The notes below the pieces were generated by a model that was given only the letters and a program-made list of their open reading frames with translations, ran no database searches and was not told the origin of the DNA. This document shows, piece by piece, positions 1 to 37,825 of a stretch of 37,825 nt of DNA. The first letter of the stretch is position 1. Each line of letters begins with the position of its first letter. Source of the DNA: Nitrospiria bacterium (GTDB lineage: Bacteria; Nitrospirota; UBA9217); the NCBI GenBank assembly GCA_919901555.1, contig CAKKPG010000034.1, forward strand, positions 1-37,825, written 5' to 3'. A program made the position numbers and the translations under genes.

Positions 1-73
1 GCTCGACCTCATGGGCATCGAGCAGCCGGCGGAGATGACGGGAAAGAGCCTGATAATTTCAAATCCCAAATAA
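1..73 (+). CDS. gpmI: C-terminal end of 2,3-bisphosphoglycerate-independent phosphoglycerate mutase (partial)
   Basis: The window opens inside a reading frame whose last 23 codons (from base 2) end at a TAA at 71-73. The tail reads LDLMGIEQPAEMTGKSLI followed by a few residues, which matches the usual end of cofactor-independent phosphoglycerate mutase (LLGI..P.EMTGKSL). That glycolytic enzyme interconverts 3- and 2-phosphoglycerate in the cytoplasm. Only the tail is present, so no catalytic residue can be checked. The motif is characteristic but short, and another alkaline-phosphatase-superfamily member is possible. Confidence 0.7.
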   Translation, partial: LDLMGIEQPAEMTGKSLIISNPK

Positions 74-239
74 CAAGCGCGAAATTCCGAGTTCCCAACG
101 CCGACATCCAAACGAGCTCCAGGCGCCTGGTCCGGCGTCTAAAAAGCTGAACATCGAAGCGTGGCCGCGGGGATTGTTTGAGATTTAGTCAGTTACGAGT
201 CAAATTCTTCTCAAAATGGCAAGAAAATCTAAGAACCAT

Positions 240-336
240 TTTACCACGGATTAACACGGAGTTGCACGGATGGAAAAAACCAAAAGACTGAATCTTGAAT
301 TCTTTTCCGTGTTTATCAGTGTGCATCCGTGGTAAA
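240..336. repeat. Imperfect palindromic intergenic repeat with ATCCGTGGTAAA ends
   Basis: A 12-bp terminal inverted repeat is exact: TTTACCACGGAT at 240-251 and ATCCGTGGTAAA at 325-336. A second complementary pair lies inside (AACACGGA at 253-260, TCCGTGTT at 306-313), so the element can fold into a long interrupted hairpin. It carries no reading frame of note. A related ATCCGTGG end appears near 15825. The rest of the 74-400 gap holds nothing else I can assign: no clear promoter or terminator. Such elements occur dispersed in many genomes and their function is unknown. Confidence 0.6.
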
Positions 337-400
337 TATGAATTTATTTTTAGTTCCGGCTTGTCCGGGTTAGGATTTGTCATTTGGAATTTCAACGATT

Positions 401-1123
401 ATGCCTATCCTCCATCGCCTCCTCGACTTCATCTTTCCCACCGCCTGCTCCTACTGCCGCTCGCCGGTGGAAGACTCCGTCATCCCCTTTTTCTGCGCTG
501 ATTGCTGGGCCGATTTTTCTCTCATCCAGGGGCAGGCCTGTCCGCGATGCGGCAGGCCCTTCGAGTCGCCGGAGGCGCTCTCCGCAAGTCCTGAACACGA
601 ATGCGGCGCGTGCAGGCAAAGGCCCCCTGAGTATGATCAGGCGCTGTCCGTCGGACATTTCGAGGGGCCGCTCCGGGAAGCCATTCACCAGTTCAAGTAC
701 CGGCCGTGCCTTTCTCTCGGAAAACCCCTGGCGCGGTGGATGGCGGGAAACGTTCATCTCCTTTCGGCGATAGATTTCGTCATGCCCGTGCCCCTTCACC
801 GCAAGAGACTGAGACATCGCGGGTTCAACCAGGCGCTCTTCCTTGCGCGGGGGATGAGCGAAGCGCACGGGATGCCGCTCTCCCTGGACAATCTTGCTCG
901 GATCCGTTATACCCGGCCGCAGGTGGAGCTCTCGGGAGCGCAGCGGATCGAGAACGTGGCGGGCGCCTTTTCCGTCAACCGCCCCGGCGAGATAGGCGGA
1001 ACGAGCGTGCTCCTCGTCGACGACGTGTTCACCACGGGCGCCACCTTGAATGAGTGCGCTGCCGTACTCAAGGGTGCGGGAGCGTCACGCGTCACGGCGC
1101 TCACCCTGGCACGGGCGCTGTGA
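401..1123 (+). CDS. comF: ComF family protein (double zinc ribbon plus phosphoribosyltransferase fold)
   Basis: The protein is 240 aa when started at ATG 401 (MPILHRLLDFIFP); an upstream in-frame TTG at 377 adds only eight unconvincing residues. The N-terminal third carries four zinc-ribbon cysteine pairs (CSYC, CADC, CPRC, CGAC). The C-terminal part is a type I phosphoribosyltransferase-like domain with the PRPP-binding loop VLLVDDVFTTGAT near residues 205-217. ComF proteins support DNA uptake in competent bacteria, but the family is widespread in species not known to be competent, so the role here is uncertain. Length is normal. No strong ribosome-binding site is seen. It follows gpmI after a repeat-filled gap and is probably transcribed separately from the operon downstream. 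Confidence 0.85.
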   Translation: MPILHRLLDFIFPTACSYCRSPVEDSVIPFFCADCWADFSLIQGQACPRCGRPFESPEALSASPEHECGACRQRPPEYDQALSVGHFEGPLREAIHQFKYRPCLSLGKPLARWMAGNVHLLSAIDFVMPVPLHRKRLRHRGFNQALFLARGMSEAHGMPLSLDNLARIRYTRPQVELSGAQRIENVAGAFSVNRPGEIGGTSVLLVDDVFTTGATLNECAAVLKGAGASRVTALTLARAL

Positions 1124-1227
1124 ACCGGCGCCGCCGGGCCTTCCCCCCTCCCGTGAAGGCGTTCGTACGCCACCGGAGAAATACGGATTTTTTGACTCCT
1201 GTCACGGGGACCCCTTCTTTTCAAACC

Positions 1228-1256
1228 TTGACAATTCCGCATCCCTTGGCTATATT
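1228..1256 (+). promoter_or_regulatory. Sigma70-type promoter of the LPP20/CsgG envelope operon
   Basis: TTGACA at 1228-1233 and TATATT at 1251-1256 are separated by exactly 17 bp. Transcription would start near 1263, leaving a leader of about 180 nt before the first gene at 1444. The leader contains a perfect AAGGAGGTGA sequence (1363-1372) without a properly spaced start codon, followed by a small hairpin (GAAGAAA 1371-1377 with TTTCTTC 1383-1389). The rest of the 1124-1443 gap shows nothing else. Confidence 0.65.
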
Positions 1257-1443
1257 TTTACAGTCGCGCGTAGCAAAAAACCCTTGAAAAGGTGAATATT
1301 ACCTTGACTTAGAACAGGGTATGCGGATAAGCTTACACTGTCAGAAAAAAATCAAGATTCAAAAGGAGGTGAAGAAAGAACTTTTCTTCCTCTGCCGTAC
1401 TAAAGATTGATTTCAAACCATATTTATTAAAGGGAGGTATACC

Positions 1444-2301
1444 ATGTTTGGAACACGATCAATGTATGTCGTTATCATGCTGCTGGTCTTCATGCTTGCG
1501 GCGGGCGCCGCATCGGCGCAGCTCGTCGGAACGGTGAAGGACGTGATGGAGCCGGTGGGCCAGACGGGCAAGGTTGACTGGAGCACGGGTGTCATCACCG
1601 CCGTAGGCATCGGCGCGCCCCCGGCGCAGCCGGCGAACGCGGCGCAGGCGCGCGCCATGGCCGAGCGGGCCGCCCAGGTGGTGGCGCTCAGGAATCTTCT
1701 CGAAGCGGTCAAGGGAGTGCGCGTGGATTCCACGACGCTCGTGGAAAACTTCATGGTCACGAGCGACGCCATCCGCACCGAGGTGAGCGGCTTTGTTCAG
1801 GGCGCCATGATCATGGACAAGAAGTACATGTCCGACGGTTCCGTGGAGGTCACCGTAGGGATGAAGCTCACCGGCGCCCTTGCCGATGCGCTGCTGCCCA
1901 AGACGCCCCCCACCCCGCCCACGGGCATTACGGGGACCCTCTCTCCGGCCACTCCCGGCCAGGCATATACCGGCCTCATCGTGGACGCGAGAGGGCTCGG
2001 CGTCAGACCGGCCATTGCCCCCAAGATCGTAAACGAGGACGGCAAGGAAGTGTACGGGTCGGCATGGATCAGCAGGGATTACGCGGTGCGCGAAGGCATG
2101 GTGGGGTATCTGAAGGACCCCATCGCGGCCCAGACCAACCCGCGCGTGACGGACAGGCCGCTCATGGTCAAGGCGCTCAAGGTCTCGGGTGAAGGCCGGG
2201 TCGACCTCACGATTACAAACGCCGACGCCGCAATGCTGCACGGTGTCGCGCAGAACCTGAGCTTCCTCGAAAAGTGCCGGGTCATAATCCTGGTGGACTA
2301 A
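1444..2301 (+). CDS. LPP20-family-like exported protein, paralogue 1
   Basis: The protein is 285 aa and starts at ATG 1444 behind the ribosome-binding site GGGAGGT. An N-terminal signal peptide (residues 1-25) ends in ASA, suggesting signal peptidase I cleavage; there is no lipobox. Residues about 50-140 carry the LPP20-type pattern: GIGAPP, then NAAQARAMAERAAQVVALRN, then KGVRVDS and a DGSVEV strand. That pattern is known from Helicobacter LPP20 and Vibrio FlgP, which are outer-membrane-associated. A second conserved block (TGLIVDARGLG to the C-terminal CRVIILVD, residues about 172-285) recurs in the paralogue at 5076 and is not a domain I recognise. It is the first gene of a six-gene exported-protein operon. 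The function is unknown; a structural envelope role is inferred. Confidence 0.75.
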   Translation: MFGTRSMYVVIMLLVFMLAAGAASAQLVGTVKDVMEPVGQTGKVDWSTGVITAVGIGAPPAQPANAAQARAMAERAAQVVALRNLLEAVKGVRVDSTTLVENFMVTSDAIRTEVSGFVQGAMIMDKKYMSDGSVEVTVGMKLTGALADALLPKTPPTPPTGITGTLSPATPGQAYTGLIVDARGLGVRPAIAPKIVNEDGKEVYGSAWISRDYAVREGMVGYLKDPIAAQTNPRVTDRPLMVKALKVSGEGRVDLTITNADAAMLHGVAQNLSFLEKCRVIILVD

Positions 2302-2346
2302 TCGGCACGATTTAAGCATACTTAACAACCTTATGGGAGGTACAGA

Positions 2347-3513
2347 ATGGTTACCCGCATAAAGCACCTTTTTTTGATTGCCGCTGCCGTGGCGCTCATT
2401 GCCACGGGCTGTGTAAAGCCGGCGCCGTCGACCTCGGTCATGGACACCCCGGAATACCACTACAAGAACGGCCTTAAGTATCTTGACAAGGACCAGATCG
2501 ACGACGCCATGAAGTCCTTCGACCGGGCCATCGCCCTCGACCCCAAGTCACCCCTGGGGTATATCGGCAAGGGGCTGGCCTTCGGCAAGAAGGGCGACTT
2601 CAAGGCCGCCTTCGACAACATGGACAAGGGCAAAAGCTATGACCGGGGCATCGAGGCCCGCATCGGCATGATCCGTCTCTACGGCATGCAGATGGTCAAG
2701 GAAACCCGCAAGGCCAAGGACCTGCTCATGAGCGCCGAGAGCGAGTTCAAGTCCGCCAAGGACAAGGACCCGAACAACGCCCGGCTCTACTACTATATGG
2801 GCACGGCGTACAAGGTCGCCCTCGACTTCGACAAGTCCGCAGACATGTTCCGCAAGGTCCTCGATCTGAACAAGGACTTCACCGCCGAGGCCAATGCCGA
2901 GTGGGCCGTGATCCAGAAGATCCAGCGCGCCGCACCGGGCACGGAGATCGGCAAGAAGATCGCCCTCATCGACAAGATCGACCGGGCCGACGTGTCCGCG
3001 CTGTTTGTGCAGGAAATGGACCTGGAAAAGCTCTTCACCAAGCGCGGTCCGAAGAACTACGACACCGGGTTCAAGGCGCCCACGGAGACGACCACGCAGT
3101 TCTCGCCGGACAAGACCGTGAAGATGGAAGCTGCCACGGACATCGCCGACAGCTGGCTCAAGCCGAGCATCGATACGGTGCTCAAGCTCCAGGTGCGCGG
3201 CCTCGAAGCCGGCCCGAACCATACCTTTGAGCCGAACAAGCTCATCACCAAGGGCGAGTTTGCCCTCATGCTCGAGGACATCCTCATCAAGGTGACGGGC
3301 GACGAGAAGCTCGCAACGAAGTACATCGGAGCGACCTCTCCCTTCCCGGATGTGCGGAACGACCACTACGCGTTCAGCTCCATCATGACCGCGACCTCCC
3401 GGGGCTTCCTGGAAGCGGACAAGGCGACCGGTGAGTACAGGCCCGGTGATTCCGTTTCCGGCGCCGATGCGCTCCTCGCGATCCGCGAGTTCAAGAACCA
3501 GCTTAAATTCTAA
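2347..3513 (+). CDS. Lipoprotein with TPR repeats and a C-terminal SLH-like domain
   Basis: The protein is 388 aa, started at ATG 2347 after the ribosome-binding site GGGAGGT. A lipoprotein signal ends in the lipobox LIATGC (Cys22), so the protein should be lipid-anchored. Residues about 37-180 contain tetratricopeptide repeats (YHYKNGLKYLDKDQIDDAM.SFDRAIALDP is the first; another covers LYYYMGTAYKVALDFDKSADMFRKVLDL). The C-terminal 90 residues resemble an S-layer homology module, with ITKGEFALMLEDIL, FPDVRNDHYAFSSI and GFLEADKATGEYRPGDSVSGADAL. SLH domains usually bind cell-wall polymers or other envelope layers; TPRs bind proteins. An adaptor or scaffold role for the operon's products is inferred. 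The gene lies 45 bp after the first LPP20-like gene and is followed by a terminator hairpin. Confidence 0.8.
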   Translation: MVTRIKHLFLIAAAVALIATGCVKPAPSTSVMDTPEYHYKNGLKYLDKDQIDDAMKSFDRAIALDPKSPLGYIGKGLAFGKKGDFKAAFDNMDKGKSYDRGIEARIGMIRLYGMQMVKETRKAKDLLMSAESEFKSAKDKDPNNARLYYYMGTAYKVALDFDKSADMFRKVLDLNKDFTAEANAEWAVIQKIQRAAPGTEIGKKIALIDKIDRADVSALFVQEMDLEKLFTKRGPKNYDTGFKAPTETTTQFSPDKTVKMEAATDIADSWLKPSIDTVLKLQVRGLEAGPNHTFEPNKLITKGEFALMLEDILIKVTGDEKLATKYIGATSPFPDVRNDHYAFSSIMTATSRGFLEADKATGEYRPGDSVSGADALLAIREFKNQLKF

Positions 3514-3527
3514 CGAAAAGGAGCATG

Positions 3528-3559
3528 CCCGTCCCGCGTTCCGGCGGGGCGGGTTTTTT
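3528..3559 (+). terminator. Intrinsic terminator or attenuator inside the envelope operon
   Basis: The arms CCCGTCCCGC (3528-3537) and GCGGGGCGGG (3544-3553) form a 10-bp stem with one G-U pair, followed at once by six T residues (3554-3559). This is a textbook factor-independent terminator on the plus strand. It ends only six bases before the next start codon at 3566, so it also occupies the space where a ribosome-binding site would lie. It may tune expression of the downstream genes rather than end the operon. Confidence 0.75.
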
Positions 3560-3565
3560 GATGCC

Positions 3566-4951
3566 ATGGGAAACAAACATTTTTACGCAATTATAATTCT
3601 TTTAGTTTTTATCCTTCCGTCGTCGTCGGCCCATGCCGGACTTTCCGTTCTCGAAGGCGAGCATACGGTGGTCTATGATATCGTCAACCCCCGGGGCGTG
3701 GCCTTTATTCCCAATTACTCCAACGATTCCTTCGAGCAAAAGGTGATCAGCCAGGACGAGTTCAGCAAGCGCGTAAGGGTGACGGCAAAGATGCACCCCC
3801 TGAAGACGCGTACGCCTTATCCGATCGCTCCGGGATCCATTCCTGCTGCCGTCACGCCCTATCTGATGCCGGAAAAAGACCGGCAGTCAAACGATCCTTC
3901 CCTTATGAGGCTGGCCCGTGAGATAACCCAGGGAAGCCGTCATGCCGGCGAAGCAGGGAACGCCATCCTCTCCTGGATCGCCGACGCCTTGACCTTCGAC
4001 ACGAGCATCACCGTGCCTTCCGATGCGCTCTCCGCCCTGCGGTACAAGCGGGCCTATTGCGTGGGGTATTCCAACCTGGCCGTGGCGCTGCTCCGGGCAG
4101 CCGGCATTCCGGCCCGCGTGGCCCACGGGTACCTTCCCCCGGGTTACGAGTGGGGGTTTTCCAAGGAGTACTGGGGCGTCAAAGTGAACGACGGCGGGTT
4201 CCATGCCTACCTGGAAATATTCTATCCCGAGACGGGATGGGTGTTTTCCGACGCGGAACATTCTCATCACTTCGTGGACCCCTTCCATATCATCCTCCGC
4301 CTCGACGGCATGGACATGCCCGGGGCCTATGCAGGCGGATACCTTGAGGTGGACAAGGCCACGTTCTATACCATCTTCCAGGAAGAGGACAAGACCGTGA
4401 TGGTCGACGAACTTCCGCAGCCGAAAGCAAAGCGTCTTGGCCGTCGTCTTTATGACCGCCAGCACTCGGCCCTCGTAACAGGCCGCGTGAGCGATGCCGC
4501 AGGCGCGGCAGTGGCCAAAGGCACGGCGGTGATGTGGAAGGACGGGAGAGGAACGCCCACTCCCTTTGCGGACGGCCGCTACGCCGCGGCGCTGGCGAAT
4601 CCCGGAAAGTACCGGGTGGAGCTCAAGGGCCCCGGTTTTGCAAAATCCTCCCAGGAGATCCAGGTCGAGCAGGGCCAGGTGTACCGCCTCAATTTCACGC
4701 TGCGGCCGGGCGGAGTCATCAGGGGCAAGGTTGTTGATGCCGCAGGCAGGCCCGTTCAGGACGGCGACGTGTTCTACCGCGACGGGAACACGAGTTATGG
4801 TGTCTCCATTAACGCAGACGGGACATACCGGATCGAAGGCCTTGCCCCCGGCCAGTACAGCGTCAAGGTCCTGATCGGCGACAAGAGCGTTTCCCGGACC
4901 GGAAAAGTTGATGCAGGAAAAGAAATAGTTCTGGATTTTGTGCTAAAATAG
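3566..4951 (+). CDS. Exported transglutaminase-like protein with two carboxypeptidase-regulatory-like domains
   Basis: The protein is 461 aa from ATG 3566, chosen because a clean signal peptide follows (hydrophobic AIIILLVFILP ending in AHA). The frame is open upstream to 3431, but that overlaps the previous gene. A transglutaminase-like core shows the expected triad: Cys165 in YKRAYCVGYSNL, His213 in FHAYLEIFYP and Asp229 in VFSDAEHS. Residues about 295-380 and 385-461 look like two carboxypeptidase D regulatory-like beta sandwiches (VTGRVSDAAGAAV and IRGKVVDAAGRPV starts). Enzymes of this fold crosslink or cleave peptides, and in exported bacterial forms many act as proteases on envelope proteins. 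Substrates here are unknown; operon partners are natural candidates. The start sits just after a terminator hairpin and no normal ribosome-binding site is visible. Confidence 0.8.
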   Translation: MGNKHFYAIIILLVFILPSSSAHAGLSVLEGEHTVVYDIVNPRGVAFIPNYSNDSFEQKVISQDEFSKRVRVTAKMHPLKTRTPYPIAPGSIPAAVTPYLMPEKDRQSNDPSLMRLAREITQGSRHAGEAGNAILSWIADALTFDTSITVPSDALSALRYKRAYCVGYSNLAVALLRAAGIPARVAHGYLPPGYEWGFSKEYWGVKVNDGGFHAYLEIFYPETGWVFSDAEHSHHFVDPFHIILRLDGMDMPGAYAGGYLEVDKATFYTIFQEEDKTVMVDELPQPKAKRLGRRLYDRQHSALVTGRVSDAAGAAVAKGTAVMWKDGRGTPTPFADGRYAAALANPGKYRVELKGPGFAKSSQEIQVEQGQVYRLNFTLRPGGVIRGKVVDAAGRPVQDGDVFYRDGNTSYGVSINADGTYRIEGLAPGQYSVKVLIGDKSVSRTGKVDAGKEIVLDFVLK

Positions 4952-5008
4952 TAGGGTGCCGTAAACACCCTGCCGGATCATTGAGCATATTAATGGAGCG
5001 GGGTCGTT

Positions 5009-5083
5009 ATGGAACCGAAGAAAGGCGTATGTGCCGAGATGGCGGGAAAACCTCAAGAAGCAGAGAGGGATTACGATGAATAG
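5009..5083 (+). CDS. Possible 24-residue upstream ORF coupled to the second LPP20-like gene
   Basis: ATG 5009 is preceded by GGAG at a spacing of about 10 and opens a 24-codon frame (starting MEPKKGVCAEM) that stops at TAG 5081-5083. The stop overlaps the start region of the next gene (ATG 5076), an arrangement that permits translational coupling. The peptide is hydrophilic and resembles nothing I know. It may be a leader peptide or chance. Confidence 0.25.
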   Translation: MEPKKGVCAEMAGKPQEAERDYDE

Positions 5084-6137
5084 ACGTGTGGTGATGGCGG
5101 TGTTCCTGTCAATGAGCATCGTGGGCGCCGGATTGACCGGTGCGCAGACCCTCGGTCCGTCCGATGCAGTAGAGTCCCTCGGCTCCGGCACGGTCAACTG
5201 GACCACTGGCGAGGTCTACGCCACGGGCATCGGCGCGCCGCCCGCACGGCCCGCGAACGCGGCGCAGGCGCGGGCCATGGCTGAGCGCGCCGCGCAGGTG
5301 GTGGCGCTCAGGAACCTGCTCGAGACGGTGAAGGGTGTGCGGGTTGATTCCGAGACCGTTGTTGAGAACTTCATGACAAAGAGCGATGTCATCAGAACGA
5401 AGGTTGACGGCATCGTCAAAGGCGCGAGAATCGTGAAGAAACAGTTTATGTCCGACGGCTCCGTGGAGGTGCTCGTGGCAATGCCCATGAAGGGCGCGTT
5501 TTTAAACACCGTGCTGCCCGAGACCTTCGGCGGGACATCGGTGAGCCCCGTTCCGGTGAGACCGGCGCCGATGCCTCAGAAACCTGCGGACACAAGGCCG
5601 GCTCCTCCGTTGCCGGAACCGGCCAGGCCGATGCCGCCTCAACCGGCGCCGGAGAAGAAAGCAGAGCCGGTGAAGCCGATGCAGCCGCAGCCGGCACAGC
5701 CGGAAAAGAAGGCCGAACCGGCAAAACCGGAGCCTTCGCAGCCGTTACCTGCTCCGGCGCTCCCGCCCCAGTCACCGCCGAGCGTTGCGTTCCAGGGCGG
5801 CGTTGCCACGGGGCTCGTGATCGACGGAAGAGGTCTCGGCCTCAGGCCGGCGCTTCTCCCGAAGGTCCTCGACCCCCGGGGACAGGAGATATACGTCGGA
5901 CAGGTCGTTACGAGGACAAACGCCGTAGAGGCGGGTGTTGCCGGGTATGCCAAGGACGTGAATGCCGCGGCCAACAATTTCCGGGTCACGGACAACCCTG
6001 CCGTGATCAAGGGAGTTCAGGCGGCAGGTGCGGCGCGGACGGATGTGGTGCTCGGCCAGGCCGACGCGCAGATGCTCCGCGACCTGAGCAGAAGGGGTGA
6101 TTTTCTCCAGAACTGCAGGGTGATCATTGTCTACTAA
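5076..6137 (+). CDS. LPP20-family-like exported protein, paralogue 2, with a proline-rich linker
   Basis: The protein is 353 aa from ATG 5076, which is followed by a signal peptide (MNRRVVMAVFLSMSIVGAGL); a longer frame from 5031 would place 15 charged residues in front of it. The LPP20-like block (GIGAPPARPANAAQARAMAERAAQ..., DGSVEV) and the C-terminal block (TGLVIDGRGLG to CRVIIVY) match the paralogue at 1444. The two blocks are separated here by about 75 residues rich in Pro, Ala, Glu and Lys, with repeated PEKKAEP and QPAP units. Such linkers often span the periplasm or peptidoglycan, so this version may reach further than its paralogue. The function is unknown. It lies between the transglutaminase-like and CsgG-like genes. 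Confidence 0.75.
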   Translation: MNRRVVMAVFLSMSIVGAGLTGAQTLGPSDAVESLGSGTVNWTTGEVYATGIGAPPARPANAAQARAMAERAAQVVALRNLLETVKGVRVDSETVVENFMTKSDVIRTKVDGIVKGARIVKKQFMSDGSVEVLVAMPMKGAFLNTVLPETFGGTSVSPVPVRPAPMPQKPADTRPAPPLPEPARPMPPQPAPEKKAEPVKPMQPQPAQPEKKAEPAKPEPSQPLPAPALPPQSPPSVAFQGGVATGLVIDGRGLGLRPALLPKVLDPRGQEIYVGQVVTRTNAVEAGVAGYAKDVNAAANNFRVTDNPAVIKGVQAAGAARTDVVLGQADAQMLRDLSRRGDFLQNCRVIIVY

Positions 6138-6226
6138 TCGCAGAAGAAGCGGGATATGTGTATATCCTGTTTTTTTGAAAAGGATATTTTGATCGTAAGT
6201 CTAATTCGTGTCCGGAGGTAATGCAA

Positions 6227-7357
6227 ATGGTTCTTAAAAAGGTAAAGGTAGTGGTAATGGCGATGCTGGTTTCGTTTGTTGCAGCGGCATGTGCTCAGAT
6301 GAATGTCGAGGAGGAGACCATCAAGATCAACGGGCCCAAGTACCGGATTGCCGTGGTCGAGTTCCGTGATGAATTTTCCGGCGTGGGCGGAACAGCCGCC
6401 GGCACCGGAAACGCCGGCCGCGACGTAGTGAACGCCTATGTGAACCTCCTCAACAAAGCTGTCGGCGAGGGAGGCCCCGGTCTTAAGACGGTGGGCGCGG
6501 GCGCATCGAAGATGCTCGAGACGGCCCTCGTGAAATCGGGGAACTTCGAGGTCTTCACCCGGCAGGAGATGGACAAGGTCATGAAAGAACAGGCCCTGGG
6601 CCAGAGCGGCGCCATCACCCCGCAGTCGGCGGCAAAGGTGGGGCAGCTGATCGGGGTGAACGCAATCGTGATCGGCACCGTGACGGAGTTCGGCGAGAAA
6701 AAATCCGGGACGTCCGTCAGCGGCCAGACCATGCGGGCGCTCACTGGCGGCAATAATAGAAACCAGGGTCTGGCAGGAATGCTCCTCTCCGGCGGACTGG
6801 GATTCTCCAAGGCCGAGGCCAGGGTGGTCATCGACGTGCAGTTGATCGACACGACGACAGGGCGCATCATCCTCGCCGAGAGTTCGGAAGGGAAAGAGTC
6901 CAGTATGGGCATTTCGATCGCGGGGATCAGCACCGGGTCGTCCATCGACGACACGCAGGTGGGCAAGGCGCTCAGGAAGTCCATCCGGAGGCTGGTGAAC
7001 GCCATCAGCAAACAGATGGCGAACACGCCGTGGAGCGCGAAGATCGTGAAGGTGACGGGGCGCGATATTATCATCAATGCAGGCATGAATTCCAACGTCC
7101 TGCCGGGCTCATCGTTTCTTGTCTACAAAAAGGGCGAAGAGCTGAAGGACCCGTCGACGGGAGAGTCGCTCGGCTTTGAGGAAACGCTTGCGGGAGAGGC
7201 AATGGCGACCCAGATCATGGAGCGTGTGACCAAGGCGATGGTGAAATCGGGCGCCGGGTTCAGCACGGGAGACATCGTGCGGCTCAAGCCCGAGCCCGTG
7301 GCGCCTCCTGCTCCTGCGGCAACCGCGGCAAATACCGCTGCGCCGGCCGCAAAATAA
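6227..7357 (+). CDS. CsgG/FlgT-like lipoprotein
   Basis: ATG 6227 is preferred over ATG 6221 because GGAGG (6214-6218) then sits eight bases away instead of two. The product is 376 aa with a lipoprotein signal ending near FVAAAC. The body shows CsgG-type features: YRIAVVEFRDE near the start, then MLETALVKSGNFEVFTRQE, and GVNAIVIGTVTEFG. CsgG forms the outer-membrane curli secretion pore. The C-terminal 100 residues (VKVTGRDIIINAGMNSNVLPGSSFLVYKKG... GDIVRLK) resemble the SH3-like C-terminal domain of the Vibrio flagellar protein FlgT. The very C-terminus is an Ala/Pro tail. No curli genes (csgA, csgB) are in the window, so the partners are more likely the LPP20-like proteins beside it. Confidence 0.8.
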   Translation: MVLKKVKVVVMAMLVSFVAAACAQMNVEEETIKINGPKYRIAVVEFRDEFSGVGGTAAGTGNAGRDVVNAYVNLLNKAVGEGGPGLKTVGAGASKMLETALVKSGNFEVFTRQEMDKVMKEQALGQSGAITPQSAAKVGQLIGVNAIVIGTVTEFGEKKSGTSVSGQTMRALTGGNNRNQGLAGMLLSGGLGFSKAEARVVIDVQLIDTTTGRIILAESSEGKESSMGISIAGISTGSSIDDTQVGKALRKSIRRLVNAISKQMANTPWSAKIVKVTGRDIIINAGMNSNVLPGSSFLVYKKGEELKDPSTGESLGFEETLAGEAMATQIMERVTKAMVKSGAGFSTGDIVRLKPEPVAPPAPAATAANTAAPAAK

Positions 7358-7373
7358 TGAAAGGGACCCAGCC

Positions 7374-8132
7374 ATGTTGAAACGACTCATCACGTATACC
7401 ATCGTCTTAGCAGCATCGCTCAGCCTTGCGGGACCGGCGCGGTCGGCGCAACCGGCAGGCGATGCCGTCCTCGTGACCAGGGTCGAGGGCACGGCGCAGG
7501 CCTTTACGAAAGGCGCTGCGAAAGGGACGTTGATCAGGAAAAACGACCGGCTTACGAAAGAGCAGGACGTGAAGGTTGACGAGAAATCCAGGGTGGAGCT
7601 CCGGTTTCCCGACGGAACGGTGATGCGGCTGGCGGAAAAAACGCAGCTCCGGCTGAGCGATGTGTCCTACGACAGGAAAACGGGCGGCAAGAACATGAAA
7701 GTGGACCTGTCCGTGGGAAAGCTGTGGGCCAAAGTGAAGAAACTCGTGACTCCCGATTCCGCGGTAGAGGTGAAGACCGTGAACGCCGTGGCAGGCGTCC
7801 GCGGGACGGTGTACCGGGTGAATGTGGAAGAAGATGCGAGCGCGGTGGTCAAGGTATATGACGGCCAGGTTTATGTGGCGGGCCTCCCCCGGGAGGTCCC
7901 CAAACCGGCGTCGCAGGTGTCGGGACCGGTGCCGGTTCCCGGGCCGCACGAGGTGCCGCCGCCGGTCCACCAGGTGACGATGGAGCAGTGGCATGAGATC
8001 GTAAAAGCCATGCAGCAGATTACGATCTCTCCCCAGGGTGTCGCCTCAAAGCCCCAGGATTTTACCGCCCAGGAAGACACTGATGACTGGGTAACGTGGA
8101 ACCAGGAGCGGGACAAACAGCTGAAGTTCTAA
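7374..8132 (+). CDS. FecR-domain exported protein
   Basis: The protein is 252 aa with a signal peptide ending near ARSA (residues 1-24). Residues about 30-165 form a FecR-type domain: VLVTRVEGTAQAF, a KNDRL turn, VELRFPDGTVMRLAEKTQLRL, then VKTVNAVAGVRGTVYRV and VVKVYDGQVYV. FecR domains are best known from periplasmic signalling to ECF sigma factors, but free-standing exported versions without a transmembrane anti-sigma part, as here, are common in envelope loci and probably bind protein or polymer. A Pro-rich stretch (residues about 168-200) precedes the C-terminus. It is the last gene of the operon, 16 bp after the CsgG-like gene, and is followed by a strong terminator. Confidence 0.8.
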   Translation: MLKRLITYTIVLAASLSLAGPARSAQPAGDAVLVTRVEGTAQAFTKGAAKGTLIRKNDRLTKEQDVKVDEKSRVELRFPDGTVMRLAEKTQLRLSDVSYDRKTGGKNMKVDLSVGKLWAKVKKLVTPDSAVEVKTVNAVAGVRGTVYRVNVEEDASAVVKVYDGQVYVAGLPREVPKPASQVSGPVPVPGPHEVPPPVHQVTMEQWHEIVKAMQQITISPQGVASKPQDFTAQEDTDDWVTWNQERDKQLKF

Positions 8133-8172
8133 GAGCAGCTCAACGATTGTGAGACTGTCGGAAAGAAAATTT

Positions 8173-8207
8173 AAAAAGCCGTCCTGACTTACAGGACGGC
8201 TTTTTTT
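8173..8207. terminator. Bidirectional intrinsic terminator between the envelope operon and marC
   Basis: AAAAAGCCGTCCT (8173-8185) pairs perfectly with AGGACGGCTTTTT (8193-8205) around a 7-nt loop. Seven T residues follow on the plus strand and an A-run precedes the stem, so it can act for both the plus-strand operon and the convergent minus-strand genes. Confidence 0.9.
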
Positions 8208-8229
8208 ACTGCACGTAAAGAGACGCTGA

Positions 8230-8826
8230 TTATTTGCCCGCCAGCAGGAACACGCCGCTGCGGATCATTTTTACGGCAAAGGCGGCCAGAATGAGGGCCG
8301 CCACCTTGGCAAAGGCGCGAGAGCCGTTAATGCCGATGAGCCTGATGATCCTGTCGGACTGTGAGAAAATGATCCCGGCCAGGAGAATGTTCACGATGAG
8401 CGAAAGGATCACCGGGACATATCCGTAGCTTCCCACGAGCACGAGGCTCGTGGTGAGAGTGGCCGGGCCGGCGATGAGCGGCGTGCCCAGGGGCACCACG
8501 CCGAACGTCGGGCTTAAGGGTATCTTCTTCTCGCCCGCCCGCACAATGTCGGCAATGGCGATGATGAGCAGCACGATCCCGCCGGCGATCATGAAGTCTT
8601 CCACGAGGATGCCCAGGGCGCGAAAGATCGCCCTGCCGAGAAGAACGAACCCCACGGTGACCATGAACGCGGTGACGATGGACTGGCGGACGATCTTTTT
8701 CCGCTCAAGCCGTTTTACTTTCTCCGTCATGGCCACGAAGAGCGGAAGCGTCCCCGGCGCGTCCAGAGCCACAAAGATGGGGATCAAGCTGACCAAAAAC
8801 GGCTGAACCATGTCTGGAATGTTCAT
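8230..8826 (-). CDS. marC: MarC family integral membrane protein
   Basis: The protein is 198 aa and starts at 8826 with a GAGGG ribosome-binding site upstream. It has about six hydrophobic helices and family signatures: VALDAPGTLPLFVAMT near the N-terminus, and PLGTPLIAGPATLTTSLVL in the middle. MarC/UPF0056 proteins are inner-membrane proteins of unclear function; the original link to multiple antibiotic resistance in E. coli has not held up. Length is typical. It is the last gene of an nfeD-slipin-marC unit, 61 bp after slipin, and shares a terminator with the convergent operon. Confidence 0.85.
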   Translation of the reverse strand: MNIPDMVQPFLVSLIPIFVALDAPGTLPLFVAMTEKVKRLERKKIVRQSIVTAFMVTVGFVLLGRAIFRALGILVEDFMIAGGIVLLIIAIADIVRAGEKKIPLSPTFGVVPLGTPLIAGPATLTTSLVLVGSYGYVPVILSLIVNILLAGIIFSQSDRIIRLIGINGSRAFAKVAALILAAFAVKMIRSGVFLLAGK

Positions 8827-8887
8827 GAGCCGGCATCCCTCTCTGCGGACGAGGCCGCCGCCGCATCCGCTCTCTCTGACCGCTGTA

Positions 8888-9664
8888 TCAGTCTTTTTTC
8901 TCCGCCATCTTCAGGAACGCCGTTACCAGGTCGATGGGCAGCGGGAACACGATGGTCGTATTCTTCTCCGTGCCGATTTCGGTGAGAGTCTGGAGGTACC
9001 GGAGCTGAAGCGCCATCGGGTTCTTGCTCATGACCGCTGCCGCTTCGGACAGCTTCGCCGAGGCCTGGAGCTCGCCTTCGGCATGGATGATCTTGGCCCG
9101 CCGTTCCCGTTCCGCCTGCGCCTGGATGGCGATGGCGCGCTGCATCTCCACAGGGAGGTCCACATTCTTGACCTCGACAGCCGTTACCTTCACGCCCCAC
9201 GGTTCGGTCTGCAGGTCGATGACCTTTTGCAGCTCCGCGTTGATGGACTCACGGTTCGAGAGCAGGTCATCGAGCGCGTTCTGACCAAGAATGCTCCTGA
9301 GCGTTGTCTGGGAAATGAGCGATGTGGCGTAGTAAAAATCTTCTACTTCGATGATCGCCTTGCGCGGGTCGATGACCCTGAAGTAGACCACGGCGTTCAC
9401 CTTGACGGTCACGTTGTCTTTTGTAATGATGTCCTGCGACGGCACGTCCATGGTGACCGTGCGCAGGCCCACGCGCACCATCTTCTGGATTCCCGGCCAG
9501 AGGAAGATGATGCCCGGCCCTTTCACGCCGTGCGTCAGGCTCACCTTTCCGAGGGTGAAGATCACACCCCGCTCGTACTGTTTCAATATCTTGACGATGT
9601 TGTACAAAATGAAGATCGCGATAACTGCAGTGAACAGAACACTTGTTGCAAACATTTGACCCAT
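8888..9664 (-). CDS. Slipin (SPFH/band 7 family, stomatin-like membrane protein)
   Basis: The protein is 258 aa from ATG 9664 with GGAGG upstream. An N-terminal membrane helix (residues about 8-25) is followed by the SPFH domain: [29 protein letters not shown], the [27 protein letters not shown] strand block, then a charged coiled-coil helix ([19 protein letters not shown]). Slipins form oligomeric rings or microdomains at the inner membrane. The upstream neighbour is a long-form NfeD protease, and this pairing is a known conserved operon in which NfeD cleaves the slipin C-terminus (shown for the Pyrococcus pair). Gene order and spacing (47 bp) support co-expression. Confidence 0.9.
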
Positions 9665-9711
9665 AGTGGCCTCCTTACACGTATTCCGTGTCTATCTCTG
9701 TATGGTGCCGG

Positions 9712-11103
9712 TTAACTGACCTTCTTTACTTTGAGCATCAGACCTTCGACGTCAAGGACCGTTACCATGTCTCCCTTTGATATGGGTTCATCGCTCCAGG
9801 CGCTCCAGTATTCTCCCCGCATGAAAACCTGCCCGTCGGCGAGAATTTCGGTTTTTGCCAAGGCCTGCATCCCGATGAGCCCCTCCTTGCCCGTGTCCGC
9901 CTTTTCCCGGTAGACCCTGATCGCGACGGACACGGTGATAATGAAGAGAAGCGCGGACATCGCGACGGCGGGGATGATCACGGCCCATGATATCTGCAGG
10001 ACCGGCGATGAAGAGTCGATGAGCATGACCGAACCAAAGAGCATGGCTATGGTCCCTCCGATGCCGAGCACGCCGTGGCTCGTGATGAACGCCTCCGCAA
10101 TGAACAGCCCAATTCCCAGGATAATCAGCATGAGCCCCGCGTAGTTGATCGGCAGGGTGTGGAGCGCGTAGAAGGCGAGGATCAGACAGATGGCGCCCGC
10201 CACGCCGGGGAATATGGCGCCGGGATTCGAGAGCTCGAAGTAGAGGCCGTAGAATCCGAGGATCATGAGGATGTAGGCGATATTGGGATTGCTGATGATC
10301 TCAAGAAGCCTGAACCGGAACCCCATCTCTATTTCCTGCACCTGGGCCCCTTTGGTCTGCAATGTCTTTTTTCCGAGGACGAGCTCAACGGTTTTCCCGT
10401 CGATCGCCTTTAAGAGAGACGGGATGTCCGGAGCGATGAGGTCGATGACGCGCTCTTTGAGCGCTTCCGTTTCCGTAATAGAGACGCTTTTTCGAACAGC
10501 CTCTTCGGCCCATTTGGCATTCTTTCCGCGTTTCTCTGCAATGCCTCGCGCCATGGCGGCCAGATCATTGACGACCTTGGCCTCCATGGTCTTGTCCATC
10601 TTGCCCTCCATGGTCACGGGATGGGCCGCTCCGATATGGGTGGTCGGGGCCATGGCGGCGATGTTTGCGGCCATCGTGATGAACACGCCGGCAGATGCCG
10701 CCCTGGCTCCTGCCGGAGCAACGTAGACGATGACCGGGATATCGGCGGAGATCATCTTCTTGACGATCTCGCGCATGGATTCCACGAGCCCGCCGGGCGT
10801 GTCGAGCTGGATGATGACCGCCTCGGCGGCCTCTTTCGAAGCTTTATCGATGGACTTGATTATATATTCCGATACTACGGGTGTGATCGGCGCGTCGAGC
10901 TTGATGAGGTATATCTTCTTTGCTGCGGTCGGTACTGCAGCCTTCTGGGCTTGTCCCTGCTCATCCTGTTTAATGGGGGATGCGGGTGCTGGCCGGGCTT
11001 TTTTTTCCTTCGGCACACTCTCCGAGGCTGTAATGCCGACGACACCCGCAAAGACCAGCATGAGCGAAAGCAGCACGATTGCCCATCCCAGATTTTTCCG
11101 CAT
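9712..11103 (-). CDS. nfeD: Long-form NfeD membrane serine protease (ClpP-class)
   Basis: The protein is 463 aa starting at 11103 behind AAGGAG. It has a signal or membrane segment (residues about 8-28), a low-complexity linker, then a ClpP/SppA-like protease domain (about 65-235) with QLDTPGGLVESMREIV, the serine loop APAGARAASAGVFI and a lysine-containing helix (VNDLAAMARGIAEKRGKN). A multi-helix membrane region (about 270-395) and a small soluble OB-fold domain at the C-terminus (LIGMQALAKTEI... GDMVTVLDVEGLMLKVKK) follow. This is the full-length architecture that partners with slipin in membrane quality control. It is the first gene of the minus-strand unit and has a near-perfect promoter. 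Confidence 0.9.
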   Translation of the reverse strand: MRKNLGWAIVLLSLMLVFAGVVGITASESVPKEKKARPAPASPIKQDEQGQAQKAAVPTAAKKIYLIKLDAPITPVVSEYIIKSIDKASKEAAEAVIIQLDTPGGLVESMREIVKKMISADIPVIVYVAPAGARAASAGVFITMAANIAAMAPTTHIGAAHPVTMEGKMDKTMEAKVVNDLAAMARGIAEKRGKNAKWAEEAVRKSVSITETEALKERVIDLIAPDIPSLLKAIDGKTVELVLGKKTLQTKGAQVQEIEMGFRFRLLEIISNPNIAYILMILGFYGLYFELSNPGAIFPGVAGAICLILAFYALHTLPINYAGLMLIILGIGLFIAEAFITSHGVLGIGGTIAMLFGSVMLIDSSSPVLQISWAVIIPAVAMSALLFIITVSVAIRVYREKADTGKEGLIGMQALAKTEILADGQVFMRGEYWSAWSDEPISKGDMVTVLDVEGLMLKVKKVS

Positions 11104-11171
11104 GGGGTTGATCTCCTTAACTATTCAGGCCGTGATTGTTGAGTAGGATATGTAGGACAGAGTATATGAAA

Positions 11172-11200
11172 ATTATATCTGTAATATCCCTCGCTGTCAA
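11172..11200 (-). promoter_or_regulatory. Consensus sigma70-type promoter of nfeD-slipin-marC
   Basis: On the minus strand, TTGACA (11200-11195) and TATAAT (11177-11172) are both perfect and separated by 17 bp. Transcription should start near 11165, about 60 nt before the nfeD start. It lies back to back with the plus-strand promoter at 11208. Confidence 0.85.
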
Positions 11201-11207
11201 GAAAGGC

Positions 11208-11236
11208 TTGACTTGCCTATGCTTTTTCTGTAGCAT
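11208..11236 (+). promoter_or_regulatory. Putative sigma70-type promoter of rsmD-coaD
   Basis: TTGACT (11208-11213) is followed after 17 bp by TAGCAT (11231-11236). The -35 box is near consensus and the -10 box is moderate. It is divergent from, and does not overlap, the nfeD promoter. Confidence 0.5.
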
Positions 11237-11313
11237 CGTAACGATCTAAGTCGGGGGCGAAGGGGAGTACGTGCGGAGCCTCTCCGCGCTCTTTGCCGGT
11301 GTCACATCAAACC

Positions 11314-11865
11314 ATGAGAGTGAGCGGAGGCATAGGCAGGGGCAGACGACTGAAAGCGCCCGCCGGGTCGGGCGTAAGGCCCACGTCGGACAAGGTGAAG
11401 CAGGCCCTGTTCAACATCCTGGGCGAGAAGGTGGTCGGCGCCGTTTTCCTCGACCTGTACGCCGGAGCGGGCGGCATCGGCATCGAGGCCCTGAGCCGCG
11501 GTGCGGAACGGGTCGTGTTCGTGGACGTTTCCCGGGATTCCCTGAGCGTTATTAAACTCAACATCGAACAGACGGGCTTCGGGGAACGGGCCGAGGTTGT
11601 GGCGTCGAAAGCCGAGGCCTATCTCAAAAAGCGCGCCGGCCCCTTTGACATCGTGTTCCTCGATCCCCCGTACGCAGTAGAGCTCCGGCCGCTCCTGGAA
11701 CACGTTGCCGCAGCCGCTGTGGTGAAGCCGGACGGGATCGTGATCGCCGAACACTTCAGGAAGCAGCCCTCTCCTGAGCGCGCCGGGGGAATCGCCCTCT
11801 TTCGCGAAGCGAAATACGGGGATACGGTCCTGGCATTCTACAAAGCCGGTAACGCAAAAGGATAG
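11314..11865 (+). CDS. rsmD: 16S rRNA (guanine-N2)-methyltransferase RsmD
   Basis: The protein is 183 aa from ATG 11314; the frame extends to a TTG at 11293, but MRVSGGIGRGRRLKAP is the normal RsmD N-terminus. The Rossmann methyltransferase core shows the SAM loop FLDLYAGAGGIGIEALSRGA, and the target-base motif FLDPPY near residue 115. RsmD methylates G966 of 16S rRNA (E. coli numbering). The R.T.D..K..LFNIL motif near the N-terminus is also intact. rsmD next to coaD is a classic pairing in many bacteria. Here the two are separated by a MITE-like element. Confidence 0.93.
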   Translation: MRVSGGIGRGRRLKAPAGSGVRPTSDKVKQALFNILGEKVVGAVFLDLYAGAGGIGIEALSRGAERVVFVDVSRDSLSVIKLNIEQTGFGERAEVVASKAEAYLKKRAGPFDIVFLDPPYAVELRPLLEHVAAAAVVKPDGIVIAEHFRKQPSPERAGGIALFREAKYGDTVLAFYKAGNAKG

Positions 11866-11891
11866 CGAAGCCCGTATCGTATGGTGTCGAG

Positions 11892-12032
11892 GGTAACGGG
11901 CTGTTGCCCAAATCATTTTTGTCACCCTGAGCAGAGCGAAGGGTCTCTCAACCTAGCGGAAAAACAAGCTTCTTCGCTGCGCTCAGAATGACAATTAGGT
12001 TGAAAATACCATTTGGGCAACAGCCCGGTAAC
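11892..12032. mobile_element. MITE-like element with 16-bp perfect terminal inverted repeats and a 6-bp direct repeat
   Basis: GGGCTGTTGCCCAAAT (11898-11913) and its exact reverse complement (12011-12026) bound a 129-bp element. The hexamer GGTAAC flanks both ends directly (11892-11897 and 12027-12032), as expected for a target-site duplication. Nested inside is a second imperfect inverted pair: a 22-bp arm at 11920-11941 (GTCACCCTGAGCAGAGCGAAG) and one near 11972-11993 (CTTCGCTGCGCTCAGAATGAC). Each terminus is itself a small hairpin (GGGC..GCCC). It has no coding capacity. It sits between rsmD and coaD and was probably mobilised in trans, though no matching transposase is in the window. Confidence 0.65.
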
Positions 12033-12118
12033 ATTGAGCACGAACGACTTCACCGACCAGCGAAACAGGCGCCGTGACCGCAGCCTTTTGACGCTTTCGG
12101 AATAATTAAGGAGGTTTG

Positions 12119-12601
12119 ATGAAGCACATCGCCGTTTATCCCGGGACCTTCGACCCCGTCACGAACGGGCATGTCGACCTCCTTGAGCGGAGCCTCAGGA
12201 TATTCGATGAGGTGATCGTTGCCATCGCATCGAATCCGAAAAAGGCCCCGCTCTTCCCTATCGAGGAACGCATCGCCATGTTCAGGGAGGCTACGGCGCA
12301 ATATAAAAATGTGGTGATCGAAGGGTTCGACGGGTTGCTCGTCGATTACGTGAAGCAGAAGAAGGCGATCGGGATCGTGCGGGGCCTGCGAGCGGTGTCC
12401 GACTTCGAATACGAGATGCAGATGGCCCTTATGAACCGGCGGCTCGACAGTACGATCGAGACGGTGTTCCTCATGCCGAACGAGGAGTATTCGTTCATCA
12501 CCTCGACGATCGTGAGGGAAGCGGCGAGCTATGGAGGCGATGTTTCCAGTCTTGTTCCGAAGGTCGTGGTGGAGAAGCTGAAGAAGAAGTTCGGGAAGTA
12601 G
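12119..12601 (+). CDS. coaD: Phosphopantetheine adenylyltransferase
   Basis: The protein is 160 aa from ATG 12119, which sits five bases after TAAGGAGG; the TTG just before it is too close to the ribosome-binding site. CoaD transfers AMP to 4'-phosphopantetheine, the penultimate step of coenzyme A synthesis. The nucleotidyltransferase signature is intact: YPGTFDPVTNGHVDLLERS (T/HxGH type) at the N-terminus, the RGLRAVSDFEYEMQMALMNR block, and the EYSFITSTIVREAASYGGDV motif near the end (SSTxVRE-like). Length is typical. It is probably co-transcribed with rsmD despite the intervening element. Confidence 0.95.
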   Translation: MKHIAVYPGTFDPVTNGHVDLLERSLRIFDEVIVAIASNPKKAPLFPIEERIAMFREATAQYKNVVIEGFDGLLVDYVKQKKAIGIVRGLRAVSDFEYEMQMALMNRRLDSTIETVFLMPNEEYSFITSTIVREAASYGGDVSSLVPKVVVEKLKKKFGK

Positions 12602-12604
12602 CTC

Positions 12605-13423
12605 TTAGGGCTTTTTCATTCTCTGCCGCAGCGCCTCATACAAAAATACCGCTCCCGATACCGCCACATTCAGCGAATCGAGCGTCTCCGCCATGGGGAT
12701 GCGGACGCGGTGATCGACGTCCTTCAGAATATCATCCGGCAGTCCCGAACCCTCTTGTCCCACAATGACGGCAGTAGACTTCCGTAAATCGAGATCGAAG
12801 TGGGTCTTCTCTCCCGTTAAGACCATAGCCACAGTCTGAAATCCCTTTTGCCCGCATTTCTTCACAAAGGCCGTCACATCGCCGACACGCACGAGCGGCA
12901 TTCTGAGGATGCTCCCCATGGACGCCCGGATGGTTTTGTAATTGTAGGGGTCCACGGTGTTCGGGGTGATTGCCACGCCGCCGGCGCCCACGGCCTCGGC
13001 TGTTCTGATAATCGTCCCGAGGTTTCCCGGGTCCTGAAGCTGGTGGCAGATGACGATGAGTCCTGACTCATGGGCGAAGAGGGCGTCTTCCGTGTACTCC
13101 TTCACCTCCACCACTGCCATGACCGGCTGGGGGGTCTTGCTTTCGGATACGGCGTCCATCAGGCGCTCCGATATCCAGAGGATGTCCACGGACCGGTTCT
13201 CGGCGAGATCCAGCACCGCCTTGCCGTGGTGCTGGGTGAGGGACGGCGAGGCCACCACCATTTTGACCCCCGCCCTGTCACGGAGCGCCTCCTCGACCAT
13301 TTTGACGCCTTCGATCAAAAAGGCTTTTTCCTTTTTCCGGCGCTTCGGGTCGGACAGGGAACGCAGATAGAGTATTGTGCTGTTGTCTTTGCTTGAAAGG
13401 GGCTTGTGAGGCGCCGTTTGCAT
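12605..13423 (-). CDS. TrmH/SpoU family RNA 2'-O-methyltransferase
   Basis: The protein is 272 aa when started at ATG 13423; the frame is open further upstream to a TTG at 13477, which overlaps the iscR promoter. An N-terminal substrate-binding part (YLRSLSDPKRRKKEKAFLIEGVKMVEEAL) precedes a SPOUT methyltransferase domain with the three knot motifs: CHQLQDPGNLGTIIRTAEAVGAG, VIVGQEGSGLPDDI and VRIPMAETLDSLNVAVSGAVFLYEA. Family members methylate ribose in 23S rRNA or tRNA; the exact target cannot be read from sequence. It converges on coaD with only three bases between the stops and no hairpin there, so overlapping antisense 3' ends are likely. Confidence 0.9.
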   Translation of the reverse strand: MQTAPHKPLSSKDNSTILYLRSLSDPKRRKKEKAFLIEGVKMVEEALRDRAGVKMVVASPSLTQHHGKAVLDLAENRSVDILWISERLMDAVSESKTPQPVMAVVEVKEYTEDALFAHESGLIVICHQLQDPGNLGTIIRTAEAVGAGGVAITPNTVDPYNYKTIRASMGSILRMPLVRVGDVTAFVKKCGQKGFQTVAMVLTGEKTHFDLDLRKSTAVIVGQEGSGLPDDILKDVDHRVRIPMAETLDSLNVAVSGAVFLYEALRQRMKKP

Positions 13424-13466
13424 GGAGCGAGTATAGCATACTTGTGCGCCCGGCTGAAACAGAAAA

Positions 13467-13491
13467 ATACTTGACAAAAATAGTCAGGTTT
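13467..13491 (+). promoter_or_regulatory. Type 1 IscR operator upstream of iscR
   Basis: The 25-bp stretch matches the E. coli type 1 IscR site, as I recall its consensus, at 23 of 25 positions. The core halves are ATACTTGAC at the left and ATAGTCAGG at the right. It overlaps the -35 box and most of the spacer of the iscR promoter, so holo-IscR bound here would block transcription. In E. coli, [2Fe-2S]-IscR represses its own operon through such sites, so autoregulation is inferred here. Confidence 0.8.
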
Positions 13492-13499
13492 GATATGGT
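13471..13499 (+). promoter_or_regulatory. Promoter of the iscRSU-tusA operon
   Basis: TTGACA (13471-13476) and TATGGT (13494-13499) are 17 bp apart. Transcription would begin near 13506, about 70 nt before iscR. The -35 box lies within the IscR operator. Confidence 0.7.
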
Positions 13500-13577
13500 T
13501 ATCCCAATGGTATTTACGGGAGCAATTAAGTCCTGTTTCAGCGCTGAGCAGCAAGACACGCCGGCGCGAAAAGCGGT

Positions 13578-14054
13578 ATGAAACTATCAACCAAAGGGAA
13601 ATACGGCGTCCGGGCGATATTTGAGATAGCCCGCAAGTACGGAAAAGGACCGATTACGATCAAAGAAATCGCCGACCGGCAGCGCATATCCTTTTCGTAC
13701 CTTGAGCAGATCCTGAACCGCCTGGGGAGGGCGGGATTGATCGAGAGCGTGCGCGGGCCGGGAGGGGGTTATCTCCTCGGGAGAAAGCCGACAGACTTGA
13801 CCATCGGCGATGTGGTACGCGCGCTGGAAGGGCCGATTGCCTTGTCCCACTGCCTGGAGCCCGGCGAGTACGAGGAATGCTACCAGGCGGACGACTGTGT
13901 TGCAAGGATGGTCTGGGCAAAGGTCGGCGCGAAGATCGAAGAGGCGCTGGACAGCATCACCTTCGAAAGTCTTCTGCGCCAGTACCACGGAAAAGACCGG
14001 GACACGGCAGGAACAAAAAAGAAGACAGCTGCAGCAGGAAAGGGGGCATGTTGA
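13578..14054 (+). CDS. iscR: Rrf2 family iron-sulfur cluster regulator IscR
   Basis: The protein is 158 aa from ATG 13578. The N-terminal winged helix-turn-helix is typical: MKLSTKGKYGVRAI, ITIKEIADRQRISFSYLEQILNRLGRAGLI, and the wing SVRGPGGGYLLGR. Cys92, Cys101 and Cys107 (SHCLEPGEYEECYQADDC) are the expected [2Fe-2S] ligands; the first two are spaced by eight residues rather than the five of E. coli IscR. It senses cluster supply and should repress its own operon through the operator at 13467. A short Lys/Ala-rich tail follows the domain. The stop overlaps the iscS start (ATGTTGA), so the two are translationally coupled. Confidence 0.93.
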   Translation: MKLSTKGKYGVRAIFEIARKYGKGPITIKEIADRQRISFSYLEQILNRLGRAGLIESVRGPGGGYLLGRKPTDLTIGDVVRALEGPIALSHCLEPGEYEECYQADDCVARMVWAKVGAKIEEALDSITFESLLRQYHGKDRDTAGTKKKTAAAGKGAC

Positions 14055-15232
14055 CGGTGAGAAAAGTCTATCTGGACCACGCAGCGACCACGCCGGCCCA
14101 CCCGAAGGTGGTGGAGGCCATGATGCCCTATTTCACCGGGAAGTTCGGCAACCCGTCAAACCTGCACGACATGGGCCGGGAGGCCAAGAACGCGGTGGAA
14201 GAGGCCAGGGCGAAGACCTCGGCGCTCATCAACGCGAAGCCTGAAGAAATCTTTTTCACCTCCAGCGGAGCGGAGTCCAATAATTTCGCCCTCAAGGGGC
14301 TTGCCCAGGCGAACAACCAAAAGGGCAAGCATATCATCGTTTCCCAGATCGAACATTTTTCAATCCTTCATCCCGCCAAGACGCTCGAAAAAGCGGGCTT
14401 CACCGTCACCTATGTGCCGACGGACAGGACGGGACTCGTTGATCCGGGCGACATTGCCAGGGCGATCACCAAGGACACGGTCATGGTCTCCATCATGCAT
14501 GCTAATAACGAGATCGGCACCATCGAGCCCATCGAAGAGATCGCAAAGATCACAAAAGAGAAGGGAGTGCTGTTCCATACCGATGCCGTGGCGTCCGTTG
14601 GGTGGATTCCTGTTGACGTCAAGGCCCTGGGCGTGGACGCCCTTTCTCTTTCGGGCCACCAGTTCTACGGCCCCAAAGGCGCCGCAGCGCTCTTTGTGCG
14701 CAAAGGCGTGCGCATAAAACCGCTGATCGAGGGCGGCATCCAGGAAGACGGCAGGCGCGCAGGCACCGAGAACGTTCCTGCCCTCGTAGGCCTGGGAAAG
14801 GCCGCGGAGCTCGCCGCTGCGGAAGTTTCTCACCGGATGAGCTATACGGCCCAGCTCCGGGACCGGCTGCAGAAAGGCCTCACGGAGCGGATCGAGCACG
14901 TGGTGATCAACGGCCATCCCACGCGCAGGCTGCCGAACAATCTGAACCTGTCCATGTGGTACGTGGAAGGAGAGTCCATGCTCCTGTTCCTGAACATGGA
15001 AGGGGTGTACGTTTCGAGCGGATCGGCCTGCACGTCGCGCACCCTCAAGGCGTCCCACGTGCTCACCTGCATCGGCACGGACGCGGCCGTGGCAAACGGC
15101 ACGCTCCTCATGACGCTGGGCACGGGAAGCACGGCTGAGGATATGGACTACGTGATAGAGAAGCTTCCTCCCATCGTCCAGCGGCTTCGGGAGATGTCGC
15201 CTCTCTATGAAGACATGTTGAAGAAAAAATGA
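14048..15232 (+). CDS. iscS: IscS/NifS-type cysteine desulfurase lacking the PLP lysine
   Basis: The protein is 394 aa from ATG 14048, overlapping iscR by seven bases; the frame stays open further upstream only within iscR. The fold-type I aminotransferase family features are clear: YLDHAATTPAHPKV, FTSSGAESNNFALKG, His103 (IEHFSILHPA), Asp179 and the catalytic loop Cys328 (SSGSACTS). The lysine that should form the Schiff base with PLP is Gln205 (SLSGHQFYGPKG; codon CAG at 14660-14662). The usual Gln after DA(A/V) is Ala182 (HTDAVASVG). As I recall its sequence, Archaeoglobus fulgidus IscS has the same DA.ASVG pattern and an Asp in place of the lysine, so this looks like a natural subfamily rather than a sequencing error. 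It should hold Cys328 for cluster assembly with IscU, but ordinary desulfurase activity is doubtful. Confidence 0.9.
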   Translation: MLTVRKVYLDHAATTPAHPKVVEAMMPYFTGKFGNPSNLHDMGREAKNAVEEARAKTSALINAKPEEIFFTSSGAESNNFALKGLAQANNQKGKHIIVSQIEHFSILHPAKTLEKAGFTVTYVPTDRTGLVDPGDIARAITKDTVMVSIMHANNEIGTIEPIEEIAKITKEKGVLFHTDAVASVGWIPVDVKALGVDALSLSGHQFYGPKGAAALFVRKGVRIKPLIEGGIQEDGRRAGTENVPALVGLGKAAELAAAEVSHRMSYTAQLRDRLQKGLTERIEHVVINGHPTRRLPNNLNLSMWYVEGESMLLFLNMEGVYVSSGSACTSRTLKASHVLTCIGTDAAVANGTLLMTLGTGSTAEDMDYVIEKLPPIVQRLREMSPLYEDMLKKK

Positions 15233-15247
15233 CGAAGGGGGAAGAAT

Positions 15248-15676
15248 ATGGAACAGTACAGCTCAAAGGTAATGGAGCATTTTGCCCATCCGCATAACGT
15301 GGGCGAGATCGAGAACGCAGACGGCGTGGGCACGGTGGGCAATCCCGTGTGCGGCGACGTGATGCGGCTCTACATCAAGGTGGACAAGAACATCATCACC
15401 GACGCCAAGTTTAAGACGTTCGGGTGCGGCGCGGCCATCGCCACGAGCAGCATGGTGACGGACCTCGTGAAGGGAAAGTCCGTCGACGAAGCGCTCAAGA
15501 TATCGAACGCCGCCGTTGCCGAGGCCCTGGGCGGCCTGCCCAGGGTGAAGATGCACTGCTCGGTGCTCGCGGAAGAGGCGCTGAAATCGGCGCTTGACGA
15601 TTACTACAAGAAACAGGGAAAACCTTCTCCCGTGAAGATGCCTGCTGAAACCGGCCACGAGCACGAGATGGAATAA
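15248..15676 (+). CDS. iscU: Iron-sulfur cluster scaffold IscU
   Basis: The protein is 142 aa from ATG 15248 with GGGGGAAG upstream, 15 bp after iscS. All cluster residues are present: Cys35 and Asp37 in GNPVCGD, Cys60 in FGCGAAIA, Cys104 in MHCSVLAEEAL. The chaperone-recognition motif LPPVK of proteobacterial IscU reads LPRVK (residues 97-101), and no hscA or hscB gene is nearby, so chaperone-assisted release may differ. A His/Glu-rich tail (ETGHEHEME) ends the protein. IscU assembles [2Fe-2S] clusters in the cytoplasm on a complex with IscS. Confidence 0.93.
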   Translation: MEQYSSKVMEHFAHPHNVGEIENADGVGTVGNPVCGDVMRLYIKVDKNIITDAKFKTFGCGAAIATSSMVTDLVKGKSVDEALKISNAAVAEALGGLPRVKMHCSVLAEEALKSALDDYYKKQGKPSPVKMPAETGHEHEME

Positions 15677-15690
15677 AACAGTGCGGGATG

Positions 15691-15835
15691 CCTGCCTGTG
15701 CGGTGCACGCAGACAGGCGGACTGCGGAATAAAAAATAAATTCCTTTTTCAGCCCTGATTGAATTCGTGAGATTTCGTGACAATCCGTCGCTGAAAAAGC
15801 TGATTTGCATTCTCTGCGTCCATCCGTGGCAATAA
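15691..15835. repeat. Intergenic palindromic repeats between iscU and tusA
   Basis: Two structures fill this gap. CCTGCCTGTGCGGTGCACGC with AGACAGGCGG (15691-15720) is an imperfect palindrome centred on GTGCAC. CTTTTTCAGC (15744-15753) and GCTGAAAAAG (15790-15799) are an exact 10-bp inverted pair 36 bases apart. The end of the gap (CATCCGTGGC near 15823-15832) resembles the right end of the repeat at 240-336. There is no T-run, so termination is not expected. Confidence 0.5.
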
Positions 15836-15850
15836 ATAAGGCGTTCACCT

Positions 15851-16093
15851 ATGGAAATCAAAGAGATCAAACCCGATGAGGTGCTGGATTGCGTGGGCCT
15901 TGCCTGTCCCATGCCGATATTCAAGACGGCGAACAGGGTCAAGGAAATGAAGTCCGGCCAGGTGCTTGAAGTGCAGTCTGACGACGACGGCATCGAAAAG
16001 GACATGCCTGCCTGGTGCAAGATGACCGGCAATGAGTTTCTCGGCCTCACGAAAGAAGACGGTGAGTACCGGGCGTTCGTCAGAAAGAAGTAG
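15851..16093 (+). CDS. TusA family sulfurtransferase-like protein
   Basis: The protein is 80 aa from ATG 15851. The family signature is LDCVGLACPMPIFKTANRVKEMKSGQVLEVQSDDDGIEKDMPAWCKMTG broken by no gaps; the sulfur-carrying Cys19 is in the CPMP motif, with an extra Cys14 before it. TusA-type proteins carry persulfide sulfur between desulfurases and acceptors in tRNA thiolation, molybdenum cofactor synthesis or sulfur oxidation. It follows the isc genes in the same direction, so a role in sulfur delivery to or from this system is likely. No thioredoxin or DsrE-like gene is adjacent. No strong ribosome-binding site is seen. Confidence 0.9.
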   Translation: MEIKEIKPDEVLDCVGLACPMPIFKTANRVKEMKSGQVLEVQSDDDGIEKDMPAWCKMTGNEFLGLTKEDGEYRAFVRKK

Positions 16094-16097
16094 TATT

Positions 16098-16303
16098 TAA
16101 TTTCTGTAACTACTCAGGTCAGCCGCTTCGCTTCGGCGCAAGGCGCGCCGGCGTGCTATGGCACTGCAACGCTGTCGGCGCCCGTACCCGCAGCGCTTTC
16201 GCTGCGCACGCGCTGTTTTTGCTGAAGTGGCGCTACCATGACGGTCGCGGCGCGCTTTTTTGCGCCTGTGCTCAGCGGCAGACCTGAGTAGTTACTAATT
16301 TCT
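16098..16303. mobile_element. 190-bp MITE with perfect 15-bp terminal repeats and an 8-bp target duplication
   Basis: GTAACTACTCAGGTC (16106-16120) is exactly complementary to 16281-16295, and the match continues inward (GCCGCT against AGCGGC) with one mismatch, giving about 22 bp. The octamer TAATTTCT flanks both sides directly (16098-16105 and 16296-16303), as expected for a target-site duplication. The interior is GC-rich with several internal hairpins (for example CAGCGCTTTCGCTG) and no gene. It was inserted between tusA and the terminator at 16327; removing it would leave about 40 bp between them. A related transposase must be elsewhere. Confidence 0.8.
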
Positions 16304-16326
16304 CTACAAAACGAAATTACTATCAT

Positions 16327-16360
16327 GCCGACAGGTAAAATTTGTCGGCTTTTTGTTTTT
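16327..16360 (+). terminator. Intrinsic terminator of the isc-tusA operon
   Basis: GCCGACA (16327-16333) and TGTCGGC (16343-16349) form a stem that can be extended by A-T pairs inside the loop. A T-rich run (TTTTTGTTTTTT) follows. It lies just upstream of the HD-GYP gene. Confidence 0.8.
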
Positions 16361-16398
16361 TCCGGCGGGGTGCGCGGTGCTGTGATATAATTTCATTC

Positions 16399-17925
16399 GT
16401 GAAACCGCTCGTGCTCACTATTACGAAATGCGAATCGGATCGCAAGGTCATCACCCAGGCAGCCTTTTCTCACGGATGCCGGGTGAGCACCGCCGGTTCG
16501 GCGGCTGAAGCACTGTCGCTGCTCAAAACCGACTCGCCTTCGCTCATTTTTTGCGACGCCGAGCTGGCAGAGGGCGGCGGCGCGCTCCGCGTACTTTCGG
16601 AAGCGTTCTGCGGGTCCGGCGTATGCATTATCCTGCTCTTCCCTCCGGCCATATCGCAGGGGCTTCTCAGGGCCCTCAGGCCGTGGGTGCAGGATTTCCT
16701 TGCCACGCCCGTGCTGCGCGAGGCATGTGCGGCGAAAATCAGAAACGCTCTCAGAATGACGGCGCTTGAGCATGCTGCCGACAGGGCCGTAAGCGATCTC
16801 CAGGGCTGGCTGTCCCGGCTGGAGAGTGCCATTCAGGATTTTGACCCCTTCGCCGGAGACCGGACGAAGGCCCACGACGACCTTGTCCGGCGGCTGATCC
16901 GCACTCGACCGGACGATGCCGGCAGGCCGACCCACCTCATGATCGGGACGTCCGATGGTTCCGGCGGGCTTCAGTGCGATCTCTACGCGTCGACGCCCGC
17001 AGGCCCAAAAAAACTGTGTGCGGGGATGAAAATCCCCGAGTCAGCGGTCTTTCTGGGCATCAAAGAGGGAGACAGGTCGTCCTACATCAATTATTTCGAC
17101 CGCCGCAAGGGCCTCAGGGATTTCCAGTCTCTCTTCCCGTCAGAGCTGCTTACGTTGACCGGCGCCGTTTGCAACGTTGCCGGGTTCGCGCACGCTGGAA
17201 TCTACGTGGTGGCCTTGAACTACGGCAGGCCCGTGACCGCCGAGGACGTCCTGTTTCTCAAGGGGCTCGCTCTGCCGGGCAGTTTTCTCGGGGCCGTGGC
17301 AGGTGATATGCGGGAAATTTCCGAATCGTTTCTCCTGATGGCGCGTGCCCTCGCCATGGCGACGGATTCGCAGAACGACAACGGCGCGCACGTCCGCCGC
17401 ATGAACGAGTATGCCAGGGCCATGGCGGAGCGGATGAAATGCTCCACACGTTTTGTCCGGACCATTTCCTATTCCGCGCAGCTCCACGACGTGGGCAAGA
17501 TTTGCATCCACCCCGACCTCCTCGATAAGCCGCTCAGGCTGACGAGCCACGAATTCGATATCGTCAAGAAACACCCCTTGATGGGAGCGAAAATCCTGGG
17601 TGATTCTTCCGCGCTGAACGTGGCGCGAAACATTGCACTTACCCATCACGAGTGCTGGGATGGGAGCGGTTATCCAGCCGGCCTGTCCGGTGAAGCAATT
17701 CCCATCGAGGGCGCCATCGTAAAAATCGCCGACGTGTACGACGCGCTCCGTACCATGCATGCATATAAAGCTTCACTGTCTCACGACGACGCCTGCCGCT
17801 TCATCCTGGGCGGCGGCGGGGACGGACTGCACGAGATACGGCCTGCGCAGTTCCATCCCGGCGCGCTGCGGGCGTTCGGAGAAGCCTCGAGAGAATTTGA
17901 AGCTATCTACCAGGGGACGCGATAG
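16399..17925 (+). CDS. HD-GYP domain protein with a degenerate receiver-like N-terminus
   Basis: GTG 16399 is taken as start (508 aa); the open frame begins upstream at 16342 inside the terminator. Residues 1-115 resemble a response regulator receiver (Asp53 in LIFCDAEL), but the usual acidic pair reads KCESD and the conserved Lys-Pro reads ATP (DFLATPV), so phosphorylation may not signal normally. A GAF-like middle region follows. The C-terminal HD-GYP domain is intact: LHDVGK (His363), HHECWDGSGYPAGL (His416 on), and IPIEGAIVKIADVYDAL. HD-GYP proteins hydrolyse the second messenger cyclic di-GMP. A TATAAT (16386-16391) sits seven bases before the GTG with no good -35 box, so a leaderless transcript is possible. 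Confidence 0.85.
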   Translation: MKPLVLTITKCESDRKVITQAAFSHGCRVSTAGSAAEALSLLKTDSPSLIFCDAELAEGGGALRVLSEAFCGSGVCIILLFPPAISQGLLRALRPWVQDFLATPVLREACAAKIRNALRMTALEHAADRAVSDLQGWLSRLESAIQDFDPFAGDRTKAHDDLVRRLIRTRPDDAGRPTHLMIGTSDGSGGLQCDLYASTPAGPKKLCAGMKIPESAVFLGIKEGDRSSYINYFDRRKGLRDFQSLFPSELLTLTGAVCNVAGFAHAGIYVVALNYGRPVTAEDVLFLKGLALPGSFLGAVAGDMREISESFLLMARALAMATDSQNDNGAHVRRMNEYARAMAERMKCSTRFVRTISYSAQLHDVGKICIHPDLLDKPLRLTSHEFDIVKKHPLMGAKILGDSSALNVARNIALTHHECWDGSGYPAGLSGEAIPIEGAIVKIADVYDALRTMHAYKASLSHDDACRFILGGGGDGLHEIRPAQFHPGALRAFGEASREFEAIYQGTR

Positions 17926-18161
17926 TGTCCAAGGGTACGGTGTACAGGCCAACCCCTGAGAGAAGGTTGTCGACTCCAGCTTGCAAGAGTCATTCATTCT
18001 CAAAATATATAATAAAACGTCAGCATCCGGGATCGACCGAGAACTCCATTCTCTAACGGAATTCCTTGTCGTTTCACATGCCCCACTCTGATCGACCTGT
18101 CGACATCCCGCGCCCGACAGGTCACGATGCCGCAATCCGTGCAGCATCGGCACCTTTCTGT

Positions 18162-18190
18162 TTGACAACCTCCATGGGATGGTTTATTAT
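18162..18190 (+). promoter_or_regulatory. Strong sigma70-type promoter of the yhaM-like gene
   Basis: TTGACA (18162-18167) and TATTAT (18185-18190) are separated by 17 bp. Transcription would start near 18197, about 20 nt before the gene. The preceding stretch 17926-18160 has no gene or clear structure. Confidence 0.8.
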
Positions 18191-18215
18191 CACGTTCCAG
18201 AACGAAGGGAGCGTT

Positions 18216-19319
18216 ATGCAAGCTATAGTGTCCTTAAAGGAAGGCGACTGGGTAGACGAGACGTACCTCGCCGTGTCAAAACAGGTGTCGACTTCCAAAA
18301 ACGGCGCGACCTACCTCGCGATCAAGCTCGCGGACAAGACCGGGGAGATCGACGGCAGACTGTGGGACAACGCCGATGAGATCGCCGGGAAGTTTGAACG
18401 CGAGGACTTCGTGCGCATCAAGGGAGTGGCCGCCAATTACCAGGGGACCATGCAGATCAAGATGAAGTCCCTGGAAAAGGTGGATGACGCCAAAGTCGAT
18501 ATTGCAAACTTTCTCCAGACGTCGCCGCGGGACCCCGAGGAGATGGTGGGGGACCTCACTGCTGCGGCTGCGGGGGTGTCGAACACGCACCTCAGGCTTT
18601 TCATGCAGGCCTTTTTGAACGACAGGCCGTTCATGGAGACTTTCCGGCGCACGCCCGCGGCCAAGACGCTGCACCACAATTACATCGGCGGCCTGCTCGA
18701 GCATGTCGTCGAGCTCATCTTTCTCTGTCGCGATCTTGCTAAACATTTTCCGGGAGTTGATGGGGACCTTCTCATTGTCGGCGCCTTTATCCACGACATC
18801 GGAAAGGTGCGGGAGCTCGCCGTCCGAAAATCCATCGAATATACCACCGAGGGGAGGCTCATCGGGCATATCTCGCTCGGATACGAGATGATCGCCGGGA
18901 AGATCGCCGCTATCCCCGGGTTCCCGCCTGAGCTTGCCATGCTGCTCAAGCACATTATGCTCTCGCACCACGGCGAGTACGAATTCGGCTCTCCCAAGCG
19001 TCCCAAGATCCAGGAGGCGGTCATTATTAACTACCTCGACGACCTCTCGGCCAAGATCAACAACTTCCAGGCGACGCTCAAGAAGGAAAAGGTGGGAGAG
19101 GGGGAATGGACGGCGTTCAACAAGATGCACGACCGCTACCTCTACCGCCAGGGGGCGTACGCCGCTGCCGGAGATGAACCGGAGGAGATCGAGGGCGCCG
19201 GGCCGGCAGCAGGCGGCAAGATCGCGAAGGGCGAGAGGCGGGGCACAAAGGACGAAGGACGATCGACAAAAGACGCAGAAACGGCGGAGCCGTCGGGTAA
19301 ACTGCCGCTGGATATATGA
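18216..19319 (+). CDS. yhaM: OB-fold plus HD-domain protein (YhaM-like 3'-5' exoribonuclease)
   Basis: The protein is 367 aa from ATG 18216 (GGGAG upstream). An N-terminal OB-fold nucleic-acid-binding domain (residues about 10-85: VDETYLAVSKQVSTSKNG...YLAIKLADKTGEIDGRLWD) is followed by a metal-dependent HD domain (about 140-290) with HHNYIGGLLEHVVEL, GAFIHDIGK, GHISLGYEMI and LSHHGEYEFGSPKRP. This matches Bacillus YhaM/CBF1, a 3'-5' exoribonuclease that shortens single-stranded RNA. The last 45 residues are low-complexity and charged, and the DNA there (GGACGAAGGACGA) looks like an intergenic repeat captured into the frame. Its neighbour rny at 22944 also belongs to RNA turnover. Confidence 0.85.
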   Translation: MQAIVSLKEGDWVDETYLAVSKQVSTSKNGATYLAIKLADKTGEIDGRLWDNADEIAGKFEREDFVRIKGVAANYQGTMQIKMKSLEKVDDAKVDIANFLQTSPRDPEEMVGDLTAAAAGVSNTHLRLFMQAFLNDRPFMETFRRTPAAKTLHHNYIGGLLEHVVELIFLCRDLAKHFPGVDGDLLIVGAFIHDIGKVRELAVRKSIEYTTEGRLIGHISLGYEMIAGKIAAIPGFPPELAMLLKHIMLSHHGEYEFGSPKRPKIQEAVIINYLDDLSAKINNFQATLKKEKVGEGEWTAFNKMHDRYLYRQGAYAAAGDEPEEIEGAGPAAGGKIAKGERRGTKDEGRSTKDAETAEPSGKLPLDI

Positions 19320-19338
19320 CGACAGTCTGCGACCGTCG

Positions 19339-19428
19339 AATGCAAAATGAAAATTGCAAAATGAAGGCTGCTGTTTCAAATTTGCATTTTGCACTTTGCA
19401 TTTTGAAATTTGCATTGTATTGAGGGGT
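19339..19428. repeat. A/T-rich imperfect palindromic repeat upstream of ftsY
   Basis: The left half repeats TGCAAAATGAAAATTGCAAAATG, and the right half (TTTGCATTTTGCACTTTGCATTTTG) is its approximate reverse complement. The element stands out from the GC-rich neighbourhood. It separates the yhaM-like gene from ftsY, whose ribosome-binding site lies just after it. Confidence 0.55.
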
Positions 19429-19432
19429 ATCA

Positions 19433-20338
19433 ATGTTCAGTGTTCTTCGCACCGTGAGCGACGGTCTTGCCCGGACCAGGAAAAGTTTTTCCGATACCAT
19501 CGGCACACTGATCCTCGGCGAGAAGGTCGACAGCGTATTCCTCGACGAGCTCGAGGAGGCCCTTGTCGCCGCGGACACAGGCGTGCAGACGGCATCAACG
19601 GTGCTCGCAGACCTCACGGAGCGTTTCAAGAGAAACGAGCTTTCCACGCCCGCGCAGGTGCGGGTACTGCTCAAACAGATTCTTGCGGAAATTCTTTCAT
19701 CAACGTCGACGCCTTTTTCAGTCACTTCCTCGCCCTCTACCGTGCTTGTCGTGGGCGTGAACGGCGCCGGCAAGACCACGACCATCGGAAAGCTGGCTCA
19801 CCGGCTTCAACAGGAAGGGAAGAAGGTGATGCTGGCGGCAGCCGACACCTTTCGCGCCGCCGCCGCCGAGCAGCTTTCCATCTGGGGTGAACGCGCGGGC
19901 ATTCCCGTGATCAAGCACAAGGAAGGCGCTGATCCGGGGGCGGTCGTGTTCGACGCGATATCCGCCGCCAAGGCCCGTGCAGCCGACGTGCTCATCGTGG
20001 ATACCGCGGGCAGACTGCATACGAAGTCCAACCTCATGGAGGAACTGAAAAAAGTAAAGCGCATCATGTCCCGGGAACTCCCCGGCGCGCCGCAGGAAGT
20101 CCTGCTCGTTCTCGATGCAACGACAGGCCAGAATGCCCTTGTCCAGGCCAAAATGTTCCAGGAAGCCGTGGGTGTGACCGGAATTGTGCTCACCAAGCTT
20201 GACGGGACGGCGAAGGGCGGCATTGTTTTCGCCATCAGCAAGGAGCTCGCGATCCCCGTAAAATTCATAGGCATCGGCGAGGCGATGGAGGACCTGCGGG
20301 CATTCGATCCGAAGGAGTTTGTCGAGGCGCTGTTGTGA
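19433..20338 (+). CDS. ftsY: Signal recognition particle receptor FtsY
   Basis: The protein is 301 aa from ATG 19433 (GAGGGG upstream). It has the N domain (four-helix, residues about 1-90) and the G domain with all GTPase motifs: G1 GVNGAGKTTTIGKLA, DTFRAAAAEQL, DTAGRLHTKSNLMEELKK, TKLDGTAKGG and the closing GIGEAMEDLRAFDP. There is no acidic A domain, so membrane binding should rely on the N-terminal amphipathic helix, as in many non-enteric bacteria. FtsY docks ribosome-nascent chain complexes with SRP at the inner membrane. It precedes zapA. Confidence 0.96.
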   Translation: MFSVLRTVSDGLARTRKSFSDTIGTLILGEKVDSVFLDELEEALVAADTGVQTASTVLADLTERFKRNELSTPAQVRVLLKQILAEILSSTSTPFSVTSSPSTVLVVGVNGAGKTTTIGKLAHRLQQEGKKVMLAAADTFRAAAAEQLSIWGERAGIPVIKHKEGADPGAVVFDAISAAKARAADVLIVDTAGRLHTKSNLMEELKKVKRIMSRELPGAPQEVLLVLDATTGQNALVQAKMFQEAVGVTGIVLTKLDGTAKGGIVFAISKELAIPVKFIGIGEAMEDLRAFDPKEFVEALL

Positions 20339-20343
20339 GCACG

Positions 20344-20415
20344 TGAATAGAGAATAGCAATTGAGAGATTAAGTGATTCAAAGCATGTTCCTCAATCTCT
20401 TAATATCTATTTTCC
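20344..20415. repeat. Low-complexity imperfect inverted repeat between ftsY and zapA
   Basis: ATTGAGAGATTAAG (about 20360-20373) and CTCAATCTCTTAAT (about 20391-20404) are roughly complementary, with AATAG and CTATT outside them. The element is similar in style to other A/T-rich intergenic palindromes in the window. No T-run terminator is present. Confidence 0.35.
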
Positions 20416-20470
20416 TAATAACATCTTGTACCCGAATCATGCCCCGTTTCACTTGCCGAGAGGTGGACCC

Positions 20471-20758
20471 ATGGAGAGCGTCCAGGTTGAGATATTCGGA
20501 CAGGTTTACAGCATCAAGGGAATGGCGGACCATGAATATATCCGCGAGCTTGCCGCCTTTATTGATGCGCGCATGAAGGATGTACAGAAGGGGACCGGCA
20601 CGGCCGATCCTCACCGTGTGGCCATTCTGACGGCGCTCACGATCTCCGAAGAACTCCATCGTTTGCAGAAGCAGTATGCTGAGCTCGAAAAAACCGCGGA
20701 GAATGCCGCCCGGCACTTGCTCGAGATCACCAGCGAAGCAGAGGGGAAAGACCCATAG
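20471..20758 (+). CDS. zapA: Cell division protein ZapA
   Basis: The protein is 95 aa from ATG 20471 with GAGAGG upstream; a longer frame from 20426 adds 15 unconserved residues. Residues 1-45 form the ZapA globular head (VQVEIFGQVYSIKGMADHEYIRELAAFIDARM), followed by a coiled coil (EELHRLQKQYAELEKTAENAARHLLEI). ZapA crosslinks FtsZ protofilaments at the division ring. It is followed by 6S RNA, the same order as in E. coli and many other bacteria. Confidence 0.9.
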   Translation: MESVQVEIFGQVYSIKGMADHEYIRELAAFIDARMKDVQKGTGTADPHRVAILTALTISEELHRLQKQYAELEKTAENAARHLLEITSEAEGKDP

Positions 20759-20887
20759 CCCTCCTCGGGAGTCGCGCCGATTCGATTGCGGTAGGATTCT
20801 TTTTTGCAACAGCGGCCCGGTTAGCCGAAACGTCTTGAAATGTAATAACTTTCACCTTCCCGAACAAAACACCGTCTTATTTTCTGC

Positions 20888-20916
20888 TTGCCATTTTCCG
20901 CTGATTCTGGTATATA
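20888..20916 (+). promoter_or_regulatory. Promoter of 6S RNA
   Basis: TTGCCA (20888-20893) and TATATA (20911-20916) are 17 bp apart. Transcription would begin near 20923, a few bases before the closing stem of the 6S RNA. Confidence 0.65.
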
Positions 20917-20923
20917 GACTACA

Positions 20924-21125
20924 GGATAAAAAAGAGATCAAGTCCCCTGCTTTGCGCGTGACAGATACGACTTGTGCCTCGTGAAAAAAATAAAACGGGA
21001 GCCATCCCAGGGAAAGGGTGTGCATGCCCAGGCAAGACTGGGTAGCCTTAACTTTCCTCTTTGGCGCCCACCTGGTGAGAGCCAGGTCCAAGTGTACCAG
21101 CACGGCAAAAGCGGGGGATTCTTTA
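20924..21125 (+). ncRNA. ssrS: 6S RNA
   Basis: The ends pair into the long closing stem typical of 6S RNA: AAGAGATC...TCCCCTGCTTTGCGCGTG (about 20932-20960) with CACGGCAAAAGCGGGGGATTCTTT (21101-21124). The middle keeps sequence blocks seen in E. coli 6S RNA, including GGTGTGCATGCCC (GCATGC at 21022-21027) and TAGCCTTAA (21043-21051), then a hairpin ACCTGGTGAGAGCCAGGT on the 3' side of the central bubble. 6S RNA mimics an open promoter and sequesters sigma70 RNA polymerase in stationary phase. Position directly after zapA is conserved. Exact ends are uncertain by a few bases. Confidence 0.87.
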
Positions 21126-21130
21126 GTCAT

Positions 21131-21612
21131 CATTCATTTTTTCAATAGAGCGTAAGCGACAGGGCATCATAGGATCAGAGTATCATTGCAAGCAAGGAAC
21201 GAGCGCATAGTAATAGCAGTTGAAAGGAGCGGCAAGTAAGGAAGGCTCCTGCGCTTGTAATAGTGTGCGGCAACGGCAGTACGGTGAATGCGAAAGCGCA
21301 ACACCAATGAGTTGCCATGATTTTTCGACTTTCAGCATCAGGCTTATCTTGATCAGTACCGGAGCAGAATATTACGCGACCATGGGGATATGGGTTCATA
21401 TACATACAGTTCGGAGTGCACACGTGGGAATTTCTATTTACGGAAATAAGCGCGGTTGCAGCGGGATCGCGGTCCCGCTGGCGGCATTCTCACGAACTGA
21501 GGCGATTCCCGCCTCGCCCTGTCCGGCCCCCGGCGTAGTGACGGTTCTCTCCGGACCTGCCTGAGTTCCACGCACTATTACTCGTCTTACTGAAGCCTTC
21601 CCGAAGCATGTC
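21131..21612. other. 480-bp intergenic region without a recognisable gene
   Basis: No convincing reading frame, tRNA or known riboswitch is seen on either strand. It contains GC-rich hairpins, for example GCGGGATC with GTCCCGC near 21458-21480 and GAGGCG with CGCCTC near 21500-21517. The first 150 bases are mixed in composition and include short GGAGC/GCTCC pairs. It could hold an uncharacterised structured RNA or the rarA leader. I see no clear promoter for rarA. Confidence 0.4.
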
Positions 21613-22943
21613 GTGGCTCTCAAGAAACACGTCCATACGTTACCCCTTCAGTCGGCAGAACCGGCGGAGGCCCCCCTTGCGTGGAGGATGCGTCCCCGCG
21701 AGCTCGCGGAGTTCGCGGGACAGGAGCACATCCTCGGTCCGGGAAAACTTCTGCGCAGGGCCATCGAGGCCGACCGGTTCATGTCTCTCATCCTCTACGG
21801 TCCGCCGGGCGTGGGAAAGACCGCCCTTGCGCACCTTATTGCGGAGAAGAGCCGCGCCCATTTCGTCTCACTGAACGCCGTCACGGCCGGCGTGGCCGAT
21901 ATCCGGAAGGTGGCGCAGGAGGCCGTCGAAGTGCGCGCCCTGAGCGGCCGAAGGACGGTGCTCTTCATCGACGAGATCCACCGGTTCACCCGCGTCCAGC
22001 AGGATGCGCTGCTGCCCGATGTTGAACGGGGCGCCATAACGCTCATCGGCGCCTCGACGCAGAACCCGTTCTTCGCCATTATTCCGGCGCTCTCCTCCCG
22101 CTCCCAGATTTTTGAATTCAAGCCCCTCGGCCATGAACACGTCCGCTCCCTCATTCTCCGCGCGCTCGCGGACAAGGAGCGGGGTCTCGGGAATCGGCCC
22201 GTGACATTGACGGAGGACGCCCTTGAACTCATCATTGCCCAGTCCAACGGAGACGCGCGGCGGGCGCTGAACGCCCTGGAGCTGGGCGTGCTCTCGACGC
22301 CGGCGGGGCCCGATGGCGCGGTTCTCTATGACCTCTCTACGGCGGAGGAGTCGATCCAGAAAAGGGCGCTGGCATACGACGAGGACGAGCACTACGACAC
22401 CATTTCCGCCTTCATCAAGAGCATGCGCGGCAGCGATCCCGATGCGGCGCTCTACTGGATGGCCAAAATGATCTACGCCGGCGAGGACCCCCTGTTTATC
22501 GCGCGCCGGATCGCGATCGCCGCGAGCGAGGACGTGGGCAACGCGGACCCGCGGGCGCTCGTCGTGGCGACGGCGGCCTACCAGACCGTGGAGAGGATCG
22601 GCATGCCCGAGGGCATGATCCCCCTTGCGCAGGCGGCCGTGTATGTCGCGGCCGCTCCCAAGAGCAACGCATCCTATCTGGGGATCAAAGCGGCCTTGCA
22701 CGATATCGAGCAGGGAGACGTGCTGGCGGTGCCGGACCATCTCAAGGACGCCCATTACCAAGGGGCGCAGAGGCTGGGAAGAGGGAAGGGATACAAATAT
22801 CCCCATGATTTTCCGGGCCACCACGTGGCCCAGGACTACCTCCCGCAGAAGCGGGAATACTACCGGCCTACGGAGCAGGGCGAAGAAAAGAGGATCAAGG
22901 AACGCCTTGCCGGGCTGAAGAAGAAGTCTCAGGAGGAACGACA

Positions 22944-22947
<4 letters not shown>
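21613..22947 (+). CDS. rarA: Replication-associated recombination protein A (RarA/MgsA AAA+ ATPase)
   Basis: The protein is 444 aa from GTG 21613; no ATG fits before the conserved [21 protein letters not shown]. The AAA+ core has Walker [13 protein letters not shown] (about residues 62-73), Walker B FIDEIHRF, sensor 1 [10 protein letters not shown] and an arginine finger in [10 protein letters not shown]. The C-terminal tetramerisation region includes [32 protein letters not shown] and SEDVGNADP, which are RarA hallmarks. RarA acts at stalled replication forks with SSB. The stop overlaps the rny start (ATGA at 22944-22947), so the pair is translationally coupled. Confidence 0.95.
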
Positions 22948-24500
<1,553 letters not shown>

Positions 24501-24518
24501 CCAAAGACACGAACCATA

Positions 24519-24589
24519 TTTCACCACGAAGGCACTAAGTCACTAAGAGAAATTTATTAAACTTTGTGTCTTGGTGTCTTTGTGGTAAA
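24519..24589. repeat. Imperfect palindromic repeat between rny and ymdB (ACCACGAAGGCAC type)
   Basis: The left arm (TTCACCACGAAGGCACTAAG, then TCACTAAGAG) and right arm (CTTTGTGTCTTGGTGTC, then TTTGTGGTAAA) are complementary over nearly 29 bp with a few mismatches. Each arm is built of a repeated AAGNCAC unit. The element ends just before the ymdB ribosome-binding site, so the hairpin could affect its translation. Confidence 0.6.
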
Positions 24590-24604
24590 GAGGCAGGAGA
24601 CGAG

Positions 24605-25384
24605 TTGAAGGTTTTATTCATCGGCGATATCATCGGAGAACCCGGAAGAAAGATGGTGCGCGCGCAGATGCGCGGGCTCGTTGAGGCCCACCGTCCCGAC
24701 CTTATCATTGCCAACGGCGAGAACGCGGCGGGCGGTTTCGGGATCACGCCGGACATTGCGGAAGAACTGCTCTCCCTGGGCATTCAGGTCCTCACCTCGG
24801 GCAACCACGTCTGGGACAAGAAGGAGATCGAGCCCTACCTGGCCAAGGAGGACCGGCTCATCAGGCCCGCCAATTATCCCGAAGGGAGCGCCGGTTACGG
24901 CAGCGTGGTGATCTCAACGCCCGGCGCGGGCAAGGCCGCGGTGCTGAACCTCGAAGGCCGCGTCTTCATGTCGAACCTGGAAGACCCCTTCCGCACGGCG
25001 GAGCGGGAGCTCGAGAAACTCAAGAAAGAGACACCCGTCATCGTCATCGATTTCCACGCAGAGGCCACGTCGGAAAAGACGGCCCTCGCCTGGCATCTCG
25101 ACGGCAAAGCAAGCGCCGTCCTCGGCACCCACACCCATGTCCAGACCGCGGATGAGCGTGTGCTTCCCGGCGGCACGGCGTTCATCACGGACGTGGGCAT
25201 GACCGGGCCCTCGGAGTCGGTCATCGGCGTGAGAAAAGAAGACGCCATCGCGCGCTTTCTCACTCAGCGGCCGCGCAAGTTCGAGATCCCCAAAGGGCCG
25301 GTGCATTTAGATGCGGTGGTCCTAGATATCGATACGAGGACCGGCAAGGCCGCCTCGATAGAGAGGATTCATATCAAATCATAG
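24605..25384 (+). CDS. ymdB: YmdB family metallophosphoesterase
   Basis: The protein is 259 aa from TTG 24605, with GGAG upstream and the family N-terminus LKVLFIGDIIGEPGRKMV directly after it; the frame is open to 24566 but those residues lie in a repeat. Metal ligands are in place: Asp8 (GDIIG), the NGENAAGG motif, SGNHVWD, DFHAEATSEK and GTHTHVQTAD. Bacillus YmdB hydrolyses 2',3'-cyclic nucleotides and also affects RNase Y and biofilm decisions, and adjacency to rny is conserved. A role in RNA turnover or nucleotide signalling is therefore likely. All residues of the dinuclear site appear present. Confidence 0.9.
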   Translation: MKVLFIGDIIGEPGRKMVRAQMRGLVEAHRPDLIIANGENAAGGFGITPDIAEELLSLGIQVLTSGNHVWDKKEIEPYLAKEDRLIRPANYPEGSAGYGSVVISTPGAGKAAVLNLEGRVFMSNLEDPFRTAERELEKLKKETPVIVIDFHAEATSEKTALAWHLDGKASAVLGTHTHVQTADERVLPGGTAFITDVGMTGPSESVIGVRKEDAIARFLTQRPRKFEIPKGPVHLDAVVLDIDTRTGKAASIERIHIKS

Positions 25385-25399
25385 CACGTTCGCGTTAAT

Positions 25400-25457
25400 T
25401 GCAGAATACGGAATGTAGAATAATAAATCCGAAATCTGCAATCCGAAATCGGAAATT
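25400..25457. repeat. Short A/T-rich repeat with CCGAAATC units before xseA
   Basis: CCGAAATC occurs twice (in AATCCGAAATCTGCAATCCGAAATCGG), preceded by GCAGAATACGGAATGTAGAAT, a loosely inverted version. The style is that of other intergenic repeats here. No promoter or terminator is evident. Confidence 0.35.
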
Positions 25458-26651
25458 ATGCAGACCCATATTCTCACGGTCACTCAACTTACCCGCCAGA
25501 TCAAAAACCTCCTCGAAGGGGCGTTTCCCGATGTATGGGTGGAGGGAGAGATATCGAACCTTCGCGCTCCCCAGTCGGGCCATACCTATTTTACCCTCAA
25601 AGATGAAGAGAGCCAGATCCGCGCGGTGTTGTTTCGCTCCTCTCAGAAAAACCTCAAGTTCACCCTCCAGCACGGCATGCAGGTCATCTGCCGCGGCCGG
25701 GTCAGCGTCTATGATCCGCGCGGCGAATACCAGATCGTCATAGAGTATATCGAACCCAAGGGAGTGGGCGCGCTCCAGAAGGCCTTCGAAGAACTCAAGG
25801 AGAGGCTCGCGAAGGAAGGCCTTTTCGATCTTGACCGCAAGAAGCCGCTCCCGCTCCTCCCCCGACGCATCGGCATCGTCACCTCGCCCACGGGCGCCGC
25901 GATCCGGGACATGCTGCGGGTGATCAGGCGCCGCCATCCGAGGATGGAAATCCTCATCTATCCCGTGCCGGTCCAGGGGGCTGATGCCGCCCCTGCCATC
26001 GTGGAGGCCATCGGATATTTCAACCGTGAAAAAAAGGTGGATGTCATGATCATAGGCCGGGGCGGAGGATCGCTGGAAGACCTTTGGGCGTTCAACGAAG
26101 AGGCCGTGGCCCGCGCCATTTATGCATCGAATATCCCCGTCATCTCCGCGGTAGGCCATGAGACGGACTATGCCATTTCCGATTTCGTGGCGGACCTCCG
26201 GGCCCCTACGCCCTCGGCCGCCGCGGAAATGGTTGTGCAGAGCGAGGAAAGCTTCCGGGAGCATATCGGCTCGCTGGAAATCGGACTGGTGAGGAGCATG
26301 CGCCGGCAGATCGAAGTACTGCGGGCGTCACTCCATGAGAAGATGCGCGTGCTCGTTGATCCTCGGAGGCGCCTGGAACAGAACGTCCAGCGCGTGGACG
26401 AGCTTGTGGGCAGGCTGGCCACGGGGATCGGACATCATCTGCGCAGGGACCGGGCGCTTCTCGCCTCCCTTGCGGCGGGGCTCGACCATCTGAACCCCCT
26501 CGGCATCCTCTCCCGGGGATACAGCATCACCAAAAAGCTTCCCGCAGGCGCTATTCTGAAGGACGCATCCGAAACGAAGCCCGGCGACATGCTCAGCACC
26601 AAGCTGCATAAAGGCGAGGTGGTGTCCCGGGTGGAAGAGACCAGAGAGTAA
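25458..26651 (+). CDS. xseA: Exodeoxyribonuclease VII large subunit
   Basis: The protein is 397 aa from ATG 25458. It begins with an OB-fold (LTVTQLTRQIKNLLEGAFPDVWVEGEISNLRAPQSGHTYFTLKDE, residues about 5-100), followed by the catalytic region with RRIGIVTSPTGAAIRDML, then GRGGGSLEDLWAFNEE and SAVGHETDYAISDFVADLRAPTPSAAAE. A coiled-coil arm and C-terminal HLNPLGILSRGYSI motif complete it. It is shorter than the E. coli protein (456 aa), within family range. ExoVII degrades single-stranded DNA and needs several XseB subunits. xseB normally follows directly; here it begins at 37777, after the restriction island. Confidence 0.95.
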   Translation: MQTHILTVTQLTRQIKNLLEGAFPDVWVEGEISNLRAPQSGHTYFTLKDEESQIRAVLFRSSQKNLKFTLQHGMQVICRGRVSVYDPRGEYQIVIEYIEPKGVGALQKAFEELKERLAKEGLFDLDRKKPLPLLPRRIGIVTSPTGAAIRDMLRVIRRRHPRMEILIYPVPVQGADAAPAIVEAIGYFNREKKVDVMIIGRGGGSLEDLWAFNEEAVARAIYASNIPVISAVGHETDYAISDFVADLRAPTPSAAAEMVVQSEESFREHIGSLEIGLVRSMRRQIEVLRASLHEKMRVLVDPRRRLEQNVQRVDELVGRLATGIGHHLRRDRALLASLAAGLDHLNPLGILSRGYSITKKLPAGAILKDASETKPGDMLSTKLHKGEVVSRVEETRE

Positions 26652-26989
26652 CGGCAGGTGTTCAGTCCCCTTGCTTTTTTCCGTGACCTGTACAAAGGTT
26701 TTTCTATTCTTTTCTTCGCGTTTTCTTCCAACGGAACCTACTGTTTCTAATACAAAAGTCATATCCATTCCCAACGAAAACCGCCCAGCGAGTCTCTGAC
26801 TGACCGTTGCGGGCTTTTGTTACCTAATCCCCTGACTCGTTCGCCCTATTTCCAACTTCTCCTTGCAATTTTCCTGAATCTGTAATATTGTCAACGACAA
26901 CGGCTCCTTATTCCCGCCCATAAGCCGATCTGCACCTCTTCGGGGGCCGCTGTATTACATTTTTCCCGAGATGAACATGGAAAGGCAGT
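26652..26989 (+). promoter_or_regulatory. Left island junction and hsdM leader region
   Basis: This 338-bp gap has no gene. A possible weak terminator for xseA is the stem GCCCAGCG (26783-26790) with CGTTGCGGGC (about 26805-26814) and TTTT. A candidate hsdM promoter is TTGCAA (26863-26868), 17 bp, TATTGT (26886-26891). A small palindrome TTGTC-AAC-GACAA (26888-26900) overlaps the -10 box and could be an operator. hsdM starts about 90 nt further on. These assignments are tentative. Confidence 0.4.
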
Positions 26990-28615
26990 ATGGCGCGACA
27001 GAAAAAGACAACTGGCAAGAAAGAATTGCAAAGCGGTAGCCTTGTGTCACGAAAACAGGCAATTGTTCCGTTACCAAACGGCAAATCCCTCGAATCCTGG
27101 ATCTGGGATGCGGCCTGCTCCATTCGCGGCGCGAAGGACGCGGCGAAGTACAAGGAGTTCATCCTTCCGCTCATCTTCACCAAGCGCCTGTGCGATGTTT
27201 TCGACGACGAGCTGAACCGCATCGCGAAAGAGGTCGGCTCGCGAGCCAAGGCGTTCAAGCTGGTGAAGCACGATAAGAAACTCGTCCGCTTTTTTCTCCC
27301 GCTACAACCGATGAACCCCGATGACGCGGTCTGGTCCGTTATTCGCACGCTGTCTGACAAGATAGGCGAGCAGCTCACCACTCACCTCCGCGCCATCGCC
27401 GACGCCAATCCTCTGCTTAAAGGTATTATCGACCGCGTGGACTTCAATGCCACTACCCACGGTCAACGGGATCTCGACGACGACCGACTTTCCAACTTGG
27501 TCGAGAAGATCAGCGCCAAGCGCCTCGGCCTAGCAGATGTGGAGCCAGACATCATCGGCCGCAGCTATGAATACCTTATCCGTAAGTTCGCGGAAAACAG
27601 CGGCCAGAGCGCGGGCGAGTTCTACACTCCGGCCGAGGTAGGACTCATCATGGCTCGCATCATGGACGCAGAACCGGGAATGGATATCTATGACCCCTGC
27701 TGCGGCTCAGCCGGGTTGCTTATTAAGTGCGAGCTGGTGCTCCAGCAAAAGATGAGTCTTCGCTCCCGCAAGACCTTCGCCCCCGCGCGGCTCTATGGGC
27801 AGGAGAATGAGCCCGGCACCTGGGCCATGGCGAACATGAACATGATCATCCACGACATGGAGGGAGAGATACAGATCGGCGACACCTTCCGCAAGCCCAA
27901 GTTCCGCAAGGGCAACCGGCTTCGGACCTTCGACCGGGTGGTGGCCAATCCCATGTGGAACCAGACCGAGTTCAAGGAAAAGGACTACGACGCCGACGAG
28001 CTCGACCGCTTTCCCAAGGGCGCCGGCTTTCCCGGAAGCAAGGCGGACTGGGGCTGGATGCAGCACATCCTCGCCAGCCTGAATGACAAAGGCCGCGCCG
28101 CCGTGGTGCTCGACACCGGCGCAGCCTCGCGCGGCTCCGGCAACGCGAACACCAACAAGGAAAAGGACGTCCGCCGCTGGTTTGTGGAGCAGGACTTGAT
28201 AGAGGGCGTCATCTACCTGCCGGAGAACCTCTTCTACAACACCACCGCCCCCGGCGTCATTATCGTGCTGAACCGGGCAAAGCCGAAGGAGCGGAAGGGC
28301 AAGCTCTTCCTGCTCAATGCAAGCCGCGAGTTCAGCAAGGGCGACCCGAAGAACTACATCCCCGACGACGCCATTGTCCGCATAGCCGACACCTTCACTG
28401 CGTGGAAAGAAAAGGAGAAGTATTCGCGCATCGTCACCCGTGAGGAAATCGCCAAGAACGACTTCAACATCTCCCCCAGCCGCTATATCCACACCGGGGA
28501 AGCGGACGAATACCGGCCCATCGCCGAGATCGTGGAGGAGTTGAACGCGCTGGAGGAGGAAGCCAAAGCCACGGATGCGGCGCTCAAGGAGATTCTGAAG
28601 AGGATCGGGGTATGA
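26990..28615 (+). CDS. hsdM: Type I restriction-modification system DNA methyltransferase subunit HsdM
   Basis: The protein is 541 aa from ATG 26990 (GGAAAGG upstream). It has the N-terminal helical HsdM domain (SLESWIWDAACSIRGAKDAAKYKEFILPLIFTKRLCDVFD, about residues 33-180) and the N6-adenine methyltransferase domain (about 200-500) with EFYTPAEVGLIMARIM, SAM motif I DPCCGSAGLLI and catalytic motif IV reading ANPMWNQ where NPPF/Y is most common. NPMW-type variants occur in this family, so activity is still expected. Together with HsdS it methylates adenines at the recognition site. It opens the island operon; the DUF1016 gene follows after 91 bp. Confidence 0.95.
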   Translation: MARQKKTTGKKELQSGSLVSRKQAIVPLPNGKSLESWIWDAACSIRGAKDAAKYKEFILPLIFTKRLCDVFDDELNRIAKEVGSRAKAFKLVKHDKKLVRFFLPLQPMNPDDAVWSVIRTLSDKIGEQLTTHLRAIADANPLLKGIIDRVDFNATTHGQRDLDDDRLSNLVEKISAKRLGLADVEPDIIGRSYEYLIRKFAENSGQSAGEFYTPAEVGLIMARIMDAEPGMDIYDPCCGSAGLLIKCELVLQQKMSLRSRKTFAPARLYGQENEPGTWAMANMNMIIHDMEGEIQIGDTFRKPKFRKGNRLRTFDRVVANPMWNQTEFKEKDYDADELDRFPKGAGFPGSKADWGWMQHILASLNDKGRAAVVLDTGAASRGSGNANTNKEKDVRRWFVEQDLIEGVIYLPENLFYNTTAPGVIIVLNRAKPKERKGKLFLLNASREFSKGDPKNYIPDDAIVRIADTFTAWKEKEKYSRIVTREEIAKNDFNISPSRYIHTGEADEYRPIAEIVEELNALEEEAKATDAALKEILKRIGV

Positions 28616-28624
28616 ATCGCCATG

Positions 28625-28676
28625 ATAGGATTGCATTCCTATTGAAATGGTGATTTGATCGGAGTGCAATCCGATC
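28625..28676. repeat. Two core-sharing palindromes upstream of the DUF1016 gene
   Basis: ATAGGATTGCATTCCTAT (28625-28642) and GATCGGAGTGCAATCCGATC (28657-28676) are near-perfect palindromes. Read on opposite strands they share the core GGATTGCA(T/C)TCC, but their outer arms differ (ATA/TAT and GATC/GATC). They lie in the 91-bp gap before the DUF1016 start and could form tandem hairpins in the mRNA. Confidence 0.6.
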
Positions 28677-28706
28677 GGAAACTTATGCATAATTGAGGAT
28701 AGGCAC

Positions 28707-29867
28707 ATGGCGACGAAGAAGGCGATAACACGACGAAAAACGGGTGCCGGAGTAGAGGCCCCAATTTGTGACACAGTGCGTCACAAATTCTATGAGTCCG
28801 TTGCAGAGGTCCTTCGCGTTGCCCGTTCAAACGTCTATCGGGCGGTTAACTTCGCCATGGTTGAGGCCTACTGGCACGTTGGGCGGATGATCGTTGAGGA
28901 AGAGCAGCAGGGAAAGGAGCGCGCGGAATATGGTGCATTCCTCATCAAGAACTTATCCATCAATTTGACTGAGGAATTCGGTAAGGGCTTTACTGAGCCG
29001 AATCTGTGGAATTTTCGGCAATTCTATCTATGTTTCCCAAATTGGCACACACTGTGTGCCGAATCAAAGGCCGATAAGAAAGATTCAGATGGGGCCAGTT
29101 GTCCTGAGATTCTCTACGCACTGCGTAGAGAATTGACGTGGACACACTACCGGCTTCTTATGCGCGTGGAAAAACCGGAGGCTCGTGCATGGTATTTGAA
29201 CGAAGCCGCTGACCAGAACTGGAGCACCCGAACACTCGAACGCCAGATCAACTCGCTCTACTACGAGCGCCTACACATGAGCCGGGACAAGAAGCCCGTC
29301 ATCAAAGAGATGCAGCAGAAGACCGCACACCTCGCGCCCGAACCCCGGGATTTCATCAAAGACCCCTATGTACTCGAATTTCTCGGGCTCAAGGACAACC
29401 CCGATTTCCGGGAATCGGATCTCGAACAGGCCATCATCGGCAAGCTCCAGGCGTTCATGCTGGAGCTTGGCAAAGGCTTCGCCTTCGTGGCCCGGCAGCA
29501 GCGCATCAGCACCGAAACCAAGGACTTCTTCATCGACCTCGTCTTCTACAATTACCTCCTCAAGTGCTTTGTCCTGATTGATCTTAAAACCGGGGAACTG
29601 GCCCATCAAGATATTGGTCAAATGGACATGTACGTCCGGCTCTACGAAGATAAGTACAAAAGCCCTGACGACAACCCAACCATCGGCATCATCCTCTGCA
29701 CCGACAAAGACGAAACCGTGGTCAAGTATTCCGTGCTCAAGGAAAACAAGCAGCTCTTCGCCTCCAAGTACAAGCTCTATCTGCCCAGCGAACAGGAACT
29801 GATCGACGAGATCGAGCGGGAGAAGGCGATGATCGTCAGGGAGCGGGGTGTGCTGTATGGAGTTTGA
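28707..29867 (+). CDS. DUF1016/YhcG family PDDEXK nuclease
   Basis: The protein is 386 aa from ATG 28707. It has the DUF1016 N-terminal domain (AVNFAMVEAYWHVGRMIVEEEQQG... TEPNLWNFRQFYLCFP; then LTWTHYRLLMRVEKPEARAWYLNEAADQNWSTRTLERQI) and the C-terminal PDDEXK nuclease domain (ILEF-type FVARQQRISTETKDFFIDLVFYN, then FVLIDLKTGEL with the catalytic D...DLK, and HQDIGQMDMYV). Members are frequent between hsdM and hsdS genes, but their part in restriction is unclear. Three in-frame palindromes lie within residues about 19-28, 113-118 and 135-142, at the edges of the conserved N-terminal blocks. The stop overlaps hsdS by 11 bp. Confidence 0.9.
   Translation: MATKKAITRRKTGAGVEAPICDTVRHKFYESVAEVLRVARSNVYRAVNFAMVEAYWHVGRMIVEEEQQGKERAEYGAFLIKNLSINLTEEFGKGFTEPNLWNFRQFYLCFPNWHTLCAESKADKKDSDGASCPEILYALRRELTWTHYRLLMRVEKPEARAWYLNEAADQNWSTRTLERQINSLYYERLHMSRDKKPVIKEMQQKTAHLAPEPRDFIKDPYVLEFLGLKDNPDFRESDLEQAIIGKLQAFMLELGKGFAFVARQQRISTETKDFFIDLVFYNYLLKCFVLIDLKTGELAHQDIGQMDMYVRLYEDKYKSPDDNPTIGIILCTDKDETVVKYSVLKENKQLFASKYKLYLPSEQELIDEIEREKAMIVRERGVLYGV
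28763..28789. repeat. In-gene palindrome 1 of the DUF1016 gene
   Basis: AATTTGTGAC (28763-28772) and GTCACAAATT (28780-28789) are exact inverted arms around a 7-base centre. The central codons GAC ACA GTG CGT contain the shared core ACRCASTGYGT. Confidence 0.85.
29044..29060. repeat. In-gene palindrome 2 of the DUF1016 gene
   Basis: GGCACACA (29044-29051) and TGTGTGCC (29053-29060) are exact inverted arms around one base. The central codons CAC ACA CTG TGT contain the core ACRCASTGYGT in the same codon phase as palindromes 1 and 3. Confidence 0.85.
29109..29133. repeat. In-gene palindrome 3 of the DUF1016 gene
   Basis: ATTCTCTACGCA (29109-29120) and TGCGTAGAGAAT (29122-29133) are exact 12-bp inverted arms around one base. 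The central codons TAC GCA CTG CGT again contain ACRCASTGYGT in the same phase. Confidence 0.9.
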
Positions 29868-31146
29868 CTTGGAAAATTTGCCTGATGATTGGCAGGTGAA
29901 GCCAATCCGTGAGGCGTATGCGTTCACGAAGAAGCCACGCGGTCTAATGATTGAGGCAGACGGCTCAGTTCCTTTTCTTCCGATGGACACGATTCCCATT
30001 GGGCGTGTTCGCGTATCCGAGTTTGAAGAGCGCCGTGGTTCAGCTCTTACGAGCGGCACATACATTGAAAACGGCGATCTGCTCGTGGCCAAGATTACAC
30101 CCTCTTTCGAGAACGGGAAGCAGGCCATTGTTGACTGGGGAAAGCCTTTTGGTTTCGCGACGACCGAGGTCATTCCGGTACAGGAAGTACAAGGCGTTAG
30201 CGATAAGTTCTTTCTATATCATCTGCTTCTTCATCCTGCGATTCGATCAGACCTTGCGGGGAAAATGGATGGAACAACTGGCCGCCAGCGGTTGAGCAAG
30301 GAAGTTTTCGGCAGCCGCCTCATTCCGCTTCCGCCCCTCGCCGAGCAGCGGAAGATTGCGGGAGTGTTGGGGGTGGTGCAGCAGGCCATCGAGCAGCAGG
30401 AGCAACTGCTTCAACGAACTACGGAACTGAAAGAAAAGCTCTTCCATCAACTTTTCACAAACGGCCTCCGTGGCGAACCTCAAAAGGAAACTGAAATTGG
30501 CCCCGTTCCGGAGAGTTGGGAGTTCGCGCCGCTTGGTGATTATCTGACTGAAGCTCAATATGGCCTTTCAGCAAAGGGTGCTGAGAGCGGACGATACGCA
30601 CTGCTGCGAATGACCAATCAGCAACAGGGTCGGATATCGGGTGAGAGTCTTCAGTATGTTGATCTAACACAGGCTCAATTTGAGAAATTTCGCGTTGCAC
30701 GTAAGGATATTCTGTTTAACCGCACGAACAGCTTTGAACTTGTGGGGAGAACGGCGATTTTTGACATAGAGGGCGATTTCGTATTCGCTTCTTATCTTAT
30801 CCGGTTAAGGACCGATGCCACTCGGTTACGACCATATTTTTTGAACCAATATTTCAATTGGGACGAGACACAGTCACGGTTGAAATCCATCGCTACACGT
30901 GCAATCAGCCAAAGCAATATCAGCGCGACCCGTTTGCGTAGCTTCGTTGTTCCTGTGCCGAAGCCAAACGAGCAGGACGAGATTGTTACCCAGTTGGACA
31001 TCATTGACGCAAAAATTGCAATTCATACTCGGAAGAAAGACGCCTTGACCAACCTCTTCCGTACATTTCTGCACCAGTTAATGACGGCGCAGATTAGGGT
31101 GAATGACCACAAATTCTCTGAGTTCGAAAACATCGCGAAAGGATAA
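29857..31146 (+). CDS. hsdS: Type I restriction-modification specificity subunit HsdS
   Basis: The protein is 429 aa from ATG 29857, overlapping the DUF1016 gene by 11 bp; an in-frame GTG nine bases earlier is less likely. It has two target-recognition domains. The first (about 1-150) starts DDWQVKPIREAY; the central conserved helix follows (PLPPLAEQRKIAGVLGVVQQAIEQQEQLLQRTTELKEKLFHQLF, about 150-200). The second (about 210-360) starts PESWEFAPLGDYL, and the C-terminal helix reads PNEQDEIVTQLDIIDAKIAIHTRKKDALTNLFRTFLHQLM. Each domain reads half of a bipartite DNA site; the site itself cannot be deduced. Base composition drops here relative to hsdM, consistent with exchange of recognition domains. 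Confidence 0.93.
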   Translation: MEFDLENLPDDWQVKPIREAYAFTKKPRGLMIEADGSVPFLPMDTIPIGRVRVSEFEERRGSALTSGTYIENGDLLVAKITPSFENGKQAIVDWGKPFGFATTEVIPVQEVQGVSDKFFLYHLLLHPAIRSDLAGKMDGTTGRQRLSKEVFGSRLIPLPPLAEQRKIAGVLGVVQQAIEQQEQLLQRTTELKEKLFHQLFTNGLRGEPQKETEIGPVPESWEFAPLGDYLTEAQYGLSAKGAESGRYALLRMTNQQQGRISGESLQYVDLTQAQFEKFRVARKDILFNRTNSFELVGRTAIFDIEGDFVFASYLIRLRTDATRLRPYFLNQYFNWDETQSRLKSIATRAISQSNISATRLRSFVVPVPKPNEQDEIVTQLDIIDAKIAIHTRKKDALTNLFRTFLHQLMTAQIRVNDHKFSEFENIAKG

Positions 31147-31149
31147 CTT

Positions 31150-33273
31150 ATGCCAAGCAATTCTCAGCATAAATTTACATGGATCCCGATTTACCATGAA
31201 TTAGCCGAGCAGCTTCTTCAATGGCAGGAACGCCAGAGTGAATTAATCGCATTTCTAGAGGGATTACGCTCGAAGAAGCTTGTCATTACACCTTTGAACG
31301 ATCAAGATGACCAGGGGGCAAGGTTTATTCTCAAGGAAATCGACCCCTTCACATTCTTCGGCGTTTTCAATAGGGGAATCAGAGAAGATCAGCGTCTATC
31401 TATTCTTGCGGAAATCAAAAAAAGCTTTAACTTAAAAAATGAATTGCCACATGATTTTGAGGGTATTCCTCTTGTGAATAATCAGAAATCATGGTTTATT
31501 CCATATCAATATAGACGTAATGTAGACGATGTTTCTCGTTTGTGGAAAGTATTTCGATTAGCACTTGGAGATAAACCACTGGATCATCCCGAGTTTCTGA
31601 AAGCCTTTGATGATGCCCTTAATGTGAGAAACACCAATCTCAATTTGACCATGGGTTTATTCTGGATACGTCCAGATATATTTCTGAATTTAGATCAGAC
31701 CAACCGGCAATACCTTAAAATCAAGCTTCCAAGCGGGGGCTTGTCTGCTCAATTTTACAAAGATACTGTACGGGCCGTGTCGTCCAAATTCGAATCTCTG
31801 CCGGAATTATCAATGGCTGCATGGATTCAAGCAACAAAACAGCCTGAACCCAAAGCTCCGCGCAAATCTCCGGAAGCCGAGATCGGCCCAGATAACAATT
31901 ATTGGATGGTAGGGGCCTACTGGTCTGATAATGATCCACCCGATCAGACAGAGCGTTTTGTTGCTGAAGGAATATGGGAAAACGGGTACGAGGACCGATT
32001 ACTTGACGAAGTTCGATCTATGAAGGTAGGCGACAAAATTGCTATTAAAGCTGCTTCGACTCAACGATCCGATCTGCCATTCGAGGCGCATGGGAAAACG
32101 GTTTCGAGAATGACCATTAAGGCTATAGGGACAATCGTAGCTAATAGAGGTGATGGTCGTGTTGTAGAAATTGAATGGGATCCCTCTTTTAAAGCAAAAG
32201 ACTGGTATTTCTACACCAACCAACAGACGTTGTGGAAATTACGCCGTGACGACCCGTATGCCAAGAGACTGATTGACTTTGCGTTTGGCAATGCCGAACA
32301 GGACTATGCTTGGTTTATTGATCAGCTGCGGGGAACAGACAAGAGCACGGCAAAAACGCCTGTGCCACCTGAGAAGCCAGGCACACACCAACCGTACGGG
32401 ATAGCTGATATGATTTCATCTGGCGTCTTTTTGACTGATGCGGAGCTAAACGATATCCTGGAACGGCTTCAGTCTAAAAAGAACATGATTCTCCAAGGGC
32501 CACCAGGAGTTGGAAAAACCTTTATTGCGAAAAAAATCGCTTATTGCCTGATGGAAGAGATAGATGACCAGCGTATCGAAATGGTTCAGTTCCATCAGTC
32601 CTATTCGTATGAGGACTTTATACGCGGTTATAGGCCTTTACCTGATAAGGCCGGTGCCTTTGGTTTATTTGATGGCGTTTTCATGAGCTTTTGTGAAAAG
32701 GCAAGGAAAGATGATCGACCGCATATTTTCATCATTGATGAGATTAACCGAGGTAATCTAAGCCAGATCTTTGGTGAACTGCTGATGCTGATTGAAACAG
32801 ATAAGCGAGGACCGGAATATATGGTGCCTCTCGTCTACAGACGGCCTGAAGAAGCACGATTCTACATCCCTCAAAATGTTTACCTTATAGGATTAATGAA
32901 TGTTGCTGATCGCTCGCTTGCGATGGTTGATTATGCTCTTCGGCGCCGCTTTGCTTTTATTACGCTCAAACCTGAATTTGAAAACGTTATTTATCGCAGA
33001 TGGTTGTTGGAGCGTAATATGAATCCCGATTTGGCGAAGCTAATCATTGACCGTATTTCGGCTTTAAATAAAGAAATATCCGATGATCCATTGCTTGGCC
33101 CGAATTATCAAGTTGGCCATAGTTTCTTTTGTCCAAGAGGGAATAACTTCGCAGGGCTCGATAGAAGTTGGTATGACGGAGTTGTGAAGACGGAAATCAT
33201 ACCTCTGCTTAAGGAATACTGGTTCGATAATCCCAAGCGTGCTGAACAGGTCAGCGAGAGGCTTCTCAGCTAA
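31150..33273 (+). CDS. mcrB: McrB-type AAA+ GTPase with an EVE/PUA-like N-terminal domain
   Basis: The protein is 707 aa from ATG 31150, three bases after hsdS. Residues about 1-230 are not recognised. Residues about 250-360 (NNYWMVGAYWSDNDPPDQTERFVAEGIWENGYEDRLLDEVRSMKVGDKIAIKAA, then AIGTIVAN) resemble EVE/PUA-like modified-base readers. The motor domain (about 425-707) has Walker A GPPGVGKT (about 450), Walker B FIIDEINRGNLSQIFGELLMLIE and the McrB signature MNVADRSLAMVDYALRRRF. McrB hydrolyses GTP, reads modified DNA and moves it to the McrC nuclease. The base composition is A/T-rich compared with hsdM and hsdR. It overlaps mcrC by one base. Confidence 0.88.
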   Translation: MPSNSQHKFTWIPIYHELAEQLLQWQERQSELIAFLEGLRSKKLVITPLNDQDDQGARFILKEIDPFTFFGVFNRGIREDQRLSILAEIKKSFNLKNELPHDFEGIPLVNNQKSWFIPYQYRRNVDDVSRLWKVFRLALGDKPLDHPEFLKAFDDALNVRNTNLNLTMGLFWIRPDIFLNLDQTNRQYLKIKLPSGGLSAQFYKDTVRAVSSKFESLPELSMAAWIQATKQPEPKAPRKSPEAEIGPDNNYWMVGAYWSDNDPPDQTERFVAEGIWENGYEDRLLDEVRSMKVGDKIAIKAASTQRSDLPFEAHGKTVSRMTIKAIGTIVANRGDGRVVEIEWDPSFKAKDWYFYTNQQTLWKLRRDDPYAKRLIDFAFGNAEQDYAWFIDQLRGTDKSTAKTPVPPEKPGTHQPYGIADMISSGVFLTDAELNDILERLQSKKNMILQGPPGVGKTFIAKKIAYCLMEEIDDQRIEMVQFHQSYSYEDFIRGYRPLPDKAGAFGLFDGVFMSFCEKARKDDRPHIFIIDEINRGNLSQIFGELLMLIETDKRGPEYMVPLVYRRPEEARFYIPQNVYLIGLMNVADRSLAMVDYALRRRFAFITLKPEFENVIYRRWLLERNMNPDLAKLIIDRISALNKEISDDPLLGPNYQVGHSFFCPRGNNFAGLDRSWYDGVVKTEIIPLLKEYWFDNPKRAEQVSERLLS

Positions 33274-34382
33274 TGATTGAAGCTGAAACTATAAATGTTT
33301 CTCATGATGTGCCGCTAACCGATTTCGGCATTCCTATCCGCAATCTGTGGCACATGCTTCTGTACGCATGGAATGAACCCGAGATGCTGCAACAGTGCGA
33401 GTTCGAAGTTGAAAGCGCGCCCAGCCTCGACGCATTGCTTGCTGCTATTCTTGTAAAAATAATGCAACAACGGATGCGTATTGGACTAGGATGCAGTTAT
33501 GTTAACGAAGAAGTTTTTCTTCGTGGTTTGCGAGGCAGGATTGATTTCGCCTATAGCTTAAAATCACGAGCTTTCGAACGAGGGCAGGCATATTGCCGCT
33601 TTCAGCAATATAAAGCCAATGCACCCAAGAATCAGATCATCCGGAGTACGTTGGCGAGACTAATTCAGATCGGAAATTTTGGCCCTGACCAAACTCGGGC
33701 CGAAGAGTTACGTCATAAATTGCGCCGATTGACACGTGATTTGGAAGGGATCGATCTAATAGATATAGATCTGGAATTTATCAGGAGACAAAAACTAGGG
33801 CGGAATGACAGTGATTACAGATTAATGCTGGCCATCTGCGAACTGATTCTTCAACGCCAGATGCCCACTGAAACAGAAGGCAGAAACAAATTGCCTGCCT
33901 TAGATCGCGATGCGCTAACGCTGCATTACGTCTATGAAAAGTTTGTTGCGAACTTCTATAAACTGCATTTGCATGACTGGTCAATAAAGCCGCAATCTCG
34001 TTTTGACTGGCATGCAAGTAAGACTTCTATCTACTTGCCATCAATGCAACCTGATCTTGTAATGCAACACAATCAATCAGGACGGTTAGTAATACTTGAT
34101 ACGAAATTCACTCCCAATAGTCTTGTTAATGGCAGATTTGGAGAGCCGAAATTCGATTCGTCGCATATTTATCAGCTTTATGCATATCTTAGGTCTCAGG
34201 AAACTCTTTCGGAACAGCATAGGGTTATGCCGGGCATATTGCTGTACCCAGCAGCCCGCTATAATTTATCAGAAGCTGTTGAGTTGCAAGGCCACGAAGT
34301 CAGATTCGAAACTGTTGATTTGGCTCTGCCATGGGTGGATATTGGGAAGCGCCTTATGGATTTGGTTGCTGATCCAATTTAG
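33273..34382 (+). CDS. mcrC: McrC-type PDDEXK nuclease subunit
   Basis: The protein is 369 aa; ATG 33273 shares one base with the mcrB stop (TAATG), so the two are translationally coupled. The N-terminal half (IPIRNLWHMLLYAWNE, LRGLRGRIDFAYSLKSR, CRFQQYKANAPKNQIIRSTL) is typical of the McrC family. The nuclease core is MQPDLVM followed by LVILDTKF, a PD-(D/E)xK type motif with DTK. It would be activated by McrB and cleave DNA carrying modified bases. hsdR follows after 15 bp. The A/T-rich composition continues from mcrB. Confidence 0.88.
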   Translation: MIEAETINVSHDVPLTDFGIPIRNLWHMLLYAWNEPEMLQQCEFEVESAPSLDALLAAILVKIMQQRMRIGLGCSYVNEEVFLRGLRGRIDFAYSLKSRAFERGQAYCRFQQYKANAPKNQIIRSTLARLIQIGNFGPDQTRAEELRHKLRRLTRDLEGIDLIDIDLEFIRRQKLGRNDSDYRLMLAICELILQRQMPTETEGRNKLPALDRDALTLHYVYEKFVANFYKLHLHDWSIKPQSRFDWHASKTSIYLPSMQPDLVMQHNQSGRLVILDTKFTPNSLVNGRFGEPKFDSSHIYQLYAYLRSQETLSEQHRVMPGILLYPAARYNLSEAVELQGHEVRFETVDLALPWVDIGKRLMDLVADPI

Positions 34383-34397
34383 CTGTATGCACTGGAT

Positions 34398-37322
34398 ATG
34401 AAAACGCCGTCAGAAAATAAAACCGTCCAAGCCCGTATCCTGCGTTATGCGCAGGACATAGGCTGGACTTTTGTGTCGCGCAAGGAGGCGGAGAGGCGGC
34501 GAGGATTTGATTCTGCCGGGGCTACGCCAGAGGAGCGGGCAAGAAAAAGCTCACTCTTCTTTGGCGACCTTCTCCACGCCCAAGTGCGCGCATTCAACCC
34601 GAAATACAAGGAAGCCGAGGGCGCGCTGGTGGGCGAGTTTCAGCGCCTCCACTCCGACATTTACGGGAACCGTGATTTTCTGAACGTCCTCCGCAATCAG
34701 CATAAGTTCTTCTGCGCCGAGGACAGCCGCGAGCTTGACCTCAAAATCATTGACTACGTTGATTCCTCCAAGAACGTCTACGAAGTAACCGAAGAATTCT
34801 ATTTCCACAACAGTCACTTTGGCAATCGTGAGGACATCGTCTTCCTGATCAACGGCATCCCGGTGCTGGTGATCGAGTGCAAGAACTGCGGCAAGGACGA
34901 GGCGATTGCGCTTGGGGTGGACCAGATCAGGCGCTATCACCGTGAGACGCCGGAGCTGTTCATCCCTCAGCAGGTGTTCACGGCAACGGAAAGCATCGGT
35001 TTCTCTTATGGAGCGACCTGGAATCTCGTCCGACGCAATATCTTCGCGTGGAAGGACAGCACGGTTGGCAACCTCGAAGCCAAGGTTAAGTCCTTCTGCG
35101 CCATTCCCCATATTCTCTCGCTCATCAAGGACTACATCGTTTTTGCCGAGAAGGACGAGGAACTGAACAAGTACATCCTCCGGCAGCATCAGACAGCGGC
35201 AGTCGAGAAGGTTGTGGACCGCGCCCTTGATACGAAGAAGCTGCGGGGACTTGTTTGGCATACGCAGGGCAGCGGCAAGACCTTTACCATGATCAAGGCT
35301 GCTGAGCTTCTGTTCAAGGCCCAGGAGGCGGAAAAGCCCACGATCCTGCTCATGATCGACCGGAACGAGCTGGAAGATCAGATGCTCAAGAACCTGGCCT
35401 CGCTCGGGATCAACAACGTGGAGCACGCGAACCGGATCGAGCGGCTGAACCAGCTCCTACGGCAGGACTACCGGGGCATCATCGTTACCACGATCCAGAA
35501 GTTCCGCGACATGCCGGAGAAAATCAACACGCGAAAAAATATCTACGTATTCATCGACGAGGCGCACCGGACTACGGGAGGGGACCTCGGGAATTATCTT
35601 ATGGCAGGACTGCCGAACGCAACCTATATCGGCTATTCAGGAACGCCTATAGATAAAACTGCCTACGGTAAAGGTACATTCAAGACCTTCGGCCTGGAGG
35701 ACGACAAGGGCTATCTGCACAAATATTCCATAGCCGAAAGCATCGAGGATGGGACGACGCTGCCGCTCTTTTACGCGATTGCACCGAATGAGCTATTGGT
35801 GCCCCATGAGACGCTCGAAAAGGAATTCCTGTCTCTTGCCGAGGCTGAGGGCGTGGCGGACATCGAGGAACTGAACAAGATTCTCGAACGGGCGATCAAT
35901 ACCAAGAATTTCCTCAAAGGCCATGAGCGGGTGGACAAGGTGGCGAAGTACGTTGCCCAGCATTACAAAGAGAACGTTGAGCCGTTGGGATACAAGGCGT
36001 TCTTAGTCGGTGTGGACCGGGAGGCGTGCGCGTTCTATAAGAAGGCGCTGGACAAGTACCTTCCACCCGAGTATTCCGAAGTCGTTTATACGGGGAACAA
36101 CAACGATCCCGCGCTGCTGAAGGAATTTCACCTTGACCCGACGAAGGAAAAGCAGATCAGGAAGAACTTTACGAAGATGGCCGAGCTTCCGAAAATCCTG
36201 ATCGTGACCGAGAAGCTTTTGACCGGGTTCGACGCGCCGATCCTCTATGCTATGTACTTGGACAAGCCCATGCGTGACCATACGCTGCTCCAGGCCATTG
36301 CGCGCGTGAACCGGCCCTATGAGAACGAGGAAGAGGAGATGGTGAAGCCCCACGGCTTCGTGCTGGATTTCGTCGGCATTTTCGACAAGCTGGAGAAGGC
36401 CCTGGCATTCGACAGCGACGAGATCAACGCGGTGGTAAAGGACATCGGGCTGCTTAAGTCCCTGTTCCGGAGCAAGATGGAAAAGGCGGTCCCGAACTAC
36501 CTCAAGCTTATCGAGCGCAATTTCAACGACAAGGACGTGGACAACCTTATCGAGCACTTCCGCGACAAGGAGAGGCGCAAGGAGTTTTTTAAAGAGTATA
36601 AGGAAATTGAGATGCTCTACGAGATCATCTCACCTGACGCGTTCCTGCGGCCTTATCTTGACGACTATGCCACGCTTTCGGCCATCTATGCCGTCGTACG
36701 CAAGGCCTATACGGACAGGGTTTACGTTGACCGGGACTTTCAGAAAAAGACGAATGAGCTGGTGCAATCGAGAATAGGCGCTATTTTAAGCGACGAGATC
36801 AGCGGTGTCTTCGAGATCGGCAAGGAGAGTCTTGAATACATCAAGGAAAACAAGAAGAACGACAATACCAGGGTCATCAACCTCGTAAAGACGATAGATA
36901 AATGGGCTGAAGAAGAGAGCGAGGACCCCTATCTACTGTCCCTTGCCGAGCGGGCGCGCGCCATACAAGAACGATATGAAGACCGGCAGGCAACGACGCA
37001 AGAGGCGCTTGAACTGCTCTGGGCGCTCATCCAGGAAAAAGACAAACGACGAGAAGAACAGGCCAGGAAGGGCTTCGACGGACTGACCTTTTTTGTGTAT
37101 CGAACGCTGCTCGACGCGCAGGTCCCCAATGCGGAGAATATCAGCGGCAAAATCAAGCAGGCGTTCGTGGAATATCCGAACTGGCGGACCAGTGAAAGGG
37201 AACTCCGGGAAGTTCGCAAGAAGGTGACCTTTTCCATATATGCCGAAGTGGACGACCTGGATAAAGTCACCGGGCTGGTAGAAGAGTTATTTGCGCTGCT
37301 GGGAAAGGCGTATAAAATCTGA
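34398..37322 (+). CDS. hsdR: Type I restriction endonuclease subunit HsdR
   Basis: The protein is 974 aa from ATG 34398, with only a weak ribosome-binding site. An N-terminal PD-(D/E)xK nuclease domain (about 60-190) contains ED..FLINGIPVLVIECKN with the catalytic Asp and Glu-x-Lys. The SF2 translocase follows: Walker A HTQGSGKTFTM (about residue 285), DEAH box FIDEAHRTTGG, motif III YSGTPID, then motif VI QAIARVNRPYE. A long helical C-terminus (from about 660) binds the HsdM/HsdS core. All motors and the nuclease look intact. GC content returns to the level of hsdM. It needs HsdM and HsdS to recognise target sites. Confidence 0.95.
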   Translation: MKTPSENKTVQARILRYAQDIGWTFVSRKEAERRRGFDSAGATPEERARKSSLFFGDLLHAQVRAFNPKYKEAEGALVGEFQRLHSDIYGNRDFLNVLRNQHKFFCAEDSRELDLKIIDYVDSSKNVYEVTEEFYFHNSHFGNREDIVFLINGIPVLVIECKNCGKDEAIALGVDQIRRYHRETPELFIPQQVFTATESIGFSYGATWNLVRRNIFAWKDSTVGNLEAKVKSFCAIPHILSLIKDYIVFAEKDEELNKYILRQHQTAAVEKVVDRALDTKKLRGLVWHTQGSGKTFTMIKAAELLFKAQEAEKPTILLMIDRNELEDQMLKNLASLGINNVEHANRIERLNQLLRQDYRGIIVTTIQKFRDMPEKINTRKNIYVFIDEAHRTTGGDLGNYLMAGLPNATYIGYSGTPIDKTAYGKGTFKTFGLEDDKGYLHKYSIAESIEDGTTLPLFYAIAPNELLVPHETLEKEFLSLAEAEGVADIEELNKILERAINTKNFLKGHERVDKVAKYVAQHYKENVEPLGYKAFLVGVDREACAFYKKALDKYLPPEYSEVVYTGNNNDPALLKEFHLDPTKEKQIRKNFTKMAELPKILIVTEKLLTGFDAPILYAMYLDKPMRDHTLLQAIARVNRPYENEEEEMVKPHGFVLDFVGIFDKLEKALAFDSDEINAVVKDIGLLKSLFRSKMEKAVPNYLKLIERNFNDKDVDNLIEHFRDKERRKEFFKEYKEIEMLYEIISPDAFLRPYLDDYATLSAIYAVVRKAYTDRVYVDRDFQKKTNELVQSRIGAILSDEISGVFEIGKESLEYIKENKKNDNTRVINLVKTIDKWAEEESEDPYLLSLAERARAIQERYEDRQATTQEALELLWALIQEKDKRREEQARKGFDGLTFFVYRTLLDAQVPNAENISGKIKQAFVEYPNWRTSERELREVRKKVTFSIYAEVDDLDKVTGLVEELFALLGKAYKI

Positions 37323-37323
37323 T

Positions 37324-37635
37324 ATGCCACACTGGAAAGATAAACAGGAATTCAAGGGCCGGGTTTACCACTTTGCCGAGCGGCTGGATGTCAAAGTACG
37401 GTCTCTCGCCATGCGGCGTATGTCAGCCAAGTGGGCTTCGTGTTCAACGAACGGGAACCTGAATTTCAATGCAGAGCTGCTCGACTTGGACCGCAAGATC
37501 GGCGACTACGTCATTGTCCACGAATTGCTGCACTTTTCCGTGCCCAACCACGGCAAGCTCTGGAAAAGCCTGATGCGTGCGCATCTGGGTGATTACGAGG
37601 GCCTGGAGAAGAAGCTTCGACAGATGTCGAAGTGA
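37324..37635 (+). CDS. Small YgjP/SprT-like zinc metallopeptidase (DUF45 type)
   Basis: The protein is 103 aa from ATG 37324, one base after the hsdR stop. It carries VRSLAMRRMSAKWASCSTNGNLNFNAELL and the zinc motif VIVHELLHFSVPNHGKLWKSLM: HExxH plus a third His. This is the C-terminal half of the longer YgjP family (about 230 aa); the N-terminal half is absent. A short form of this kind next to type I restriction genes recurs in bacterial genomes as I recall, but its role there is unknown. A protease acting on the restriction complex is a possibility, not a finding. Confidence 0.8.
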   Translation: MPHWKDKQEFKGRVYHFAERLDVKVRSLAMRRMSAKWASCSTNGNLNFNAELLDLDRKIGDYVIVHELLHFSVPNHGKLWKSLMRAHLGDYEGLEKKLRQMSK

Positions 37636-37691
37636 AGGCCCAGGCTCCGGACTATCATTATGAAGCGTATTCCGCCGCGGCGCCTTTTACC

Positions 37692-37721
37692 TTGATTTTC
37701 TCCGTACTTTCCGTTTATAAT
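37692..37721 (+). promoter_or_regulatory. Putative promoter of xseB at the right island junction
   Basis: TTGATT (37692-37697) and TATAAT (37716-37721) are separated by 18 bp. It would let xseB be expressed without xseA after the insertion. The rest of the gap (37636-37776) shows no other signal. Confidence 0.55.
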
Positions 37722-37776
37722 TATCCTCATCAGCAACTCCAGGAAACCAGCCTTACGCGGGGAGCGCGCCAACCCT

Positions 37777-37825
37777 ATGGCGGAAAAAAAATTTGAAGCT
37801 GCGCTTGCCAGGCTCGAAGAGATCG
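37777..37825 (+). CDS. xseB: Exodeoxyribonuclease VII small subunit (5' end, partial)
   Basis: ATG 37777 opens a frame running off the window end. The first 16 residues, MAEKKFEAALARLEEI, match the usual XseB N-terminus (KFE.AL.RLEEIV). XseB is a short helical subunit that binds the XseA arm. Its position after the restriction genes identifies the island's right border. The rest of the gene is outside the window. Confidence 0.85.
   Translation, partial: MAEKKFEAALARLEEI

What the first reader, a model, noticed from the sequence alone, without database searches (positions are those of the whole stretch)
28763..29133. Three palindromes inside the DUF1016 gene share one 11-bp core and one codon phase but have different arms
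Seen: exact inverted repeats at 28763-28789, 29044-29060 and 29109-29133. All contain ACRCASTGYGT, always read as nAC-RCA-STG-YGT in the gene frame, giving DTVR, HTLC and YALR. The flanking arms differ from copy to copy yet stay self-complementary. Chance is unlikely for three within 370 bp. Inference: they could be insertions of a hairpin-type element tolerated at domain edges, sites bound or cut by a nuclease (possibly the encoded one), or mRNA hairpins for autoregulation.
Basis: seen in the sequence. Interest (0 to 1): 0.75.

Follow-up and report, generated by a model that had tools for sequence, protein, structure and literature searches.

The report
Nuclease gene carries its own binding site
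A widespread family of bacterial nuclease genes (DUF1016, including E. coli yhcG) carries, inside its own coding sequence, a palindrome whose letters change in step with the protein's DNA-reading residues, so each gene appears to contain the address that its own protein reads.

Summary
The three palindromes are real, though the first has one mismatched pair, and they are not chance: synonymous-codon shuffles of this gene never give three. They are one case of a family-wide feature. Of 304 distinct DUF1016 genes from several phyla, 272 (89%) carry a palindrome of roughly 17-35 bp, almost always in one variable loop and in one codon phase, with arms that differ between genes.

The arms covary with a few residues outside the palindrome: 98, 101, 102, 146, 149, 174 and 175 in window numbering. 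These lie on helices matching the three that read parS in ParB. The pairing makes chemical sense (Arg-G, Asn-A, Val-T), survives within-clade permutation, and predicts held-out genes. For the window protein it predicts half-site GCGTAGAG, which is exactly the third palindrome (29109-29133). The other two palindromes do not fit this protein.

So the palindrome is most likely the DNA site read by the protein encoded around it, a ParB-like DNA-binding domain joined to a PD-(D/E)XK nuclease. Mismatch types argue against an mRNA hairpin. Solo sites persist where the gene is lost (E. coli gltD-nanQ; Bacteroidota hsdM-hsdS). No description was found in the papers searched. What binding achieves is inferred; an intragenic operator is my first choice (about 0.4).

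The parts
28707..29867 (+). DUF1016 / YhcG gene (386 aa): ParB-like DNA-binding N-domain plus PD-(D/E)XK nuclease
   Evidence: PF17761 152.7 bits, PF06250 201.9 bits; weak HTH_ParB match 140-183
29109..29133 (.). Site 3, the cognate palindrome ATTCTCTACGCACTGCGTAGAGAAT (half-site GCGTAGAG)
   Evidence: Exact 25-bp palindrome; equals the half-site predicted from this protein's residues, code score +5.3
28763..28789 (.). Site 1, palindrome with one mismatch (half-site GCGTCACA), non-cognate for this protein
   Evidence: code score -10.3; GCGTCACG/A is the main half-site of 16 DUF1016 genes in the set
29042..29062 (.). Site 2, palindrome (exact part 29044-29060, half-site GTGTGCCG), non-cognate for this protein
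   Evidence: code score -14.3
28995..29033 (+). Codons 97-109, recognition helix; residues 98, 101, 102 covary with half-site positions 5-9
29034..29138 (+). Codons 110-144, length-variable and largely disordered loop that holds sites 2 and 3
   Evidence: residues 113-136 pLDDT < 50
29139..29162 (+). Codons 145-152 (WTHYRLLM), helix equivalent to ParB alpha-6; residues 146 and 149 covary with half-site positions 3 and 4
29226..29252 (+). Codons 174-182, helix equivalent to ParB alpha-8; residues 174 and 175 covary with half-site positions 3 and 2
29349..29801 (+). YhcG_C PD-(D/E)XK nuclease domain; D277, D292, K294 invariant in the alignment
26990..28615 (+). hsdM, type I methyltransferase (context)
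29848..31146 (+). hsdS, type I specificity subunit (context)
34398..37322 (+). hsdR, type I restriction subunit (context)

Best explanation
The palindrome at 29109-29133 is the DNA recognition site of the protein encoded by the gene that contains it. DUF1016 proteins have a ParB-like helix-turn-helix domain that, presumably as a dimer, reads a dyad site, commonly of the form AATT-N6-RCA-S-TGY-N6-AATT, and a PD-(D/E)XK nuclease domain. The site is encoded in a disordered loop between the two DNA-reading segments of the protein, so site and specificity are inherited together. Supported by computation: the family-wide palindrome; its double-strand (dyad) rather than RNA character; residue-base covariation; exact prediction of site 3. 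Inferred: physical binding and dimeric reading. Most likely role (about 0.4): an intragenic operator through which the protein limits its own expression, since in most genomes examined its gene is the only match. Sites 1 and 2 fit other specificities and are probably acquired or left over from related genes.
For: Palindrome in 272 of 304 distinct DUF1016 genes; dyad centre at codon position 1 in 273 of 276. Synonymous shuffles of 158 genes: 0-5 genes with a palindrome versus 136 observed. In 40 genomes, 25 of 27 pattern hits lie in DUF1016 genes and the other 2 are not self-complementary. Covariation: top pairs T174-pos3, P98-pos7, T146-pos3, R149-pos4, N102-pos6, W101-pos8. Within-clade permutation: 9 of 3887 pairs have z>6, all at residues 98, 101, 102, 146, 174. 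Tables: R149-G 114/120, R98-C 80/82, R175-G 193/194, W101-A 46/47, T174-C 67/68. Cross-validation with training below 60% identity: position 3 0.96 versus 0.62 for nearest relative, position 7 0.70 versus 0.39, own half-site median rank 2 of 145; window prediction GCGTAGAG equals site 3. Eight genes from viral contigs, left out of training: own half-site rank 1-6 of 145. ParB link: HTH_ParB weakly matches 63 of 64 proteins; many top Foldseek hits are ParB/Noc; ParB reads parS with helices alpha-4, -6, -8 (PMC7383237).
Against: No binding was measured. ParB kinship is weak by each single measure: window protein 18.9 bits against a 22.6-bit HTH_ParB cut-off, hhalign E 5e-4 at 31% probability, Foldseek E about 0.1-3 for the ParB/Noc hits. 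DUF1016 lacks the ParB CTPase domain. Sites about 300 nt into a gene are unusual operators, and only a few genes have a matching site upstream. Solo sites persist where the gene is gone, which plain autoregulation does not explain. Codons 98-102 and 146-149 adjoin the palindrome, so part of the correlation could be co-inheritance; residues 174-175, about 30 codons away with little signal between, argue against this as the whole cause. The code positions were chosen on the same data set that was then cross-validated (four of the eight viral genes were in that set when positions were chosen, though out of training).
Confidence: 0.85

Rival explanations
1. Mobility or homing: the nuclease cuts the palindrome in loci or alleles lacking the gene, and repair from a carrier copies the gene in; solo palindromes are target sites or scars.
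For: E. coli strains without yhcG keep a perfect solo palindrome AATTCGCCAGACAGTGTCTGGCGAATT at the same locus, the half-site predicted for K-12 YhcG, while the palindrome 3' of yhcG in most carriers examined (GTCTGCAG) differs from that prediction. Bacteroidota hsdM-hsdS junctions hold either a full DUF1016 gene or a short relic with an intact palindrome. Nuclease residues are conserved.
Against: The gene itself carries an intact cognate site, so it would be cut too, unlike homing endonuclease genes, which interrupt their site. Deletion leaving a relic explains the same pattern.
Confidence: 0.2
2. ParB-like loading site: the protein loads at its palindrome to mark or guard DNA, as ParB does at parS, and the nuclease acts elsewhere, possibly in phage defence.
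For: ParB-like reader; PADLOC lists the family as defence candidate PDC-S02 (E 1.1e-150); type I restriction operon context.
Against: No ParB CTPase domain found; no ParA-like gene among the six genes annotated here; PDC-S02 is only a candidate, with no functional test found in the papers searched.
Confidence: 0.22
3. mRNA hairpin that controls the gene's own expression.
For: A perfect palindrome in a transcript can fold.
Against: Imperfect pairs are A-C (46) more often than G-U (21) on the coding strand; covariation is with residues equivalent to ParB DNA-reading residues; sites also lie outside the gene.
Confidence: 0.04
4. Selfish palindromic element, or template switching that keeps arms complementary, with no role in recognition.
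For: Serial palindromes in the loop of some genes; extra non-cognate sites.
Against: Mostly confined to DUF1016 genes or their former loci; arms are predictable from protein residues.
Confidence: 0.04

Closest known systems
ParB/Noc-parS/NBS (chromosome partition and nucleoid occlusion)
   Same: Apparently related DNA-binding fold; palindromic site; specificity set by a few residues on helices alpha-4, alpha-6, alpha-8 (PMC7383237)
   Different: DUF1016 has no ParB CTPase domain but a PD-(D/E)XK nuclease; the site lies in its own gene in nearly every member and arms differ widely between members
DUF1016 / YhcG family (PF17761 + PF06250), PADLOC PDC-S02
   Same: The gene is an ordinary member by both Pfam domains and PADLOC models
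   Different: No embedded site or recognition code was found in the papers searched
Rickettsia palindromic elements (protein-coding palindromes, Ogata et al., cited in PMC4316617)
   Same: Palindromes inside coding genes that leave the frame open
   Different: Those are 100-150 nt elements inserted in many genes and non-coding places; these are about 17-35 bp, tied to one gene family, and covary with its protein
Intragenic operators such as lac O2 within lacZ (own knowledge)
   Same: A repressor-type dyad site inside coding sequence
   Different: Here the site lies in the gene of its own reader and is found across phyla

Membership tests
DUF1016 / YhcG | DUF1016_N and YhcG_C domains above gathering score | tested here: met
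   152.7 and 201.9 bits against 32.8 and 32.5
DUF1016 / YhcG | PD-(D/E)XK catalytic residues | tested here: met
   D277, D292, K294 conserved in all or nearly all of 64 proteins
ParB/Noc | HTH_ParB domain | tested here: inconclusive
   18.9 bits, cut-off 22.6, for the window protein; 63 of 64 relatives match weakly; one DUF1016 gene is over the cut-off; ParB/Noc among top Foldseek hits but none significant
ParB/Noc | N-terminal CTPase (ParB) domain | tested here: not met
   No such Pfam match
ParB/Noc | Reads a palindromic site with alpha-4, alpha-6, alpha-8 | tested here: inconclusive
   Covariation falls on the equivalent residues; no binding measured
PADLOC PDC-S02 defence candidate | PADLOC HMM match | tested here: met
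   E 1.1e-150
PADLOC PDC-S02 defence candidate | Protection against phage | not testable with these tools
Dispersed palindromic repeat (RPE, REP) | Many copies in unrelated loci of one genome | tested here: not met
   Core four times in the own genome, three in this gene; E. coli median 2 BLAST places per genome
Homing endonuclease | Target site present in gene-less alleles | tested here: met
   E. coli solo site
Homing endonuclease | Gene insertion interrupts its own target site | tested here: not met
   Cognate site intact inside the gene
mRNA hairpin regulator | G-U pairs tolerated on the transcript strand more than A-C | tested here: not met
   G-U 21, A-C 46

The most novel reading that the evidence does not exclude
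DUF1016 nucleases form a self-addressed system: each gene physically contains the site its own protein recognises, nested between the codons that set specificity, so that recombination changes reader and address together. The address outlives the gene as solo sites at restriction loci and is read in trans by related proteins, giving a population-level set of matching and non-matching addresses that governs spread, exclusion or control of these nucleases.
Probability: 0.3. Interest if true: 0.95.

Novelty: new variant of a known kind. Interest (0 to 1): 0.87.

Why it matters
It gives a predicted DNA-binding specificity to a large, uncharacterised nuclease family, including E. coli K-12 YhcG, and a readable recognition code. 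A gene family that keeps its own binding site inside its coding sequence across phyla is, as far as I could find, undescribed, and it gives a concrete starting point for asking what these defence-associated nucleases do.

Tried and rejected
Chance or codon usage: rejected by synonymous shuffles. General mobile repeat: rejected by genome-wide pattern searches; a wider Bacteroidota search did find solo sites outside intact DUF1016 genes, so 'exclusive' was softened. mRNA hairpin: disfavoured by mismatch types. Promoter operators as the rule: only a few genes have a matching upstream palindrome. Solved-structure search by sequence found nothing. The E. coli genome could not be pattern-searched as a whole genome, and a query with E. 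coli YhcG in viral contigs found nothing. The first hhalign run used one ParB only and was redone with 14 rows; one of those rows (L391) looks misassigned. Papers mentioning yhcG, DUF1016 or PDC-S02: from titles, abstracts and the passages read, none reports palindromes or sites in this gene; most were not read in full.

Full report
Observation. The gene at 28707-29867 encodes a 386-residue DUF1016/YhcG protein between hsdM and hsdS of a type I restriction operon that also holds McrB- and McrC-like genes and hsdR. It contains three palindromes with the core ACRCASTGYGT in one codon phase. Two are exact; 28763-28789 has one mismatched pair. Synonymous shuffles of this gene never gave three, and the core occurs only once elsewhere in the genome.

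Family-wide feature. Relatives from many phyla were fetched. Most of the closest ones carry a palindrome, commonly of the form AATT-N6-RCA-S-TGY-N6-AATT, with arms that differ from gene to gene. In 304 distinct genes, 250 have one with score at least 8 and 272 at least 7, and the dyad centre is at codon position 1 in 273 of 276. Most of the remaining genes have a weaker or imperfect version at the same place. Synonymous shuffles of 158 genes gave 0-5 genes with such a palindrome against 136 observed. The place is a length-variable loop between the FRQFYLTFP and LSWTHYRL motifs, where some members carry several in series. E. coli K-12 yhcG has three, plus a fourth 15 nt past its stop codon.

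Where the sites are. In 40 genomes of relatives, 25 of 27 pattern hits lie in DUF1016 genes and the other two are not self-complementary. In 248 genomes of another phylum most self-complementary hits again lie in DUF1016 genes or fragments, but some do not. Five of the latter lie at the hsdM-hsdS junction, in a short open frame that resembles the part of DUF1016 around the palindrome. In other genomes the same junction holds a full DUF1016 gene. In E. coli, strains without yhcG keep one perfect palindrome between gltD and nanQ.

DNA or RNA. Imperfect pairs on the coding strand are A-C (46) more often than G-U (21) among 3788 pairs. Selection on an mRNA hairpin should tolerate G-U more than A-C. 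This favours a double-stranded dyad site, though codon constraints could bias the count.

Reader and address covary. Mutual information between protein columns, with the palindrome-coding loop excluded, and half-site positions was computed for 268 genes. The strongest pairs are T174-position 3, P98-7, T146-3, R149-4, N102-6, W101-8, R175-2. With half-sites permuted within 19 clusters of about 50% identity, 9 of 3887 pairs exceed z=6, all at residues 98, 101, 102, 146 and 174; R149-4 and R175-2 remain at z=5.0 and 4.5. The tables fit known contact chemistry: Arg149-G 114/120, Arg98-C 80/82 (G on the other strand), Arg175-G 193/194, Asn102 mostly A, Val174 mostly T. Trained only on proteins below 60% identity, the code beats the nearest relative at most positions, and a gene's own half-site has median rank 2 of 145. 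Eight genes from viral contigs, left out of training, rank 1-6.

The window. Residues P98 W101 N102 T146 R149 T174 R175 predict GCGTAGAG, exactly site 3 (29109-29133), score +5.3. Sites 1 and 2 score -10.3 and -14.3. Site 1 resembles the main half-site of 16 genes in the set. For E. coli K-12 the code predicts GTCTGGCG, which is both its first in-gene site and the solo site of yhcG-less strains.

Structure. AlphaFold2 models place the covarying residues on three helices, with the loop between them disordered in the window protein. ParB/Noc DNA-binding domains dominate the plausible Foldseek hits, none individually significant. HTH_ParB weakly matches 63 of 64 members, and hhalign against ParBs gives E 5e-4 with low probability. 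ParB reads parS with alpha-4, alpha-6 and alpha-8 (PMC7383237), the equivalents of the residues found here. Kinship with ParB is therefore likely but not established by any single test.

Role. The family is a phage-defence candidate, PDC-S02, with conserved nuclease residues. Because the gene is usually the only match in its genome, autoregulation by an intragenic operator is the simplest reading, but solo sites and scarce upstream sites leave room for a homing or loading role.

Limits. No binding was measured. Many loci are from metagenome-assembled genomes. Alignments are automatic. Reading the mismatch counts and the covariation as recognition is inference, though several lines of evidence agree.

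Noticed in passing
window 28624-28676: Two further imperfect palindromes between hsdM and the DUF1016 gene share the core GGANTGCANTCC (ATAGGATTGCATTCCTAT and GATCGGAGTGCAATCCGATC). The core occurs three times in the genome, two of them here; not seen in the loci of seven close relatives.
   Followed up: partly
L086 (own genome, contig C189): A second, truncated DUF1016 gene of the same genome keeps palindromes with other arms (half-site GCGGACAC).
   Followed up: partly
L438, L439, L440, L446, L448: Solo palindromes at hsdM-hsdS junctions of type I restriction loci, in a short open frame resembling the middle of DUF1016; identical 27-mers in all five.
   Followed up: partly
L208, L212, L213: E. 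coli strains without an intact yhcG keep a palindrome between gltD and nanQ; in L208 it is preceded by GAGGTAACAATG, which looks like a ribosome-binding site and start codon.
   Followed up: partly
L204, L205: E. coli yhcG alleles lacking a 78-80 bp stretch that holds palindromes 2 and 3; in frame in L205, annotated as frameshifted in L204.
   Followed up: partly
L441, L442 (G723, contig C5): Three identical copies of a perfect palindrome AATTTTGCAGGCAGTGCCTGCAAAATT in one contig, inside a longer repeat, in a genome with no DUF1016 match.
   Followed up: no
L196 (upstream of gene) and L038 (gene nt 910): Palindromes sharing the core TCAAGGAATACTTGA in or near DUF1016 genes of two unrelated contigs.
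   Followed up: no
window 31150-34382: McrB-like and McrC-like genes lie between hsdS and hsdR of the type I operon.
   Followed up: no
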